In this document: in pieces, positions 1-36,967 of the stretch
Numbering within the stretch: the first letter of the stretch is position 1
Layout: each line of letters begins with the position of its first letter
Source of the DNA: a virus
Strand: one strand, 5' to 3'
Virus record (IMG/VR): IMGVR_UViG_3300046007_002562
Location: 1-36,967 of that record
DNA length: 36,967 nucleotides
Position numbers and translations under genes: made by a program
The notes under the pieces: model-generated
What the model was told of the DNA's origin: nothing
Seen by the model: the letters and a program-made list of their open reading frames with translations, nothing else
Database searches by the model: none

Positions 1-142
1 AGAGATTGCGATTACGACTGACACCATGACGTTGGCAAACTCAGCTAACACTGCTTCACGCACCTTGACTGCTAACGGTGTTGCCACCTGCGTCAAGATT
101 ACCAATACGTCGTGGATCATTTCTGGGGCAGGTTTGTCATGA
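1..142 (+). CDS. C-terminal end of tail-fibre-like gene that begins at 36564
   Basis: The frame is open from the first base (codons start at position 2) to TGA at 140-142. It encodes about 46 Thr/Asn/Ala-rich residues ending in SWIISGAGLS, a composition typical of phage fibre proteins. Base 1 completes the codon begun by the last two bases of the window (AA+A = Lys), so this is best read as the end of the gene starting at 36564, split by the linearisation point. Its stop overlaps the ATG of the next gene (ATGA at 139-142), which suggests translational coupling. Confidence 0.75.
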   Translation, partial: EIAITTDTMTLANSANTASRTLTANGVATCVKITNTSWIISGAGLS

Positions 143-2115
143 CAGGCATCCTACAAGCACTTCTGTCGTTTTTCGGCGTATCTGCTTCGTCGAGTGCGAA
201 CTACATCGAGGACGTATTCTCAACGTACTTGTATACGGGTACTGGGGCATCGCAAACCATTACTAACAATATTGACATTTCCACCAATGGGGGGTTGGTT
301 TGGATTAAAGGTCGCTCTGGTGCAACAGGGCATCGTCTTACCGATACTGTTCGTGGCGCAACCAAGTCGCTTGCATCAAATAGCACAGCAGCAGAAGCAA
401 CCGAATCTACAGGACTGACCGCTTTTGGAACTACTGGCTTTACGATTGGAGCTGATGCAGATTACAACACCAACGCAGCCACTTACGCCTCATGGACATT
501 CCGCGAGCAGCCAAAGTTCTTTGATATAGTGACGTGGACAGGTAACGGTGCAGGCAATAGAACTATACCTCACAACCTTGGCTCTGTTCCCGGCTTCATA
601 CAACCAAAGCGTACTAACGATTCTGAGCCTTGGTGGAATCACCATCGAAGTGTCACAAGCCCAAACGCAAACTGGTGGCGCAACTATGGTCTTTTAGATG
701 GTACAAATGCGTTTGCCGATTGGGGCGATGACGGCGGCTTGTACCAATCTCCAGACGCAACTAATTTGTATATTGGAAGCTATTACAACGCATCTGGAAA
801 GACCTACGTTGCATATCTATTCGCTCACGACGCAGGTGGTTTTGGTGCTGCTGGTACAGACAATGTGATTAGCTGTGGATCATATACTGGTAATGGCTCA
901 ACTACTGGCCCAACTGTCACATTAGGATACGAACCACAGTGGTTACTAATTAAAAATTCTACAGCAGTAGATGATTGGTGTTTGCACGACAATATACGAG
1001 GCATATATAACACGCCTGGAACTAACTCAACACCACAGCTTTATCCAAATTTAGCTAATGCTGAAAATGTAAATACAAGAATTGCATTGTTGCCAAATGG
1101 CTTTCAAATTATTGATAGCGGTGGAAAAATCAATACTAGCGGTTCCACCTACATTTATATTGCCATCCGTCGCGGCCCGATGAAAGTGCCGACGAGTGGG
1201 ACGAGTGTGTTTGGTTTATCAGCTAGAACTGGTACAGGTGCAAATGCCACAGTTACGGGTGGGCAAACGGATGATGCTGTTTTAATTAAGAACAGAGGTT
1301 CTGCTGTTGGTGATTTATTCGCCGCAAGACTTACTGGTACAGGTTATCTTGTAACGTCAAGCACCGCTGCAGAAGTAGCGGCGGGTACAACCATTCTGCA
1401 AGCTAACCCTTGGGATGTAATGGATGGTGTAAAAGTTGGAACTACGTCAACTATTACAAATGCTTCAGCGAACACTTTCATTAATTACCTGTTCCGTCGC
1501 GCTCCCGGCTTCATGGATGTGGTGTGCTATACGGGAACTGGTGCAAACAGGACTGTGACGCATAATTTAGGTGTTGCGCCTGAGTTGATTATTGTAAAAG
1601 ATCGAAGTGATGCTAGAGCATGGTGTGTTTATTCTTCTGCGCTTGGTAATACAAAGTACTTAATTTTGAACACGACAGACCCTGCAGACACAGCTTCAAC
1701 TGTTTGGAACAATACGACGCCTACATCATCTGTTTTTACGGTTGGCACAGCAGCTCTTGTAAATTTTTCTACTGAAACCTTTGTCGCTTACCTATTTGCT
1801 ACAGTCGCAGGCGTATCCAAAGTAGGAAGCTACACCGGCACAGGAACTACTCAAGTTATTGATTGTGGCTTCACTGCGGGTAGTCGGTTCGTGATGATCA
1901 AGCGCACTGACAGCACGGGCGATTGGTACGTCTGGGATAGCGCACGGGGCATCGTGGCGGGTAACGATCCTTACTTTCTTCTGAACTCAACAGCGGCAGA
2001 AGTCACCAACACCGACTACGTTGACACGGCGAACTCAGGGTTTGAGATCAGCAGTACAGCGCCAGCAGAGATTAACGCAAACGGTGGCACATTTATTTTC
2101 TTAGCAATAGCGTAG
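139..2115 (+). CDS. Repeat-containing tail fibre / receptor-binding protein (DUF7483-like repeats)
   Basis: This 658-residue protein has several copies of a roughly 120-180 residue module. Each starts with a (Y/T)TG(T/N)GA-NRT(I/V)-HNLG-x-P block, continues with a (I/V)K-R-(T/S)-W segment and ends with an Ala-Tyr-Leu-Phe strand. Clear copies start near residues 130, 260, 455 and 565. This resembles the DUF7483 module of phage tail proteins and suggests a fibrous or beta-sandwich surface protein that contacts the host. The reading frame extends to a GTG at 112, but ATG 139 is preferred because it forms an ATGA overlap with the upstream stop and follows GGGGCAGG. It is followed by a fibre chaperone. 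The repeat fold is inferred from sequence pattern only. Confidence 0.75.
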   Translation: MTGILQALLSFFGVSASSSANYIEDVFSTYLYTGTGASQTITNNIDISTNGGLVWIKGRSGATGHRLTDTVRGATKSLASNSTAAEATESTGLTAFGTTGFTIGADADYNTNAATYASWTFREQPKFFDIVTWTGNGAGNRTIPHNLGSVPGFIQPKRTNDSEPWWNHHRSVTSPNANWWRNYGLLDGTNAFADWGDDGGLYQSPDATNLYIGSYYNASGKTYVAYLFAHDAGGFGAAGTDNVISCGSYTGNGSTTGPTVTLGYEPQWLLIKNSTAVDDWCLHDNIRGIYNTPGTNSTPQLYPNLANAENVNTRIALLPNGFQIIDSGGKINTSGSTYIYIAIRRGPMKVPTSGTSVFGLSARTGTGANATVTGGQTDDAVLIKNRGSAVGDLFAARLTGTGYLVTSSTAAEVAAGTTILQANPWDVMDGVKVGTTSTITNASANTFINYLFRRAPGFMDVVCYTGTGANRTVTHNLGVAPELIIVKDRSDARAWCVYSSALGNTKYLILNTTDPADTASTVWNNTTPTSSVFTVGTAALVNFSTETFVAYLFATVAGVSKVGSYTGTGTTQVIDCGFTAGSRFVMIKRTDSTGDWYVWDSARGIVAGNDPYFLLNSTAAEVTNTDYVDTANSGFEISSTAPAEINANGGTFIFLAIA

Positions 2116-2125
2116 AGGAAACATC

Positions 2126-2623
2126 ATGGGATATAGAATAGAAGCAACAGGCGAGTATTTTCCAACAGACCATGCACTACGCGATTTTTTAAGAGGTAGC
2201 GTAGATGTGCCGCTGCCTATCACATTAGAGTTTATGGAGCAGCACGGTATTGGCGCTGTCTTTGAAGGCCCACAAGCCTCTGGCGGTACGGTTTATCAGT
2301 ACAGCCAATTTGGTGGCATAGAACAGAAAGAAGATGGTAAGTGGTACACCAAGTATGTTTTGGGGCCAATCTTTACTGACAATGAAGATGCGACTGCTGC
2401 CGAGCAAGAGGCTGAATACAAAGCAAGACGGGATGCGGAACAGGCAAACAATATTCGCCAAGATCGTAACCAACGCTTATCTCAATGCGATTGGACACAG
2501 TTAGATGACAGCCCTAGTTCACAGAAACTGGAATGGGCAACGTATCGGCAGGCATTGCGGGATGTGCCAACGCAGGCTGATTTTCCTTGGCAAGTTGATT
2601 GGCCTACAACGCCGGAGGCATAA
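2126..2623 (+). CDS. Tail fibre assembly chaperone-like protein
   Basis: A 165-residue acidic protein. The C-terminal third matches the phage tail assembly chaperone (Phage_tail_APC / Tfa-like) pattern: a charged helix, then R-x-x-R-L-x-x-C-D-W-T-Q-L-x-D, W-x-x-Y-R-Q-A-L-R-D-V-P and a terminal F-P-W-x-V-x-W-P. The family helps fold or trimerise the adjacent fibre, which fits its place directly after the 658-residue fibre gene. The N-terminal half (about residues 1-95) is not recognised and may form the fibre-specific part. The ATG follows GAGGAAACATC. Confidence 0.75.
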   Translation: MGYRIEATGEYFPTDHALRDFLRGSVDVPLPITLEFMEQHGIGAVFEGPQASGGTVYQYSQFGGIEQKEDGKWYTKYVLGPIFTDNEDATAAEQEAEYKARRDAEQANNIRQDRNQRLSQCDWTQLDDSPSSQKLEWATYRQALRDVPTQADFPWQVDWPTTPEA

Positions 2624-2953
2624 ATGGGTATTCAAGCCTTTACCAAGCTAGGCAACACGGTTGTCTTTACGGCTGCAACCACTGCGCCTGCGGCTGTACA
2701 AGCGGTCTCGACCACGCTAGGTGGCAACCAGTACCGAATCATTAATCCCGGCTCTGTCACTGTATTTCTAGGCTATGGCACAACGGCTACAGAAGCCAAT
2801 ACTAATGCTGCAATAGTGACAACAACTGGCGCTGCTTTACCATTGCTGCCCGGCACTGACGAAATTTTGACATTCGTGCCAAACGCTTACTTTACTGGCA
2901 TTACTGCAACTGGGAATACCGCTGTTTACATTACGCCCGGCGATGGTTTATAA
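2624..2953 (+). CDS. Small beta-rich virion protein, paralogue A (VYITPGDGL end)
   Basis: A 109-residue Thr/Ala/Gly-rich protein with no signal peptide or membrane segment, probably all beta. It starts at an ATG directly after the previous stop, with a good GGAGG upstream. It shares a common architecture and the distinctive C-terminus VYITPG(D/E)GL with the protein encoded at 14059-14412, along with an internal NQY motif in both. The two look like duplicated copies. Its position among fibre genes suggests a tail or capsid accessory (decoration, fibre base). The function is not recognised. Confidence 0.7.
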   Translation: MGIQAFTKLGNTVVFTAATTAPAAVQAVSTTLGGNQYRIINPGSVTVFLGYGTTATEANTNAAIVTTTGAALPLLPGTDEILTFVPNAYFTGITATGNTAVYITPGDGL

Positions 2954-2981
2954 ACCGTCATAGCGTTAAAGGAATGACATC

Positions 2982-3704
2982 ATGTTAAAAACCGTAGTCA
3001 CTGTTGGTGGTGGTACATCGGGCTTAACGTATAAGGGTACTTGGAATGCCAATACCAACTCGCCTACGCTTACTTCCAGCACTGGTGTCAACGGTGATTA
3101 TTATGTTGTTAATGTTGCTGGCAGCACAGATTTAGATGGCATTACGGATTGGCAGATTGGTGATTGGGCAATCTTTAATGGTACAGTCTGGCAAAAGATA
3201 GATCAGTCTCCGGCTGTGCAGTCTGTCAATGGTCAGACGGGTGCAGTAGTTTTGACTGCGGCTAATGTTGGTGCTGCGGCAAATACAGTCAATGTTATTG
3301 CTGGTACTGGATTAGCTGGTGGTGGTGCGCTTACTGGCAACGTCACGATAGATTTAGCAAACACAGCAGTTGCAGCCGGAAGCTATGGCAGCGCAACAAA
3401 TGTTTCGCAAATTACCGTTGATGCGCAAGGCAGGATTACAAGTGCCACTAATGTTGCCATTGCTATTTCTACTGCCAATGTGTCTGGCCTTGGCACAATG
3501 GCAACGCAGAATGCCAATGCCGTAGCAATTACTGGCGGTGATGCAGTCTTGGCAAATGTTACTGTCACTGCTAACCTGTACGCCAACTTATCAACAAGCA
3601 ATACGGCAGCAATGCCAGACCCAAGCCTCCCGCTTGCCCCTGAAGGTTATGTCACAATCATCGTTAATGGAACAGCAAAAAAAATCCCCTATTACGGAGT
3701 CTGA
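2982..3704 (+). CDS. Tail fibre-like protein
   Basis: A 240-residue protein with typical fibre segments: an N-terminal module (about residues 17-75) of the GDYYVV...GDWAIFNGTVWQKID type seen in phage fibres, a linker SVNGQTGAVVLTAANVGA, and a second module with GTGL-x-GGG-x-TG and the motif QITVDAQGRITSATN (about 135-150) common in fibre hubs. The C-terminus is short and hydrophobic (VTIIVNGTAKKIPYYGV). SD AAAGGAAT lies upstream of the ATG. It could be a side fibre or a fibre anchor. Sequence alone does not decide this. Confidence 0.7.
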   Translation: MLKTVVTVGGGTSGLTYKGTWNANTNSPTLTSSTGVNGDYYVVNVAGSTDLDGITDWQIGDWAIFNGTVWQKIDQSPAVQSVNGQTGAVVLTAANVGAAANTVNVIAGTGLAGGGALTGNVTIDLANTAVAAGSYGSATNVSQITVDAQGRITSATNVAIAISTANVSGLGTMATQNANAVAITGGDAVLANVTVTANLYANLSTSNTAAMPDPSLPLAPEGYVTIIVNGTAKKIPYYGV

Positions 3705-3706
3705 AA

Positions 3707-3928
3707 GTGGAGCCTCAGTTTCTGATCAACATTCTTTTTGCAGCCGCAGGAGCCGCTTTTGGGTGGATACTGAACAGTATCTCTCGCTCAATCGTGAGGA
3801 TCGAGGACAGAATCTCCGAAATGCCGATGATTTACGTCAACCGTGACGATTACCGGGCTGACATACACGACATAAAAGGCATGCTAGGCAAAATCTTTGA
3901 CCGCCTAGACCAAAAGGCTGACAGATGA
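3707..3928 (+). CDS. Small membrane-anchored protein (DUF7201-like; possible spanin/holin accessory)
   Basis: A 73-residue protein with one N-terminal hydrophobic segment (about residues 5-23, FLINILFAAAGAAFGWIL) followed by a charged helical tail with YVNRDDYRADIHDIKGMLG and IFDRLDQKAD. Such single-anchor, coiled-tail proteins are common in phages and are usually left unnamed. It starts at GTG 3707, supported by GGAG about 8 nt upstream. Its stop overlaps the next ATG (ATGA). No Rz/Rz1 pair is recognised elsewhere, so an inner-membrane spanin role is possible, but the protein is short for that. Confidence 0.65.
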   Translation: MEPQFLINILFAAAGAAFGWILNSISRSIVRIEDRISEMPMIYVNRDDYRADIHDIKGMLGKIFDRLDQKADR

Positions 3929-4272
3929 GCCTTAACATGGATGCACTGGCTACCCCGATCTTTGGGGAGCCGGATAGCCTCCGTGACTTTCTCTTCGAGA
4001 ATGGCATACAGCACCAAGTCTTTTGGGAAAGACTGACGGATGCTGGCTTCTATGTGCCACGCTACCCCATCATTGATGCAGACCCGCAGGACTTGGACGA
4101 TTGGCTGTTAATACACCAACAAGAACACCAAGCCTACGCCACTATTCTTAACTTGAATGACCCCTTTAATCTGCTAGACTTGGATTTCAACCAAGAGGAT
4201 GACTTTTACGATTGGGTAAATAGTCATTTGTTAATTCATGAGCAGATTGCACGGACTTTGGGGGTGACATGA
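3925..4272 (+). CDS. Conserved unknown protein with two W-x(n)-H-x-x-H helical repeats
   Basis: A 115-residue acidic, mostly helical protein of unrecognised family. Two related segments are visible, DDWLLIHQQEHQAYATILNL (about 57-76) and YDWVNSHLLIHEQIARTLGV (about 95-114), each with an aromatic-rich start and paired histidines that could bind a metal. It overlaps its neighbours by ATGA on both sides, so its translation is coupled to the acyl carrier protein downstream. That arrangement suggests it works with the ACP/ketosynthase pair, but no function can be read from the sequence. Confidence 0.7.
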   Translation: MSLNMDALATPIFGEPDSLRDFLFENGIQHQVFWERLTDAGFYVPRYPIIDADPQDLDDWLLIHQQEHQAYATILNLNDPFNLLDLDFNQEDDFYDWVNSHLLIHEQIARTLGVT

Positions 4273-4562
4273 TTTCCGATGAGGACTTCTTGCGGTTGTT
4301 CAATGTGGCTATGGCGCTGGCTAAACCTGTCGGAAAAGCGACACTGCAAGCAGAATCAATAGATGTGCGCTTTCAAGACATTGAAGTTGATAGCTTGGAT
4401 TTATTGATTATTGGCATGTATCTTTGCGATGCCTTTGCTGTGCCAGAAGAGAAAGGCAAGGAGATGAGGCCAGAAACTGTTGGGCAAATGAAAGAGTTTC
4501 TGGTGGCTAATGCCGGAATTCCGACAATTGATGTGGATGCTGTGTTGCAGGTGATGGTATGA
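4269..4562 (+). CDS. Acyl carrier protein-like protein
   Basis: A 97-residue acidic helical protein with the carrier-protein signature VDSLDLL: Asp41-Ser42-Leu43, with Ser42 the expected 4'-phosphopantetheine site. A later ETVGQMKEFL stretch (about 69-78) corresponds to the TVGDLVxxI helix of ACPs. Length and order fit the ACP fold with slightly longer ends. No phosphopantetheinyl transferase is seen in the window, so loading would depend on the host enzyme. It overlaps the upstream gene and the ketosynthase gene by ATGA at both ends, a strong sign that the three are made together. The family call is made from motifs, not a search. Confidence 0.75.
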   Translation: MISDEDFLRLFNVAMALAKPVGKATLQAESIDVRFQDIEVDSLDLLIIGMYLCDAFAVPEEKGKEMRPETVGQMKEFLVANAGIPTIDVDAVLQVMV

Positions 4563-5683
4563 GCCTATTTATTACGCATGGACATACCGCATCCAACACC
4601 GAAACCACCCTGTTTGAAGACATATTGCACCCACAGCGCACACATTTCATACCGGAAAGCTACCAAGGTACAAAACATGGTTTCAAATATACACCGCATA
4701 ACCTAGCCAACATGGTGTTAGCCCCTGCAACGGTAGAGTGGTTAAAGCAAAACCCTTCCCTTGGCAAAACCGCATTTATTCTAGCTGCTGGCAACTCTCA
4801 TTTTGCTGGCATTAATCCCAAAGATAACCAAACTCATACCAAACTCCATTACATCTACAAGTTCCTACCCTTTACGTTGACGCAAGTCATGGCTGGCAGG
4901 CTGGCAAACATGATCTGTGAGCCTGATTACATAGCCACAGACGCCTCTGCCTGCGCTTCTAGCCTGAAAACCCTGATGGACTGCCTGATGCTTGAGGCAT
5001 TTGGCTTTACGCGCTTCCTGATCCTTACCGTTGAGGATGCGGTATCCAACTCTGTGCTGCAATTCTTTGGTGACTCTGGCGCTTCTCTGACGCTGGCAGA
5101 GGAACAGGCCAAGGGCATCGTGCCAAGCGCTTTTGATAGCAAGAATGGCGGGTTCTATGTAGGTCAAGGCGCAGCATTTACCGTGCTGATGGCTGAAGGC
5201 GAGGTCAATTACTATGGCCTAACCCCCAAAGCTAGGTTGGTAGGGGCGTATCACGCTGCCGAGAAATGGAACAATGCCATAGGCCAGCGACCAGACGGAA
5301 AAGGCTATACCGACGCTATTGAAGGAGCCATGATGTATGGCGGCGTGTTCGGTCAAGACATTACCATTGTGAAAACACATGGCACTGGCACAGAATCAAA
5401 TAACTTGGCAGAACAGGCTGCGTTGTTGACTACTTTGGATAGCTTTGTGGCAACGTCATTTAAGCCAAAAATAGGTCACACAATGGGCGCTTCGGGCTTG
5501 CTAGAAACGCTACTTTTGCTTGACAATCTGGTTTATGGTGTTGTACCTGCTATTCCTAACCGGACGGAAAAAGACAGCGTTTTCTTGTCCGAGGACTGCG
5601 AGACTCCTGATGGGCTGATCTTAAGTCTTGCTGCTGGAATGGGGAATGTTTATACGGCGGCAATCTTCGACCCGGTGAGGTGA
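4559..5683 (+). CDS. Beta-ketoacyl-ACP synthase-like (thiolase-fold condensing enzyme)
   Basis: A 374-residue protein with all canonical ketosynthase catalytic positions. The nucleophile Cys132 lies in DASACASS, His274 in KTHGTGTESNN, and Lys302 and His307 in KPKIGHTMGASG. A Gly-rich C-terminal loop (AAGMGN, about 358-363) also matches the family. It is somewhat shorter than FabF/FabB (about 400-415). Known family members condense malonyl-ACP with an acyl chain held on the active-site Cys. Here the partner is probably the ACP encoded immediately upstream (ATGA overlap). It lies between tail-fibre and ejection-protein genes, so it would be made late in infection. No other fatty-acid or polyketide enzyme is encoded, so the product is unknown. 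Confidence 0.85.
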   Translation: MSLFITHGHTASNTETTLFEDILHPQRTHFIPESYQGTKHGFKYTPHNLANMVLAPATVEWLKQNPSLGKTAFILAAGNSHFAGINPKDNQTHTKLHYIYKFLPFTLTQVMAGRLANMICEPDYIATDASACASSLKTLMDCLMLEAFGFTRFLILTVEDAVSNSVLQFFGDSGASLTLAEEQAKGIVPSAFDSKNGGFYVGQGAAFTVLMAEGEVNYYGLTPKARLVGAYHAAEKWNNAIGQRPDGKGYTDAIEGAMMYGGVFGQDITIVKTHGTGTESNNLAEQAALLTTLDSFVATSFKPKIGHTMGASGLLETLLLLDNLVYGVVPAIPNRTEKDSVFLSEDCETPDGLILSLAAGMGNVYTAAIFDPVR

Positions 5684-5685
5684 TC

Positions 5686-6135
5686 ATGGTTCAAATGGTG
5701 GACAGCCAGCAACAAGAGCTAAGTCCAGAAGACATTATTGCTATCGCAGCAATGAATACGGATGCTAATGTTGATCGTGCAAAAGCCATTGCTATGATCA
5801 ATGCTGAACTACAAATCGATGATACCTTGTTTATTCGGCAAGGCAATACGTTATTCATCATTCACAAAGCAGCGCCCGGTGTGGGTTGGTTTCGTGCATT
5901 GAATGCTGATACCGCACCAAACTTCTTAGCTAATAGCATGGAATTTATCAAAGCCTGTTACAAGTTAGGCTTTGACACAATGGCATCAACTTTCCGTGAT
6001 CCTACCATTCTGTCTGTTTTCCGTTATATCTCAAAGAACCCACCAAATCCTGAGATGGGTTACAACGTGCGAAAAACAGCAGACGGTGGTTTCATGGCGA
6101 CTGTTAAAACGGGGCCAGCGCGGGGGGTTGCATAA
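5686..6135 (+). CDS. Unknown protein, possibly GNAT acyltransferase-like
   Basis: A 149-residue protein. ATG 5686 is preferred over the in-frame GTG 5680 because GAGG lies 5 nt upstream of it. The pattern (a helix-rich start, a strand pair FIRQGNTLFIIHK, then GVGWFRALNAD and a helix with FIKACYKLGFDTMASTFRD) is reminiscent of GNAT folds found among podovirus internal proteins, but the acetyl-CoA binding loop is not clear. It follows the ketosynthase by 2 nt and precedes the ejection protein genes, so it may belong with either. Confidence in function is low. Confidence 0.6.
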   Translation: MVQMVDSQQQELSPEDIIAIAAMNTDANVDRAKAIAMINAELQIDDTLFIRQGNTLFIIHKAAPGVGWFRALNADTAPNFLANSMEFIKACYKLGFDTMASTFRDPTILSVFRYISKNPPNPEMGYNVRKTADGGFMATVKTGPARGVA

Positions 6136-8516
6136 TGGGTGCTGTCGTTGATTTTATTGCAGACGTAGGTGGCGCAGTAGTTGGCGCTATAGGTGATGTT
6201 GTTGAGGCGGTTGGCGACGTTGTTTCTGATGTTGCTGATGCCGTTGGTGAAGTAATTAGTTATGTTGCTGAAAACCCTTTAGTTGTTGCCGTAGCAATAG
6301 CTGCACCTTATGCGGTAGGGGCTGTTGGCACAGCCGTAGGCGCATCAAGCACGGCTATCAGTCTTGCTACTGCACCTGTTACAGCCGCTTCAATTACGGC
6401 TGTGCAAGGCGGTGATTTAGGAGATATTGGTCGAGCTGCGGTTGGTGCGTTTGTTGGTAACGTAGCAGGCGGGTTTGTTGGACAGCAAGTAGGCAAGGCA
6501 ATTGGCGCAAGTAATGGTGCGCAAGCAGCACTAGCAAGTGCGGCAGGCGGCGCGACTGCGGGTGCTACATCTGCATTGGCTACGGGTGGAGATGTTGGAG
6601 CATCAGCATTGTTAGGTGGTGCTGGCAGCTTGGGTGCAAACCTTGTTCGTACTCAAGTTGCAGAACAGTTTGGTCTTGATCCTCGCGGAAGAGTTGCTGA
6701 AGTTGCGGCTGATATTGGTGAAGCGGCGGGTAGAACTGCGGTTGGTGGCAATCTTTCGGAAGAATTAGCTGGCGCTGCATTCTCTACAGCGCAGCGTGAA
6801 GGCGACATTGCAATCAAAGGATTGAGGACACCTTCTGATGCTGACATTGCGCAAGCCATTGCTCAACCTAATCGTACTGCGCAAAGCACTGCGGTTGAAA
6901 TCAATGATGATATTTACAAAGCCATCACCGATAGAAAAAATGCAGTAGAGGTTGCGTTCCAAGGGCCGGTTACGCCTGATCAAATTCAGCAATTGGCGCG
7001 TAATGCTTCGCTCGACCTGATTGAAACATGGAAGGCAAAAGCTGCTGCTGACCCTGCATTTGCTAGAGAACTAGCCAAGCCTGAAAACTTGAATGCTATT
7101 CGTACCGCAGGCTTAGTTGAACTTGCTACTGCGGTAACTACTCTAACATCTGTAGCTGCTGGCGGTCTAGGCGCAACAGCATTGGCTACTGGACAACTTG
7201 CGGCACCGGGTTCAGAGGTATTGCGTCAAGCTATGCAGGAAAACCCCATGCTTGGCGCTATGGGTGGTGATGCTTCCTTTGCTGGTGCGTTGATTGATGT
7301 TTGGGCTAATACGCCAACTCGTACAACGGTTGATACAACACCCACATTGCCTGAAGTTGTAGTCACTGCGCCTAGAATTGAGCCTTCATTAAATCCTCAA
7401 GAGTATAGCCAAGCAGTAAGACGTTATATTGGCGACTTTGCAGACATGGCTGCGGCAAAGGCACCCGTAACTACAGAAGTGGTTCGTGTTGCCCAAACAC
7501 TTGGTATTACAAATGAACAAGCTGCGGCATTGAGAAACTCCCCGATCTTTGATTACCTGACAAATCAATCAGGTCAGTCAAAAGAAATTGATATTGAAAC
7601 ATTGCCATTAAGAGAACGTGCGCTAATTGAGTATGCCGCTGCCAATCGTCAAGGTGGTGTTAGCCTTAATGAAGATTTTAACGTCATCATTCCCGGCAAA
7701 AATGCAGCAACAGCTACTGCTGATGCTCGTAGAATTGCGACTCAAACTGCAACGCAAAGACAGGCGACTGAAGCGGAAACAACGCTTGAAGGTCGCCGTT
7801 CCGCTACTCAACCTGCTGGCGCTACTCGCGCCCAAACGCAAACTAGAACAACTCCTATTACTGGAACTCTGGCTGATACAGCTACCCGTACTGGAACTCA
7901 AACACAAGCTGGAACTCAAACTGGAACAAGAACCGAAACCGGCACTCAAACAACTGCCGGTACACAAACAGGCACAGGTACTCAGACGGGTACGCAGACA
8001 AGCACTGGCACACAAACAGAGCTTGGGCCAAGAACTGAAACTCAAGGTCAAACTGTTACGCCTGCCCGTACTGACACTACAACTGGCACAACCACAATAG
8101 ATGGAACTACGCCAAGAATTCCAGTTTTGCCAGATGTAACTGACATGACGGGCAAAGATTTGCTTGATCGTGCTGGTGGAGAAGAGGCTGGTGAAGAAGG
8201 TGGTACGCAACCGCCGCTGATCGAACAACCAATTGATCTTTCTGAAATGAGTACAGAAGATTTGATTGAGTATCTAAATCAGCAGTTTCCGCTTACCACT
8301 GAAGAAACAGCAACTGAAACAGAGCTTCCGATTGACATTCGCCCTGACGACACAAGGATTGACACAAGGCGGTCTATTAGTCCTCGCGTTGTTGGGGTTG
8401 CGCCAGTTGCAGCAATTGTTGGTGAGAAAGAACCGATCTTCGGTGGTGAACCCGATCCACAGCAAGATGTTTGGAACGTACGATCTTTGCGCCTTAGAAG
8501 GGCATTAGGACTTTGA
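6135..8516 (+). CDS. Large Ala/Gly-rich virion protein with TQTGT repeats (ejection/internal protein candidate)
   Basis: A 793-residue protein. Residues 1-45 are a valine-rich amphipathic heptad-like region, and residues about 50-200 are very Ala/Gly-rich with several hydrophobic stretches that could insert in a membrane. The middle is helical. Residues about 540-660 are a low-complexity Thr/Gln/Gly tract of repeated TGTQT units, followed by an acidic region and a basic tail (RSLRLRRALGL). The gene opens a block of four large proteins that occupies the place of internal virion/DNA-ejection proteins in podoviruses. A role in forming a translocation channel is inference from composition and position. 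Confidence 0.65.
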   Translation: MGAVVDFIADVGGAVVGAIGDVVEAVGDVVSDVADAVGEVISYVAENPLVVAVAIAAPYAVGAVGTAVGASSTAISLATAPVTAASITAVQGGDLGDIGRAAVGAFVGNVAGGFVGQQVGKAIGASNGAQAALASAAGGATAGATSALATGGDVGASALLGGAGSLGANLVRTQVAEQFGLDPRGRVAEVAADIGEAAGRTAVGGNLSEELAGAAFSTAQREGDIAIKGLRTPSDADIAQAIAQPNRTAQSTAVEINDDIYKAITDRKNAVEVAFQGPVTPDQIQQLARNASLDLIETWKAKAAADPAFARELAKPENLNAIRTAGLVELATAVTTLTSVAAGGLGATALATGQLAAPGSEVLRQAMQENPMLGAMGGDASFAGALIDVWANTPTRTTVDTTPTLPEVVVTAPRIEPSLNPQEYSQAVRRYIGDFADMAAAKAPVTTEVVRVAQTLGITNEQAAALRNSPIFDYLTNQSGQSKEIDIETLPLRERALIEYAAANRQGGVSLNEDFNVIIPGKNAATATADARRIATQTATQRQATEAETTLEGRRSATQPAGATRAQTQTRTTPITGTLADTATRTGTQTQAGTQTGTRTETGTQTTAGTQTGTGTQTGTQTSTGTQTELGPRTETQGQTVTPARTDTTTGTTTIDGTTPRIPVLPDVTDMTGKDLLDRAGGEEAGEEGGTQPPLIEQPIDLSEMSTEDLIEYLNQQFPLTTEETATETELPIDIRPDDTRIDTRRSISPRVVGVAPVAAIVGEKEPIFGGEPDPQQDVWNVRSLRLRRALGL

Positions 8517-8517
8517 C

Positions 8518-9636
8518 ATGAGAATACTTGAGATGATTGCTGGTAGTCGTGGCATGGGTGATGCTCGTTCTATGGGTGAGATGCTACGTCGTATGGGTAG
8601 GCGTGGCGACACCATGTTGGCACACATTACACCTGAAGAGGCTGACATGCTGATGAAGGCTGGTGGAGCAGGAACAGTCAATCCTGATACCGGCCTGCCT
8701 GAGTTTTATATTGCTGCGCGAGATAAGGTTGAAAGAGTGCCTGAAGTTGACATGGGCGACATTGAGTCATTAAACCCTTATAGTTTTGCGCCAGATACAC
8801 CTGAAATTAAACTCACTCGTCCAGATCAAACAGTTTCCTCTGATTTTAGACAAGAGCGAATCAATCCTGATATTGATTTTGCATTTGGCACTGGTCGCAC
8901 ATATCAACAAGAGCCGCGCCTTTATCCAGAGGTGGACTTTACGCCAAGACCTGAGCGACAGGTTTTCCCAACTGATTTTGCGACACAAAGACTTCCTCAA
9001 TATGAGGCAGTTGATTTTGGTCGCATTCCAGAATTTAGAGAATTACAAGACCAAACCGCCATCAGCGAACCAAGCCTTGCGCAACGTGCTGAAACTGGAT
9101 TGAAAGAATTGCAAGACGTATTGAATCGTTATCCCAACCTAACTCGCGCAGGTACAGCCGGTGCAAGCATTCTGGCACAAGCCTTGATGTTTAATCAGGC
9201 CAATAAAGCCATGAGGCGTGACATTGAATCTACTCGCGCAGCCGCTGAACCTTTCCGTCAAGCACAAGCAGAGGCTATGGGTCGTGCTACTGGTGAGGGT
9301 TTGACACCTGAACAACAGCAAGAACTTGAGATTGCTCAAGCCCGTGCGCGTGAAGGATTAGGAGCTAGAGGCATACCAACAGGTAGTGCAGCCGCAGGCA
9401 TTTTGGCAGGTCAAGCGCGTCGTGCGCGTAGTCTTGCAAGACAAGAAAGTTTTGCTGAAGCCTTACGCTTGGCAAACATTGCTGATCAGTATGACCGTCG
9501 CGCATTGGAGATGGAGTTGGCGCGTGATCAGCAGTTGGCACAGTTGTTTGCTGGCATCCTAGGCCGTGAAGTACAGCAAGCACAGCGTACCCAAGCGCCT
9601 GTAACCAATCAGACAACAGCAGCCCGTGCTACCTAA
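8518..9636 (+). CDS. Putative internal virion / ejection protein
   Basis: A 372-residue protein. The N-terminal motif HITPEEADMLMKAGGAG-TVNPDTGLPEFY (about residues 37-67) recurs in phage virion proteins. Residues 90-190 are an acidic, aromatic, Pro-rich linker with repeated (V/I)DF units. The last third is a long charged helix (EQQQELEIAQARAREGLGAR...), probably coiled coil, with a small-residue turn GIPTGSAAAGILAG. It starts 1 nt after the previous stop and lies inside the ejection-protein block. The role is inferred from context. Confidence 0.6.
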   Translation: MRILEMIAGSRGMGDARSMGEMLRRMGRRGDTMLAHITPEEADMLMKAGGAGTVNPDTGLPEFYIAARDKVERVPEVDMGDIESLNPYSFAPDTPEIKLTRPDQTVSSDFRQERINPDIDFAFGTGRTYQQEPRLYPEVDFTPRPERQVFPTDFATQRLPQYEAVDFGRIPEFRELQDQTAISEPSLAQRAETGLKELQDVLNRYPNLTRAGTAGASILAQALMFNQANKAMRRDIESTRAAAEPFRQAQAEAMGRATGEGLTPEQQQELEIAQARAREGLGARGIPTGSAAAGILAGQARRARSLARQESFAEALRLANIADQYDRRALEMELARDQQLAQLFAGILGREVQQAQRTQAPVTNQTTAARAT

Positions 9637-9648
9637 CGTGAGGTAAAT

Positions 9649-11019
9649 ATGGCAACTCAAGCATTAAGTGATGCGCTAGGCACAACTCCTTCTTTGATGC
9701 GCGGTTTTGGTCAACAAGGCAGCATGAAGCAACGCGCTGACTTTGGGCGTCAGAAACTGCCTGAAGTGTTTGAAGAAGGCGCAAGAGCCGAAGAGCAAGC
9801 AGCTAGATCGCAGTTTGACATTGAGCAAGGCCAGATTGGTAAACAAGCTGCCGCAGAACGTGACTTAGCAGCCAAGTCTCGCGCAGCAGCTACCGAGATG
9901 GAAGCTGGCATGCAAGGGTATCAAACTTTTGAAGCGCCGCAGATTAGTGCATCAGACTATGCCAAGAATGCTGGCATGCGTTTACTGTCAGCTTTGGTCG
10001 TTGGTGGCATTGGTGGTGCTTCCGCAAGAGCGCAGTTAGTTGCTATTCGTGAAATGCAGGATGCTGAAGACCGTGTGCAGCGTGAGCGCTTTGATGCAGC
10101 AAAGCTAAAGTTTGATCAGGAAGACAAGAAGCGCCAAGAGCATAACGCTATGCTCAAAGATCGTTTCGAGCGCATGCTGAACTTGCTGTCTAAGGATCGG
10201 AACGCTGCAATGGTGGAAGCCAAGCTGATTGAGGCTTCTACTGGCAATGGCTTGATTTCTGCACAGCTACGCAAAGGAAACTATCAGAAAGCCTATGAGT
10301 TATTTACAAAAGCTATTGAGGCTTCTGACAAAGCTGATGCTGAGTTAGCAAAGCAACAGGCAATGTTGGCTAGACAGATTGCGGTCAAACAAACAGTTGG
10401 TGGTGGTACGGTTGGTCGTGGTGGTGGCGGCGGCAGAATTTTGCCAGCAAAAGAAGTAAATTCAATTGAAGGATTAAATTCATTATCTGAAGCGCTTAAA
10501 AAACTTGAAAGAGATTTTAAGCCTCAGTTTGCTGGCCTTGGTGTTTTTGGTCTTGGTGCTGAGTTAGAACTTGAGGCAAATCGCAGACTTGGTGGAAAAG
10601 ATGCGCAAGAAGCTATTTCGTGGTGGTCGCGCTATCAAAGACTACAAGCTCCTAACCGTCACGCTTTGTATGGCGCAACGCTTACCGGAAACGAATTAAA
10701 GAATTATCAGAGTTTTACTGCCAAGCCTTCTGATAGTCCAGAAACAGTTAGAACTATGTTGAAAGATCAGTCAGACTATTCAGACGCGACTGCGCGGCAA
10801 AAGGCAATGCAATTTGATTCTGCGGGTTATCGTGTGCCAGAAATTAGAGTTCAAAACTTTGAGCAAACTTATGGCGGTGGAACACCAACTTCCGCAACGC
10901 CTGCGGCTAGAGTTGCCACAAAAGCAGATGTTGCAGAGACAGCAAAAGCCAACCGAATGACTGAAGCGCAAGCTAAAGCAGAACTTCGTAAACGTGGTTA
11001 CACGATTGAGGGTGAGTGA
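9649..11019 (+). CDS. Putative internal virion protein, coiled coil
   Basis: A 456-residue protein rich in Ala, Gln, Glu and Lys. Two long helical stretches (about residues 25-95 and 125-245) flank a hydrophobic Gly-rich segment (about 107-122, RLLSALVVGGIGGASA). A Gly-rich linker (GGGTVGRGGGGG, about 250-262) leads to a C-terminal helical domain with WWSRYQRLQAPNRHALYGATLTG. SD GAGG lies upstream of the ATG. Size and position match a podovirus internal core or ejection protein. There is no enzymatic motif, and no lytic transglycosylase signature is seen. Confidence 0.6.
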   Translation: MATQALSDALGTTPSLMRGFGQQGSMKQRADFGRQKLPEVFEEGARAEEQAARSQFDIEQGQIGKQAAAERDLAAKSRAAATEMEAGMQGYQTFEAPQISASDYAKNAGMRLLSALVVGGIGGASARAQLVAIREMQDAEDRVQRERFDAAKLKFDQEDKKRQEHNAMLKDRFERMLNLLSKDRNAAMVEAKLIEASTGNGLISAQLRKGNYQKAYELFTKAIEASDKADAELAKQQAMLARQIAVKQTVGGGTVGRGGGGGRILPAKEVNSIEGLNSLSEALKKLERDFKPQFAGLGVFGLGAELELEANRRLGGKDAQEAISWWSRYQRLQAPNRHALYGATLTGNELKNYQSFTAKPSDSPETVRTMLKDQSDYSDATARQKAMQFDSAGYRVPEIRVQNFEQTYGGGTPTSATPAARVATKADVAETAKANRMTEAQAKAELRKRGYTIEGE

Positions 11020-13043
11020 TGGCTGGTCGAAATTTACTTGCTGATGAGCCTCAAGCGGCTGGCAAAAATTTGTTAGCGGAAGAGCCAAAAGAAACAAGAA
11101 GCAGCGGATTTATTCCGGCTTCTACTGATGTAGTTAATCGCGCATTAGTTGCTGGCACTTTGGGTGCGCCAGCAGATATTGGTGCGCTTTTACTACGTCC
11201 TTTTGGATATAAACAAGAACCAATTTTAGGTTCTGAATACATTGGTCGAAAAATGGAAGAGGCGGGATTTATTTCGCCAACGCGCAGACCGGTTGCTGAA
11301 TTACTGACTAGCTTTGCACCGCTAGGTGTAACTGGTCTTGCAGCAGGCGGGAGGTTTGGTGCCGATCTTATAAGAAAAAGTTTAGGACGAGGCGTCGCTT
11401 CAGAAGCGGAAGCGGTTAAAAAAGCTACTGCTGGAAAATATGAAGAACCAATTGCAGAGGCAACACGGCAAAGAGAACAAGCATCAAGAGTAATTTCACA
11501 AATGGAAAGGCAACCATCAGTTGCCGCTGAGCGTGCAGCCGTTGCTCCATTAACAGAAGCACAACGCATTGCCCAACTGCAAGCAGAATTGCGCCAGCCT
11601 GTGCGCGAAGCTGCTGGTGCTAGACGAGTAAAAGCAGAACAAACTGCCGCTGAAGCCGCTAGAGTTGAAGAACTAGCGCGTCAAAGAACGGCTGCTGCTG
11701 AACAAGCCGTAAATGCAATTGAGCAACGCATGATGCAAATGCCAACCATGAATGCAGAACAGTTTGGCGGCTTGCTAAGAAATGCAACTCAAACCATGAA
11801 TCAAAGGTTGTTATCCGCAAGATCAGAAGGGTCTGGCCTTAACTCTATTATTACAAACGCTGGTGACGATTTAATTGTTGATACTGCGCAGTTAATTGAA
11901 CGCGCTAAAGAAATTAAAAAACGGACAAGAAACCCACAAGTTGCAGCAATGATGGATGAAGTCCAAGCGCTTGCGAAAACAGATAAGGAAACGGCGTTAA
12001 GCTTGTACTCTGCTGATTCGTTGCGCAAGTATCTGTCAAAAGACATTATCAATAAGTTTTTTCCTCAAACTGGTGCTGACAAAGAGGTTCTAAGCGGATT
12101 AAAGGCTTTGCGTGGGGCGCTTATTACCAAGACGCCGCAACAATACAGAGAAGGATTGGGCAAGTTTAGTGAATTATCACGCCCGTTGGACATAGTAGAG
12201 CGCCAAGGTTCGTTAAAACGAGTGCTTGATATTGACCCAATTAGCACCGCTGAAAGACTTACTGAGGCAGAAGTTGTCGGGGAAATTATTAGAAAGGCAA
12301 ACCGTGGGAATCTTGTTTTTTCCAGATTGCTTGAAGTAAGCCCGTCGTTAAAAGATTCTGCGCGACTTTACTTTACCCAAGATTTGTTTGCAAAAGGCGT
12401 TGTTCCTTCTGAGGCTTCTGTAAGAACTTGGCTAACCGCAAACCAAAGATCGTTACAACAACTTGGTTTGTATGACGAATTTAAGAATTTGCGCACAGCT
12501 AGAGAAACTGCACAACGCGCAGTGGATGACGCAAAGCTAACAGAAAAGGCTGTTGGTGCGGTAGCAAAAGAAGCTAAAGCTGGTGAAGCTGCGGCTGAAA
12601 AGTTAAGCAGAGAAAGTGAGCGCCGGTTGCAAGAAGCATTAAAGACAACTGCTGGCCCAACGCAAAGGCCGGGAGAAACACTGGCTGAAGCATTGAGAAG
12701 GACAAGGACGGGAGAAAAACCAGCGCCGATTCAAACATTTATCCAGACTAGAGAAAAACAAAGTGATGCCATCAGGTCGTTGACTAAGATGCAAGATGAT
12801 GTAAATGCGGCGAGAGATACAAAAGAGGTTGTTGCGGCTGTAACCAGATCAGCAACCGATTTGTTGAATCGTGGAATTATTGATGATGCTGGATATAGAA
12901 CAATGATTCGTGACGTTGCCAGACTTGAAAAGATGGAGGACGCTAAGAATCAATCTCGGAAGATTTTGGCATTTTTTGGTGGTGTACTTGGCATAGGCTG
13001 GTTGGGTCGTCGAGGTATTGAATCAATAACGGAGGGTAAATAA
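11019..13043 (+). CDS. Putative internal virion protein, long coiled coil
   Basis: A 674-residue protein. ATG 11019 is chosen over GTG 11016: it gives a TGATG junction with the previous stop and has GAGG 7 nt upstream. The N-terminus repeats a NLLA(D/E)EP unit twice (about residues 4-22). A hydrophobic Gly-rich stretch (about 95-120) is followed by hundreds of residues of Ala/Glu/Arg/Gln-rich helix. A last hydrophobic segment (ILAFFGGVLGIGWLG, about 648-662) lies near the C-terminus. Such proteins are typical of the ejected core of short-tailed phages. The assignment rests on context and composition. Confidence 0.6.
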   Translation: MAGRNLLADEPQAAGKNLLAEEPKETRSSGFIPASTDVVNRALVAGTLGAPADIGALLLRPFGYKQEPILGSEYIGRKMEEAGFISPTRRPVAELLTSFAPLGVTGLAAGGRFGADLIRKSLGRGVASEAEAVKKATAGKYEEPIAEATRQREQASRVISQMERQPSVAAERAAVAPLTEAQRIAQLQAELRQPVREAAGARRVKAEQTAAEAARVEELARQRTAAAEQAVNAIEQRMMQMPTMNAEQFGGLLRNATQTMNQRLLSARSEGSGLNSIITNAGDDLIVDTAQLIERAKEIKKRTRNPQVAAMMDEVQALAKTDKETALSLYSADSLRKYLSKDIINKFFPQTGADKEVLSGLKALRGALITKTPQQYREGLGKFSELSRPLDIVERQGSLKRVLDIDPISTAERLTEAEVVGEIIRKANRGNLVFSRLLEVSPSLKDSARLYFTQDLFAKGVVPSEASVRTWLTANQRSLQQLGLYDEFKNLRTARETAQRAVDDAKLTEKAVGAVAKEAKAGEAAAEKLSRESERRLQEALKTTAGPTQRPGETLAEALRRTRTGEKPAPIQTFIQTREKQSDAIRSLTKMQDDVNAARDTKEVVAAVTRSATDLLNRGIIDDAGYRTMIRDVARLEKMEDAKNQSRKILAFFGGVLGIGWLGRRGIESITEGK

Positions 13044-13044
13044 G

Positions 13045-13236
13045 ATGCCCCTAATGAAAGGTAAAAGTGGCAAGACCATTAGCAAGAACATTGGCGAAAT
13101 GGTTCGTGGTTTCAAGGAATCCGGCAAGATTGGTACGAGTAAGCCTTCGAGCGTTCGTAAAGCTGTCAAACAGGCTGCGGCGATTGCGTACTCAAAAGCC
13201 GGTAAGTCGCGTATGAAGAGAGGGTCTAAGCGATGA
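13045..13236 (+). CDS. Small basic phage protein (DUF6496-like)
   Basis: A 63-residue, Lys/Arg/Ser-rich protein. The N-terminus MPLMKGKSGKTISKNI and the C-terminal AVKQAAAIAYSKAGKS pattern match small basic proteins common in phages of environmental bacteria (DUF6496 type), of unknown role. Its charge would suit nucleic-acid or DNA-packaging contacts. It has GGAGGG upstream and overlaps the next small gene by ATGA. Confidence 0.7.
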   Translation: MPLMKGKSGKTISKNIGEMVRGFKESGKIGTSKPSSVRKAVKQAAAIAYSKAGKSRMKRGSKR

Positions 13237-13406
13237 ACTATGACAATGGTGGCAATTCTGACAAGATGAACAACGGCGTAGAAGAACTACGCAAGTTGAA
13301 GGAAGCGGCAAAGCAGCAGGCCGACAAGCGCGGTGCGCCTATGCTGATTGGCAACCGCATTAACATGATGCGCCAAAAGCGTGAAAGCAGAAAGATGGAG
13401 AGATGA
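13233..13406 (+). CDS. Small charged protein, 57 residues
   Basis: A short open frame starting at ATG 13233, inside the previous stop (ATGA), and ending at TGA 13404-13406, again overlapping the next ATG. The product begins MNYDNGGNSDKMNN, followed by a charged helix (EELRKLKEAAKQQADKR) and a basic tail rich in Met and Arg. The double ATGA coupling on both sides is the main evidence that it is real. No family is recognised. Confidence 0.65.
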   Translation: MNYDNGGNSDKMNNGVEELRKLKEAAKQQADKRGAPMLIGNRINMMRQKRESRKMER

Positions 13407-13609
13407 AGAAGCAAAAGGGGCTGAATCCTGAACTTGAGCAGGCTATTTATGATTTACTCAAGGCAACAATGAATGACTCTACCGCATCACTAACTGACAA
13501 AACCAAGGTGCTTGACCGAGTTCTGAAGCTAGAACAGATCAAGCAGAAGATCAGCGATGACGAGTGGGGCAAAGGGTTTTTTAATCCAGACGATGAGGGA
13601 GATGACTGA
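13403..13609 (+). CDS. Small acidic helical protein
   Basis: A 68-residue protein with LNPELEQAIYDLLKATM, then TDKTKVLDRVLKLEQIKQKISDDEWGKGF and an acidic end. The TDK-x-x-V-x-DR-x-LKLE-x-IK pattern recurs in small phage proteins of unknown function. It is helical, with no membrane segment. It is coupled by ATGA upstream and by TGATG to the membrane protein gene downstream. Confidence 0.65.
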   Translation: MKKQKGLNPELEQAIYDLLKATMNDSTASLTDKTKVLDRVLKLEQIKQKISDDEWGKGFFNPDDEGDD

Positions 13610-13821
13610 TGGTTGACGGGGCTGCAATTAAAATTATTAACATGGCAATGGACATACTGTCTCACAGAGCGCTGACGTTCCTTGCTTTGTTCTTTAGCTT
13701 TGTGTTGGCTTGCTGGACAATGATTGTGCCAACATGGGAAAGGATGGCAATGGCAGCATTCTTTGCCGTTTTCATTTATTTGCCGTGCATCTTCAAGGAA
13801 AGGACTCAAAATGAAACTTAG
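13609..13821 (+). CDS. Small two-helix membrane protein
   Basis: A 70-residue protein with two predicted membrane segments (about residues 20-42, ALTFLALFFSFVLACWTMIV, and 46-62, MAMAAFFAVFIYLPCIF) and short charged ends. Size and topology fit class II holins or pinholins. A clearer three-segment holin is encoded at 14412, so this could be a second holin, an antiholin or an unrelated membrane protein. The start codon overlaps the upstream stop (TGATG). Confidence 0.65.
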   Translation: MVDGAAIKIINMAMDILSHRALTFLALFFSFVLACWTMIVPTWERMAMAAFFAVFIYLPCIFKERTQNET

Positions 13822-14059
13822 CATCAGCAAGACCAGCATGACAGTCATGGAAAAGAATGGCAGCAATGGTGAGTACGAGCGTGGCAGTGCTGGCGAAGCC
13901 TACCGTTGCGCATCCGTTGCTGACACCTATGGTCGTGGTAAGCCCACTCGCACCAATCCAATGGGCTTTATGGCTATGCAGTGCTTCTCCGGTTCGCCAG
14001 ACCAAAAGCAATCGCCAACTTCTAAGCCCGGTAACGCTGGCGGGAAAAGGATCATCTAA
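13811..14059 (+). CDS. Small unknown protein
   Basis: An 82-residue Ser/Gly-rich protein. The open frame extends further upstream, but ATG 13811 has AAGGA in front of it and overlaps the previous gene by only 11 nt. The N-terminus MKLSISKTSMTVMEKNG is followed by a region with GSAGEAYRCASVADTYGRGKP and a basic end GNAGGKRII. There is no membrane segment and no recognised family. It sits between the small membrane protein and a virion protein. Confidence 0.6.
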   Translation: MKLSISKTSMTVMEKNGSNGEYERGSAGEAYRCASVADTYGRGKPTRTNPMGFMAMQCFSGSPDQKQSPTSKPGNAGGKRII

Positions 14060-14412
14060 TGGCTAACAACATTGCCTTTCAACCGATGGGCAAGACGTAT
14101 AAGGCGAATGCAACTACGTCGGTTCAGCAGTTTCAAATTACTGCGGATAGCCCCGTTAATCAATACATGATTGTTAGCCATGAGCCTACTGGCGGCGCTG
14201 GTCAGCCTGTTTATGTTCGTATTTCAACAAGCGCAACAGCAAATGTGGCTTTGCCAGCAAACGGTTCACCACAATACTGTACTGTTGTACCTCCAGATAC
14301 AGTCATGGTGATTACAGGGCCACAGGTTAGTAGCACTGCCAATGTGTATTGCACATTTATTGCAGAAACGGGTACGCCAGAGGTTTACATCACTCCGGGT
14401 GAAGGTTTGTAA
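14059..14412 (+). CDS. Small beta-rich virion protein, paralogue B (VYITPGEGL end)
   Basis: A 117-residue Thr/Ala/Val-rich protein, probably all beta. It shares the C-terminal VYITPG(D/E)GL and an internal NQY with the 109-residue protein at 2624-2953, and the two align over most of their length, pointing to duplication. It is coupled to its neighbours by TAATG junctions at both ends. A virion accessory role is inferred. It could also be a capsid or tail decoration. Confidence 0.65.
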   Translation: MANNIAFQPMGKTYKANATTSVQQFQITADSPVNQYMIVSHEPTGGAGQPVYVRISTSATANVALPANGSPQYCTVVPPDTVMVITGPQVSSTANVYCTFIAETGTPEVYITPGEGL

Positions 14413-14819
14413 TGGCTGCTGATCCCATCACTGCGATTCTAAACATTGGCAGCAAAGTCATTGACCGAGTGTGGCCTGATCCGGCACAAGCGGCTGCTGC
14501 CAAATTAGAATTATTTAAGCTACAGCAAAGTGGTGAGCTTCAGCAAATTGTTGGTCAGCTAGAGATAAACAAGATTGAGGCGGGTAATGCCTCTGTCTTT
14601 GTTTCCGGCTGGCGTCCTTTCATTGGTTGGATGTGCGGTGCTGCTTGCGCGTGGAACTGGATTGGCATAAGCATTGCCAAGACAATTGCTGCATTTGCGC
14701 ATTACGACATTAATCTTGCTCCGGCAGATTTGTCTGAGATGTTGCCAATTTTGATGGGTATGCTTGGCTTAGGCGCTTTGCGTACCGTTGAAAAAATACA
14801 AGGCGTTGCTGCAAAATGA
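14412..14819 (+). CDS. Holin (3TM, gene-transfer-agent type)
   Basis: A 135-residue protein. After a helical N-terminus with WPDPAQAAAAKLEL (about residues 21-34), it has the signature ASVFVSGWRPFIGWMCGAACAW (about 60-81) of the 3TM holin family, then hydrophobic segments about 83-97 and 112-124. The family forms lesions in the inner membrane that release the endolysin. The M15 peptidase gene follows with an ATGA overlap, the usual lysis-cassette arrangement. Confidence 0.85.
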   Translation: MAADPITAILNIGSKVIDRVWPDPAQAAAAKLELFKLQQSGELQQIVGQLEINKIEAGNASVFVSGWRPFIGWMCGAACAWNWIGISIAKTIAAFAHYDINLAPADLSEMLPILMGMLGLGALRTVEKIQGVAAK

Positions 14820-15235
14820 TTAACAGTCGCAGTCTGGATGAGTTGTTGCCACAAGTTCGTGAACGAGTAGAGAAGTTTTTGGCTGCTTGTAAGGCTGAAG
14901 GAATTGATTTACTGGTAACTTCAACGTATCGTGATAACCAAAGCCAAGAGGCGCTCTATGCGCAAGGTAGAACAAAGCCGGGTGTCAAAGTTACTAATGC
15001 ACGGGCTGGTCAGTCTTTCCACAATTATCGCTGTGCTGTGGATGTTGTGCCAATGATGAATGGTAAGCCAGTGTGGAATGTTAAAGACCCGGTGTGGCAG
15101 CGTGTTGGCGCACTAGGTAAGGCTGCTGGTTTGGAGTGGGCGGGTGATTGGACAAGGTTTAAGGAGTATGCGCACTTCCAATATACCGGCGGCTTGACCT
15201 TGGCACAGTTACAAAAGGGAGTGCAAATTGCCTAA
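14816..15235 (+). CDS. Endolysin, M15-family peptidase
   Basis: A 139-residue single-domain enzyme of the VanY/L-Ala-D-Glu peptidase type. Visible motifs are STYR (Arg39 region), GQSFHNYRCAVDVVP with zinc ligands His69 and Asp76, and FKEYAHFQY with catalytic Glu117 and zinc ligand His120. Length matches phage T5-type M15 endolysins. There is no cell-wall-binding domain and no signal peptide, so export depends on the holin encoded just upstream. It is expected to cleave peptide stems of Gram-negative peptidoglycan. Confidence 0.88.
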   Translation: MINSRSLDELLPQVRERVEKFLAACKAEGIDLLVTSTYRDNQSQEALYAQGRTKPGVKVTNARAGQSFHNYRCAVDVVPMMNGKPVWNVKDPVWQRVGALGKAAGLEWAGDWTRFKEYAHFQYTGGLTLAQLQKGVQIA

Positions 15236-15491
15236 GAAGGGTGTCAGCCTAGCGATAGGGCGTGGTGAGAAGCTACCAGTAAGCAAGGGTGCTGGCTTGA
15301 CTGCGAAGGGCAGGGCTAAGTACAACCGTGAAACTGGCAGCAATCTAAAGGCACCAGCGCCTAACCCGCGCACAAAGAAAGAGGCAGGCCGCAAGGCTAG
15401 TTTCTGTGCGCGTATGGCTGGCGTAGTCAGGAAAGCTAAAGGGCCAGCAACACGGGCTAAAGCGTCGCTACGGAGGTGGAACTGCCGATGA
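15228..15491 (+). CDS. Small basic protein (DUF6321-like)
   Basis: An 87-residue, highly basic protein with GRGEKLPVSKGAGLTAKGRA, KYNRETGSNLKAPAPNP and KASFCARMAGVVRKAKG. This matches the DUF6321 pattern of small basic phage proteins of unknown role. The start is a rare TTG at 15228, supported by AGGGAG about 7 nt upstream. It lies inside the end of the endolysin gene. The charge suggests nucleic-acid binding. Confidence 0.75.
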   Translation: MPKKGVSLAIGRGEKLPVSKGAGLTAKGRAKYNRETGSNLKAPAPNPRTKKEAGRKASFCARMAGVVRKAKGPATRAKASLRRWNCR

Positions 15492-16000
15492 GTCATCAGG
15501 CGCAATTAGATTTTGTAGCGGCTTTAAAGCAGCAGTTTCCAGATTACTTTATCCGCAAGGAAATTCTTGAGATTGGTAGCCTAAATATTAATGGTTCGAT
15601 TCGGCCTTTTTTTGAGCAATGTCTATATGTTGGGGTTGATCTTGGCGAAGGACGCGACGTTGATGTGGTGGCTAGAGGAGAAAACCTCGCCTATCACGAT
15701 GGCAGCTTTGATGTTGTGGCAAGTTGCGAATGTTTTGAGCATAATCCTGAGTGGGTGGCTACGCTAAACAACATGATCAGGATGAGTAGCGGTTTAGTCT
15801 TTTTCAGTTGTGCAACTACTGGCAGACCTGAACATGGCACACCGCGCACTAGCCCACATGACGCACCGTTCTGTGGCGATTATTACCGCAACCTCACGGA
15901 AGAAGATGTAAGAAGTGCAATTGATTTGTCAGTCTTCAAAGACTACCAATTTATAACCAATGATACGGTTCACGACTTATACTTTTGGGGGGTAAAATGA
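15488..16000 (+). CDS. SAM-dependent methyltransferase (class I, type 11-like)
   Basis: A 170-residue protein with a class I SAM-binding core: strand and loop ILEIGSLNINGSI (motif I), YVGVDLGEGRDVD (motif II, acidic end), FDVVASCECFEHN (motif IV/post) and LVFFSCATTGRPEHG. ATG 15488 is preferred over GTG 15476 because of the ATGA overlap with the previous stop and the GGAGGT upstream. The substrate is unknown. With two glycosyltransferases elsewhere it may modify surface sugars, or it could act on small molecules or proteins. Confidence 0.75.
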   Translation: MSHQAQLDFVAALKQQFPDYFIRKEILEIGSLNINGSIRPFFEQCLYVGVDLGEGRDVDVVARGENLAYHDGSFDVVASCECFEHNPEWVATLNNMIRMSSGLVFFSCATTGRPEHGTPRTSPHDAPFCGDYYRNLTEEDVRSAIDLSVFKDYQFITNDTVHDLYFWGVK

Positions 16001-16140
16001 AAGAAGGACTGTACGCCAACATTCATCAAAAACGTGCCAGAATAAAGGCTGGCAGTGGTGAAAGAATGCGCAAGCCCGGAAGCAAAGGCGCACCCACAGA
16101 AAAAGCATTTAAGCGTTCAGCACGAACGGCTAAACGATAG
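15997..16140 (+). CDS. Small basic protein, 47 residues
   Basis: A short frame from ATG 15997 (ATGA with the methyltransferase stop) to TAG 16138-16140. The product (LYANIHQKRARIKAGSGERM, then RKPGSKGAPTEKAFKRSART) is a small basic protein of a type often seen near lysis and packaging genes in phages. The function is unknown. It is the last gene of the late rightward transcript, followed within 15 nt by terminator hairpins. Confidence 0.7.
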   Translation: MKEGLYANIHQKRARIKAGSGERMRKPGSKGAPTEKAFKRSARTAKR

Positions 16141-16154
16141 GTTTCTTCGCAACG

Positions 16155-16206
16155 GCCTAGTCTTCTCCCTAGGCTTTCCCCCGTCTAATCAGCGGGGGTT
16201 TTTTTT
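16155..16206 (+). terminator. Tandem-hairpin rho-independent terminator
   Basis: Hairpin 1 has arms GCCTAG (16155-16160) and CTAGGC (16169-16174). Hairpin 2 has arms CCCCCG (16178-16183) and CGGGGG (16193-16198) followed by eight T (16199-16206). It closes the rightward late operon. The T tract runs into the stop codon of the convergent glycosyltransferase gene. Confidence 0.88.
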
Positions 16207-16933
16207 ACTCACTCGGCAGCAAGCCACCTTCAAACAGATACGTTCCCATGTGACCTAAACGGCACCAAGGTGCTGCATGTATCTTGCCGCCAATCTTGCG
16301 CCACTGATGGCAAAAGAAATAATCCTCTGACAACAGCCGCTTCGTCTCAGGATCAATAGGATCAAGATAGAACCCATAGATTTCCTGACCCACCATAAAG
16401 TTCATATCACTGACAAACGTCTTTGTATGTGGCTTCAGTTGCTCAAACACATCACGCTTGATCAGCATAAAGCCAGTGCCAATGGCTGATACTTCGCACG
16501 GCTGATCCACCGGCACAGTAATAGCAGGATCATTTGTTAGCAAGTTGACTACAAAACTACCTGTGTAATTCTTTAAGTCATCTTTACCTTCCAACGCAGC
16601 TTGCTTGACCGTATGCCAATTGATTTCCTTTTTTGGATAGATGCCGCCTATCACATCAACGTCAGCCTCAAGCATTTTGATAGCATCGTCGGGGTTAAAG
16701 GCAATGTCAGCGTCAATCCAGAAAAGGTAATCAGCATCACCTTGCAAGAAAGTGTGCGTCATATTGCATCGTGCGCGTGTTACCAGTGATTCATTGAACA
16801 TCAACGACACTGACGTTTTGTAACCATGCTGGTTCAGCGCCCCAATCAAACCGATCAATGACTGTGCGTAAACGCCAGTACACTGACCGCCATACATGGG
16901 CGTGGCAATGAATACATGCTTCTGTTTTTCCAT
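16205..16933 (-). CDS. GT-A fold glycosyltransferase
   Basis: A 242-residue protein with N-terminal HVFIATPMYGG, a nucleotide-sugar binding region, and the metal-binding acidic motif FWIDADIAF (Asp74/Asp76) preceded by a NESLVTRARC helix, typical of family-2-like GT-A enzymes in phages. Later, IGTGFMLIKRDVF and a C-terminal EDYFFCHQWRKIGG region fit the acceptor side. It probably glycosylates virion or host surface components. It is the last leftward gene, and its stop overlaps the T tract of the opposing terminator. Confidence 0.75.
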   Translation of the reverse strand: MEKQKHVFIATPMYGGQCTGVYAQSLIGLIGALNQHGYKTSVSLMFNESLVTRARCNMTHTFLQGDADYLFWIDADIAFNPDDAIKMLEADVDVIGGIYPKKEINWHTVKQAALEGKDDLKNYTGSFVVNLLTNDPAITVPVDQPCEVSAIGTGFMLIKRDVFEQLKPHTKTFVSDMNFMVGQEIYGFYLDPIDPETKRLLSEDYFFCHQWRKIGGKIHAAPWCRLGHMGTYLFEGGLLPSE

Positions 16934-16950
16934 GTGATCTCCGTAAAAGT

Positions 16951-16978
16951 GGGGCGTGTCAGAGTGACGCTGCGCCCC
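16951..16978 (-). terminator. Weak hairpin between resolvase and glycosyltransferase genes
   Basis: Arms GGGGCG and CGCCCC (16951-16956 and 16973-16978), with GTC/GAC pairing inside. On the leftward transcript it is followed by ACTTTT, only four U, so it may attenuate rather than terminate. Confidence 0.35.
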
Positions 16979-16987
16979 GCAACGCTC

Positions 16988-17326
16988 CTAAACATCCTCT
17001 GACTGATGGGGGAATTCATTACCGAGAAGTGCTAACAAGTCTGGCAAGCGCAACATTGCCAGTGATTTACCACCGTCTTCGCGCATGATCACAATGGGAG
17101 TTTGACCTATGTCGCAGGCTTTCTCTGCCTGTTCCATAAAATCATACACTGCAATCTTACGTCTGCGTTTGCACTCAATGAGATATTTTCCAAGGATCAA
17201 GTCACCTTCCTCGGACACTTGATACTGCTTCAGGTTGCGCCTGATGCGAATGCCAAGCACGTCAAATATTTCATTGGCTACTTCACGCTCGTAGTTAGCG
17301 CCACGTTGTCTTGCTAGTTTGCTCAT
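16988..17326 (-). CDS. Holliday-junction resolvase-like nuclease
   Basis: A 112-residue protein of the PD-(D/E)XK type. RGANYEREVANEI gives Glu13, GDLIL gives Asp42, and YLIECKRRRK gives Glu51-x-Lys53, with IRRNLKQYQ between. Length and order match archaeal Hjc and phage small resolvases. It would resolve branched DNA in replication or before packaging, consistent with the exonuclease and annealing protein upstream in the same operon. Confidence 0.78.
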   Translation of the reverse strand: MSKLARQRGANYEREVANEIFDVLGIRIRRNLKQYQVSEEGDLILGKYLIECKRRRKIAVYDFMEQAEKACDIGQTPIVIMREDGGKSLAMLRLPDLLALLGNEFPHQSEDV

Positions 17327-17415
17327 AAGAAGGTGGGGTACTCGCTGCGTCTAGGGTAACTCGTCGGCTTCAGCTCACCGATTTCCGTCCTAGTATCCGC
17401 TTTCCCCCAAAAAAA

Positions 17416-17562
17416 TTAATAGCAGCTTGTGTTACAGCTATTGCCGTAGCAACACGTTGTGCAGGTTACACAGCGCCCCTGATCACAGTAAGTGTTATAA
17501 GTGCAGCTTGCCCACACCAATGGTGCTGTTACCGCCAACCATAAAGCAAATAGATAACGCAT
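17416..17562 (-). CDS. Secreted cysteine-rich micropeptide, 48 residues
   Basis: A short leftward frame with a good GGGAG six nt before ATG 17562, 12 nt after the previous stop. The N-terminus MRYLFALWLAVTAPLVWA looks like a signal peptide with a V-W-A signal peptidase I site. The remaining 30 residues hold eight Cys (positions 20, 26, 31, 34, 37, 38, 43, 47) with Asn/Thr/Tyr. It is not a proline-rich Rz1-type lipoprotein, and the lipobox is poor. The periplasmic role is unknown. The frame, ribosome site and leader make a real gene likely. Confidence 0.65.
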   Translation of the reverse strand: MRYLFALWLAVTAPLVWASCTYNTYCDQGRCVTCTTCCYGNSCNTSCY

Positions 17563-17574
17563 GATTATCTCCCA

Positions 17575-17850
17575 TCAAAAAGGAATATCGCCATCTTCCC
17601 TGCGCTTACTTGGGAAGGGGTTTACATTGCCCGGGCCTTGAGCGCTTGTCGGTTGCCAAGTGTCTTCCTTCAAGCTAATCAATGCGCCGCCCTTCGTATC
17701 CTTAGTCCATGCTGCCAGCTTGATCGTGTCACCCGGTGCATAGTGTTCGGATACCTTTAGCTCACCCCGCCAATCGGGGGATGCAGCATTCTTTTTGTTG
17801 CGGTTGCTGAGTAGTACGCCAGTTCCCATCTTACGTTCAATTTGATCCAC
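17575..17850 (-). CDS. Small protein with SSB-type C-terminal tip (candidate ssDNA-binding protein)
   Basis: A 91-residue protein. The start is GTG 17850 with AAGGAG 7 nt upstream; an ATG at 17829 is possible but lacks that site. The core (about residues 10-62) has GVLLSNRNKKNAASPDWRGE followed by short strands ending GGALISLKE, similar in layout to small beta (OB or DUF736-like) proteins. The last residues are DGDIPF, the acidic-hydrophobic tip by which bacterial SSB recruits partner proteins. The gene sits between the annealing protein and the resolvase. No SSB family signature is seen, so the role is inference. Confidence 0.65.
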   Translation of the reverse strand: MDQIERKMGTGVLLSNRNKKNAASPDWRGELKVSEHYAPGDTIKLAAWTKDTKGGALISLKEDTWQPTSAQGPGNVNPFPSKRREDGDIPF

Positions 17851-18037
17851 TTGATTGCTCCTTCACTAATAAATAACGTGCGACATCCTTATCACCAACA
17901 CGCACCATTTGAGTCAAAATTGCATGCCCGTCTTTTCTCAGGTCTTCAATCCGTGCCGCCAGCCGAAGCACACCATACAACCTGAGAGAATCTAAGGCAG
18001 TGATGCCATTACCTTGGCGCAAATGATTCAGAATCAT
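17837..18037 (-). CDS. Helix-turn-helix domain protein (HTH_39-like)
   Basis: A 66-residue protein matching a winged-helix pattern common in phages: ILNHLRQGNGITALDSLRLYG, then RLAARIEDLRKDGHAI and a terminal strand VARYLLVKEQ. The length equals one DNA-binding domain. It overlaps the next gene by 14 nt and lies 30 nt after the annealing protein gene. It may regulate the recombination operon or bind DNA directly. The ribosome site before ATG 18037 is weak. Confidence 0.7.
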   Translation of the reverse strand: MILNHLRQGNGITALDSLRLYGVLRLAARIEDLRKDGHAILTQMVRVGDKDVARYLLVKEQSSGSN

Positions 18038-18066
18038 CTCGCTTTGGTTCTTACCGCTGGCTGGCT

Positions 18067-18915
18067 TTATCCCTTTTTTATCAGGTGATCCAGCCTTTCC
18101 TTCACTTGCTTCACCGCCTTAGTCCAGACCTCGAACAGCACAGGCTTATCAGCTTCTACCATGCCAAGCACAAAGTCATTAGCTGACTCGAGCGCCGTGA
18201 TCTTGGATAGCTTCTCGGCTGCATTTAGCTTCTGGCTTTCCATAATCTGATCAACCATTGCCAAGTAACCATCGACAAACTCTTCATCGTTGGCATAGAA
18301 CTTGTAGGCTTTATCAGTGTTTGGCAGCATGAAAGCTACGCCTGACATTGCAGGTTCGACCTTAGCTTCTACTTCGATGGGTGCTGGCGCTTCAGTCACT
18401 ACCATAGGTGTGGTTCGCGCTTCACTAATGGTTTCAACTTCAGTCTCGTCGAGCATTCCAAGTCCACAATGTGCAAGAACCGACCGCCGTATCGCTTTCG
18501 TAGTCGCCTTAAGGATGGCATTAGCCAATCTCTCGCCGACTTGGTTCCCAACATCCACTGCTCCTTGATTTTCTGAAACTCTCCCATCACTGCCTGTGAC
18601 TCGGACGGAGACAATGTAAATTCCATCCACACGTTCCCGATGTGTAATCTGAGTGGAAAGTTTGTGAAGAGCGCAGAGTTGTTGAGTAGCGCTCGCGTTC
18701 GCGTAGAGGATTTGTTTGCCATTTAAGGTCAGTAGGTCAAAGGGTTTGGCGGCAGGATCAAGGCCAACTTGCTTGCAGCGGTAAAGATAGTATTGTTTCT
18801 TTTGATCTTCGTTCAAACCAGACAAGTCACCACGCAACACAATGGATGACTGAATAGCAGGATCAAGGGTTGCGACTGCCGAAGAATCGCCTGACATACT
18901 GACTACGTTACTCAT
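18067..18915 (-). CDS. Single-strand annealing protein (RecT/Rad52-superfamily-like)
   Basis: A 282-residue protein. The core (about residues 20-165) has DQKKQYYLYRCKQVGLDPAA, KPFDLLTLNGKQILYANAS, THRERVDGIYIVSVRVTGSD and AILKATTKAIRRSVLAHCGLG, a layout seen in phage recombination proteins near exonucleases. The C-terminal part is an acidic helical tail. It would load on single strands made by the YqaJ exonuclease. ATG 18915 follows GGGGGTGA; an ATG at 18927 adds four residues. It overlaps the upstream gene by 8 nt. Confidence 0.72.
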   Translation of the reverse strand: MSNVVSMSGDSSAVATLDPAIQSSIVLRGDLSGLNEDQKKQYYLYRCKQVGLDPAAKPFDLLTLNGKQILYANASATQQLCALHKLSTQITHRERVDGIYIVSVRVTGSDGRVSENQGAVDVGNQVGERLANAILKATTKAIRRSVLAHCGLGMLDETEVETISEARTTPMVVTEAPAPIEVEAKVEPAMSGVAFMLPNTDKAYKFYANDEEFVDGYLAMVDQIMESQKLNAAEKLSKITALESANDFVLGMVEADKPVLFEVWTKAVKQVKERLDHLIKKG

Positions 18916-19186
18916 CTTCACCCCCATCTCTAGCTTTCATCATTGCGTCTGCATACTCATAGGCTGCAAGAACAACATCCTCTTTATCATCCAATGCTTT
19001 ATCAGGATTCCAGAGCAAGGCTTGCATAGCCTTTGCCGCAAAGTAATCGCGCAAGTCCATCCTAATTGCTTTCTCTATTGGTTCTGTAAGCGATGCAAAT
19101 AAAAGCATCAACTCTTCGCGCACCTCGTCGTTTTGGTAAAGTCGCACGGCAAGCGCGGCTAAATCCTCGATCTCTTTCTCTTCCAT
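18908..19186 (-). CDS. Conserved small acidic phage protein
   Basis: A 92-residue helical acidic protein. The motif DLRDYFAAKAMQALL, then VVLAAYEYADAMMKARDG, is very common in small proteins encoded in phage replication and recombination regions. Its function is unknown. It has AGGAG before the ATG and lies between the exonuclease and annealing protein genes, so a recombination accessory role is possible. Confidence 0.72.
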   Translation of the reverse strand: MEEKEIEDLAALAVRLYQNDEVREELMLLFASLTEPIEKAIRMDLRDYFAAKAMQALLWNPDKALDDKEDVVLAAYEYADAMMKARDGGEDE

Positions 19187-19196
19187 TTGTATTCTC

Positions 19197-20090
19197 CTAT
19201 TTCAGTAGAAAGCGACGAGCGCCGGGTTGTTCAACGACAAATTTTTCGTACATCTCAGGCATGGCATTGCGGAACAAGTCTTTGCTGAATGACTTGGTAG
19301 TCTTGCTGGCTTTCCAAGTGGCAAGGATTCTGCCATCGTAGGTAGCAAGCTGGCTTGACTCCATCATGTAACCCTGAATCTTGGCTACCAGCGCATCCTC
19401 TTGCGCTTCCAAGGCTTTGCGTTGTGTCTTAATGACTGACAGCATCTCGCAGGCTTGTTCGAGTTCAGCGGTAGCTAACAGGCTGCTGCCGTTATCCTCT
19501 TTGTACACCAGCTTGGCAGCGTCACCCATTGTGTTGGGATCAAAGTTTCTGGCTTGTATCCTGCCCCAAAACTCTGCCATTTCTCTGGCATGTAAATCCC
19601 ACTGATCAGGGCTAAAGGTTTGCGGATAGTGGCAGATTTCCTGACCACCAAAGCACACGACCAGCACTACATTAGGGGTGTTGTGGACTAGGGATTCGTG
19701 CAGGCACTGGACGCGATAGCCTACGTCAATGTCTGTGCTGCCATCGTCGCCATACTTCTTGCGCTGATGAATTCCTAGGTTCTTGACTTCGTAGAGTGTC
19801 TGCCCATCCTCTGATATGTAATCAAAGTGGGAAGCTAGGAAGGTATGTTTAGGATGATGCAGGGCGTAGTCAGCATCTTTAAAGTTAATGCGCTTACGCC
19901 GCGCAAACTCTTTCATAATGGGTTCTTGCATGACTAAACCCATTTGTACTGCTTCGACGTCAGACAGATCGTCTAACGGTTTGACGCCAATCTTCTCGGC
20001 ATAAACTTCACCGCCTCGGCCTTCAACGAATCGTCGTGCATCGTTAGACCATAGTGCCTTGTTTCTTACTTCGGGAGAAAAATCACTCAT
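19197..20090 (-). CDS. YqaJ-like exonuclease (lambda-exonuclease fold)
   Basis: A 297-residue protein with the YqaJ viral recombinase pattern: RRFVEGRGGEVYAEKIGV, GLVMQEPIMKEF (Glu56), LASHFDYIS (Asp90) and LYEVKNLG (Glu101-Val-Lys103), the PD-(D/E)XK active site. A C-terminal coiled segment follows. The enzyme resects double-strand ends 5' to 3' and works with the annealing protein encoded two genes downstream. The start has the AGGGGCTACTATG leader shared by other leftward genes. Confidence 0.83.
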   Translation of the reverse strand: MSDFSPEVRNKALWSNDARRFVEGRGGEVYAEKIGVKPLDDLSDVEAVQMGLVMQEPIMKEFARRKRINFKDADYALHHPKHTFLASHFDYISEDGQTLYEVKNLGIHQRKKYGDDGSTDIDVGYRVQCLHESLVHNTPNVVLVVCFGGQEICHYPQTFSPDQWDLHAREMAEFWGRIQARNFDPNTMGDAAKLVYKEDNGSSLLATAELEQACEMLSVIKTQRKALEAQEDALVAKIQGYMMESSQLATYDGRILATWKASKTTKSFSKDLFRNAMPEMYEKFVVEQPGARRFLLK

Positions 20091-20117
20091 AGTAGCCCCT
20101 GATAATGGATAAATACA

Positions 20118-20234
20118 TCAATGATCGGCCTCATCAAAAAACATAATAGCTGCCGCTATGAGGCCACACACGGCAAGCAAACAACCTGCACCGATAAGGG
20201 TTAGACCCATAAAGATAAGCAAGCCGGAAGTCAT
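20118..20234 (-). CDS. Single-helix membrane micropeptide, 38 residues
   Basis: ATG 20234 overlaps the previous stop (ATGA) and the frame ends at TGA (20118-20120). The product is almost entirely one hydrophobic helix (LLIFMGLTLIGAGCLLAVCG and beyond) with an acidic end DEADH. No family is recognised. Confidence 0.5.
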   Translation of the reverse strand: MTSGLLIFMGLTLIGAGCLLAVCGLIAAAIMFFDEADH

Positions 20235-20380
20235 CTTACTGCATCTTCTTGTTGGACAAACTGTCGGTACTTAACCAGCGCCATATACACTGCTTGCTCG
20301 AACGTAATGTTTGAACACATAGCAATGCAGGCAATCTCACAAGTCAAGTTCCAAGGTAGTTTGGTCAGTTCCTCATTCAT
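20231..20380 (-). CDS. Small unknown protein, 49 residues
   Basis: The frame starts at ATG 20380 (ATGA with the upstream stop) and ends at 20231, overlapping the next ATG. An earlier in-frame ATG at 20395 would add five residues. The product, MNEELTKLPWNLTCEIACIA and then MCSNITFEQAVYMALVKYRQ, looks like a small soluble helical protein with three Cys. No family is recognised. Confidence 0.5.
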   Translation of the reverse strand: MNEELTKLPWNLTCEIACIAMCSNITFEQAVYMALVKYRQFVQQEDAVR

Positions 20381-20544
20381 GGCATAGCTACCCATAAGTG
20401 ACGAGCAATGCCGATGATCAGCAATGGCGCACCAATCACGCTCATGATTCCGCTAACGCCTGATAACTTCTTATTACCAAATACCTTGGCAACACCTGCC
20501 AGCACAAGGCCGTGCATAAATAACAAGAATCCAATTGCAGTCAT
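20377..20544 (-). CDS. Small two-helix membrane protein, 55 residues
   Basis: Strong AAGGAG 8 nt before ATG 20544, which overlaps the upstream stop (ATGA). Two hydrophobic segments (about residues 3-19 and 34-46) are joined by a basic loop VFGNKKLSG. No family is recognised. It belongs to a chain of coupled small genes in the leftward operon. Confidence 0.6.
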   Translation of the reverse strand: MTAIGFLLFMHGLVLAGVAKVFGNKKLSGVSGIMSVIGAPLLIIGIARHLWVAMP

Positions 20545-20795
20545 GTGTTCTTCTCCTTTAGCTTGGCTTCAATGGCGCGACCGAAGCTGTACTTCTTTCC
20601 TTCATGGTTTTGCCCGTAGATCATCATCACCTCCTCATCTGTCAGCCCTTTCCATTCGCGCTCATCCTTGCGACCTGCTTCATAGGCGAGAGTGGAAAAG
20701 CGTTCAAGAAATTCAGATACGCCTTCAGCCCTTTCAAGCCAACCAATCCCCGCATCCCGCGCCCATTGCAGGACTTGCTCCCGTGTTGGTTTCAT
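20541..20795 (-). CDS. Small conserved phage protein
   Basis: An 84-residue protein. ATG 20795 is chosen because it overlaps the previous stop (ATGA); the longer upstream extension shows unlikely Arg-rich sequence. It contains MKPTREQVLQWARDAGIGW, FSTLAYEAGRKDEREW and a C-terminal FGRAIEAKLKEK, a pattern common to small accessory proteins in phage early operons. The function is unknown. Confidence 0.65.
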   Translation of the reverse strand: MKPTREQVLQWARDAGIGWLERAEGVSEFLERFSTLAYEAGRKDEREWKGLTDEEVMMIYGQNHEGKKYSFGRAIEAKLKEKNT

Positions 20796-20989
20796 GGCGC
20801 ACCTCTTTCTCTTATCATCAATGCCGCGATGACGCCTTGGATATGCCATTCGCCATGCAACCATTCTTCACACACCTTGGCACAGGCTTCTCGTTCCTCT
20901 GCTACGGCTTTCCTCACTGCAATGCAAACAGGGTTTTGGCAATCATCATGGCAACAATGTGTTTCAACGTGCAGTTCATAATTGGTCAT
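20792..20989 (-). CDS. Small Cys/His-rich protein
   Basis: A 65-residue protein starting at ATG 20989 (AGAGGA upstream, ATGA with the previous stop). The N-terminus has closely spaced Cys and His (HVETHCCHDDCQNPVC), a possible metal site. The rest is a charged helix EEREACAKVCEEW ending IAALMIRERG, a motif common in small phage proteins. The function is unknown. Confidence 0.6.
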   Translation of the reverse strand: MTNYELHVETHCCHDDCQNPVCIAVRKAVAEEREACAKVCEEWLHGEWHIQGVIAALMIRERGAP

Positions 20990-21180
20990 AGCTTCCTCTG
21001 GCAAGTGAAGGCTTGGATGTCCACCCTGAAGGCTGAAGCAAACCGGCAGTCGGCAGCAATACGGCTTTCAGTTTGGACAATGCCAGCGTAGTAGGCGAAG
21101 GCTGCAATGGCAAAGGTGACTGCTGATTTAGCCCACCAATCGTTAATCACCTGCATCATTTTCCGAGCCATGTCAGCCAT
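20986..21180 (-). CDS. Small membrane-anchored protein
   Basis: A 64-residue protein with a membrane segment (about residues 20-36, AVTFAIAAFAYYAGIV) followed by a polar tail with TESRIAADCRFASAFRVD and AFTCQRK, a pattern recurring in phage early regions. ATG 21180 is chosen 10 nt after the upstream stop; the open frame extends to 21249 but then overlaps that gene. The ribosome site is weak. Confidence 0.55.
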   Translation of the reverse strand: MADMARKMMQVINDWWAKSAVTFAIAAFAYYAGIVQTESRIAADCRFASAFRVDIQAFTCQRKL

Positions 21181-21190
21181 TAAAGCGCGT

Positions 21191-21466
21191 TCAGAAGGGG
21201 CAATCACGCATCGCCTCCTCAAACTCTTGCCTGCGCTTTTCACGGGCAATCTGAGTGTCTTCGTTCAGCATCCAGTGTCTGCCCTTGTCACCACAGTCTT
21301 TGTCACTGTGGCTAGTACGTTGGACAAAGGCGAGTGGATACACCTCAGAACCATCGACCAAGTTAATACCAGTAACTTTAGGATTTAGACAACGGTCACG
21401 TTCACCTTGTGGTGTACCGAAGAATGCGCAGTCAATGCATAGTTTGATGTCTTTTAAGTAAGTCAT
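21191..21466 (-). CDS. Small Cys-rich, probably zinc-binding protein
   Basis: A 91-residue protein with CIDCAFFG (Cys-x-x-Cys), then RDRCLNP and DKDCGDKGRHW, an arrangement of paired Cys plus His suggesting a zinc site, and a charged helical C-terminus REKRRQEFEEAMRDCPF. The start has the AGGGGCTGATCC leader. It resembles unnamed small phage proteins. The function is unknown. Confidence 0.65.
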   Translation of the reverse strand: MTYLKDIKLCIDCAFFGTPQGERDRCLNPKVTGINLVDGSEVYPLAFVQRTSHSDKDCGDKGRHWMLNEDTQIAREKRRQEFEEAMRDCPF

Positions 21467-21485
21467 GGATCAGCCCCTATATCAA

Positions 21486-21668
21486 TCAAGCGTCGAGTTC
21501 TACCAGTTGGAAACGTCTTTCGCGTAGCCGTAGGACGGAAGCGGAGAGATGGCGTACAGACTCTTTGGCACGGTCTAATGCAGCTTGCGCATTCGCTTCT
21601 TGCTGCCTGATACGGTCAATCAAGTCTGTGTCAAAGCGAGGATCGAGATGATCCTGAAGTGTGTTCAT
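21486..21668 (-). CDS. Small coiled-coil protein, first gene of leftward operon
   Basis: A 60-residue, strongly helical protein (RIRQQEANAQAALDRAKESV and onwards), likely coiled coil. It is the first gene after the promoter at 21718-21746 and carries the TTCCTAA...AGGGGG leader. No family is recognised. First place in an early operon often marks a host-takeover or regulatory product, but this is inference. Confidence 0.6.
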   Translation of the reverse strand: MNTLQDHLDPRFDTDLIDRIRQQEANAQAALDRAKESVRHLSASVLRLRERRFQLVELDA

Positions 21669-21697
21669 AGTACCCCCTGATGGTTAGGAAACGGATG

Positions 21698-21713
21698 TTG
21701 TGCATCAGCACAA
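21698..21713. promoter_or_regulatory. Operator-like palindrome TTGTGC-ATCA-GCACAA
   Basis: A perfect inverted repeat with 6-bp arms and a 4-bp spacer. It lies where transcription from the 21718-21746 promoter should start. Its core GTGC-N4-GCAC also occurs at 24439-24452 beside the other leftward promoter. Confidence 0.6.
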
Positions 21714-21717
21714 GCGC

Positions 21718-21746
21718 ACACTAATACATCGAATAAACGCTGTCAA
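21718..21746 (-). promoter_or_regulatory. Leftward promoter for the recombination operon
   Basis: On the minus strand, a perfect -35 TTGACA (21741-21746), a 17-bp spacer and a -10 TAGTGT (21718-21723). It drives the gene at 21668 and those downstream. The -10 is weak, which may call for an activator or be tuned by the adjacent palindrome. Confidence 0.6.
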
Positions 21747-21750
21747 CAAC

Positions 21751-22016
21751 TATTTTGAGAGATAGAGTTTGAACTAGAAACCGAGTTCGACCCTGTGGAT
21801 AAGTCTGTGGATAACTTGTGGATTTCTTTTTTGCGACAAGCTCTCCTATATAAATATATCTATACGTTTACTACAGCTATACGGTTACTATAGCTATACG
21901 GTTACTACAGATACAGAAAACATATAGCTATATGTTGGACTATAGCTATACGGGTACTATAGCTATAGGAGAGATGGGGTAAACGTATATTAAAAAAAAT
22001 CTATCTCTCAAAAATA
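21751..22016. repeat. Inverted repeat flanking the DnaA boxes and iterons
   Basis: TATTTTGAGAGATAG at 21751-21765 and its near-perfect complement CTATCTCTCAAAAATA at 22001-22016 (one extra A/T) bracket the DnaA boxes and main iteron array, about 235 bp apart. Confidence 0.65.
21794..21825. promoter_or_regulatory. Three DnaA-type boxes
   Basis: Two perfect DnaA boxes (TGTGGATAA, complement TTATCCACA) at 21794-21802 and 21806-21814, and a variant TGTGGATTT at 21817-21825, in the same orientation, spaced 12 and 11 bp. This suggests host DnaA is recruited for replication. Confidence 0.75.
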
Positions 22017-22071
22017 TAGGAAAAGCGTTTACTACAACTATACGGTTACTCAGTCTGTAGAAACCGTATAG
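21860..22071. repeat. 17-bp iterons
   Basis: Three adjacent direct repeats of CTATACGKTTACTAYAG at 21860-21876, 21877-21893 and 21894-21910. Further copies are at 21946-21962 (CTATACGGGTACTATAG) and 22038-22053 (one base shorter), an inverted copy at 22055-22071, and partial inverted and direct halves at 21976-21989 and 22026-22037. The surrounding DNA is very AT-rich. Confidence 0.8.
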
Positions 22072-22308
22072 CTATAGGAAAGTTCGGACGCACAATGCGA
22101 AATGCGCGTGGATGATTTCTGTTTTTTTTGGCAGATTCAAATGTCAAGAGAATAGACCACCAAAACTTGCCAACCTGACTACAAACTGATTTTGCATACT
22201 GGTTTTTTGAAAAGCGGATTGGCGGCAAGCGGCAAGAATCGGCGGCAAGGCCGTTTTTAGGCCGCTGGCAGCGTTTTATTTTCAGGGTAAGGGTAAGTTA
22301 AGGGTACA

Positions 22309-22333
22309 AAAGAAAAAGCCCCTAAAAGGGGCT
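22309..22333 (-). terminator. Rho-independent terminator of leftward ardC operon
   Basis: Arms AGCCCC (22317-22322) and GGGGCT (22328-22333) with a 5-nt loop. On the minus strand the hairpin is followed by TTTTTCTTTT. It ends the leftward operon just before the origin region. Confidence 0.85.
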
Positions 22334-22356
22334 TAATCGTTAAGGCTAGATTGTTT

Positions 22357-22482
22357 TCAGAATATCAGCATGGCAAGGGTGAGTATTAGGTAAACCGCAA
22401 AGCAAATTACTAAGGCCATTGCATAAAAGAAAACCCCCCCTTGTTCCATTTTTTCGTCGAATCTTTCGCCGAGTTTTTTCAT
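22357..22482 (-). CDS. Membrane micropeptide, 41 residues
   Basis: A short frame from ATG 22482 with AGGGG and the common leader spacing. The N-terminus is charged (MKKLGERFDEKMEQGG), followed by one long hydrophobic helix (FFYAMALVICFAVYLILTLA and beyond) to the end. It is the last gene before the terminator at 22309-22333. No family is recognised. Confidence 0.6.
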   Translation of the reverse strand: MKKLGERFDEKMEQGGVFFYAMALVICFAVYLILTLAMLIF

Positions 22483-22492
22483 TGGATGCCCC

Positions 22493-22720
22493 TTAGATTG
22501 CACTGTTTACAATTTGCTCAATTTGGCGCTTGTCATAATCCGCCAAGTTTTCCACTGCATTGCAAACCATTGCATAGAATCCGGCCCTAGCCTTATCTTG
22601 CGCTGAATTGCCATAATTTAATGCCGCCACAGTCCAAGCATGGCTTGCCTTTTGGATTGCTTCAATGTCAGCGTCAGTTAATCGCGCCATGTATGCCGCA
22701 AGAATAGTTCTATGATCCAT
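22493..22720 (-). CDS. Small helical protein
   Basis: A 75-residue soluble helical protein (MDHRTILAAYMARLTDADIE, then YDKRQIEQIVNSAI). The start follows AGGGGGCGAAC, the leader type shared in this operon. No family or motif is recognised. Confidence 0.6.
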   Translation of the reverse strand: MDHRTILAAYMARLTDADIEAIQKASHAWTVAALNYGNSAQDKARAGFYAMVCNAVENLADYDKRQIEQIVNSAI

Positions 22721-22729
22721 GTTCGCCCC

Positions 22730-22957
22730 CTAGTCTGTTACTGGTTGCGCCAAGTCTATAGTCCATGCAAGCGGAATCGGCTTATCAGCGCGAAAACCAT
22801 TTGAAGGGTATCCACCAATGGCCTGAAAAGTAATATCGCCAATGGTGAACGATTGAGTTACCGAATTGGCAAGATATACCTTAAACATGCCGTGTTCAGT
22901 ATGCAATTTGCATAGCTTGCCAATGTTCAATGGTTGCCGTGTTTTGAGTGTTTTCAT
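22730..22957 (-). CDS. Small unknown protein
   Basis: A 75-residue protein, probably mostly beta (KLCKLHTEHGMFKVYLANSV, then ITFQAIGGYPSNGF). ATG 22957 is chosen because the GGGG to ATG distance (six nt) matches neighbouring genes; ATG 22960 directly precedes it. The long upstream extension overlaps the previous gene and is unlikely. No family is recognised. Confidence 0.6.
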   Translation of the reverse strand: MKTLKTRQPLNIGKLCKLHTEHGMFKVYLANSVTQSFTIGDITFQAIGGYPSNGFRADKPIPLAWTIDLAQPVTD

Positions 22958-22967
22958 CATTAGCCCC

Positions 22968-23156
22968 TTATTCGCCCAGTTCTGTAACGTGAACTGTCTC
23001 AGCGCCATTTGCTTGCATGGCGTTAGCTAACTCAGCGCTTTGTGTGATGATTCGCTTTCCATCAGGAAATGTTACTAGAATATAAATGCCGTATTCAAAA
23101 GCATCGTATTTGTCGCAAAGATCGGAAATGTATTGTGATGGTGCAAGAATGCTCAT
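22968..23156 (-). CDS. Small unknown protein
   Basis: A 62-residue protein with a strand-rich middle (YGIYILVTFPDGKRIITQS) and acidic end. The leader TTCCTAAACTCTAAGGGG precedes ATG 23156. No family is recognised. It lies after tandem hairpins (23183-23222) that separate it from the antirestriction gene. Confidence 0.6.
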   Translation of the reverse strand: MSILAPSQYISDLCDKYDAFEYGIYILVTFPDGKRIITQSAELANAMQANGAETVHVTELGE

Positions 23157-23182
23157 GATTCACCCCTTAGAGTTTAGGAATT

Positions 23183-23222
23183 GGCATAAAACATGCCCAT
23201 AAGCGCCCATGTAGGCGCTTAT
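23183..23222. other. Tandem hairpins downstream of ardC
   Basis: Hairpin GGCAT-AAAAC-ATGCC (23183-23197) and hairpin with arms ATAAGCGCC and GGCGCTTAT around CATGTA (23199-23222). Both are perfect, and neither is followed by a T tract. They may stabilise or process the message, or act as an attenuator. Confidence 0.5.
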
Positions 23223-23231
23223 AGTCCGGCT

Positions 23232-24122
23232 TTATGCTGCTATTGCTTCGCTGATCTCGCCGTGTTCATCGGCGTTTGTTGCTGTCAGATAATCCATTGC
23301 TTGCTGTGCTTTTGCACTTGCTGAGAGAATGAATTTCTTATCATTCCGCAAGGCTTGTAGCCAATTCTCAATATATCCGGCATGGCGCAAGTCGCCATCA
23401 ATACCGCATTTTGCGCACAGCATAGCAGCGCCCAATTCTGCTACTAATTCCTCGAAAGCATAATTCTCACTGCCGAATCGTGCCGGAGTGATTCGCTTTA
23501 GCCGTGAATCATGGCCCGAAGCATGCACTGATTCATGTAGCAAAGTAGCGTAATAGTTCTCGCGAGAATCAAATGCCGCCATCGGTGGCATCACGATTGC
23601 ATCGGTACTAGGCCGGAAATAGGCACTGTCACCGGCATGCGTTAAACCACCGGCTAGATTCAATCGGGAAACAATGTCATCAGCAGCAGCGCAAGAATTC
23701 CAATCTACTTCAGGCAGTTCAGGCACTGCTGGTAAGGTTAAGCCTTCACATTGTTCAATATTGAAAACGTAATAATGCTTAATGAAAGCATAGGCGCTTG
23801 TGACTGTTTCGCCTTTGTCGCCTATTGTTTCCTTGCGGTGAATATTCCAGTAAACCACTGGAATACCCTTTTGCTCCGCTTTAACTGATCCACCTAGTTG
23901 CTGCGCTTGCTTAAAAGTAACGTAATAGGGAACCGCAAACGGCTGCATGCCAAGCCAGAAGTGATTAACACCACGATACACAGTGCCACTAGCAGGATTA
24001 AATGGCATGCCTTCACCCGGCATGCCTTTAAGAGTACGCCAAGGTTTAACCCAAGGTGTAGCGCCTTTTTCTAGTTCAGAAATGATGCGGTCAGTAATGA
24101 TCTGTGCGATGTCGGTTTTCAT
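23232..24122 (-). CDS. ardC: ArdC-type antirestriction protein
   Basis: A 296-residue protein with the two ArdC parts: an N-terminal ssDNA-binding domain (about residues 1-125; GATPWVKPW, YRGVNHFWL, YYVTFKQAQQLGGSV, IPVVYW) and a C-terminal zincin-like metallopeptidase domain with HESVHASGH (His196-Glu197-x-x-His200) and EELVAELGAAMLC. Plasmid ArdC protects incoming single-stranded DNA from host restriction. Here it would act early after DNA entry. The leader AAAAGGGGCTATCA precedes the ATG. Confidence 0.85.
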   Translation of the reverse strand: MKTDIAQIITDRIISELEKGATPWVKPWRTLKGMPGEGMPFNPASGTVYRGVNHFWLGMQPFAVPYYVTFKQAQQLGGSVKAEQKGIPVVYWNIHRKETIGDKGETVTSAYAFIKHYYVFNIEQCEGLTLPAVPELPEVDWNSCAAADDIVSRLNLAGGLTHAGDSAYFRPSTDAIVMPPMAAFDSRENYYATLLHESVHASGHDSRLKRITPARFGSENYAFEELVAELGAAMLCAKCGIDGDLRHAGYIENWLQALRNDKKFILSASAKAQQAMDYLTATNADEHGEISEAIAA

Positions 24123-24171
24123 TGATAGCCCCTTTTAGGATAGGAAAGTTAGTCGCCGATGTAGGTGAGCG

Positions 24172-24411
24172 TTAAGTGGCGCTATTGATGGCTGTAGACC
24201 AAGGCAAGCGCTTTCCGTCTACTCTGTCAGCGCTCCATCGTTTGCATTGCTCATATAGCGCAGGCCAGTCGTAATCCATAACGTCCACCCATTCGGACTC
24301 TGCACACCACAGCATAATCGTGTCCGATTTAGTGCATGGAGTAACAGTGACGCCGTGTTGACCCAACCATAAAACTATTTGCGCTCGCATTGCTGTTGTT
24401 GCAGTTTTCAT
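24172..24411 (-). CDS. Small unknown protein, first gene of ardC operon
   Basis: A 79-residue protein (MKTATTAMRAQIVLWLGQHG, then MLWCAESEWVDVMDYDWPA), Trp-rich and mildly acidic. The leader AAGGGGCTATCA matches that of the antirestriction gene. It is the first product from the 24460-24487 promoter. No family is recognised. An early anti-host function would fit the position but is not shown. Confidence 0.6.
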   Translation of the reverse strand: MKTATTAMRAQIVLWLGQHGVTVTPCTKSDTIMLWCAESEWVDVMDYDWPALYEQCKRWSADRVDGKRLPWSTAINSAT

Positions 24412-24438
24412 TGATAGCCCCTTGTGAAGTTTAGGAAT

Positions 24439-24452
24439 AGTGCTAATGCACT
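24439..24452. promoter_or_regulatory. Operator-like palindrome AGTGC-TAAT-GCACT
   Basis: A perfect inverted repeat with 5-bp arms, located at the expected start of transcription from the 24460-24487 promoter. It shares GTGC-N4-GCAC with the palindrome at 21698-21713. Confidence 0.6.
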
Positions 24453-24459
24453 GGTACTA

Positions 24460-24487
24460 ATTATAGTTGGTGTGCATATTAACTCAA
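24460..24487 (-). promoter_or_regulatory. Leftward promoter for the ardC operon
   Basis: On the minus strand, -35 TTGAGT (24482-24487), a 16-bp spacer and a perfect -10 TATAAT (24460-24465). An AT-rich stretch upstream (24491-24525) could serve as an UP element. Confidence 0.7.
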
Positions 24488-24906
24488 GGGGTCTCTATAT
24501 AAATATATGCATATATTTATTTATGGCTTTTCATGTAGGGATATATGTAATCTATTAGGGATTGTCGAATGGGTAAATGTTGATATATTGTCAATTCTCG
24601 CGCCCTTGTAAATTTATTAACACAAGGGTGAAGGGTTATTGAAGGGGCAATATTGTCTATTGCATAAGTGCAAAAGGGTTAATTGATGCCAAGTGGATAA
24701 CATGGTCTGATGTCAAAGGGGTAGTTGACCATGCAATGATGACAAGGTTGCTCAATTGGCATGCTTGCCATATTGGTAAGGGGTTGTCGATCGGGCATGG
24801 TGTTGTCTGTTTGATATGGCGACCCTTTGGGCAGGCACCCCTCGGGATTGCGCGCCCTATTTCCATCCCCGCCCCAACAAAATTCCTGTTTTCCCCGAAC
24901 TCTGTG

Positions 24907-24926
24907 ATACAGTGTGTGTACTGTAT
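24907..24926. promoter_or_regulatory. Operator-like palindrome before the rightward regulator operon
   Basis: Perfect arms ATACAGT and ACTGTAT with a 6-bp GTGTGT spacer, 15 bp upstream of the first gene. It is a candidate site for the HTH regulator encoded at 25162. A clear sigma-70 promoter next to it is not seen. Confidence 0.5.
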
Positions 24927-24940
24927 TAATGGAGGTATGA

Positions 24941-25153
24941 ATGTACGAGATTACTGCGAGTGTACCGATGCCTGAAGGTAAGGCTAGGCACAACTATCCG
25001 TATGAGGAATTGCAGGTGGGGGAGAGTTTTCATGTGCCGGGTGGGAACATGAATGTTTTGTGTAATTACAACCGGATTAGGGGAAAGCGCATGGGCAGGA
25101 AGTTTGTGTGCAGGCGTGAGGGGGATGGGATTCGTGTGTGGAGGATTGACTAG
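24941..25153 (+). CDS. Small protein (DUF7303-like)
   Basis: A 70-residue basic protein with IT-x-SVPMPEGKAR-x-NYPYEELQVGESFHVPG, then GRKFVCRREGDGIRVWRID. This matches the small DUF7303-type protein found beside phage regulators, of unknown function. GGAGG lies before the ATG. It is the first gene of the rightward early operon. Confidence 0.7.
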   Translation: MYEITASVPMPEGKARHNYPYEELQVGESFHVPGGNMNVLCNYNRIRGKRMGRKFVCRREGDGIRVWRID

Positions 25154-25161
25154 GAGGGGTT

Positions 25162-25401
25162 ATGGAGAAGGAGTATGTAAGGAAGCCGCATAAGTTGTTG
25201 GATTACTTGCTGGCAACGTATCGGTATAAGAATGATTCGGTGTTGGCTGATGTGTTAGGGATTAAGAGGCCGACGTTATCGAAGATCAGAGGTCGGACGA
25301 TGTTGGTGGGCGCAAGTTTTATTTTGGCGGTGCATGATGCTTTTGGCATTCCCATCAAAGAGATCAAGGCTTTGGCGCAAGCGTCAGATGAAGAGCGCTG
25401 A
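25162..25401 (+). CDS. Cro/CI-like HTH regulator
   Basis: A 79-residue protein with a helix-turn-helix core: KLLDYLLATYRYKNDSVLAD, VLGIKRPTLSKIRGRTMLVG and a C-terminal FGIPIKEIKALAQ. The length fits a stand-alone DNA-binding domain like Cro. It is the best candidate to bind the palindromes at 24439, 24907 and 21698. No integrase is present, so it more likely times lytic expression than maintains lysogeny. GAGGGG precedes the ATG. Confidence 0.72.
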   Translation: MEKEYVRKPHKLLDYLLATYRYKNDSVLADVLGIKRPTLSKIRGRTMLVGASFILAVHDAFGIPIKEIKALAQASDEER

Positions 25402-25642
25402 AGACAAGTATCAGGAAGAGTTGCTGTTATCGCGCCGTGTCTTGCGGGATGAGATGAGGAAGGCGATAGCAGCAGACAGCGCTAAAGCTAAGCGCGAGTT
25501 GGTGGCGACTTGGAAGCAGGTGTTTAAGCCAGAGGTGGTTCGGGAGTTGTTAGCTTGTGCCAAGGACTACGAGGCGCGGTACCGGATTGCTAATTGGAAC
25601 TTGGAAGGCTTTGAGACGGAGAGGCGCAGTGCAAAACGATAA
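25388..25642 (+). CDS. Small helical protein
   Basis: An 84-residue protein from ATG 25388, which overlaps the regulator by 14 nt. It is highly charged and helical (SAEDKYQEELLLSRRVLRDE, then PEVVRELLACAKDYEARYRI). The frame extends upstream, but that part lies inside the regulator gene. No family is recognised. A small terminase subunit is sometimes found here in other phages, but no HTH signature is visible. Confidence 0.55.
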   Translation: MKSAEDKYQEELLLSRRVLRDEMRKAIAADSAKAKRELVATWKQVFKPEVVRELLACAKDYEARYRIANWNLEGFETERRSAKR

Positions 25643-26426
25643 GTACAAAGATATTACGGTGGTGGCGATTTATGGCGATGGCAGGGGTGCGGCTGCGGTG
25701 CCTGCGATTAGAAGGACGGTTGCCGCATTGCCGGGATCACAACCGTTGCTGATTACGAATGTTGAGATTGATGTGACATTCGTGCCGCAGAAGATACTGC
25801 CAGCAAGATTGGATTACTTTGGCTACAGCGAGTTCGTGATGTACGCGCTGCATAACTATATCGACACTGAGTACGCCCTGATTGTGCAGCACGATGGATG
25901 GGCATTGGATAAAGACAATTGGAATGATGAGTGGTTGCAGTATGACTATGTGGGTGGCCTAACCCATGCAGGGTTACTCGCTAATGGCGAGTTTCATAAT
26001 TTTTATCAGTGGTGGGGGAAGGGTGAAGCAACCGTAGTGCAGAACGGTGGCTTCTCCTTGCGTAGTAAAAAGTTCTTGCAAGCTCCTAGCAAGTACGGTG
26101 TGATGCGGCGTCAGATGCCAGACCCCATCATGATGAATGAGGACATCCAGTTGACCTGTATCTTGAGGAAGGACTTGGAGAGGCTTGGCATCAAGTTTGC
26201 ACCGGATGATGTGGCAAAGTATTTTTCCTTCGAGCATATTGGCCCATGCCATGACGGGATGGATTTAGCCAAGATATTTGGTCATCACTGCCGCTTTAGG
26301 CAGTTACTGTCTAATGGCGAGATGCTCTGGAAGCTGTCGAGAGAACAGATGAAAGAGATGTACGGAGAAGAAGCGGTGTACGAATTGTTTGCCAACCATT
26401 ACGGATACACCATTCATGCAATTTGA
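25629..26426 (+). CDS. DUF5672-type glycosyltransferase
   Basis: A 265-residue protein with the DUF5672 pattern: ITVVAIYGDGRG, YFGYSEFVMYALHNYIDTEY, ALIVQHDGWAL, DEWLQYDYVGGLTHAG, VVQNGGFSLRSKKFL, and MMNEDIQLTC (the acidic NED motif). The family is glycosyltransferase-like. GTG 25629 is chosen with GAGAGG 5 nt upstream; it overlaps the previous gene by 14 nt. It may modify virion or cell-surface sugars. Its place directly before terL is unusual. Confidence 0.78.
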   Translation: MQNDKYKDITVVAIYGDGRGAAAVPAIRRTVAALPGSQPLLITNVEIDVTFVPQKILPARLDYFGYSEFVMYALHNYIDTEYALIVQHDGWALDKDNWNDEWLQYDYVGGLTHAGLLANGEFHNFYQWWGKGEATVVQNGGFSLRSKKFLQAPSKYGVMRRQMPDPIMMNEDIQLTCILRKDLERLGIKFAPDDVAKYFSFEHIGPCHDGMDLAKIFGHHCRFRQLLSNGEMLWKLSREQMKEMYGEEAVYELFANHYGYTIHAI

Positions 26427-28173
26427 CCGCAAGAACTTTTACCGCTTCTGTAGCCAGCTAAGAATTGAGTCTAAAGAAAAAGGCATGATCACCTTGGGCG
26501 ACAGCCTATTGGGAAGTCAGACCTATGTAATGGATGAGGTGGCAAGAGGCTTAAAAGATGACATCCACTTCTTCGTGGTGTTAAAAGGGAGGCAGCTTGG
26601 AATTACTACTATTTCTCTGGCGCTTGATCTTTACTGGCACTTCATCCACCCCGGCATGCAGGGTACCTTAACGACTGATACGGAAGAGAACCGCGAGCAG
26701 TTTAGAAGTACCCTGTCGATGTACATGGATGGCCTGCCCAAGCAGTACAAGATTCCACTGATGAGCCACAACCGCAATCAGTTGGTACTGCAAAACCGCA
26801 GCCGCATGTTTTACCAAGTCGCAGGTACTCGCGCAAAAGGTGGGTTGGGCCGAGGCAAGGGCATCACCTTCTTGCATGGCACGGAAACGTCTTCATGGGG
26901 CGACGAGGAAGGCTTGGCGTCGCTCTTGGCGTCTTTAGCGGAAACCAACCCGCTGCGTTACTACATGTTCGAGAGTACGGCGCGAGGCTTCAACATGTTT
27001 CATGACATGTGGACAACTGCCAAACGTGCGCGAACACAGAAAGCAATTTTCTGTGGCTGGTGGCGTAACCAACTCTACACCGCTGATCCCAAGTCGGATG
27101 TGTACAAGACCTATTGGGATGGCAAGCTCTCACCCGAAGAGAAGGAATGGACGAAGGACATACGCAAGATGTACAACTACGAGATCAATTCTCGGCAGAT
27201 TGCGTGGTGGCGCTGGAAGCTGCATGAAGGCTTGAAGGATGATGGCCTGATGTATCAGGAATTCCCACCCACAGAGGACTACGCCTTTGTGATGACGGGT
27301 ACGTCCTTTTTCTCTACCGCCCGGTGTACCGACGCCATGAAGCAGGCCAAGCGGGAAGCGTTCATTTCCTACCGCTTTAGCATGGGTGCCAACTTCCAAG
27401 ACACCATGCTGATTCAAAGTAGTGAGCGTTTGGCGACCTTGAAGATATGGGAAGAGCCAGTGGCGAACGCCTACTACGTCATTGGCGCTGACCCGGCCTA
27501 TGGATCGTCAGATTGGGCAGACAGATTCTGCATTCAGGTGTACCGCTGCTATGCCGATGGCATGGATCAGGTGGCAGAGTTTGCGACTTCCGAGTTAAAT
27601 ACCTTCCAGTTTGCGTGGGTGATCTGCTACTTGGCGGGTGCCTATGGCAATTCACTGCTGAACTTAGAGGTCAACGGCCCCGGTCAGGCTGTCATTAACG
27701 AGATGCGCAACCTAAGAAGGCAGGCACAGTCCTTGCCGCCTTCAGAAGCACGGCAGTTGAGTGACGTTTTGGGGAATATGCAACACTATCTGTGGCGCAG
27801 AAATGATAGTTTTGGCATATCGAACAGCATTGGATGGGTGACTACGCATTCAAGCAAGGAACGAATGCTGAATTACCTTAAGGATTACTTCGAGCGCGGC
27901 ATGTTGCGCGTGTATTCCGAGGAATGTATCGACGAAATGAAGGGAATTGTGCGCGACGCAGGCACGATTGCCGCCGCTGGTAGGTCAAAAGATGACCGTG
28001 TGATCGCGTCCGCACTGGCTGCGGCAGCGTTTGCAGAGCAATTGCAGCCTAGATTGATTGCAAATAGGGTTACAAAGGCCAAAAAAGAGGACAAAACCGC
28101 TGAAAGCGGCGACGGTGGGCAGGTTCAGGTACAAAAACAGGTGTCAAACTACTTAAAAGCCTTGGGTTTTTGA
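26416..28173 (+). CDS. terL: Terminase large subunit
   Basis: A 585-residue packaging motor. The ATPase part has a Walker-A variant LKGRQLGIT (about residues 56-64) and Walker-B ITFLHGTE with catalytic Glu157. The nuclease part has VIGADPAYG (Asp359), LEVNGPG (Glu418) and KDDRVIASA (Asp526/527), an RNase-H-like acidic set. ATG 26416 is preferred over the longer frame from 26389 because it overlaps the previous gene by only 11 nt. The protein translocates DNA into the prohead through the portal encoded downstream. Confidence 0.9.
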   Translation: MQFDRKNFYRFCSQLRIESKEKGMITLGDSLLGSQTYVMDEVARGLKDDIHFFVVLKGRQLGITTISLALDLYWHFIHPGMQGTLTTDTEENREQFRSTLSMYMDGLPKQYKIPLMSHNRNQLVLQNRSRMFYQVAGTRAKGGLGRGKGITFLHGTETSSWGDEEGLASLLASLAETNPLRYYMFESTARGFNMFHDMWTTAKRARTQKAIFCGWWRNQLYTADPKSDVYKTYWDGKLSPEEKEWTKDIRKMYNYEINSRQIAWWRWKLHEGLKDDGLMYQEFPPTEDYAFVMTGTSFFSTARCTDAMKQAKREAFISYRFSMGANFQDTMLIQSSERLATLKIWEEPVANAYYVIGADPAYGSSDWADRFCIQVYRCYADGMDQVAEFATSELNTFQFAWVICYLAGAYGNSLLNLEVNGPGQAVINEMRNLRRQAQSLPPSEARQLSDVLGNMQHYLWRRNDSFGISNSIGWVTTHSSKERMLNYLKDYFERGMLRVYSEECIDEMKGIVRDAGTIAAAGRSKDDRVIASALAAAAFAEQLQPRLIANRVTKAKKEDKTAESGDGGQVQVQKQVSNYLKALGF

Positions 28174-28562
28174 TGATTACGGTGCTTTCCATCGCGGAAA
28201 TCAGGCTTAGACTGCACAATATGCGGCTAAATCGCAGAAGAGGCTTCTCTATGGCTGCTTTTGCGAAATTGGCGGGAGTGGACTACAGAAACATGAAAAA
28301 GGCGTTTTTTGAGCAAAAAATGCCAGTTTCTGAGACGACACAGCGCCGAATTTCCAAGGCTTTGCAGGCTTTGGAGAACGGTGAGGCCGGAATGCGCATG
28401 GATATTGCAGGCCGCATGATCCTTGACTACCACCCACCCAAGGATTTTGGCAAAACATTGCGGCGCGGCTACACCTTGGAGATGACAAACGGTAAAATCG
28501 GCCTATCTGTCAAACCTGTGAACAAGTACGATTACACAAAACCGCATTTGTTAAAGAAGTGA
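28173..28562 (+). CDS. HTH protein next to terminase (regulator or small terminase candidate)
   Basis: A 129-residue basic protein with an HTH-like segment FSMAAFAKLAGVDYRNMKKA, then VSETTQRRISKALQALENG (about residues 26-70), and a basic C-terminal half. ATG 28173 gives a TGATG junction with terL. DNA binding plus this position makes it a candidate small terminase subunit, which is otherwise not recognised. An XRE-type regulator is the alternative. Confidence 0.6.
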   Translation: MITVLSIAEIRLRLHNMRLNRRRGFSMAAFAKLAGVDYRNMKKAFFEQKMPVSETTQRRISKALQALENGEAGMRMDIAGRMILDYHPPKDFGKTLRRGYTLEMTNGKIGLSVKPVNKYDYTKPHLLKK

Positions 28563-28571
28563 GGGGCTAAC

Positions 28572-28988
28572 ATGAGTGTGTTGCATGATTATAAATGTCC
28601 GGTGCATGGCTACTTTGAAAGCCGGGAGGCAATCTGTCCTGCTGGCTGCGATGATGTGCAGTTAGTATTCTTGCAACCTGTGGGATTGAAGAGCGATTCC
28701 ACCAAGCATAATGACAAAACGCTAAAACAACTTGCACTGGACTTCAAGATGAGCGATATTAAATCAACAAGAGAAGGCGAGGCGCAGCCGCCGCGCCATG
28801 CAACACCCAATAATCCGTTCGCACCCCGGTGGGGATCGCCTGCGGAGTTGGGCGGTTACAACTTGAATTCAATTGCTGGCGAATCTGTGTCAGGGATGCA
28901 AGCAGTGAAGGAGTCGGGCGCAAGTTTGAATGGCCCGAAAATTGGTTCGTATATACCCGACCATGAAAACTTGACGATACAGAAATGA
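28572..28988 (+). CDS. Zinc-ribbon protein
   Basis: A 138-residue protein with an N-terminal zinc-ribbon-like motif (DYKCPVHGYFESREAICPAG then C, Cys-x-x-His and Cys-x-x-x-Cys spacing) like FmdB-type putative regulators often found beside phage portal genes. The rest is polar and probably disordered. The leader GAGGGGCTAAC precedes the ATG. It overlaps the portal gene by ATGA. The function is unknown. Confidence 0.65.
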   Translation: MSVLHDYKCPVHGYFESREAICPAGCDDVQLVFLQPVGLKSDSTKHNDKTLKQLALDFKMSDIKSTREGEAQPPRHATPNNPFAPRWGSPAELGGYNLNSIAGESVSGMQAVKESGASLNGPKIGSYIPDHENLTIQK

Positions 28989-30628
28989 GAATTCCTGAGA
29001 ACCCGGTTGATCGGCAAGCGTTCTATGTGGACATCATGCAGAAATGCTTGGTGTCGCAAAATGAACGTCAAGCGCAATACTCGTCACTGCGTTCTTACTA
29101 TCTCTTCGGTGCTGATCAAAGTTCTCCACCAGCACACTTCAATAAAATCTATCCGCACATTGATCAACTGTCTGCCTTTATGTACTCGGCAGACACGACG
29201 CGCTTTTCCATCAAGCTAGGCGCATCAGTACCGGAAGTATTCAAAAAGAAAATCCCTGCACTGACACAAGCACTGCACGATTACTGGACTGCCAGTAACG
29301 CAGACCAAGTGTTTGGTGCCGCATTGAATTGGGCATTCTGCTACAACTCCACCTTTGTCAAATTGATATGGCGCAATGGTATCCACCCGTACATGGTGGA
29401 ACCCGGCGTGTTCGGTGTGCTGCGTGAAGACACACCTTACACAGACCGCCAAGAGGCAATGGTGCAAGAGTTCTACATGACAAAATCAGAACTCTACTCG
29501 CGCTTGTACTCGCATGAGAAGCGTGAAGAAATCTTGAGTCGCATTGCACTAGCAGAGCAGCAAACCAAGAAGTATCCAGAAGGTGTTGAGCGCCTAGTCA
29601 CATCAGCGGTTGACCCCACCATCTACGGTAACGTGCAGATGAATCTGGCTGGCAACATGACGTACACGCCACAGATTGCAGAGCCGACTGTGAAGATGCG
29701 TGAGCTGTGGATTTATGACGATAAGCTGGATGACTATGTGTGCGTCACGATTGCTGATCCAGACATAGTAATCTATGACCGAGGATCGCAAAGCCTCTTC
29801 TTAAAAGGCGAACAGCCATTTGTTCAAATTTGTCCGTCGCCTCAATACGATTACTACTATGGTCAATCGGAAGTGCAGCGTCTTGTGTTCCTGCAAGAGA
29901 TGCGTAATAAGCGAACCGGACAGATACTCGAATTGCTCGACAAGCAAGTTAATCCTCCCAAGGCATTCATCGGCTTCCAAGGCATCTTGGATGAAAAGAT
30001 GTTTGGCCTTAATCGCGCTGGTGGCATGGTGTCTTCCGACATGCCAAACGCCAAGGTAGAAGAGTTCACACCGAACATCCCCAACGACTTGTTCCGCGAA
30101 CTCGGCGAGATTGACGCTATGTTTGCCGAAGCCTCTGGCATTACTAGCGTGTTGTCAGGTCGTGGTGAAACCGGCGTTCGTAGCCAAGGCCATGCGTCAC
30201 AACTGGCGCGACTTGGTTCTTCCCGTGCCAAGAAACGCGCATTGACCATTGAAGACAGTCTTGAGAAAATTGCAACACTGTATCTCAAGATGATGATGGT
30301 CTATGACGATACGCGCTACCGTGATGAGGATGGCAACGAGTTTATTGCTGCCCAATTCACCGAAGATTTTGTGGTGAAGGTGGACGCGCACTCGAACAGC
30401 CCGATCTTCATGGAAGATGCGAGAGACTTGGCATTCAACCTGTACAGTGCTGGCGCAATCGGCAAGGCCAGCTTGATTGAGATGGTTGAGCCGCCAATGA
30501 AGGATCGTTTAATTGAAGAAATTAAGGCAATGGAGGCTACCGCCGCCATGCAACAGATGATGCAGCCGCCACAGACTGAGGCACCGGCGGCACCAGAAGC
30601 CGAGCAACCACAACTGAGGGCCGTGTGA
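28985..30628 (+). CDS. Portal protein
   Basis: A 547-residue protein of portal size and layout: an N-terminal helical region with YPHIDQLSAFMYSADTTRFS, a wing/stem region, SPQYDYYYGQSEVQRL and EMRNKRTGQILELLDKQVN (about 295-320), then an EASGITSVLSGRGETGVRSQ motif (about 381-400) and a helical C-terminus ending in an Ala/Pro/Gln-rich tail. It forms the dodecameric vertex through which DNA enters. It lies between terminase and scaffold genes, as expected. Confidence 0.85.
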   Translation: MRIPENPVDRQAFYVDIMQKCLVSQNERQAQYSSLRSYYLFGADQSSPPAHFNKIYPHIDQLSAFMYSADTTRFSIKLGASVPEVFKKKIPALTQALHDYWTASNADQVFGAALNWAFCYNSTFVKLIWRNGIHPYMVEPGVFGVLREDTPYTDRQEAMVQEFYMTKSELYSRLYSHEKREEILSRIALAEQQTKKYPEGVERLVTSAVDPTIYGNVQMNLAGNMTYTPQIAEPTVKMRELWIYDDKLDDYVCVTIADPDIVIYDRGSQSLFLKGEQPFVQICPSPQYDYYYGQSEVQRLVFLQEMRNKRTGQILELLDKQVNPPKAFIGFQGILDEKMFGLNRAGGMVSSDMPNAKVEEFTPNIPNDLFRELGEIDAMFAEASGITSVLSGRGETGVRSQGHASQLARLGSSRAKKRALTIEDSLEKIATLYLKMMMVYDDTRYRDEDGNEFIAAQFTEDFVVKVDAHSNSPIFMEDARDLAFNLYSAGAIGKASLIEMVEPPMKDRLIEEIKAMEATAAMQQMMQPPQTEAPAAPEAEQPQLRAV

Positions 30629-30801
30629 TGGAACAACGATCAGGCGCAATGAACTCGCAGTCAATGGTCAAAAGCGGTGATCAACCCCGCGTGACACAGA
30701 AGGATATTGCATCGACACGCGAACCACCGTCGATGACGTTTAACCGGAATGCCTTTCGCGGCGCTACCCGTAACCCGCAAAACCGCACATCCGGTCGATA
30801 G
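30628..30801 (+). CDS. Small basic protein, 57 residues
   Basis: A short frame from ATG 30628 (TGATG with the portal stop) to TAG 30799-30801. The product is polar and basic (MEQRSGAMNSQSMVKSGDQP, then NRNAFRGATRNPQNRTSGR). No family is recognised. It is the last gene before the terminator at 30814-30837. Confidence 0.6.
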   Translation: MEQRSGAMNSQSMVKSGDQPRVTQKDIASTREPPSMTFNRNAFRGATRNPQNRTSGR

Positions 30802-30813
30802 TAAAATAGTACA

Positions 30814-30837
30814 GGGCAACATTTTGCCCCTTTTTTT
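30814..30837 (+). terminator. Rho-independent terminator after the portal operon
   Basis: Arms GGGCAA (30814-30819) and TTGCCC (30824-30829) with a CATT loop, followed by C and seven T (30831-30837). It isolates the terminase/portal operon from the capsid operon. Confidence 0.82.
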
Positions 30838-30839
30838 GG

Positions 30840-30869
30840 TTGACGTGATAGTTAATTTATATCTATCGT
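30840..30869 (+). promoter_or_regulatory. Promoter for the capsid/late operon
   Basis: -35 TTGACG at 30840-30845 and a -10-like TATCGT at 30864-30869 (18-bp spacer) in AT-rich DNA, directly after the terminator and about 25 bp before the first capsid-operon gene. The -10 match is moderate. Confidence 0.5.
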
Positions 30870-30891
30870 TCGCGCAACATAGGAGTGTCAA

Positions 30892-31323
30892 ATGGCAGTC
30901 AAAACCGATGACATGATGCAGATGATGAAGGCAGATCAGGGCATGGGTTCTGAGCCAATGACACCGCCTGCATTTGAGCAGGAAGAGACTACCAGCCCGA
31001 TGGCTAGTCCAATGAGTACACCGGAACCCAAGCGCGGCGAGGAAGAGGCCGCACGTTTGAATGTCATGATGGCGCTAGACATGTTGCAACAAGCAATGGG
31101 CGTCTTTCAGATGGGTTCAGAGGAAGCCAAGACCATTGAAAAGGTGATTGCGGAGATTACGCGCCGCTTTGGTGAGCGCGAGTCAGACAGCCGCCGCTTG
31201 ATGCCTTCGGAAATTATCCAAATGATTCAATCTCTGCCGCAGGCGGGTGGCGCTACGCCGGGCCAGAGAGAAGCAATGTCAGCGCCTATCGCGGGAACTA
31301 CCGCACCACCACTTCCCATTTAA
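30892..31323 (+). CDS. Met-rich acidic protein (scaffold-region)
   Basis: A 143-residue protein: Met-rich N-terminus (DDMMQMMKADQGMG), a Pro/Ser/Thr linker, then a helical part (AARLNVMMALDMLQQAMGVF, IEKVIAEITRRFGE). AGGAG lies before the ATG. It is the first gene of the late operon, just upstream of scaffold and capsid genes. A head-assembly accessory is likely but not shown. Confidence 0.6.
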   Translation: MAVKTDDMMQMMKADQGMGSEPMTPPAFEQEETTSPMASPMSTPEPKRGEEEAARLNVMMALDMLQQAMGVFQMGSEEAKTIEKVIAEITRRFGERESDSRRLMPSEIIQMIQSLPQAGGATPGQREAMSAPIAGTTAPPLPI

Positions 31324-31332
31324 GGAGTAATC

Positions 31333-31518
31333 ATGGAACTTTTCAAGCCAAAGGGTGCAATGTCGGTGCGCCGCCCGACTGACAACTCGCAAATGAATGG
31401 TCAGATTTACAACACCCCACGTTTTGCAGAAATGGGTGGCCTGTCGAATGCCGCAAAAGTCGGTAAGCGCAACGCCATGACCATGAGCAAGCCGGGTGAC
31501 ACTAAAAAAGTTTATTGA
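31333..31518 (+). CDS. Small basic protein
   Basis: A 61-residue basic protein (MELFKPKGAMSVRRPTDNSQ, then NAMTMSKPGDTKKVY) with AAGGAG upstream. No family is recognised. It sits between two head-assembly genes. Confidence 0.6.
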   Translation: MELFKPKGAMSVRRPTDNSQMNGQIYNTPRFAEMGGLSNAAKVGKRNAMTMSKPGDTKKVY

Positions 31519-31537
31519 TTAAGAAGAGGGGCTAATT

Positions 31538-32065
31538 ATGAGTCTGGAAAATTACTCGCCTGAAGCGATTGAGGAACTGGCAGCGCTGTCAAAGCGTCTG
31601 TCCGAGAACCCCAAAACGCGCAAGTCGTTTCTACGTTTGGCAAAAGAGGTCAATCCTGACATTCCAATGCCAGAACTAGAAATGGAAGAGATGGTCAACG
31701 AGCGTACAACTGCCGCTGAAAAGCGTGTGACTGACCTCGAAAACCAACTTCGCGCTCAACAGGTGCGTGACGAGTTGAATCGTCGCCGCAGCAAGTTGAA
31801 GGAATCAGGTTTTGCACAGACTGATGATGACATCCTCGAAATCGAGAAGCTGATGACTGAGAAAGGTATCGCTAATCATGAGACTGCTGCGGACTACTGG
31901 CGTCACATGAAGCAAGCTGCGGTGCCAACACCCGGTTATCCGCAACCCGTTATGTCTCGGATGGACGTAAAGGGTTATATGAAGAATCCAGTTGCTGCTG
32001 CGCGTGAAAACGCAGCCGCTGCTTTGGCAGAACTTCGCAAGAATCCAAAGCCAATTGGTTTGTAA
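31538..32065 (+). CDS. Scaffolding protein
   Basis: A 175-residue, highly charged helical protein with a central coiled coil (ERTTAAEKRVTDLENQLRAQ, about 54-73) and a C-terminal helix rich in Ala and Lys. Size, composition and position directly upstream of the major capsid gene are typical of podovirus scaffolds, which template prohead assembly and are then lost. The leader GAGGGGCTAATT precedes the ATG. Confidence 0.7.
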   Translation: MSLENYSPEAIEELAALSKRLSENPKTRKSFLRLAKEVNPDIPMPELEMEEMVNERTTAAEKRVTDLENQLRAQQVRDELNRRRSKLKESGFAQTDDDILEIEKLMTEKGIANHETAADYWRHMKQAAVPTPGYPQPVMSRMDVKGYMKNPVAAARENAAAALAELRKNPKPIGL

Positions 32066-32096
32066 GGGGCTATTTTTTAAACTTCGGAGGTAAATT

Positions 32097-33107
32097 ATGC
32101 CTATTGGTGGCGGCATTCTTCCGGCTTCGGGTACTAATCAGTACAACGAGTTGACCTACGTCACTCGTCGGGCATTTATCCCGAAGTTGGTCGTACAAAT
32201 CTACAACTCTACGCCCCTGATGGCGGCGCTGATCGCAAACTCGCAGACTGCCTCCGGCGGTGTGTCGTCTGTGTCGGTGCCGGTACAGGGTTCTCAATTT
32301 GTAAACGCTCAGTGGTCGGATTACAGCGGCTCGTTCGCTCAACCATCCGTCCAACAGGGTGCTTACCAAGCTGAATTTAACCTGAAGCTGTTGGTTTCTC
32401 CCGTGCCGTTCCTCGGTATGGAAGGTGCAGTACAGCAAGACTACGCAATCATCCCTCTGATTGAAGCGCGTATGAACGACGCGACCAACGTCATGATGGA
32501 TTCGATGGCAACCGCGCTGTACAACAACACCAGCAACAACCAGCAATTCATCGGCCTGCCTGCTGCGGTGGATGATGGTACTGGTACTGCTACCTACGGC
32601 AACATCAATCGTAGCTCAAACACTTGGTGGAAGTCGAAGCAATACGCTGCCGGTTCGGTCAACCCAACCCGTCAGAACGTACTGCAATACATCTCCGGTA
32701 CCGTGAAAAACGGCGCTGAAGTGCCGACTTTTGGTGTTTGCGGCTTTGGTACTTGGACACTGCTGGCACAAGATTATGTAGGCCAAGAAAACTACATGAT
32801 CACCCCCGGTTCAGGCTTTGATGGCGATGCCAACGGCCCACAGGCTGCGTTCCGCGCCCTGATGGTTGCCGGTGTGCCGATCTATCCAGACCCGTATTGC
32901 CCGGAAGGTACGCTCTACCTGCTGAACACAAACTATCTCTCGCTCTATATCCATGAGCAGGCATCGTTTGCGTTCACTGGTTTCGAGTCCACGCTTCCGA
33001 ACTTCCAGATTGGCTACGTTGGTGCGGTTCTGATGATTGCAGAACTGGTAAACACCAAGCCGAAAGCCATGACGAAGATTACGGGCTACAACTCTTTGAG
33101 CCTGTAA
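32097..33107 (+). CDS. Major capsid protein (HK97 fold)
   Basis: A 336-residue protein of typical capsid size with a non-basic, beta-rich composition: an N-arm with YNELTYVTRRAFIPKLVVQI, a spine/P-domain region with IEARMNDATNVMMDSMATAL (about 122-141), and a C-terminal part with FRALMVAGVPIYPDPYCPEG and GYVGAVLMIAELVNTKP. It follows the scaffold gene and has a strong GGAGG before the ATG. The HK97-fold call is made from pattern and context. Confidence 0.83.
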   Translation: MPIGGGILPASGTNQYNELTYVTRRAFIPKLVVQIYNSTPLMAALIANSQTASGGVSSVSVPVQGSQFVNAQWSDYSGSFAQPSVQQGAYQAEFNLKLLVSPVPFLGMEGAVQQDYAIIPLIEARMNDATNVMMDSMATALYNNTSNNQQFIGLPAAVDDGTGTATYGNINRSSNTWWKSKQYAAGSVNPTRQNVLQYISGTVKNGAEVPTFGVCGFGTWTLLAQDYVGQENYMITPGSGFDGDANGPQAAFRALMVAGVPIYPDPYCPEGTLYLLNTNYLSLYIHEQASFAFTGFESTLPNFQIGYVGAVLMIAELVNTKPKAMTKITGYNSLSL

Positions 33108-33117
33108 GGAGGAAACC

Positions 33118-33441
33118 ATGTCTCTCGCAACTAATAAAATCATTCTGGCTGGCGCTCAGAGCAACACTCCGGGTGCCTATTTCCAGACTGTCACCGTTAC
33201 CGCAGTTGATTCGGGCAATGGCACTGTCATTCCGGCAGGTTTGTATGTCATGTTCCCATCGGCTAACGTCACCGTGCTGGCTTACAACGGTTCAGCTAAC
33301 GCTACCGTCATGGCAGCCAACACGGGTGGTGTGGTGATTTCGGATGGTGTCAACGTGTATGCCAAGAATTCTTCTGGCAACGCAACGGTGACGCTGCTTG
33401 AAGTCAACGGTGGTCAGGCTGCTGGCGAAACCTACGCATAA
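33118..33441 (+). CDS. Small beta-rich virion protein (capsid decoration candidate)
   Basis: A 107-residue, Val/Thr/Asn-rich protein of short strands (YFQTVTVTAVDSGNGTVIPA, TVLAYNGSANATVMAAN), probably a beta sandwich. It starts directly after the capsid gene with AGGAGG upstream. Position and size fit a head decoration or head-fibre protein. No family is named. Confidence 0.6.
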   Translation: MSLATNKIILAGAQSNTPGAYFQTVTVTAVDSGNGTVIPAGLYVMFPSANVTVLAYNGSANATVMAANTGGVVISDGVNVYAKNSSGNATVTLLEVNGGQAAGETYA

Positions 33442-33450
33442 GGGGGAGCT

Positions 33451-33852
33451 ATGGACGCAAATGCAGTCGGCAGATCGTATCCAGATTCGTTTGGCAACTA
33501 TCGTTTGGCAGAGCAGACAGGCGTAAGCCTTGCTGCTACCGGCGATGTAACGACTTTGGTTGCGCAAGCCGCTACGAAGTACATTGTGCGTCGGATAGTT
33601 CTGTCTAACTTCAGTGGTAATGCAAGTGGTGCCAATGTGGGTGTCTTCACCGCCGCAAGCGGTGGAGGCACTGCTATTGCTGCGGATCAAACGCTGAGTG
33701 CTGCTACTGGTAGCACTAAGTTTGATGATCTGACGCTGGCATCGGCTGCTAACACTGATGTTCAAACTGCCCGAGTGCTGTATGTCAACTGTTCGGTCAA
33801 TGCCGCAGTTACCTGCGATGTTGCCCTTTATGGAGATATTGTCTCGCTATGA
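33451..33852 (+). CDS. Small beta-rich virion protein
   Basis: A 133-residue protein with AATKYIVRRIVLSNFSGNAS, then ARVLYVNCSVNAAVTCDVAL, a beta-strand pattern of small head or tail accessory proteins. It overlaps the next gene by ATGA. The role is unknown. Confidence 0.6.
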   Translation: MDANAVGRSYPDSFGNYRLAEQTGVSLAATGDVTTLVAQAATKYIVRRIVLSNFSGNASGANVGVFTAASGGGTAIAADQTLSAATGSTKFDDLTLASAANTDVQTARVLYVNCSVNAAVTCDVALYGDIVSL

Positions 33853-34190
33853 CCACGATCTTTGTTTGCAACAACGGTTCTCTACCTTTTTCCGATAGTT
33901 TTGATGGAACACCTTTCCATTTTGAACCCGGGAAGCCAGTTGAGTTGCCTGAAATTGCAGCAAAGCATATCTTTGGTTATGGCGATGATGATAAAGAGCC
34001 TTATCTTATAAGACTTGGCTGGATGAAAATGAGCAATCAGTACGAAGCAGCAATGCAGCGATTGGGCGAGTTTTCATTCTCAAAAGAGTCTGTTAAGCCC
34101 GTCCACTTGTCAGCCCCAGTGGTGGAACGAGTAGCCGCGCCCATGCCTAAAGCACGGGTTGCGGCGAAAGTTGCAAACCTTAATGGTTAA
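33849..34190 (+). CDS. Small virion-region protein
   Basis: A 113-residue protein. The N-terminal part (TTIFVCNNGSLPFSDSFDGT, FHFEPGKPVELPEIAAKHIF) is a small beta domain, followed by a helical part and a basic Ala/Pro/Val tail. Comparable proteins lie between capsid and adaptor genes in other podoviruses. The function is unknown. Confidence 0.6.
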   Translation: MTTIFVCNNGSLPFSDSFDGTPFHFEPGKPVELPEIAAKHIFGYGDDDKEPYLIRLGWMKMSNQYEAAMQRLGEFSFSKESVKPVHLSAPVVERVAAPMPKARVAAKVANLNG

Positions 34191-34192
34191 TC

Positions 34193-34831
34193 ATGGCAGA
34201 TACGCTGTCTGGATACATTACCCAGACCCGCCGTTTATTGCATGACGTTAATGCGAACTTCTGGACAGATGCAGAGCTAACGGATTACATAAACGATGGG
34301 CGCAACACCCTTGTCCGAGACACAGGGTGCAATCGCGTTTTGCAGAGTCACACCGCGCCTTACAACGTAGAAACCATCGACTTCGCAGACCTGCCTGAAG
34401 GCAACAATACGGTTGATGTACTGAACGTCATTCTGTATTGGGGCAATTCGCGCATTCCGCTGTACTACTTGCCTTGGACAAACTTCAACGCACAGTTGCG
34501 TTACTGGCAAGACTACACTGGACGCCCGGTTGGTTACTCTATGTATGGGCCTAAAAAGATTTACATTGGCCCAAAGCCTGATCAAGCCTACCAAATGGAG
34601 ATTGACACAGTAGTGTTGGTTGATCCTATGGTGTCAGGATCAGAAGTCGAAGTGTTGCCAACACCATTTACTGAAGCTGTGCCGTTCTACGCTGCTTATA
34701 TCGCCAAGTATCAGGAACAATCCTACGGCGAGGCTGAGATATTCAAACAAGAATATACGAAGCATGTGATGGAAGCACTGAATACGACCTTTACCCGCAG
34801 ACTACCCACACCTTACACAGCGGGGTACTAA
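34193..34831 (+). CDS. Head-to-tail adaptor-like protein
   Basis: A 212-residue protein with the N-terminal pattern TLSGYITQTRRLLHDVNANF WTDAELTDYINDGRN (helical), a beta middle with KKIYIGPKPDQAYQMEIDTV and a C-terminal helix with AVPFYAAYIAKYQEQSYGEA. This matches phage adaptor/connector proteins (T7 gp11-like role) that join portal to tail. It is 2 nt from the large nozzle-like gene, as expected. Confidence 0.72.
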   Translation: MADTLSGYITQTRRLLHDVNANFWTDAELTDYINDGRNTLVRDTGCNRVLQSHTAPYNVETIDFADLPEGNNTVDVLNVILYWGNSRIPLYYLPWTNFNAQLRYWQDYTGRPVGYSMYGPKKIYIGPKPDQAYQMEIDTVVLVDPMVSGSEVEVLPTPFTEAVPFYAAYIAKYQEQSYGEAEIFKQEYTKHVMEALNTTFTRRLPTPYTAGY

Positions 34832-34832
34832 C

Positions 34833-36563
34833 ATGGCTGCGGCAGAGCAAAAGAAAAGTTATGCCGTAGTCAAAGACTTCAAAGGGCTTAACACTAAGAA
34901 CAACCGCACTGTGATTGGTGACGGTGAGTTTAGCTGGTTGGAAAACATCCAGCCCATTGGTTACGGCAACTTAAAGACCATTCCCGGCAATGAGCAAATT
35001 GCCAATGTCGCATTTAGTGCCAATGTGACATTTATGGGATCAGTCAACATTCAGAACAACGAATATGTATTGGCGTTCCAAAACGATGGTTCTGCGCAGT
35101 ACGTCAACATTACGACAGGCGCTCAAGGCAACATAGCCAGCGCTAATACGTTCTCAAATAGCAACGTGATGATCACGCAGTGGCGTAATGAACGCGCTCT
35201 GATCATCGACCCTGCCAAGGGCTACAAGACTTGGGATGGCGTTAATCTTCATTCTATTGGTAGCGTCAATTCGGTGACGATTAACAATCCGGGTTCAGGT
35301 TATCTTGCTTCTAATACAACGGTTACTTTTGGTGCGCCAAACGAAGCCAATGGTGTGCAGGCTACTGGCACCGTAGTTGTCGTGGCAAATGCAGTATCTG
35401 AAGTGATTGTGACTGAAGCTGGCACAGGTTACACCTCGACGCCCACTGTTACGATTACTGGCGCAGGTAGCAATGCCAACGTGACATGCACGATTCTTGA
35501 CCAAAGCGGTTCAGATATTGCGACTTTCTCAGGCCGTACATGGATTGCGCAGGATCGAACGGTTTACTACACTGCAACAGACACCTATAACGATTTTGTT
35601 AATCTGACTGCTGGCTTTATCACAATTAGTGACGCAACCCTGCGCACGGTGATTACCCGCATTCTGTCAGCCAACAACTTCTTGTATGTGTTTGGTGAGG
35701 ACAGCATTAACGTCTTTTCCGATGTGCGGATTGATTCGACGCTTGGCACGACGCTGTTTACCAATACCAACGTGTCTGCATCGGTAGGTTCAGCGCTAAA
35801 ACATGCCATCTTCCCGTACTTCCGTTCCGTGCTGTTCATGAACGAATACGGGGTGTATGCGCTAGTCGGTGCTACCACCACCAAGATTAGTGATCCGTTA
35901 GACGGTGTGTTTCCACTGATCAACTTTGCAACTGAAATTACGGGTGGTCAGTGCCTAATTAATAACATTTTGTGTGCAGTTTTTAACTTTAAGTTCAATG
36001 ATGAAGGCACAGAGCGTTGGATACAGGCGGCATTCTTTGAGCGTAAATGGTTTTTTACTAACCAGCTTGCTGATTGTTTTTATGTCGTGCCAGCATTTAA
36101 GGATGGTTTCTTAAACTTATACGGCACTAGCGGACAAAATCTGTTCCAGTTTTACGAAGATGAAGCCAATCCAGTTGATATGGTTTTGGAAACTGCCTTA
36201 TTGCCGATGGGTGATCCTATTCGGGATAAGCAAGCGCTAAAGATTGGTATTGAAGCAACCCTTGGTGAAACCCCGATTATCTTTGTTGCGTATGTTGATT
36301 CAGAGAATCAGCAGTCGCCAGCAATTGACTTTACCAATGCGGTCAACTGGACGAATAATGTTGGTACGGTGATTTCTTGGAGTAACAATGCCAGCGTTAT
36401 TATTGGTTGGTCAGGCGCTACAAGTTCAGGCGCTGGTTACTATTTGTACAAAAAAGATGCCAAAATGTTTGGTAAGTATTTAGGCATGACTTTAACAGGT
36501 AGCGTCACGCCATTTGTGATTAACGGTTTTGAGTTTGAGCATGAATTGAGAGCGAGGTTCTAA
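34833..36563 (+). CDS. Tail nozzle / stabilisation-like protein
   Basis: A 576-residue, beta-rich protein, probably a propeller with an inserted domain. The N-terminal DFKGLNTKNNRTVIGDGEFS W-LEN pattern resembles podovirus nozzle (T7 gp12) and stabilisation (P22 gp10) proteins. Residues about 148-225 hold two small beta repeats of the NPGSGY/AGTGYTSTPTVTITG type, a later insertion. Later blocks such as NFLYVFGEDSINVFSDVRID and FPYFRSVLFMNEYGVYALVG are propeller-like. It would form the distal tail tube with the adaptor. Confidence 0.75.
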   Translation: MAAAEQKKSYAVVKDFKGLNTKNNRTVIGDGEFSWLENIQPIGYGNLKTIPGNEQIANVAFSANVTFMGSVNIQNNEYVLAFQNDGSAQYVNITTGAQGNIASANTFSNSNVMITQWRNERALIIDPAKGYKTWDGVNLHSIGSVNSVTINNPGSGYLASNTTVTFGAPNEANGVQATGTVVVVANAVSEVIVTEAGTGYTSTPTVTITGAGSNANVTCTILDQSGSDIATFSGRTWIAQDRTVYYTATDTYNDFVNLTAGFITISDATLRTVITRILSANNFLYVFGEDSINVFSDVRIDSTLGTTLFTNTNVSASVGSALKHAIFPYFRSVLFMNEYGVYALVGATTTKISDPLDGVFPLINFATEITGGQCLINNILCAVFNFKFNDEGTERWIQAAFFERKWFFTNQLADCFYVVPAFKDGFLNLYGTSGQNLFQFYEDEANPVDMVLETALLPMGDPIRDKQALKIGIEATLGETPIIFVAYVDSENQQSPAIDFTNAVNWTNNVGTVISWSNNASVIIGWSGATSSGAGYYLYKKDAKMFGKYLGMTLTGSVTPFVINGFEFEHELRARF

Positions 36564-36967
36564 ATGCCAGTACCTAATATATTTGCTAATGCGACAGCAA
36601 CGATTCCGTTATCGCAACTGGACGCAAACTTTGCCACAGCCATCACGCTCGGCAATACCGCTATTCAGCTAGGCAATACGGTATCGACGCTAAACAACAT
36701 GACGTTTGCCAACGTCACGATTAGCTCCGTATCCACACCAGTCACGGTAGCTCAAGGTGGTACGGGTGTTGCCAATATTACTGCCAATGTTGTCATTCTA
36801 GGCAATGCAACTGGTGCAATTAAAGAGGTTGCGCCGGGAACTACTGGCAACGTGCTGACTTCGGATGGCAATACTTGGCAAAGCCAAGCGCCGGGTGCTG
36901 TAACAGGCAACGTGACGATTGGTAACACTACCGTATCGTTGGGTGGCACAACCAGTTCACTAGGAAA
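36564..36967 (+). CDS. Tail fibre-like protein, N-terminal part (continues at position 1)
   Basis: The open frame starts at ATG directly after the previous stop and runs off the window. It encodes NIFANATATIPLSQLDANFA, a TPVTVAQGGTGVANI motif typical of fibre necks, and Asn/Thr/Gly-rich strands. The last two bases plus base 1 make Lys, and the frame continues to the stop at 140-142, giving about 181 residues in all. Its position after the nozzle gene fits a fibre attachment protein. Confidence 0.75.
   Translation, partial: MPVPNIFANATATIPLSQLDANFATAITLGNTAIQLGNTVSTLNNMTFANVTISSVSTPVTVAQGGTGVANITANVVILGNATGAIKEVAPGTTGNVLTSDGNTWQSQAPGAVTGNVTIGNTTVSLGGTTSSLG

Follow-up and report, generated by a model that had tools for sequence, protein, structure and literature searches.

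A conserved acyl carrier protein, ketosynthase and GNAT-fold gene trio before the presumed ejection genes of uncultured phages: a possible route to virion protein acylation

Three consecutive genes, encoding an acyl carrier protein (ACP), a ketosynthase (KS) and a protein with a predicted GNAT acyltransferase fold, directly precede the presumed ejection-protein genes in the 36,967-base IMG/VR virus record analysed here over its full length (the window). The module, observed as genes, model-based folds, invariant residues, selection and gene order, is tentatively read as a dedicated late acylation pathway that acts on an amine acceptor, probably a virion ejection protein (probability roughly 0.38). 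The trio itself, the GNAT fold, the apparently private ACP and the genomic position speak for such a pathway; the separability of the ACP-KS pair, the missing CoA loop of the GNAT-fold protein and the fact that we infer the chemistry limit confidence in it.

The ACP gene (4269–4562, plus strand) encodes 97 aa with a predicted phosphopantetheine site at Ser42 (DSLD), and the KS gene (4559–5683, plus) encodes a FabF-like condensing enzyme of a phage clade, 374 aa long, with Cys132, His274, Lys302 and His307. A preliminary description of this DNA had reported both genes, and the coordinates, reading frames and ATGA overlap that it gave proved exact. The ACP-KS pair is real, but a third conserved gene (5680–6135, plus; 151 aa from GTG, 149 aa from the first ATG), which encodes the GNAT-fold protein and belongs to the same set, had been overlooked. 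Just upstream, and overlapping the ACP start, lies a gene for a 115-aa protein with no assigned function (3925–4272, plus), of which a similar gene occurs in 12/32 loci. On the other side follow the gene for a large presumed ejection or internal virion protein (6135–8516, plus; similar gene in 28/32 loci) and three genes for presumed ejection-block proteins, at 8518–9636 (plus; 12/32 loci), 9649–11019 (plus; 7/32 loci) and 11016–13043 (plus). In gene order the last corresponds to the SLT transglycosylase gene of the uncultured phage MW202545, and it is from the presence of that gene in the same block, together with position, that the genes before 13043 are read as encoding ejection proteins. 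The product of 6135–8516 has no family match in Pfam or PHROG, and that of 11016–13043 has no meaningful one. The location of the pair among tail and presumed ejection genes, as first described, was borne out, the ejection role being assigned from position; late expression of the trio is likewise deduced from where it lies.

Elsewhere in the window, the minus strand encodes an ArdC-type anti-restriction protein with a zincin-like peptidase domain (23232–24122; PF08401, PF18818), a glycosyltransferase-like protein (16205–16933; phrog_1574, with weak glycosyltransferase and Anp1 matches) and a recombination pair consisting of a weakly Rad52-like protein (18067–18927) and a RecE/YqaJ-like exonuclease (19197–20090). 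A DUF5672 gene lies on the plus strand (25557–26426). A cluster of 37-base direct repeats at 21846–22080, with a 48-base imperfect inverted repeat (79% complementary), is perhaps an origin or a regulatory region. Neither Rfam families nor tRNA genes were detected when the window was scanned for them.

Recognition of the ACP depends on the family rather than on the single sequence. Alone, the window ACP gave no Pfam match and reached the PHROG phage ACP family at just E 0.1, and PF00550 was matched by 8 of 23 family members, the window's own ACP not being one of them. By contrast, the family profile retrieved from the PDB solely acyl carrier proteins among the matches listed (best E 2.3e-4). 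Residues D41, S42, D44 and K64 are invariant in 100 distinct ACP sequences (residue counts are given for distinct sequences because contigs recur under several ids), which confirms the DSLD motif and the serine at position 42 (100/100) proposed earlier. In E. coli ACP, acidic residues of helix II contact the partners of its fatty-acid synthase. The phage helix II is acidic at the place of E. coli Glu41 in 0/100 sequences, of Glu47 in 19/100 and of Glu49 in 0/100, retains the acid at position 48 in 91/100, and carries a net charge of -2 as against -5 in a bacterial AcpP. Loss of these acids suggests a private ACP that is probably dedicated mainly to its own partners. It had also been stated that no other fatty-acid synthesis gene accompanies the pair, and this held: neither phosphopantetheinyl transferase genes (PF01648) nor SDR/FabG genes (PF00106) were found in 39 viral or phage records, many of them partial, and the neighbours of the trio in the window gave no PF00106 match. 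Given the absence of the former from the viral records, the host presumably charges the predicted Ser42 site.

The KS matches the Pfam Ketoacyl-synt_C family (PF02801, E 4e-14) and FabF enzymes in the PDB (E 9e-17 as a single sequence, 1.5e-28 as a family profile). Its AlphaFold model (pLDDT 91) resembles condensing enzymes: every one of its top 50 PDB matches is a ketosynthase, and a thiolase, the fold that the preliminary description had named as the one to be guarded against, is not among them. The four catalytic residues that it listed are in place and invariant wherever they could be scored, Cys132 in 108/108 scorable distinct sequences and His274, Lys302 and His307 in 110/110. The enzyme had been called complete. 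This is true of the catalytic quartet, but Pfam fails to detect the N-terminal half (PF00109) in the window KS, and the GFGG gate loop, which contains Phe400, reads AAGMG. At position 359, the equivalent of Phe400 according to a motif alignment made by hand, 105/107 sequences have Ala and 2/107 Ser. Among NCBIfam models AmcF and fabF tie as best match (E 4e-22), both far below their cut-offs, with 79 bits against 325 for AmcF and 75 against 494 for fabF. Compared with FabF (KAS II) and other elongating ketosynthases, the phage KS shares the fold, the Cys-His-His-Lys set and the HGTGT and GH motifs; it is shorter (374 aa, FabF about 410), its gate loop is altered and it branches in a separate deep clade. 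In a tree with 53 cellular-type KS rows, confined to KS genes returned by the scans, the phage KSs form a single phage-only clade (support 100/100) whose stem measures about 3 changes per site. Because one long bacterial branch meets this stem and the comparison set is limited, the clade's placement must be regarded as uncertain, though not its unity. Judged by this phylogeny, the clade is ancient and confined to phages.

The same small gene lies 3' of KS in 32/32 diverse loci. Its product has no meaningful Pfam or PHROG match and no sequence similarity to any family; the AlphaFold model (pLDDT 91.9), however, shows the order of helices and strands found in GNAT acyltransferases, and its best PDB matches are GNATs, the first being RimI (E 7.5e-5, probability 1.00, TM about 0.56). 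A GNAT acyltransferase fold is predicted with high confidence, and a gene of this fold next to the pair points to acyl transfer onto an amine. CoA-dependent GNATs carry a Q/R-x-x-G-x-G/A loop between β4 and α3 that binds acyl-CoA. This loop is missing here, and the same stretch holds about four conserved residues (NADT, NAD-T). Its absence could mean that the donor is something other than CoA or that the protein is inactive, and it also fits an inactive, structural protein resembling gp13 of T7, which the GNAT-fold protein may be.

A single-sequence KS scan of IMG/VR returned 21 loci (81–95% identity), all with an ATGA-linked ACP. An alignment scan matched 599 stretches, 431 of which passed tblastn at E 1e-3, some of them maybe other ketosynthases; at least 80 relatives (the best 80 of the 431) have at least 52% identity. 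Most of the first 21 contigs reappear among these 80, and the same contig recurs under different ids. The only named record with the set is MW202545, an uncultured phage from Manatee Spring (55% identity), and none of the cultured phages in the searched collection carries it. In the deposited MW202545 record the KS gene is given a start 52 codons too far in (L022:19998-20154); its full frame begins at a GTG that overlaps the ACP gene. Among 84,980 species genomes the sole close match was L100 (JAGYJQ010000016.1), a phage contig within a Balneolaceae MAG, whose major capsid protein is 95% identical to that of the window; as a hint to the host it is at best weak. The same scan found no prophage with the module, and since its single close match is a phage contig, a cellular or prophage origin was set aside. 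Also rejected were Enterococcus phage Efs 1-1-1 (L023, OR846615), which carries a bacterial fab operon and is thus probably host DNA under a phage name, other Enterococcus and Listeria 'phage' matches (unannotated records, 23–30% identity) and plasmid matches, which are distant KSs of about 26–32% identity.

Conservation of the trio exceeds that of its surroundings. When 20 window genes were compared by tblastn with MW202545, the trio and one weak match (14816–15235, 26% identity, E 1e-4) were found, and in a 21 kb locus (L056) the trio alone was detectable, so that it is by far the best-conserved stretch between these phages. Median pairwise dN/dS values among ten relatives are 0.17 for ACP, 0.08 for KS and 0.09 for the GNAT-fold gene; by this measure the ACP-KS pair is under strong purifying selection.

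The pair is nevertheless separable from the third gene. The preliminary description had left its occurrence in other phages to homology searches, and these find ACP-KS kept in most related phages: 73 of 80 GNAT loci have both genes, 4 are cut by the contig end and 3 (L238, L265 and L268) have neither nearby. L265 and L268 resemble one lineage. In L238 a 98-base KS scar (3012–3142 of that locus, 81% identity) lies between the upstream gene and GNAT, and the homologue of the 3925–4272 gene stays at the same place; the decayed remnant indicates that the pair was lost there and GNAT remained. These three genomes are partial and could hold the pair elsewhere, although the scar speaks against this for L238. 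The existence of three such loci, one of them scarred, makes the ACP-KS pair accessory to GNAT.

The gene that follows GNAT encodes the candidate acceptor. The product of 6135–8516 is large, has a hydrophobic N-terminal part and begins MGAVV, and the N-terminus of its family reads M-[S/G]-[A/G]-V-V, residue 2 being S or G in 25/27 representatives as against 14% in a crude background set; the representatives are homologous, and shared ancestry inflates the former figure. A tie between this motif and the ACP-KS pair was not supported, as the next gene has the same N-terminal motif in the pair-less loci. GNAT and the motif are thus independent of the pair, unless donors are supplied by the host.

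The acylation pathway proposed here, for which we infer each chemical step as well as the donor, the acceptor and the purpose, would begin with the charging of Ser42 of the phage ACP by a host phosphopantetheinyl transferase. The KS would take an acyl group through Cys132 and either join it by condensation to a malonyl unit that the phage ACP carries, with His274 and His307 as the putative decarboxylation histidines, or merely trans-acylate. The GNAT-fold protein would then move the acyl group from ACP onto an amine, the likeliest acceptor being a neighbouring virion ejection protein such as the 6135–8516 product, from which methionine removal should expose an N-terminal Ser or Gly. The acyl chain would aid the ejection protein in assembling or in entering the host envelope. 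A more specific version, in which an ACP-dependent machine attaches acyl or beta-ketoacyl groups to the DNA-ejection proteins of the phage itself and thereby lets the injected channel insert into the host envelope, is rather doubtful. The earlier interpretation of the pair is partly supported: acylation of a virion protein fits best among the three uses that had been offered.

Parts of this arrangement have counterparts in known systems. The small proteins T7 gp13 (PF11090), P22 gp14 (DUF2824) and the SIO1 GNAT occupy the same slot before the ejection proteins, the last being a GNAT recognised by Pfam (PMC6775973), but no ACP or KS is annotated adjacent to them in the regions compared. Single-sequence comparisons (hhalign, Pfam) gave no match between the GNAT-fold protein and T7 gp13, P22 gp14 or SIO1 gp26.2, and the P22 gp14 homologues among the matches listed, all at least 94% identical, are too alike for a profile. 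Phage-borne ACP and KS genes also occur in Rhodobacteraceae prophages, whose fabG-acpP-fabF operon has been called a set of auxiliary fatty-acid genes (PMC8224337); the module described here differs in its GNAT gene, its position among virion genes and the lack of a detected fabG. In cispentacin biosynthesis AmcF is a KS that performs a single round of extension in concert with one discrete ACP (PMC10698177), but AmcF-AmcB needs the partner AmcG and a ligase to make a small molecule, and such genes were not seen here. Two phage families that carry no functional annotation match the KS (phrog_35856) and the ACP (phrog_28189), and neither entry names the trio.

Among other explanations, the ACP and KS may divert or reshape host acyl chains, with effects on the membrane, lysis timing or superinfection, next to a GNAT-fold protein that is an unrelated morphogenesis neighbour of gp13 type. 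The pair is separable, L238 having lost it and kept GNAT and the next gene, SIO1 has a GNAT gene in this slot, and host FabG, FabZ and FabI could complete the cycle. However, the phage ACP is without most of the acidic helix II surface used by E. coli ACP partners, an adjacency of three genes in 32/32 loci exceeds what a general metabolic gene would need, and a role in membrane remodelling sits oddly with a location among late virion genes, which leaves this explanation unlikely. LuxI-type synthases and FeeM resemble GNATs and draw their acyl groups from ACP. A GNAT fold that adjoins an ACP and is devoid of the CoA loop would suit a synthase of that type, the module then making a small N-acyl product such as an N-acyl amino acid or a lactone-like signal; this is improbable, as the GNAT-fold protein resembles no family in sequence, no receptor or regulator is seen with the trio, and the position is that of a late virion gene.

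The three proteins could also have lost their enzymatic function and been exapted as structural components or chaperones of the ejection machinery. P22 gp14, which lies at the corresponding position, carries the annotation of virion stability factor, and changes affect the KS, in its GFGG loop and its N-terminal half, as well as the CoA loop of GNAT; yet the KS quartet and the ACP serine are invariant in about 100 distinct sequences and a scaffold needs neither, so that this account too is improbable. Least probable by far is an ordinary auxiliary metabolic pair recently acquired from a host fab operon: the operon of the Rhodobacteraceae prophages (PMC8224337) provides a precedent, but the phage KS clade (100/100) is set apart from the 53 cellular-type rows by its stem of about 3 changes per site, no fabG-type SDR occurs in the viral records searched, and the sole close match in species genomes is a phage contig in a MAG.

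The enzyme folds and the presence of ACP or fab genes in phages were already known; what appears new is the KS clade confined to phages, together with the trio placed ahead of the presumed ejection block. No description of either was found in the literature accessible without subscription, and we know of no virion lipidation pathway borne by a bacteriophage itself. ACP and fatty-acid genes of phages were formerly read as stray auxiliary metabolism, and the present module suggests that many uncultured phages chemically modify part of their own virion, or else their host, by a hitherto undescribed route. If the ejection proteins are acylated, the means by which some podovirus-like channels get into membranes would be accounted for, and a function would suggest itself for the little-understood proteins of the gp13/gp14 slot; if they are not, a conserved biosynthetic activity in phage infection would still have been revealed.
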